DNA of 11,735 nucleotides from Lentisphaeria bacterium (GTDB taxonomy: Bacteria; Verrucomicrobiota; Lentisphaeria; JABSQK01; UBA12247), in NCBI GenBank assembly GCA_003477185.1, contig DMTJ01000572.1:1-11735 (forward strand). The letters are read 5' to 3'. Position numbers and translations under genes: made by a program. The notes under the pieces are model-generated. The model had not been told where the DNA came from and searched no databases. It saw only the letters and a program-made list of their open reading frames with translations. The first letter of the stretch is position 1; each line of letters begins with the position of its first letter. Positions 1 to 11,735 of the stretch are shown here, piece by piece.

Positions 1-153
1 GAAACGGAAGCGAGCTCTGCTGAGTATAAACTCGCCGAGGGATAGCCGGAGCGGTAATGACGCAATGTCGGCAACGTGGGGGAGTCGCTAGACTCCCCCA
101 CTTTGCTCCCAAGGTGACTGCATTGAAGAGTTGCCGCCATGCCTTCAAAACCT
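1..153. other. Left edge, no assignable gene
   Basis: Two plus-strand frames are open at the edge. One reads 14 codons and stops with TAG at 43-45; another stays open to TAG at 88-90. Either could be the tail of an upstream gene, but neither peptide is recognisable. The stem-loop at 76-101 would fit the end of such a gene. Nothing else is supported before the insertion sequence. Confidence 0.3.
76..101 (+). terminator. Strong stem-loop, possible terminator
   Basis: A perfect 11-bp stem (GTGGGGGAGTC at 76-86 pairs with GACTCCCCCAC at 91-101) closes on a 4-nt loop, GCTA. Only a short T run (102-104) follows, so as a plus-strand intrinsic terminator it is imperfect. It may end an unseen upstream gene, or act in both directions between that gene and the minus-strand insertion sequence. 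Confidence 0.45.
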
Positions 154-160
154 TGGGGTT

Positions 161-193
161 TGGGGCGAAGCCCCATCACGGCCGAAAGCCGTG
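161..193. other. Two tandem perfect hairpins at the IS end
   Basis: TGGGGC (161-166) pairs with GCCCCA (170-175) across a GAA loop. Directly after it, CACGGC (177-182) pairs with GCCGTG (188-193) across CGAAA. They lie just downstream of the orfB stop, inside the proposed end of the element. They could terminate transposase transcription or block read-through into it. Confidence 0.4.
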
Positions 194-208
194 GCCAGCG
201 CAAAGTGG

Positions 209-1039
209 TCATGCTGCTTCCTCTGCGTGAAATTGCCGCGGTGTTCGATAGTCGAGTGTAGAATGCGGGCGGGTGGCGTGGTAGCGCTCAAACCAGTCTG
301 CGAGACCTTTGCCCAATTCACGCGGTGTGGCGTACGCATTGAGGTAAACGTCTTCATATTTGGCACTGCGCCAAAGCCTCTCAATGCGGACATTGTCGAT
401 CCAGCGTCCCGTTCCATCCATGCTGACAAGAGTGCCCGCGTCTTTAACGCGCTTAATCCAAGCCGCGCTGGTGTACCGACTGCCTTGGTCGCTGTTTATT
501 ATCTGCGGGCACCTTCCTGTCGCCAGGGCTATTGTCAATGCATCCAGGCACAGGGTGGTTTCCATCGTGGTGGACACTGCCCACCCTAAGGCTCCACGCG
601 TGTGCCAGTCCATGACGCATGCCAAATAGCAAAAGCCGCGGGCCATCGGGATATAGGTGATATCCGTACACCACACCTGGTCAGCCTTGCTGATCTCCAG
701 GCCGCAAAGAAGGTACGGATAAATCTTGTGCCCGCCAGCTCGTATCCCGGTGCGCGGGTGGCGGTAGCTGACGCGGATCCTTGCAGCTCTCATCAGCCGA
801 CGTAAGCGTCGGCGTCCCAAGCTGTAACCGTGATCGCGGCGCAGGACCGCGTTCAACCGCCGGGCGCCAAATGTCGGCTCACGCACATGAATGCTATCCA
901 GCAGCACCATAATTTTCTGGTCTTCGGTATTAGCTGTCGGCTCAAGGCCCTGAAGGCGGTTTCGGTTGACGTCAAGCAGCTCATACTGTCTACGAATAGA
1001 CAGCAGAGGATGGTCTTTCACGATCATCTTCTTTCTCAT
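209..1039 (-). CDS. IS3-family transposase OrfB (DDE integrase)
   Basis: The 276-residue product is the catalytic half of an IS3-family transposase, which cuts and joins element ends. The RNase H-like core carries the DDE triad: Asp126 in CTDITYI, Asp184 in NSDQGSRYTS, and Glu220 in NVRIERLWRSAKYEDVY, with the family's 35-residue spacing between the second Asp and the Glu. The N-terminal part (about 1-110) is the basic helix-turn-helix region, and the C-terminus RPHSTLDYRTP is typical of the family. I chose the ATG at 1039, giving MRKKMIVKDHPLLS, because it overlaps the ancestral orfA stop. A longer open frame reaches upstream to 1156 through orfA and reflects the frameshifted fusion. The catalytic domain looks intact, but without OrfA it should not support transposition alone. 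Confidence 0.9.
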   Translation of the reverse strand: MRKKMIVKDHPLLSIRRQYELLDVNRNRLQGLEPTANTEDQKIMVLLDSIHVREPTFGARRLNAVLRRDHGYSLGRRRLRRLMRAARIRVSYRHPRTGIRAGGHKIYPYLLCGLEISKADQVWCTDITYIPMARGFCYLACVMDWHTRGALGWAVSTTMETTLCLDALTIALATGRCPQIINSDQGSRYTSAAWIKRVKDAGTLVSMDGTGRWIDNVRIERLWRSAKYEDVYLNAYATPRELGKGLADWFERYHATRPHSTLDYRTPRQFHAEEAA

Positions 1040-1338
1040 CGATTGATCCCCAGCTGCTCGCACTTTTTTCAAGATACTCCTTATCGATGACGAGTTGGCC
1101 AACCTTGCGCTCAAGGATAGCGCACTTCTTCTCGAGAGAGTCTCGCGCATCGTCAACGGCTGGTTCTCTCGAACAGCAGTGCCATATTGGCTTCGAGTTC
1201 CTTCTTCCAGGCCGAGACCTGGGACACATGGATCTCATTGTCGCCGGCAATCTCTGCGACAGTCTTGAGCCCTTGATTGGCTTCGCGGGCGATGCGCGCC
1301 TCGAAGGCGCTACTGTGATTACGTCAGGGGCGTCTCAT
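1036..1338 (-). pseudogene. IS3-family OrfA, broken by three lesions
   Basis: OrfA normally supplies the helix-turn-helix DNA-binding head and leucine zipper of the IS3 transposase. From ATG 1338, preceded by AAGGGG, translation gives MRRP and then TGA at 1324-1326, where relatives have an Arg codon; a C-to-T change of CGA would explain it. Beyond it the same frame reads a clear OrfA head (RNHSSAFEARIAREANQGLK, then the helix-turn-helix ending in SAWKKELEANMALLFER). A frameshift near 1155-1175 moves the zipper (LEKKCAILERKVGQLVIDKE) into the next frame. At the slippery site there are six As before G. Restoring a seventh gives an ending EKKCEQLGINR and stop, overlapping the orfB start and putting orfB in the expected -1 frame. 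I infer that one A was lost. All three lesions are read from the sequence. Confidence 0.8.
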
Positions 1339-1516
1339 GACAATCCCCTTGAATTGGGCTACTAAAATGCGCCCCGAAATTCACTCGACCACTGGCTCCG
1401 TTTGGCGGTAGCATTTCTCCCATGAATCGGTTTCTTGCGACGCTCCAACCAGCTCCAACCCCCTTACATCAATCAAATGGCCAACTCAGATCAGCGTTTT
1501 TTCCTCCAAAATCGAC

Positions 1517-1546
1517 AAAAAAAAATGGCCAAATCCGTTTTTTTTT
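1517..1546. terminator. A-tract/T-tract hairpin, possible two-way terminator
   Basis: Nine As and TGG (1517-1528) can pair with CCG and nine of eleven Ts (1535-1546), with one G-T wobble and loop CCAAAT. The stem is almost all A-T, so it is weak as RNA. The tracts could instead act as bent DNA or as an upstream promoter element for the gene at 1659. Confidence 0.3.
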
Positions 1547-1612
1547 TTAGATAATTGCCTAAAAGGGTTTGCGTAACCTCGCTTAATGCGGGAAACTACG
1601 ACATCTCAGTTC

Positions 1613-1630
1613 GGGATGTTCAGCCATCCC
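1613..1630 (+). promoter_or_regulatory. Hairpin in the leader of the 68-residue gene
   Basis: GGGATG (1613-1618) pairs perfectly with CATCCC (1625-1630) across TTCAGC. It ends 18 nt before the GGGAGG ribosome site. It could stabilise the mRNA 5' end or tune translation; no known riboswitch class is recognisable. Confidence 0.35.
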
Positions 1631-1658
1631 ATAAACCCCAGAACGTTCGGGAGGCGTT

Positions 1659-1865
1659 ATGGCCGTCGAATTCTACAACGTCAAAAAGCGCGCGAAAGTC
1701 CAGATTGACGACTCCAAAATCACCAAGGTGAAATGGGAGAAAACCTCGAAAGATGGCAAAGTCCAAGTCCGCTTCGGTCTCAAAGCCAAGGATGACGACG
1801 GAACCAACCTGACGAAGTTTGTCAAACAAGCAGATTGGGAGGCCAGCTCCGCTAAGGAAGGCTGA
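1659..1865 (+). CDS. Small lysine-rich protein of unknown function
   Basis: The 68-residue product is highly charged, with many Lys alternating with Asp/Glu, and has no signal peptide or membrane segment, so it should be cytoplasmic. Alternating hydrophobic residues (VQIDD at 14-18, ITKVKW at 21-26, KVQVRFGLKA at 34-43) suggest three or four short beta strands, as in a small barrel or Tudor/SH3-like fold. The C-terminal part (about 51-62, LTKFVKQADWEA) may be a helix. I do not recognise the family. The start is supported by GGGAGG (1649-1654) 4 nt before the ATG, one of the strongest ribosome sites in the window. It is a single-gene unit with its own leader hairpin and terminator, which suggests independent and possibly high expression. 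Nucleic-acid binding is a guess from charge only. Confidence 0.8.
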   Translation: MAVEFYNVKKRAKVQIDDSKITKVKWEKTSKDGKVQVRFGLKAKDDDGTNLTKFVKQADWEASSAKEG

Positions 1866-1882
1866 TCTACCACTGCCTCCAT

Positions 1883-1922
1883 AAAACGGCAGTTGCCTCG
1901 GCAGCTGCCGTTTTTTTGTTTT
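1883..1922 (+). terminator. Intrinsic terminator of the 68-residue gene
   Basis: AAAACGGCAGTTGCC (1883-1897) pairs with GGCAGCTGCCGTTTT (1900-1914) with one G-T wobble, giving a very stable stem with a tiny loop. The T tract runs from 1911 to 1917 and more Ts follow after one G. It lies 18 nt after the stop codon and separates this gene from hisH. Confidence 0.9.
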
Positions 1923-1952
1923 TACAGTCCACCACCACGGGCCCCGGCGAGC

Positions 1953-2573
1953 ATGATCGCGATTATTGACTACAGAGCGGGCAACCTCACCAGCGTCCGC
2001 CTGGCTTTTGACAAGCTGAACATCCTATCCGAAATCACCCGCGACCCAGCGCGTATTCGCGCCGCGGAGAGAGTCGTCTTTCCAGGCGACGGCGCAGCCG
2101 GAAGCGCCATGGCTAATCTGGACGAACTCGAGTTGCGCGATGTGATCACCGAGGTGTCGGCCGATCGCCCCTTTCTCGGCATCTGCGTCGGCACTCAGAT
2201 CATCTTGGATTATTCCCAAGAGAATGGCGGCGTGCCCTGTCTGGGGCTGCTCCCCGGCACCGTAGAGCGCTTTCAAACAGCTGACCCGTTTACCAAAATC
2301 CCACAGATGGGCTGGAACGCAGTCGCGCCCGTGTGCCCGCATCCGCTGTTTGCCGGCATTGAGCCCGGAAGCGAATTCTACTTTATTCACAGCTACTATC
2401 CTGCTCCCACCAGCCCAGACCACGTGCTGGCGCGGACGGACTACGCAGATGTCGCTTTTGCCTCAGTCGTTGGCCGCGACAATCTCGCTGCCACCCAGTT
2501 TCATCCGGAGCGCTCCGGGCGCATTGGCCTCCAGTTGCTTAAGAATTTTGCAGAGTGGGATGGCGTATGCTGA
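1953..2573 (+). CDS. hisH: Imidazole glycerol phosphate synthase, glutaminase subunit
   Basis: HisH hydrolyses glutamine and passes ammonia to HisF, which makes imidazole glycerol phosphate and AICAR in histidine biosynthesis in the cytoplasm. The 206-residue length is normal. It is a class I glutamine amidotransferase: nucleophile Cys78 in LGICVGTQ (most relatives have GMQ), and His184 and Glu186 in TQFHPERSG complete the triad. The oxyanion strand PGDGAAGSAM is at 44-53, and the HisH signatures IPQMGWN (116-122) and FYFIHSYYP (142-150) are present. The ATG at 1953 is chosen because MIAIIDYRAGNLTSV is the standard N-terminus; an in-frame extension to 1893 would enter the preceding terminator. 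The ribosome site is weak (GGCGAG). The gene overlaps hisF by 7 nt, consistent with coupled translation of the two subunits. Confidence 0.97.
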   Translation: MIAIIDYRAGNLTSVRLAFDKLNILSEITRDPARIRAAERVVFPGDGAAGSAMANLDELELRDVITEVSADRPFLGICVGTQIILDYSQENGGVPCLGLLPGTVERFQTADPFTKIPQMGWNAVAPVCPHPLFAGIEPGSEFYFIHSYYPAPTSPDHVLARTDYADVAFASVVGRDNLAATQFHPERSGRIGLQLLKNFAEWDGVC

Positions 2574-3346
2574 CCAAACGAATTGTCCCCTGCCTCGACG
2601 TCCACAACCGCGTCGTCACCAAAGGCGTAAAGTTTCAAAACAACGTCGAAATCGGCGACCCCATCGAGATGGCCGTGGCCTACAGCGATGGCGGCTGTGA
2701 CGAATTGGTCTTCTACGACATCACTGCCTCCGCCGAGCGCCGCCCGATCGATATCGAAATGGTGCGCGACGTCGCTAAGGCCGTCCAGATCCCGTTTGCC
2801 GTCGGCGGCGGGATCTCAGAGTTGGCCGACATGTACCGGGTTCTCGACGCTGGCGCGGAGAAAGTCTCGGTAAATTCCCTGGCGGTGCGGAGTCCGCAGA
2901 TCATTGCCGATGGCGCCAAAGCCTTTGGCTCCCAGTGCATCGTGCTGGGTATGGATCCCGTAGCCCACAACGACCGCGAACGCTTTCCGAGCGGCTACGA
3001 GGTCACCACCCAAGGCTTTCGCACCCGCACCGGCATGGATGCGCTCGAGTGGGCCCGACGAGCCGAAGGGCTCGGCGTCGGCGAAATCGTCGTCAACTCA
3101 GTCGATGCAGACGGAACCCGCGACGGCTTCGAGCTCACGCTCACCGGCATGATCGCTCGCGAAGTCCGCATTCCGGTCGTCGCCAGCGGCGGCGCTGGCA
3201 CCCCACAGCACCTCGCAGACGTCTTTCTTAAAGCCCGCGCTGACGCTGCGATCATCGCTAGCATGGTGCATACCGGCGACTACACGATCGCCGTCATCAA
3301 ACAAGAACTAGACCAAGCTGGCGTGCCCATTCGCCGCCATTGGTAG
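2567..3346 (+). CDS. hisF: Imidazole glycerol phosphate synthase, cyclase subunit
   Basis: HisF uses ammonia delivered by HisH to convert PRFAR into imidazole glycerol phosphate and AICAR. The 259-residue (beta/alpha)8 barrel is full length. The two catalytic aspartates are Asp11 in PCLDV and Asp130 in VLGMDP. Phosphate-binding loops are visible as FAVGGGIS (77-84) and VASGGAGTP (205-213), with VNSVDADGTRDGF (176-188) between them. The stretch after Asp130 (PVAHNDRERFPSGYEVTTQG) differs from the common AKK/WEV form but sits in the normal variable loop. The start is ATG 2567, giving MLTKRIVPCLDV, inside the last codons of hisH. The stop is followed after 2 nt by the tetrapyrrole fusion gene, so the three probably form one transcript. 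Confidence 0.97.
   Translation: MLTKRIVPCLDVHNRVVTKGVKFQNNVEIGDPIEMAVAYSDGGCDELVFYDITASAERRPIDIEMVRDVAKAVQIPFAVGGGISELADMYRVLDAGAEKVSVNSLAVRSPQIIADGAKAFGSQCIVLGMDPVAHNDRERFPSGYEVTTQGFRTRTGMDALEWARRAEGLGVGEIVVNSVDADGTRDGFELTLTGMIAREVRIPVVASGGAGTPQHLADVFLKARADAAIIASMVHTGDYTIAVIKQELDQAGVPIRRHW
2886..2898 (-). repeat. Dispersed 13-bp palindrome, one mismatch (in hisF)
   Basis: TGCGGAGTCCGCA differs at one base from the exact core TGCGGAGTTCGCA and forms a perfect palindrome around a central G. It is read as codons V-R-S-P of hisF (residues 107-110). A chance match is possible for this single copy. Confidence 0.4.
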
Positions 3347-3348
3347 TC

Positions 3349-5445
3349 ATGAAACTAGAAATCGGAACCCGTAGCAGCCAACTTGCCCTGACCCAGGCGC
3401 AGGATGCACTCGAGCGCTTGATGGCCGAACTGCCACGCCTCGAGCTCTCGCTCCAGCCCATGTCCAGCCCCGGAGACCACGATCGCTCGACCGACCTGCG
3501 GGTCAGCGATCCAGACTTCTTCACCCGCTTTCTCGACGAGGCCGTCCTCGCGGGCGAGGTCGACGCGGCTGTGCACAGCGCCAAAGACGTGCCCTACCCT
3601 GTCCGCGAAGGACTCGACTGGTTCTGGCTACCCTGGCACGAGGATCCGCGCGATGCCCTCGTACTGCGCGCCGGAGAATCCCGCGCAGATCTGCCGGACG
3701 CACCAGTTTGCGGCGTTAGCAGCGACCGTCGTGACGAGTGGTGCAAAGCCCAATTTCCAACGGCGGTGCACCAGCCAATCCGCGGCAATATCGAAGAGCG
3801 CATCGCCCAGCTGGATGCAGGCGACTACGACGCGGTGATCATCGCCGGAGCCGCCCTCAACCGGCTCGGCCTCCAGGATCGTATTAGCGAGTGGATTCCT
3901 TGCGCCGAGCTGCCACCGCCCGAAGCACAGGGCTGGCTCTGCCTGACCTTCCGCGAGGATGACGCCCGCTTTCGCACCATCCGTCAACGATTCGTCTATG
4001 CCGTGACCCTGATCGGCGGCGGGCCAGGCGCAGACTACTGCACCCAGGCTGGTATCAAAGCGTTGCAGACCTGCGACGTCTGCCTGTACGACGCCTTGGT
4101 CTCGAAGGACCTGCTGCGCCACATTCCTGCCGACGCCATCGCTATGGATGTCGGCAAGCGCGCCGGACGCTACCAAGTCGAGCGCGTCGATGTCGACCGC
4201 ATGATCAGCGACTACGCCCGCCAAGGCCGCCGCGTAGCGCGCTTAAAAGGCGGTGACCCCGGAATCTTCGGCCGCGCCGCACAGGAAATCGAATCGCTTC
4301 AGGAAATGTCCCTGCCCTGGCGCGTCATTGCGGGCGTCAGCAGCCTCCAGGCCGCGACCAACGAAACTGGCTGGTTTCTCACCCGCCGCGGCGTAAACAC
4401 CGGCTTCACGCTGCTGACTTCGCGACTTGCGAACTCCGCAGTTGCCACGATTCAGGGCGAACATCGGCGAGATCTGCCGCTCGCATTCTTCATGCCGCTC
4501 AGAGTCCTAGACGCGTTGGTCAAAGCCCTGATCGATGAAGGGCGCAATCCCTACCAGCCCTCTGCCATGATTTTCGCCGCTGGTTCGCACCAGCGCCAAG
4601 TGATCTCGGCACCGCTGTGCAAAATTTCTGAGGCCGTGGCCGAGAGCATGATCAACAAGCATCCTGCGCTGTTCATCGTCGGCGATACCATGGCCCCCGA
4701 GTTTCTGCAGTTGCCGACTGGCCCGCTGCGCAATCGGCGCATCTTGTTGACCGGCAGTACCAACCTGATGCCCGCCCTCACCCAAGACGTTCTCTGGCGA
4801 GCTGGCGTTCCCCTGCCCTGCCCGCTGATCGAGCTGACCACGGAGCCTGCAGCCGGAGAGTTACTGCAGAACGTATCCGACTTTGACTGGATTACGGTGA
4901 CCAGCCCAGCCGCAGTACGCTGCCTGTTTGAGCTGCTGCGTGCCTTGGCGATCGACGTGCGCGAGCTACCCAAGATCATGGTCAGCGGCCCCGGCTGCGC
5001 CCAGGCACTCGCATCTTATTGCGTTTCGCCCGACCTCGGCCCTGAGACAGACTTTGGCGCGGCCGGCCTCGTGGCTGCTGCGGCCACAACCGTGCAGCCT
5101 GGCGAACGCGTGCTGCGGCTCAAGTCCGACCGCGCGCCAGCGACGCTGAGTGACGGCCTGCGCGCCATCAAGGCAGAGGTGACCGAATGTGTGTTATACC
5201 GCAATCAGGCAGTGGAACAGCCGGAACTCCTCGAGTTCGACGCCGTGCTATTCCTGAGCAGCAGCGCTGTGGATGGCTTTGTCGACCGCTGGGGCACTGG
5301 CCCGCTGGCAGATACCGTGATCGTGGCCATTGGCCCACCGACGGCGGCGACCTGTGAGCACCACGGTCTCACGCCGTTGGTTGCGAACTCCGCAACCTCA
5401 GGCGGCTGCCTCGACACGCTCCAAAACCACTGGGCGTTCGACTAA
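3349..5445 (+). CDS. HemC(lacking domain 3)-CobA-HemD fusion
   Basis: The 698-residue protein joins three tetrapyrrole steps. Residues 1-214 are porphobilinogen deaminase domains 1 and 2: TRSSQLAL (7-14), HSAKDVP (76-82, catalytic Asp80), SSDRR (124-128), IRGNIEER (144-151). Residues 215-455 are a SUMT/CobA methyltransferase: VTLIGGGPGADY (219-230), YDALVS (247-252), RLKGGDPGIFGRA (298-310), VIAGVSSLQAA (326-336). Residues 456-698 are a divergent HemD: VTSPAAV (517-523), FLSSSAVDGF (635-644), IGPPTAATCEHHGL (661-674). Deaminase domain 3, with the Cys that carries the dipyrromethane cofactor, is missing; the chain goes directly from FRTIRQRF into CobA. The usual VGQGALGIE stretch is PEAQGWLCLTF here. 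I chose ATG 3349 (MKLEIGTRSS); ATG 3340 would overlap hisF. There is no clear ribosome site. The product should feed siroheme, cobalamin or heme synthesis. Whether the deaminase part is active is open. Confidence 0.9.
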   Translation: MKLEIGTRSSQLALTQAQDALERLMAELPRLELSLQPMSSPGDHDRSTDLRVSDPDFFTRFLDEAVLAGEVDAAVHSAKDVPYPVREGLDWFWLPWHEDPRDALVLRAGESRADLPDAPVCGVSSDRRDEWCKAQFPTAVHQPIRGNIEERIAQLDAGDYDAVIIAGAALNRLGLQDRISEWIPCAELPPPEAQGWLCLTFREDDARFRTIRQRFVYAVTLIGGGPGADYCTQAGIKALQTCDVCLYDALVSKDLLRHIPADAIAMDVGKRAGRYQVERVDVDRMISDYARQGRRVARLKGGDPGIFGRAAQEIESLQEMSLPWRVIAGVSSLQAATNETGWFLTRRGVNTGFTLLTSRLANSAVATIQGEHRRDLPLAFFMPLRVLDALVKALIDEGRNPYQPSAMIFAAGSHQRQVISAPLCKISEAVAESMINKHPALFIVGDTMAPEFLQLPTGPLRNRRILLTGSTNLMPALTQDVLWRAGVPLPCPLIELTTEPAAGELLQNVSDFDWITVTSPAAVRCLFELLRALAIDVRELPKIMVSGPGCAQALASYCVSPDLGPETDFGAAGLVAAAATTVQPGERVLRLKSDRAPATLSDGLRAIKAEVTECVLYRNQAVEQPELLEFDAVLFLSSSAVDGFVDRWGTGPLADTVIVAIGPPTAATCEHHGLTPLVANSATSGGCLDTLQNHWAFD
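4427..4441 (+). repeat. Dispersed 15-bp palindrome, exact core (in CobA part)
   Basis: TTGCGAACTCCGCAG contains the exact 13-bp core TGCGAACTCCGCA. It is read as codons L-A-N-S-A (residues 360-364) of the tetrapyrrole fusion. Confidence 0.75.
5379..5397 (+). repeat. Dispersed 15-bp palindrome, best copy (in HemD part)
   Basis: TTGCGAACTCCGCAA (5381-5395) is extended by GG and CC, giving a 7-bp stem GGTTGCG/CGCAACC around the loop AACTC. It is read as V-A-N-S-A (residues 678-682), the same frame as the copy at 4427. Confidence 0.8.
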
Positions 5446-5456
5446 CAATCACGTAT

Positions 5457-5490
5457 GGCGCAACTCCGTTTGCGCCCAAGCGCCAGCTTG
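5457..5490. terminator. Paired stem-loops between convergent genes
   Basis: GGCGCAA (5457-5463) pairs with TTGCGCC (5470-5476) across CTCCGT, and directly after it CAAGC (5477-5481) pairs with GCTTG (5486-5490). They fill the gap between the tetrapyrrole gene (plus) and brnA (minus). There is no T tract on either side, so termination, if any, would need a factor. The loop region AACTCCG matches the centre of the dispersed 15-bp motif. Confidence 0.4.
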
Positions 5491-5517
5491 CAAGATACCT
5501 GCAAAAGATTCCACGAC

Positions 5518-5730
5518 TTAGGATGCCCACTCCATCCCAAGCTTGCGATGCTGAAGCGCACAGTCTCGCAGATAGAGATTAATCAGCGTTTGATAGGGGA
5601 TCCCGTTCTCCTCAGACATCTTCTTGAAATAGTCGATTACGTCTACCCCAAGGCGAATCGTGACTTGCTTCTTCAGCTTGCTGGCGTACGGATTGGGCTT
5701 TGAATCCGAAAAATCGTACTCTTCTCTCAT
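5518..5730 (-). CDS. brnA: BrnA-type antitoxin (ribbon-helix-helix)
   Basis: BrnA antitoxins bind and neutralise the BrnT ribonuclease and repress their own promoter. The 70-residue product fits: a short N-terminal MREEYDFSDSK, then a basic beta strand and helix (KQVTIRLGVDVIDYFKK, 21-37), then GIPYQTLINLYLRD (43-56), the pattern of BrnA/CopG-like ribbon-helix-helix proteins. Here the ribbon-helix-helix part is followed by a short tail, LQHRKLGMEWAS. The start ATG overlaps the brnT stop by 4 nt (ATGA), so it is probably translated by coupling. The gene order, toxin first and antitoxin second, is the normal brnTA order. Confidence 0.9.
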   Translation of the reverse strand: MREEYDFSDSKPNPYASKLKKQVTIRLGVDVIDYFKKMSEENGIPYQTLINLYLRDCALQHRKLGMEWAS

Positions 5731-6014
5731 AGGAACTGTCCGTATTGCTTGCGTTCGTGTGGCTCTGTCTTGCGAGCAGAGATGACTCGAATGACCTCAT
5801 CATCCCTGTTGCGGTGGCAGTGGCAGACGATGAGTAGCCGTGCAGACGTCGACATGCCAAGCAGGATAAAGTGATCTTCTTCTTCGGAGCGATCAGGATC
5901 GAATATGATCAGGCCAAATGGATCAGCAAACGCGGTCGTCGCCTGCTCAAAGGAAAATCCATGCTTCTGCAGTTTGATTGCTGCTTTGTCTGGATCCCAC
6001 TCGAATTCAATCAT
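5727..6014 (-). CDS. brnT: BrnT-type toxin (RelE-fold ribonuclease)
   Basis: BrnT toxins are small RelE-like ribonucleases that stop translation when free of BrnA. The 95-residue product matches the family along its whole length: IEFEWDPDKAAIKLQKHGFS (2-21), FADPFGLIIFDPDRSEEEDHF (29-49), and the C-terminal strand and tail VIRVISARKTEPHERKQY (74-91). No residue or domain is obviously missing, so the toxin may be active. The ATG at 6014 gives the family N-terminus. An in-frame TTG at 6047 would add 11 residues but falls inside the promoter palindrome. The ribosome site is weak (GAGAAA). Mobile addiction modules of this kind often sit in accessory spots; here it lies between hemD and fxsA. Confidence 0.93.
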   Translation of the reverse strand: MIEFEWDPDKAAIKLQKHGFSFEQATTAFADPFGLIIFDPDRSEEEDHFILLGMSTSARLLIVCHCHRNRDDEVIRVISARKTEPHERKQYGQFL

Positions 6015-6020
6015 ATTTAC

Positions 6021-6047
6021 AATGTATTTCTCAGGGGCATACGTCAA
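6021..6047 (-). promoter_or_regulatory. Possible brnTA promoter
   Basis: On the minus strand TTGACG (6047-6042) matches five of six bases of a -35 box. The best -10 box is TACATT (6026-6021) at a short 15-nt spacing. The short spacing makes this tentative, although the position just upstream of brnT is right. Confidence 0.35.
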
Positions 6048-6054
6048 GCTTGAC
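6043..6054. promoter_or_regulatory. Palindromic operator candidate for BrnA
   Basis: GTCAAGCTTGAC is a perfect 12-bp palindrome lying over the -35 region, 29 bp upstream of the brnT start. BrnA-family antitoxins are known to autorepress as dimers, so this is the natural operator candidate. Binding here is inference. Confidence 0.5.
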
Positions 6055-6107
6055 TGTCGCGCCGAAATCTTGGCAGAAAAATCTTCCTCGACCTACATCC
6101 TCGCCTA

Positions 6108-6602
6108 TCAGCCACTATTTAGCTGATCATCCTCGACCGGCCGAGACTCAACGTCGATCACGCCATCGTCCATAGGCTGCTGCGGGTATTGCGCCCCCCC
6201 GAACGGCGGCGCCCCGAATTGCGGGCCAAACTGCATCTTCACATTGGTCCGGTTCTTGAAGTGGCGCACCAGCCAGGCGCGAAACAAGCCACGCGTCACC
6301 GGGATCAGCAGCAGGAAGCCCAGAGCGTCGGTCACAAAACCCGGCGTCAGCAGAACCAGCCCGGCAGCAAAAATCAACAATGCGTCGAGCGCCTCAGTCG
6401 TCGGAACCCGCCCTGCCGCTAAAGACTCTTGAATCCCGCGCCAAGCACGCGCGCCCTGTCGACGTGCCAGCCAGCTACCGGCGATTCCCGTCAGGACGAT
6501 GACAGCGAAGGTATTGCCCCAGCCAATGACGCTGACCTTTAGGATCAGCACCACCTCAATAGCGGGGACAACAATTAGTGCAGTGAGCAGGTAGAAGAAC
6601 AC
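6108..6602 (-). CDS. fxsA: FxsA family inner-membrane protein
   Basis: FxsA is a small cytoplasmic-membrane protein of unclear cellular role; in E. coli its overproduction relieves F-plasmid exclusion of phage T7. The 164-residue product has the family layout: membrane segments at about 3-24 and 27-46, a cytoplasmic loop (AWRGIQESLAAGRVPTTEAL, 53-72), a hydrophobic stretch at 72-103 with the hallmark LLTPGFVTDALGFLLLIP, and a Gln/Gly/Pro-rich acidic tail. I chose GTG 6602 because FFYLLTALIVVPAIEVVLIL aligns with the family N-terminus. The in-frame upstream residues (RCGCSLSVRSRP) look non-coding and overlap a small ORF in another frame. No strong ribosome site is seen. The stop is followed by about 60 bp before the brnTA promoter region; I see no terminator there. 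Confidence 0.9.
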   Translation of the reverse strand: MFFYLLTALIVVPAIEVVLILKVSVIGWGNTFAVIVLTGIAGSWLARRQGARAWRGIQESLAAGRVPTTEALDALLIFAAGLVLLTPGFVTDALGFLLLIPVTRGLFRAWLVRHFKNRTNVKMQFGPQFGAPPFGGAQYPQQPMDDGVIDVESRPVEDDQLNSG

Positions 6603-6609
6603 TCTTGGC

Positions 6610-6714
6610 CTACTGCGAACGCTGAGACTGCACCCGCACCGGCACTGGGCTGGGCGCCGGCGCAAAAGAAAAGGACCGAATAAAGAGTTCGAGCAGTGCG
6701 ATGAAACGAATCAT
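6610..6714 (-). CDS. Possible 34-residue leader peptide upstream of fxsA
   Basis: ATG 6714 opens a 34-codon frame, MIRFIALLELFIRSFSFAPA then a Pro/Val stretch and a basic Gln/Ser tail, ending at TAG 6612-6610. AGGA lies about 10 nt upstream. The N-terminal 18 residues could form a short membrane helix. The stop is 7 nt before the fxsA GTG, so its translation could help ribosomes reach fxsA, which lacks a clear ribosome site. I do not recognise the peptide; it may be a conserved leader or chance. Confidence 0.35.
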   Translation of the reverse strand: MIRFIALLELFIRSFSFAPAPSPVPVRVQSQRSQ

Positions 6715-6818
6715 GGTGGGACATCCTGAATGGGGCTGAGAGAGATACCGCTATCTTGCGACGTGACGTAAGACAGCGTATTCATGCCGATTGTTCACTT
6801 GCCCCAGAAAACAGCTGG

Positions 6819-6846
6819 TTGCCGCGGGTAGAAACTCAGTTACAGT
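6819..6846 (+). promoter_or_regulatory. Possible promoter for the six-gene operon
   Basis: TTGCCG (6819-6824) and TACAGT (6841-6846) are 16 nt apart. Transcription starting about 7 nt after the -10 box would begin at or next to the ATG at 6853, giving a nearly leaderless mRNA. There is no ribosome site before that ATG, which agrees. Confidence 0.35.
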
Positions 6847-6852
6847 TAGCGG

Positions 6853-7401
6853 ATGCATACGCGCACCTTTATCATCGCCTGCGTCTTGTTGGGCATTCTT
6901 GTGTTCCTGGCCCTTCAGAGACAGAGCCAACCCGTGGTCGCGCCGCAGGCGGCCGAGGAGAAGCCAGCTCCCAAGCCGGTGGCCGCCGAGCATGTGGTCC
7001 GCCAGCCCACCAGTAAGGCCACAGATAGCCCCGGAGCCACTTTTCTGCTGGAAGGCTATGCGGACCCCAAACGCACGATCGTCGACGACCTCAAACTGGT
7101 CGACCACGTCTTCCGCGAGTATCAGGTCGCCTTCCGCGGGAATCCAGTCGGGACCAACGCAGAGATCATGGCCCGGTTTCAGGGACATAATTCACGCAAG
7201 ATCGTATACGTACCTGAGCAACACACCTACATTAATGCAGCGGGAGAACTGCTGGATCGCTGGAGCCGTCCGCTGTTCTTCCACCAACAATCCTCGCACC
7301 TAATGGAGATCCGCTCCGCTGGACCGGATGGCAGCCATTGGACCGAGGATGACATCGTTTTCCCGCCCCCTGAGCCCGAGCCCCCTGAAAAAACGCCCTA
7401 A
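6853..7401 (+). CDS. Membrane-anchored protein with GspG-like tail motif
   Basis: The 182-residue product has an N-terminal hydrophobic segment (about 5-21), an Ala/Pro/Lys linker (28-60) and a soluble domain (about 61-170), so it is probably anchored with the domain in the periplasm. Near the end, MEIRSAGPDG (151-160) followed by TEDD (164-167) resembles the Ca-binding C-terminal motif of type II secretion pseudopilins (RSAGPDGxxxTxDDI). It lacks the prepilin peptidase site (G-F-[ST]-L-x-E), so it is not an ordinary pseudopilin. GNPVGTNAEIMARFQGHN (97-114) and AAGELLDRWSRPLFFH (129-144) look like conserved blocks. I recognise no function. It is the first gene of the run, and the aminotransferase ATG follows its stop by 4 nt. 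Confidence 0.75.
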   Translation: MHTRTFIIACVLLGILVFLALQRQSQPVVAPQAAEEKPAPKPVAAEHVVRQPTSKATDSPGATFLLEGYADPKRTIVDDLKLVDHVFREYQVAFRGNPVGTNAEIMARFQGHNSRKIVYVPEQHTYINAAGELLDRWSRPLFFHQQSSHLMEIRSAGPDGSHWTEDDIVFPPPEPEPPEKTP

Positions 7402-7405
7402 AATC

Positions 7406-8518
7406 ATGTCTGTACCTGCTCCCCTGAATCCCGGTCAACGCGTCCTGATGGGCCCTGGTCCCAGCGACGCCAATCCTCGTGTATTGAGGGCCATGGCCAC
7501 GCCGCTCATTGGGCATTTGGACCCGGACTTCATTCAGATCATGGATGAGATCAAGGACATGCTGCGCACAGCGTTTCGGACCCAGAACGAGCTAACGATC
7601 CCGATCTCAGCGCCTGGCAGCGCTGGCATGGAGACTTGCCTGGTGAATCTGCTTGAGCCCGGCGATCGCGCGATCGTCTGCGTCAACGGCGTGTTTGGCG
7701 GACGCATGGCCGACATTGTCGAGCGCTGCGGCGCGACCGCAATCCGAGTCGAGGCCGAATGGGGCCAGCCGATCGCCCCCGAGAAAGTAGCAGACGCGCT
7801 GGCTGCAAACTCTGCAAAGCTCGTTTGCATCGTCCATGCCGAGACGTCGACCGGCGTGCTGCAACCACTGGAAGAGATTGCGAACCTCGCACATGAGCAC
7901 GAAGCGCTCATCGTGGTAGACACAGTCACATCCTTCTGCGGATCCGCGCTGGAAGTCGACGCCTGGGGCTTGGACGCCGTCTACACGGGGACTCAAAAGT
8001 GCCTAAGCGCGCCTCCCGGAATCTCGCCGGTCACGTTCAGTGAGCGCGCGGTAGCGGTCATGGATGCGCGCAAAACGAAGGTCCAGAGCTGGTTTCTCGA
8101 TCTGTCGATGGTGCGGAACTACTGGACAGGTGCCAAACGTGCCTACCACCACACCGCGCCGGTCAGCAGCATGTACGCCCTGCACGAGGCACTGCGCATC
8201 GTCCTCGAAGAAGGACTCGAGCCGCGCTGGAAGCGCCATCAACAGAATCATGTCCTACTTCGCCATGGCTTGCAGGAAATTGGCTTCAAATACCTGGTCT
8301 CACCAGAGTATCGCTTGCCGATGCTGAACGCAGTGCATCTTCCTTCTGGTTGTGAGGATGCCGCACTGCGCGGCGCACTGTTAGATCGTTATGGAATCGA
8401 AGTGGGAGGCGGGCTTGGACAGTTCGCCGGCAAGCTCTGGCGAATCGGCCTGATGGGCGAGAGCTGTACGCCAAACCACGTACACATGCTATTGTCTGCA
8501 CTTCGCTCGTTACTTTAA
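7406..8518 (+). CDS. Alanine/serine-glyoxylate aminotransferase (class V, PLP)
   Basis: The 370-residue protein is a fold-type I, class V aminotransferase of the alanine-glyoxylate / serine-glyoxylate / serine-pyruvate group, which moves an amino group from Ala or Ser to glyoxylate or pyruvate. The N-terminal GPGPSDANPRVLRAM (16-30) and GHLDPDF (36-42) are family signatures. PLP ligands are visible: GSAGMET (71-77), HAETSTG (144-150), Asp172 in VDTVTS, and Schiff-base Lys198 in TGTQKCLSAPPG. Arg346 in WRIGLMG fits the substrate carboxylate-binding position. The start MSVPAPLNPGQRV matches family length; an in-frame ATG at 7328 lies inside the preceding gene. The substrate cannot be fixed from sequence: glycine/serine metabolism or detoxification of phosphoglycolate-derived glyoxylate are the likely roles. 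Confidence 0.92.
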   Translation: MSVPAPLNPGQRVLMGPGPSDANPRVLRAMATPLIGHLDPDFIQIMDEIKDMLRTAFRTQNELTIPISAPGSAGMETCLVNLLEPGDRAIVCVNGVFGGRMADIVERCGATAIRVEAEWGQPIAPEKVADALAANSAKLVCIVHAETSTGVLQPLEEIANLAHEHEALIVVDTVTSFCGSALEVDAWGLDAVYTGTQKCLSAPPGISPVTFSERAVAVMDARKTKVQSWFLDLSMVRNYWTGAKRAYHHTAPVSSMYALHEALRIVLEEGLEPRWKRHQQNHVLLRHGLQEIGFKYLVSPEYRLPMLNAVHLPSGCEDAALRGALLDRYGIEVGGGLGQFAGKLWRIGLMGESCTPNHVHMLLSALRSLL

Positions 8519-8530
8519 GGATCCCAGCCT

Positions 8531-8695
8531 ATGCAACTGCTCTCTCTCACTCTGCTCACTGCCATCTTGGCCGTCGGCTGCATTAAGGTGAAGTCTGACC
8601 CCATTCGAATCGAGCCCATTCAGATTACGATCGACGTCAATGTGAAGATCGATCGCGCGCTGGATGATTTTTTTGATGACCTGGATTCGGAATAG
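8531..8695 (+). CDS. ynbE: YnbE-like outer-membrane lipoprotein
   Basis: This 54-residue gene has a short signal sequence ending in LAVGC, with lipidated Cys17. The mature part, IKVKSDPIRIEPIQITIDVNVKIDRAL, is a run of alternating hydrophobic residues (one or two beta strands), then an acidic end (DDFFDDLDSE). That is the pattern of YnbE. In E. coli YnbE is an outer-membrane lipoprotein that meets the AsmA-like protein YdbH to bridge the envelope for phospholipid transport. The ribosome site AAGGA (8517-8521) overlaps the stop of the aminotransferase gene. The next gene, ydbL-like, supports the identification. No ydbH lies in the window. Confidence 0.85.
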   Translation: MQLLSLTLLTAILAVGCIKVKSDPIRIEPIQITIDVNVKIDRALDDFFDDLDSE

Positions 8696-8703
8696 GAGCT
8701 GGC

Positions 8704-9060
8704 ATGAAACACCTACTACTTACTTTTCTCTTGCTGAGCACGACTACATTCGCCGCCAGCCTCTCGACGATCAAGGCCCAGATGAAGGCCCGTGCTGGGG
8801 AGATTGCAACACTGAAGGCGTCGGGCCACCTCGGTGAGGATGCCAAAGGCCTCCTGAGCGTCCGCACTGCCACACCGGCAGCCACCGCGACCGCGCAAGC
8901 TGAGAATGCGGACCGCAAACTCGTGTACCGCGCACTCGCCGCCAAGGCAGGCGGTAGCGCAGACGCAGTCGGGCAAAGAGCTGCTGCTCGTTACGCAGAA
9001 CGTTCACCGGCCGGCACCTGGCTGCAAGCCGTCGACGGAACCTGGTCCCAAAAGGAGTAG
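8704..9060 (+). CDS. ydbL: YdbL-like periplasmic protein (DUF1318)
   Basis: The 118-residue protein has a clear signal peptide (cleavage probably after TFA, residue 17) and the YdbL pattern: QMKARAGEIATLKASGHLGE (26-45), DAKGLL (46-51), ENADRKLVYRALAAK (67-81), and the C-terminal PAGTWLQAVDGTW (102-114). In E. coli YdbL is proposed to act as a periplasmic chaperone that keeps YnbE from self-assembling and lets it join YdbH. A strong AGGAG site (8694-8698), overlapping the ynbE stop, precedes the ATG. The tight pairing with the ynbE-like gene is the same as in Enterobacteria. Confidence 0.92.
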   Translation: MKHLLLTFLLLSTTTFAASLSTIKAQMKARAGEIATLKASGHLGEDAKGLLSVRTATPAATATAQAENADRKLVYRALAAKAGGSADAVGQRAAARYAERSPAGTWLQAVDGTWSQKE

Positions 9061-9063
9061 CCC

Positions 9064-10533
9064 ATGCACTTTACCAGCGCCTTTCTTGTTGCGATGGTCG
9101 CAACCTTTACTTACGCCCAGAACATGACGCCGGTCTGGGCAGTCATGCCCGACGATCTAGCGCCGAAAGCGATTGATCCAGTCGACCCTGATAATGGGCA
9201 GCTGATCGTCTTCGTGCGCCCGAATCAGTCCGAGGTCGACAATACCTTCCAAGAGGAAGTCCTGCCGGAAGTACGCAAAATTGCCGCTGAAATTGGCACC
9301 GCGCTGCATGTCTGGGATAGCCGCCTTGGCAGCCCTGAGGGAATAACGATCACGCCGAGCATCGTCTTCGAGAATTCCCGCGGGCGCTCGGTGTACCAAG
9401 GCCGTTATCGCAACTTGGACCGCATTCGCACCTTTATTCGTACCTCACGCTACGTGCCCCGAGGCGACAGCCTGCGCGAGTGGTCGAACATTCCAGTCTG
9501 GACCAACGGCCGCGCTCACCTGATCGCACCGATCAAAGTCAGCTCTCTCGGCGGCACACTGCCAGAAGAGTACTGCGAGAAGCTTTGGCAGCAGGACACC
9601 CGCCACTGGGTAGACGAAGGCTTGGTCAAATTCTGGAATAAGGAGACCTATATGCAAGGCTCCACGGACCGGCTGTTCTACATGGATTTCTACCCGTGGC
9701 TCGGCGAGGACGGGACGCTGCATGTATCTGCCTCGCTGTTTTCGCAATTTCACTGCAAGAAGCCAGTCTTCACCACCGGCGACACTCCATTCAAAGGTCC
9801 GTGGAAATACCGGCGCTGGATCTTCCGCCGCGCAGCCCGCGCGCTCGAGGACGCCGTGGCAGTCACCATGGCCGATCCATCGCTCGGCGATGGCTTTGAC
9901 ATTGTCGAGTCCTACATGTGCAAGTTCCGCTGGGCTGCCCTAGCAATGCCCGTGCCTGCCCCGGCAGAGAACGCCCCGCTGGCGGTCGCCCCGAAGCTGC
10001 CCACATCCTACAGAGTTGCGAACTCCTCAAATCTGCCGCCGCAGGTGCAGTTCGCCTTTCCTGCCCCGCTCGATGGCCATCGCGGTGAAGCGCAGGGCGT
10101 CAGCGGTACACTCAATATCCCTGGACTGGACATCAACAAAGCCAGCGGCATCATCACCGTGGACGTAGGCCGCCTCACCATGGGCGACTCTGAGTTGGAC
10201 GCAGTGATTCGCGGCAGCTTGTATCTGGATGCGAAGACGCACCCAAAGGCAAGCTTCGCAATCAAGTCGCTCGTTGCAGAACAGCCTCTGACGTACGGCG
10301 TGCAGGTCCCGACAGAGATGAGTGGCACCTTCACCATGAAAGGAAAGCCGAGCCAGCTGACGCTACCTGGCTTTCTGGAAGCCGTCGTCATGGAGAATGG
10401 CAAGCCCGCCGTCATCCTGACCAGCGGTTTTGACGTGAATCTGAATGACTACGGCATTCCCCCTGCGGACGGACCAGAGCCAGAGAATCACACGCTAAAT
10501 TTTGATATCCGCACGGTTTTCGCTGGACAATAG
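9064..10533 (+). CDS. Secreted protein with C-terminal YceI domain
   Basis: The 489-residue product starts with a signal peptide (cleavage probably after TYA, residue 18). Residues about 45-128 (LIVFVRPNQ, then TPSIVFENSRGRSVYQGRY) read like a thioredoxin-like fold but have no CXXC pair. Residues about 135-290 form a Trp/Tyr-rich middle part that I do not recognise, with only three Cys (171, 231, 286). An Ala/Pro linker (293-310) leads to a YceI-like domain (about 311-489): VQFAFPAP, GVSGTLNI, SGIITVDVGRLTMGDSELDA, SLYLDAKTHPKASFAI. YceI domains are lipocalin-like barrels that bind isoprenoid-type lipids. The AGGAG site (9053-9057) overlaps the ydbL stop region, so the gene is probably expressed with the YnbE/YdbL pair. 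A role in envelope lipid handling is inference. Confidence 0.8.
   Translation: MHFTSAFLVAMVATFTYAQNMTPVWAVMPDDLAPKAIDPVDPDNGQLIVFVRPNQSEVDNTFQEEVLPEVRKIAAEIGTALHVWDSRLGSPEGITITPSIVFENSRGRSVYQGRYRNLDRIRTFIRTSRYVPRGDSLREWSNIPVWTNGRAHLIAPIKVSSLGGTLPEEYCEKLWQQDTRHWVDEGLVKFWNKETYMQGSTDRLFYMDFYPWLGEDGTLHVSASLFSQFHCKKPVFTTGDTPFKGPWKYRRWIFRRAARALEDAVAVTMADPSLGDGFDIVESYMCKFRWAALAMPVPAPAENAPLAVAPKLPTSYRVANSSNLPPQVQFAFPAPLDGHRGEAQGVSGTLNIPGLDINKASGIITVDVGRLTMGDSELDAVIRGSLYLDAKTHPKASFAIKSLVAEQPLTYGVQVPTEMSGTFTMKGKPSQLTLPGFLEAVVMENGKPAVILTSGFDVNLNDYGIPPADGPEPENHTLNFDIRTVFAGQ
9088..9104. repeat. Hairpin with the same arms as the dispersed motif
   Basis: GTTGCGA and TCGCAAC flank TGG in the signal-peptide codons of the YceI-domain gene. 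The arms match the dispersed 15-bp motif, but the centre differs at three bases, so this may be coincidence. Confidence 0.25.
10016..10030 (+). repeat. Dispersed 15-bp palindrome, one mismatch (in YceI gene)
   Basis: TTGCGAACTCCTCAA differs from the full motif by one base (G to T). It is read as V-A-N-S-S (residues 318-322), at the start of the YceI domain. Confidence 0.65.
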
Positions 10534-10535
10534 CC

Positions 10536-11735
10536 CTGCAACAGCCCTGGAGTTTCACGGACGCTGAGGCGTTCCTAGAGGATCTGTGCCGAGGCGGCGT
10601 AAAGCTGGGTCTCGAGAACACCAGCGAGCTGCTGGCTGCGTTGGAGAATCCGCAACGCCAGCTGCCCGCGATCCACGTGGCCGGCACCAACGGCAAAGGC
10701 TCGGTATGCTCGCTACTCTCGGCCGCGCTGACCAGCCAGGGGCTGCGGCCGGGCCTGTATACGTCCCCGCACCTCGTCTCAGTCCGGGAACGCTTGCGAA
10801 TTGGTGGTGAAGCAATCAGCGAAGCCAAGTTTGCGGAGATCGCAGCCGGCATCCGAGCAGACGCCGCACGGCTCTTCCCAGCCGTCGGCCCCACCCCGAC
10901 CTTCTTCGAGTTTCTCACGGCCATGGCATGGCGCTGGTTTGCCCAGGAAAGTGCTAAGTTCGCAATCCTGGAAGTGGGCATGGGCGGCAGGCTGGACTCG
11001 ACTAATGTCTGCGAGCCCGCGATTACGGTGATCACCTCAATCGGGCTGGATCACATCGGCGCGCTGGGCAATACCCTGGCAGAGATCGCGGCCGAGAAGG
11101 CGGGCATTCTCAAGCCAGGCGTGCCATTGGTTTGCGGAGTTCGCAACCCTGAGGCGCGGGAGGTGATTATGGCCAGAGCCAGTGAGCTGCGGGTGCCGGT
11201 CTGGCAGCTGGGTGAGGACTTCGCGGTGTTGGCGACGGAGCCAACGGACGCTGGGCAGCAGGTGCAGCTACGCCTGCCGACCGGGCAATGTACTGCGGAG
11301 ATCGCACTGCGAGGTTCGCATCAGGCAGACAATACGGCAGTGGCAGCGGCGACGCTGGCGCGGCTGGCTCGCCCGACTACCGGGCTAGAGCGAGCGCGTT
11401 GGCCAGGGCGTCTGGAGCAGCTGTCGAACACGGTGTTATTGGATGGAGCGCACAACATGGCTGCGATGCATGAGTTAGTGGCGGCACTTCCCGCGAACGA
11501 GCGCTATGTGGCACTGTTCGCTACGATGATTGACAAGGAGTGGCAGGAGATGTTGGCACTGTTGGCACCGCATCTTTGCGAACTCCGCATCACCCGGGCG
11601 GAAAACCCGCGGTCAGTGGATCCGCAGGTCGTGGCGCTGCATGTGCGGGAGAAGCACCCAGCGCTGCAGGTGGTCACGGAGCCGGACGCCTATGCGGCAG
11701 CCGAGCTGATCGCGCAAGAGCAGCGACCTGCCCTG
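10536..11735 (+). CDS. folC: Folylpolyglutamate / dihydrofolate synthase, partial
   Basis: FolC adds glutamate to (dihydro)folates using ATP, a Mur-ligase-type reaction in the cytoplasm. The 400 codons before the window edge show the family order: HVAGTNGKGSV P-loop (47-57), LYTSPHL (74-80), LEVGMGGRLDSTNV (145-158), IGLDHIGALGNTLAEIAAEK (169-188, the Lys that is normally carbamylated), WPGRLEQL (289-296) and LLDGAHN (301-307). The stop lies beyond 11735. The N-terminus is odd. After the in-frame TGA near 10504 there is no ATG, GTG or TTG before residue 36. Homology asks for a start near CTG 10536 (LQQPWSFTDAEAFLEDL). ATA 10530, overlapping the stop of the preceding gene, is the other option. 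Positions here count from CTG. Coupled re-initiation, or a sequence error, could explain this. Confidence 0.92.
   Translation, partial: MQQPWSFTDAEAFLEDLCRGGVKLGLENTSELLAALENPQRQLPAIHVAGTNGKGSVCSLLSAALTSQGLRPGLYTSPHLVSVRERLRIGGEAISEAKFAEIAAGIRADAARLFPAVGPTPTFFEFLTAMAWRWFAQESAKFAILEVGMGGRLDSTNVCEPAITVITSIGLDHIGALGNTLAEIAAEKAGILKPGVPLVCGVRNPEAREVIMARASELRVPVWQLGEDFAVLATEPTDAGQQVQLRLPTGQCTAEIALRGSHQADNTAVAAATLARLARPTTGLERARWPGRLEQLSNTVLLDGAHNMAAMHELVAALPANERYVALFATMIDKEWQEMLALLAPHLCELRITRAENPRSVDPQVVALHVREKHPALQVVTEPDAYAAAELIAQEQRPAL
10831..10845 (-). repeat. Dispersed palindrome, one core mismatch (in folC)
   Basis: TTGCGGAGATCGCAG is the reverse orientation with one mismatch in the 13-bp core (T to A). 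It is read in folC as part of K-F-A-E-I-A. Confidence 0.45.
11132..11146 (-). repeat. Dispersed 15-bp palindrome, exact reverse copy (in folC)
   Basis: TTGCGGAGTTCGCAA is the exact reverse complement of the full motif. It is read as V-C-G-V-R-N (residues 199-204), a frame and orientation different from the copies in the tetrapyrrole gene. Confidence 0.8.
11294..11320 (-). repeat. Two adjoining degenerate copies (in folC)
   Basis: TGCGGAGATCGCA (11294-11306) has one mismatch to the reverse core. TGCGAGGTTCGCA (11308-11320) has two, yet it forms a perfect TGCGA/TCGCA hairpin. They are one base apart. Confidence 0.4.
11576..11590 (+). repeat. Dispersed 15-bp palindrome, exact core (in folC)
   Basis: TTGCGAACTCCGCAT contains the exact 13-bp core. 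It is read as L-C-E-L-R-I (residues 347-352), not the L/V-A-N-S-A frame used by the plus-orientation copies at 4427 and 5381. Confidence 0.75.

Follow-up and report, generated by a model that had tools for sequence, protein, structure and literature searches.

The DNA word TGCG-N5-CGCA, a 13 bp gapped palindrome whose commonest form in the genome of the window is TTGCGRA-N-TYCGCAA, is dispersed at high copy number through some genomes of the class Lentisphaeria. The word tends to be kept between relatives while the surrounding DNA drifts, which points to a probable reader in these cells. This reader is presumed to be symmetric, most likely a dimer with the half-site (T)TGCG(RA); a system for recognizing the cell's own kind of DNA is the likeliest candidate. 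The best explanation, put forward tentatively, is a self-recognition word of the uptake type with a dimeric reader, kept by molecular drive.

The window, the whole stretch of 11,735 nucleotides that was analyzed, contains ten TGCG-N5-CGCA sites and one near-miss:

2886..2898, minus strand: TGCGGAGTCCGCA site, one-mismatch copy; in hisF, frame 1
4428..4440, plus strand: TGCGAACTCCGCA site, exact copy; in the hemC-cobA-hemD fusion, encoding LANSA, frame 2
5382..5394, plus strand: TTGCGAACTCCGCAA site with both outer T/A present, exact copy; in the hemC-cobA-hemD fusion, encoding VANSA, frame 2
7879..7891: TGCGAACCTCGCA site, two-mismatch copy; in the class-V aminotransferase gene, frame 2
9090..9102: TGCGATGGTCGCA site, absent from the earlier list; in the YceI-domain gene, encoding VAMVA, frame 2
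10017..10029, plus strand: near-miss TGCGAACTCCTCA, one-mismatch copy, one arm base off; not a TGCG-N5-CGCA site
10832..10844, minus strand: TGCGGAGATCGCA site, one-mismatch copy; in folC, frame 2
11133..11145, minus strand: TTGCGGAGTTCGCAA site (given with outer bases), exact copy; in folC, frame 0
11294..11306, minus strand: TGCGGAGATCGCA site, one-mismatch copy; in folC, frame 2
11308..11320: TGCGAGGTTCGCA site, two-mismatch copy, 1 bp from the site at 11294..11306; in folC, frame 1
11577..11589, plus strand: TGCGAACTCCGCA site, exact copy; in folC, frame 0

Matches to TGCGAACTCCGCA with at most two mismatches number 15 in the window (2886 being counted on both strands), compared with a mean of 0.59 and a maximum of 5 in 200 shuffles. 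A sequence-only reading of the window had described a 15 bp palindromic motif scattered through genes in both orientations and several frames. All of its coordinates were confirmed, all three frames are represented, and the encoded peptides LANSA, VANSA, CGVRN and CELR were recovered. The motif is indeed palindromic, but is better described as the odd gapped dyad TGCG-N5-CGCA, which adds the site at 9090–9102 and drops that at 10017. The named exact, one-mismatch and two-mismatch copies were correct, but two-mismatch matches at 3158, 3709, 7804 and 10952 had been missed. The impression that copies concentrate from 4.4 kb onward and avoid the IS and the TA pair is based on stretches too short to carry weight; even site-to-site spacing, sought in larger samples, was absent there, and the spacing is approximately random, with close pairs slightly commoner if anything. 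The observation itself is thus confirmed, and is larger than first noted.

In the 3.95 Mb genome of the window, TGCG-N5-CGCA occurs 1456 times versus 132 for the reversed control, and the stricter form TGCGRASTYCGCA occurs 736 times versus 0. The genome-wide count that had been proposed as a check gives 1009 matches with at most one mismatch versus 6 for the reversed control. The two strands are used about equally (492 and 517 for the asymmetric form in this genome; 49 and 46, and 21 and 22, in further counts). A second genome, G018, contains 1437 copies of TGCG-N5-CGCA in 6.0 Mb.

Whole-genome counts identify 24 carriers among 197 Lentisphaeria genomes, distributed over 13 families, under a rule, chosen after the table had been seen, that requires a forward count of 150 or more that is also three or more times the reversed control. 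These counts are free of the contig-choice bias of the sampled stretches, in which densities are biased upward because 14 contigs of the window's own genome were picked for holding copies, as were some from G001 and G052. One carrier is apparently the cultured species Lentisphaera marina. Carrier density lies between about 0.06 and 0.7 copies per kb, far over background, with an approximately tenfold range, from a net 0.07 per kb in G001 and G059 to 0.70 in G095. The distribution is patchy, with carriers and non-carriers side by side in families f5, f11, f17, f18, f22 and f23, and identical arms recur in each of the 13 carrier families in a search that used these arms alone. Three weak cases, G030, G046 and G060, with strict counts of 34, 8 and 26 versus 0, 0 and 5, are excluded from the 24. 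The carrier status of G001, G082 and G014 is based on their strict whole-genome counts (120, 466 and 532 versus 0, 1 and 2); in short stretches of the GC-rich carriers G001 and G082, the spacer-5 peak is not clear (6 versus up to 7 at other spacers in G001; 4 versus up to 4 in G082), and it is weak in those of G014 (5 versus up to 4).

The phylum was also sampled outside the class with 256 genomes, of which one (G439, 188 versus 56) passed the count rule, but was rejected as a carrier since it displays no spacer-5 peak in 181 kb. G368 (149 versus 54) falls just below the rule and likewise has no such peak in 125 kb. Viral contigs gave 48 single exact 15-mer hits, none with at least two strict sites in the stretches examined; these are taken as chance matches, given an estimated collection size. 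Other over-represented 10-mers also occur in the sampled stretches, and the seven inspected had few copies or were repeats arranged in tandem or clustered locally.

TGCG/CGCA is the sole outlier among the 256 palindromic 4-N5-4 words in each of four sets, with scores of 25 to 47 versus 3.8 to 5.1 for the runner-up, in line with exact recognition. The gap is fixed at 5, while the middle is variable. Inner RA/TY bases are preferred in most sets; in the Lentisphaera set, the middle is nearly free and an outer T-run is present, and the genus g55 has a CGCG arm variant, which is in excess there too. These lineage preferences resemble dialects. The one-off variants with the largest excess change the outer base in the window's genome (T1C, T1A) and in g55 (T1C), whereas the inner base leads in G095 and the Lentisphaera set; this near-miss spectrum is not decisive in discriminating between explanations.

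With genes called by a simple purpose-made script, none of seven sets has a significant difference between coding and intergenic density, including two with lower, non-significant intergenic values (0.11 versus 0.30 and 0.16 versus 0.35 per kb). In four of the seven sets, coding copies lie mainly in the frame T-GCG-NNN-NNC-GCA, which encodes Ala-x-x-Ala (62/97, 45/54, 29/36 and 41/53). The frame-matched spacers 2, 8, 11, 14 and 17 yield 8, 8, 18, 11 and 21 copies, respectively, versus 271 for spacer 5. In long open frames (at least 250 codons, taken in six frames, so that some are spurious), the word occupies roughly 8 to 20% of Ala-x-x-Ala positions in four positive sets and 3 of 673 in six negatives. 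The use of all three frames, the absence of a significant intergenic difference and the isolation of spacer 5 confirm the earlier claim that conservation acts on the DNA word rather than on a peptide.

Retention was assessed between related genomes. For G088 and G089, 10 of 14 aligned sites are kept at 78.7% identity, whereas control words with permuted arms are kept in 8 of 60 cases and windows overall in 20.6% (Fisher p 3.7e-5 for sites versus control words); two of the four non-kept sites are the CGCG variant. Lentisphaera-like pairs, measured on ComEC regions because chance overlap of G010, G013 and G018 stretches yielded no more than two short pieces, kept 5/7, 2/6 (G013-G010) and 1/2 sites, versus window expectations of 0.20, 0.11 and 0.11, and G088-G091 kept 2/4. 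Where G088 and G089 differ, the counterpart of a site is nearly always a sequence of the same length rather than an empty site. All three G089-only sites face a G088 counterpart that differs by one arm base, and one G088-only site faces a 3-base gap; each change could be a gain or a loss. New copies appear to arise through point substitution. Their retention could reflect either drive or selection on each site.

Under the uptake-type explanation, the reader would most likely sit in a DNA-uptake or natural-transformation route. Incoming DNA bearing the word would be preferred, such that word alleles displace wordless ones, and this biased replacement, or molecular drive, could build and maintain hundreds to more than 1000 copies without a benefit from each copy. 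In a lineage that lost the reader or the preference, copies would decay, which is proposed as the cause of the patchy distribution inside families. An uptake-type signal, one of three options raised by the sequence-only reading, suits the copy number, dispersion, maintenance and patchiness of the word, but the gene of the competence channel ComEC does not track it. ComEC is found in 184 of the 197 genomes of the class, carriers and non-carriers alike, but none turned up in the carrier G082; it was rejected as a gene that discriminates carriers. An open ComEC gene in the window's genome nevertheless counts in favor of the uptake reading. Also against this explanation are the non-palindromic form of DUS and USS, the lack of an intergenic excess, the sameness of the arms and the uneven spacing, and the poorer retention in G013-G010 and G088-G091 fits it less well. 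A more specific version, held with a little less assurance, is that the word may be the first gapped-palindrome self-recognition word, with a dimeric uptake or entry reader sorting self from foreign DNA and drive having filled about 8 to 20% of the permissive Ala-x-x-Ala sites in some genomes.

The main rival, which we regard as unlikely but well worth weighing, is that the word is bound by a homodimeric protein peculiar to Lentisphaeria that organizes the chromosome or associates with the nucleoid. Its copies, scattered over the entire chromosome, would then be maintained because selection acts on replication, on segregation or on the structure of the nucleoid. An odd 13 bp palindrome is typical of dimer sites, and the MatP site (GTGACRNYGTCAC) is similar in shape. 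The similar coding and intergenic densities and the retention above background between relatives are also in its favor, as is the even spread of strict copies along the L. marina chromosome (contig 1 of G013; 2.7 Mb; n=51; KS p 0.89). However, neither this contig nor contig 1 of G010 (n=20; p 0.72) displays a regional bias; of the nucleoid or segregation protein suggested earlier, a nucleoid binder retains the standing just given, whereas a segregation role biased toward origin or terminus is disfavored by the evenness along the 2.7 Mb contig. Furthermore, the tenfold density range among carriers and the wordless sister genera would be odd for a core chromosome function, and more than 1000 individually selected sites would be required in several genomes.

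It is rather improbable that the word is HIP1-like, that is, marked by a methyltransferase and both created and preserved by methyl-directed repair, as Elhai proposed for cyanobacterial HIP. As described for HIP1 (PMC4390886), a GC-rich palindrome with eight fixed bases occurs at high copy number and lineage-wide with losses, and the outer-base changes that lead in the window's genome and g55 match those reported for HIP1 deviations. Nevertheless, methyltransferases of PF01555, PF00145 and PF02086 are all missing from the strong carriers G013, G018 and G095 (the last 86% complete), in a survey that covers the C5, Dam-like and N4/N6 beta classes. All three are also missing from four non-carriers. 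Of 22 carriers, 16, 13 and 10 have the respective families, as do 12, 11 and 6 of 18 non-carriers, such that none tracks the word and all were rejected as its reader. The same absences weigh against a restriction-modification or self-marking target, in which the word would flag self DNA. Its 4-N5-4 geometry is the same as that of SfiI sites (GGCCNNNNNGGCC), but genomes should either avoid restriction sites or be indifferent to them, whereas this word is enriched tenfold or more, and such a target is very doubtful.

It is scarcely credible that the word is a small mobile element, or that it is conserved as a hairpin because its arms pair. In single-stranded DNA, the arms form a hairpin of -4.1 to -5.9 kcal/mol, which confirms the one noted earlier, but conservation does not concern pairing as such, as changes in both arms that remain complementary are not in excess (157 observed versus 142 expected; four sets, 12 variants). 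Mobility, the third of the earlier options, is not supported, since the orthologous wordless places have the same length rather than being empty, with one 3-base gap among the G088/G089 cases seen; the three options together are partly supported. As a separate observation, one complementary variant, TGCA in G095, exceeds expectation (11 versus 2.9). Composition or codon usage, by which Ala-x-x-Ala with GCG/GCA codons would yield the word by chance, has a practically negligible probability: although that frame holds most coding copies in four sets, a codon or peptide cause was ruled out by the far rarer frame-matched spacers and by the near absence of the word from negatives with Ala codon use close to that of the window's genome, and no set has a significantly lower density between genes.

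Among the open-licence PMC papers listed, literature searches found no description of TGCG-N5-CGCA or of such a word in Lentisphaeria. Words iterated about 1000 times per genome are known from few lineages; Chi, DUS and USS each opened a mechanism, and HIP1 is still a puzzle. The present word was seen in this sampling only in the class Lentisphaeria and has an unusual gapped-palindrome form. It appears to occur in the cultured species Lentisphaera marina, and sister genera that lack it provide natural controls; the identity of its reader, and whether it governs DNA exchange, can be addressed directly.

Several known systems share some of these features. The Lentisphaeria word is, like matS, a 13 bp odd palindrome within genes; unlike matS, of which tens of copies are confined to the terminus, it has hundreds to more than 1000 copies that are evenly spread where tested. 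Like REP and BIME elements, it is a repeated palindrome of high copy number; unlike these, which are extragenic (PMC2817692) and spread as units, it lies mostly in genes, with no insertion seen. With HIP1 and alternate HIPs (GCGATCGC) of cyanobacteria, it shares a GC-rich palindrome, eight fixed bases, high copy number in genes and lineage-wide occurrence with losses; however, HIP1 is contiguous and the Lentisphaeria word has a 5 bp gap, and three strong carriers lack all three methyltransferase families. Like the DUS of Neisseriaceae (for which PMC3630211 reports genomes with 943 to about 3600 copies) and the USS of Pasteurellaceae, it has hundreds to thousands of dispersed copies, lineage variants and non-carrying relatives. 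Compared with DUS and USS, it keeps the same arms across 13 families. Finally, whereas DUS and USS are non-palindromic and DUS has an intergenic excess, the Lentisphaeria word is a symmetric gapped dyad that occurs without intergenic enrichment.

Rescanning of the window for TGCGAACTCCGCA recovered every copy at the coordinates reported by the sequence-only reading, namely the four exact copies, the four single-mismatch copies and the two listed with two mismatches. When up to two mismatches were allowed, 15 matches were found in the window (one place being counted on both strands) versus 0.59 expected from 200 shuffles. The sequence-only reading had named a count near expectation, or copies confined to this locus, as results that would speak against it; neither was found, as the assembly of the window's genome (3.95 Mb, fragmented into 612 contigs) contains 1009 matches when up to one mismatch is allowed, versus six for the reversed pattern.

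The two arms of the motif are separated by a fixed distance. In approximately 197 kb of the window's genome, TGCG and CGCA occur 106 times at a spacer of 5 versus 3 to 13 times at every other spacer from 0 to 11, and with one base more per side (TTGCG and CGCAA) the counts are 33 versus 0 or 1. The five-base middle is mostly RASTY in this genome, where the dyad is imperfectly symmetric, because the asymmetric middle AACTC (33) far exceeds AAGTC (5). In lower-GC relatives the arms and their 5-base separation are retained and the middle is not; the conserved word is therefore TGCG-N5-CGCA. When the 256 palindromic words of 4-N5-4 form are compared, it is the sole outlier in each of four sets (the window's genome, genome G095, the Lentisphaera-like genomes G010, G013 and G018, and genus g55, which includes G088). 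The window's genome contains 1456 copies versus 132 of the reversed control, and the strict form TGCGRASTYCGCA is found at 736 places versus none for its control.

Near-misses modestly exceed expectation (in G095, for instance, 33 versus 15 expected, alongside 65 intact copies), and the affected position depends on the set: the inner base in G095 and the Lentisphaera set, the outer base in the window's genome and g55. A variant with one CGCG arm is enriched in g55 (13 CGCG-N5-CGCA and 12 TGCG-N5-CGCG, versus about 2 at other spacers, in loci L186-L189, L240 and L302-L306) and may be an alternative form of the word that is also accepted. The arms fold as a hairpin. Hairpin pairing alone was rejected as the conserved feature, since words with both arms changed yet complementary show no excess (157 versus 142 expected).

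The word and its reversed control were counted in 197 Lentisphaeria genomes. By a rule set after the table was seen (forward count of at least 150 and at least three times the control), 24 genomes from 13 families are carriers:

G000, G001, G006, G010, G013, G018, G014, G052, G059, G063, G067, G050
G082, G085 to G092, G094, G095, G097

Strong carriers include G095 (1748 forward, 19 control), G018 (1437, 26), G013 (1155, 22), G088 (1717, 75) and the window's genome (1456, 132), and the lowest ratios are those of G059 (1395, 453) and G001 (470, 143). Short stretches of the GC-rich G001, G014 and G082 show an absent or weak spacer-5 peak, and their carrier status comes from the whole-genome counts. 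Three weak cases (G030, G046 and G060) were excluded from the carriers. Sister genera in the family of the Lentisphaera-like genomes are among the non-carriers (G016, 19 versus 8; G021, 20 versus 19). At least one strict copy is present in 109 of the 197 genomes, and the one to four copies found in most of those besides the carriers and weak cases are background.

An exact 15-mer scan of species genomes returned at least 97 loci. Among the matches listed, 16 loci have two or more strict sites, all in records named Lentisphaeria, Lentisphaerae, Victivallales or, for one genome, Kiritimatiellota (M_MetaBat.195), and no such multi-site locus lies outside these groups. From two coinciding site coordinates we infer that G013 is the cultured Lentisphaera marina IMCC 11369 (NZ_JAQZZL010000001.1). 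A sample of the phylum comprised 387 genomes, 256 of them outside the class. Two of these 256 have raised counts, G439 (188 versus 56, passing the rule) and G368 (149 versus 54, just below it); over 181 kb of the former and 125 kb of the latter, spacer 5 shows no excess above the remaining spacers, and therefore none of the 256 was counted as a carrier.

Within carriers the word is spread throughout the genome. The 51 strict sites on contig 1 of G013 (2,733,701 bases) are uniformly distributed (Kolmogorov-Smirnov p 0.89, Rayleigh p 0.71), as are the 20 on contig 1 of G010 (p 0.72). Spacing is approximately random rather than even, with raw counts of pairs closer than 300 bp slightly above the null mean (23 versus 16.8 in the window's genome, 20 versus 12.2 in G095). 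Two large contigs are present in each of G010 (2.81 and 2.65 Mb) and G013 (2.73 and 2.40 Mb, accompanied by a third contig; loci L258, L256, L331 and L332), and these genomes may have two chromosomes.

When genes were called with a simple script of our own, none of seven sets showed a significant density difference between coding and intergenic DNA (smallest p 0.18); densities lean towards coding DNA in the Lentisphaera set (0.30 versus 0.11 per kb) and in g55 (0.35 versus 0.16 per kb). Coding copies mostly have their first base in codon position 3 (T|GCG|NNN|NNC|GCA), encoding Ala-x-x-Ala, in four sets (62/97, 45/54, 29/36 and 41/53); elsewhere this frame accounts for 11/20 in G067, 5/15 in G006 and 11/23 in a pooled GC-rich set. 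In open frames of at least 250 codons, the word occupies 73/936, 39/197, 31/196 and 43/354 of the Ala-x-x-Ala spots in the four positive sets, and 3/673 in six negatives. Codon usage was rejected as the cause: with the positive sets pooled, frame-matched spacers of 2, 8, 11, 14 and 17 give 8, 8, 18, 11 and 21 copies versus 271 at spacer 5. The window also encodes HemC, tetrapyrrole methylase (CobA-type) and HemD domains in a single open frame (3340-5445), and a BrnA/BrnT toxin-antitoxin pair identified by Pfam (5518-6047), which is without a copy of the word.

The word is maintained between relatives. Alignment of a 42.7 kb G088 contig to G089 (29,986 columns, 78.7% identity) covered 14 of 18 sites, and 10 of the 14 are kept; for comparison, eight such positions are kept in 20.6% of all windows (binomial p 6e-5), and permuted-arm words with the same gap in 8/60 cases (Fisher p 3.7e-5). 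Six of the ten kept sites have intact arms and an altered middle. The four not kept comprise two with a CGCG arm, one diverged and one with a three-base gap; three sites found only in G089 are each one arm base off the G088 sequence, in a comparison that is unpolarised. Over the first 20 kb of the same contig, 3/5 sites are kept in G090 and 2/4 in G091. Among the Lentisphaera-like pairs, which overlap and are not independent, 5/7 (G013-G018), 2/6 (G013-G010) and 1/2 (G010-G018) are kept, versus window expectations of 0.20, 0.11 and 0.11 and control words kept at 4/20, 0/13 and 0/7. Contig 4 of G088 (L189) additionally contains dispersed repeats of about 50-230 bp (11535-11766, 17824-17957, 1042-1137, 14222-14325 and 10376-10455) that match numerous places in G089, G090 and G091 (about 65-100% identity), possibly a MITE-like family.

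We regard it as virtually certain that the word is real and recognised. Its fixed gap, the way it stands out from the other palindromic words and its retention above background make a sequence-specific reader very probable, and the symmetry suggests a dimer. Our tentative proposal is that the word was built up by biased replacement through DNA uptake. Uptake would bias the replacement of alleles without selection on each copy, and would account for how many copies there are and how they are spread, for their placement at any position that the proteins permit, for a density that varies tenfold and for the lack of the word in sister genera. ComEC (PF03772) is found in 184 of the 197 genomes irrespective of carrier status, and was not found in the carrier G082. 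Binding by a chromosome-wide dimeric protein would explain the symmetry as well as or better than uptake, but does not explain why sister genera lack the word or why its density varies so widely, and we consider it unlikely.

A process like that of HIP1, the highly iterated palindrome of cyanobacteria, is improbable: it could still act through enzymes outside three searched methyltransferase families (type I, type IIG), but is weakened because all three are missing from the carriers G013, G018 and G095. The search covered 22 of the 24 carriers and 18 non-carriers, with matches to PF01555 in 16 and 12, PF00145 in 13 and 11, and PF02086 in 10 and 6, respectively; non-carriers G021, G039, G047 and G065 also lack all three. 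Five of the six genomes searched in family f21 (G085, G087, G088, G089 and G091) have a strong Dam-type PF02086 match (E about 1e-52 to 1e-56), and the other 16 carriers searched have none better than 1e-19. G002 (2.0 Mb, 3 contigs) has 11 PF01555 matches, the second highest number among the 40 genomes.

In the open-licence PMC literature we found no paper on the word itself and, among the matches listed on uptake, palindromes or competence in Lentisphaera and related subjects, no description of it. Among known systems, a high HIP frequency has been linked to such methyltransferases by Elhai (PMC4390886). For biased replacement through uptake, the comparison is with the DUS of Neisseriaceae, which are reported to number from 943 to about 3600 copies per genome and occur in dialects (PMC3630211).
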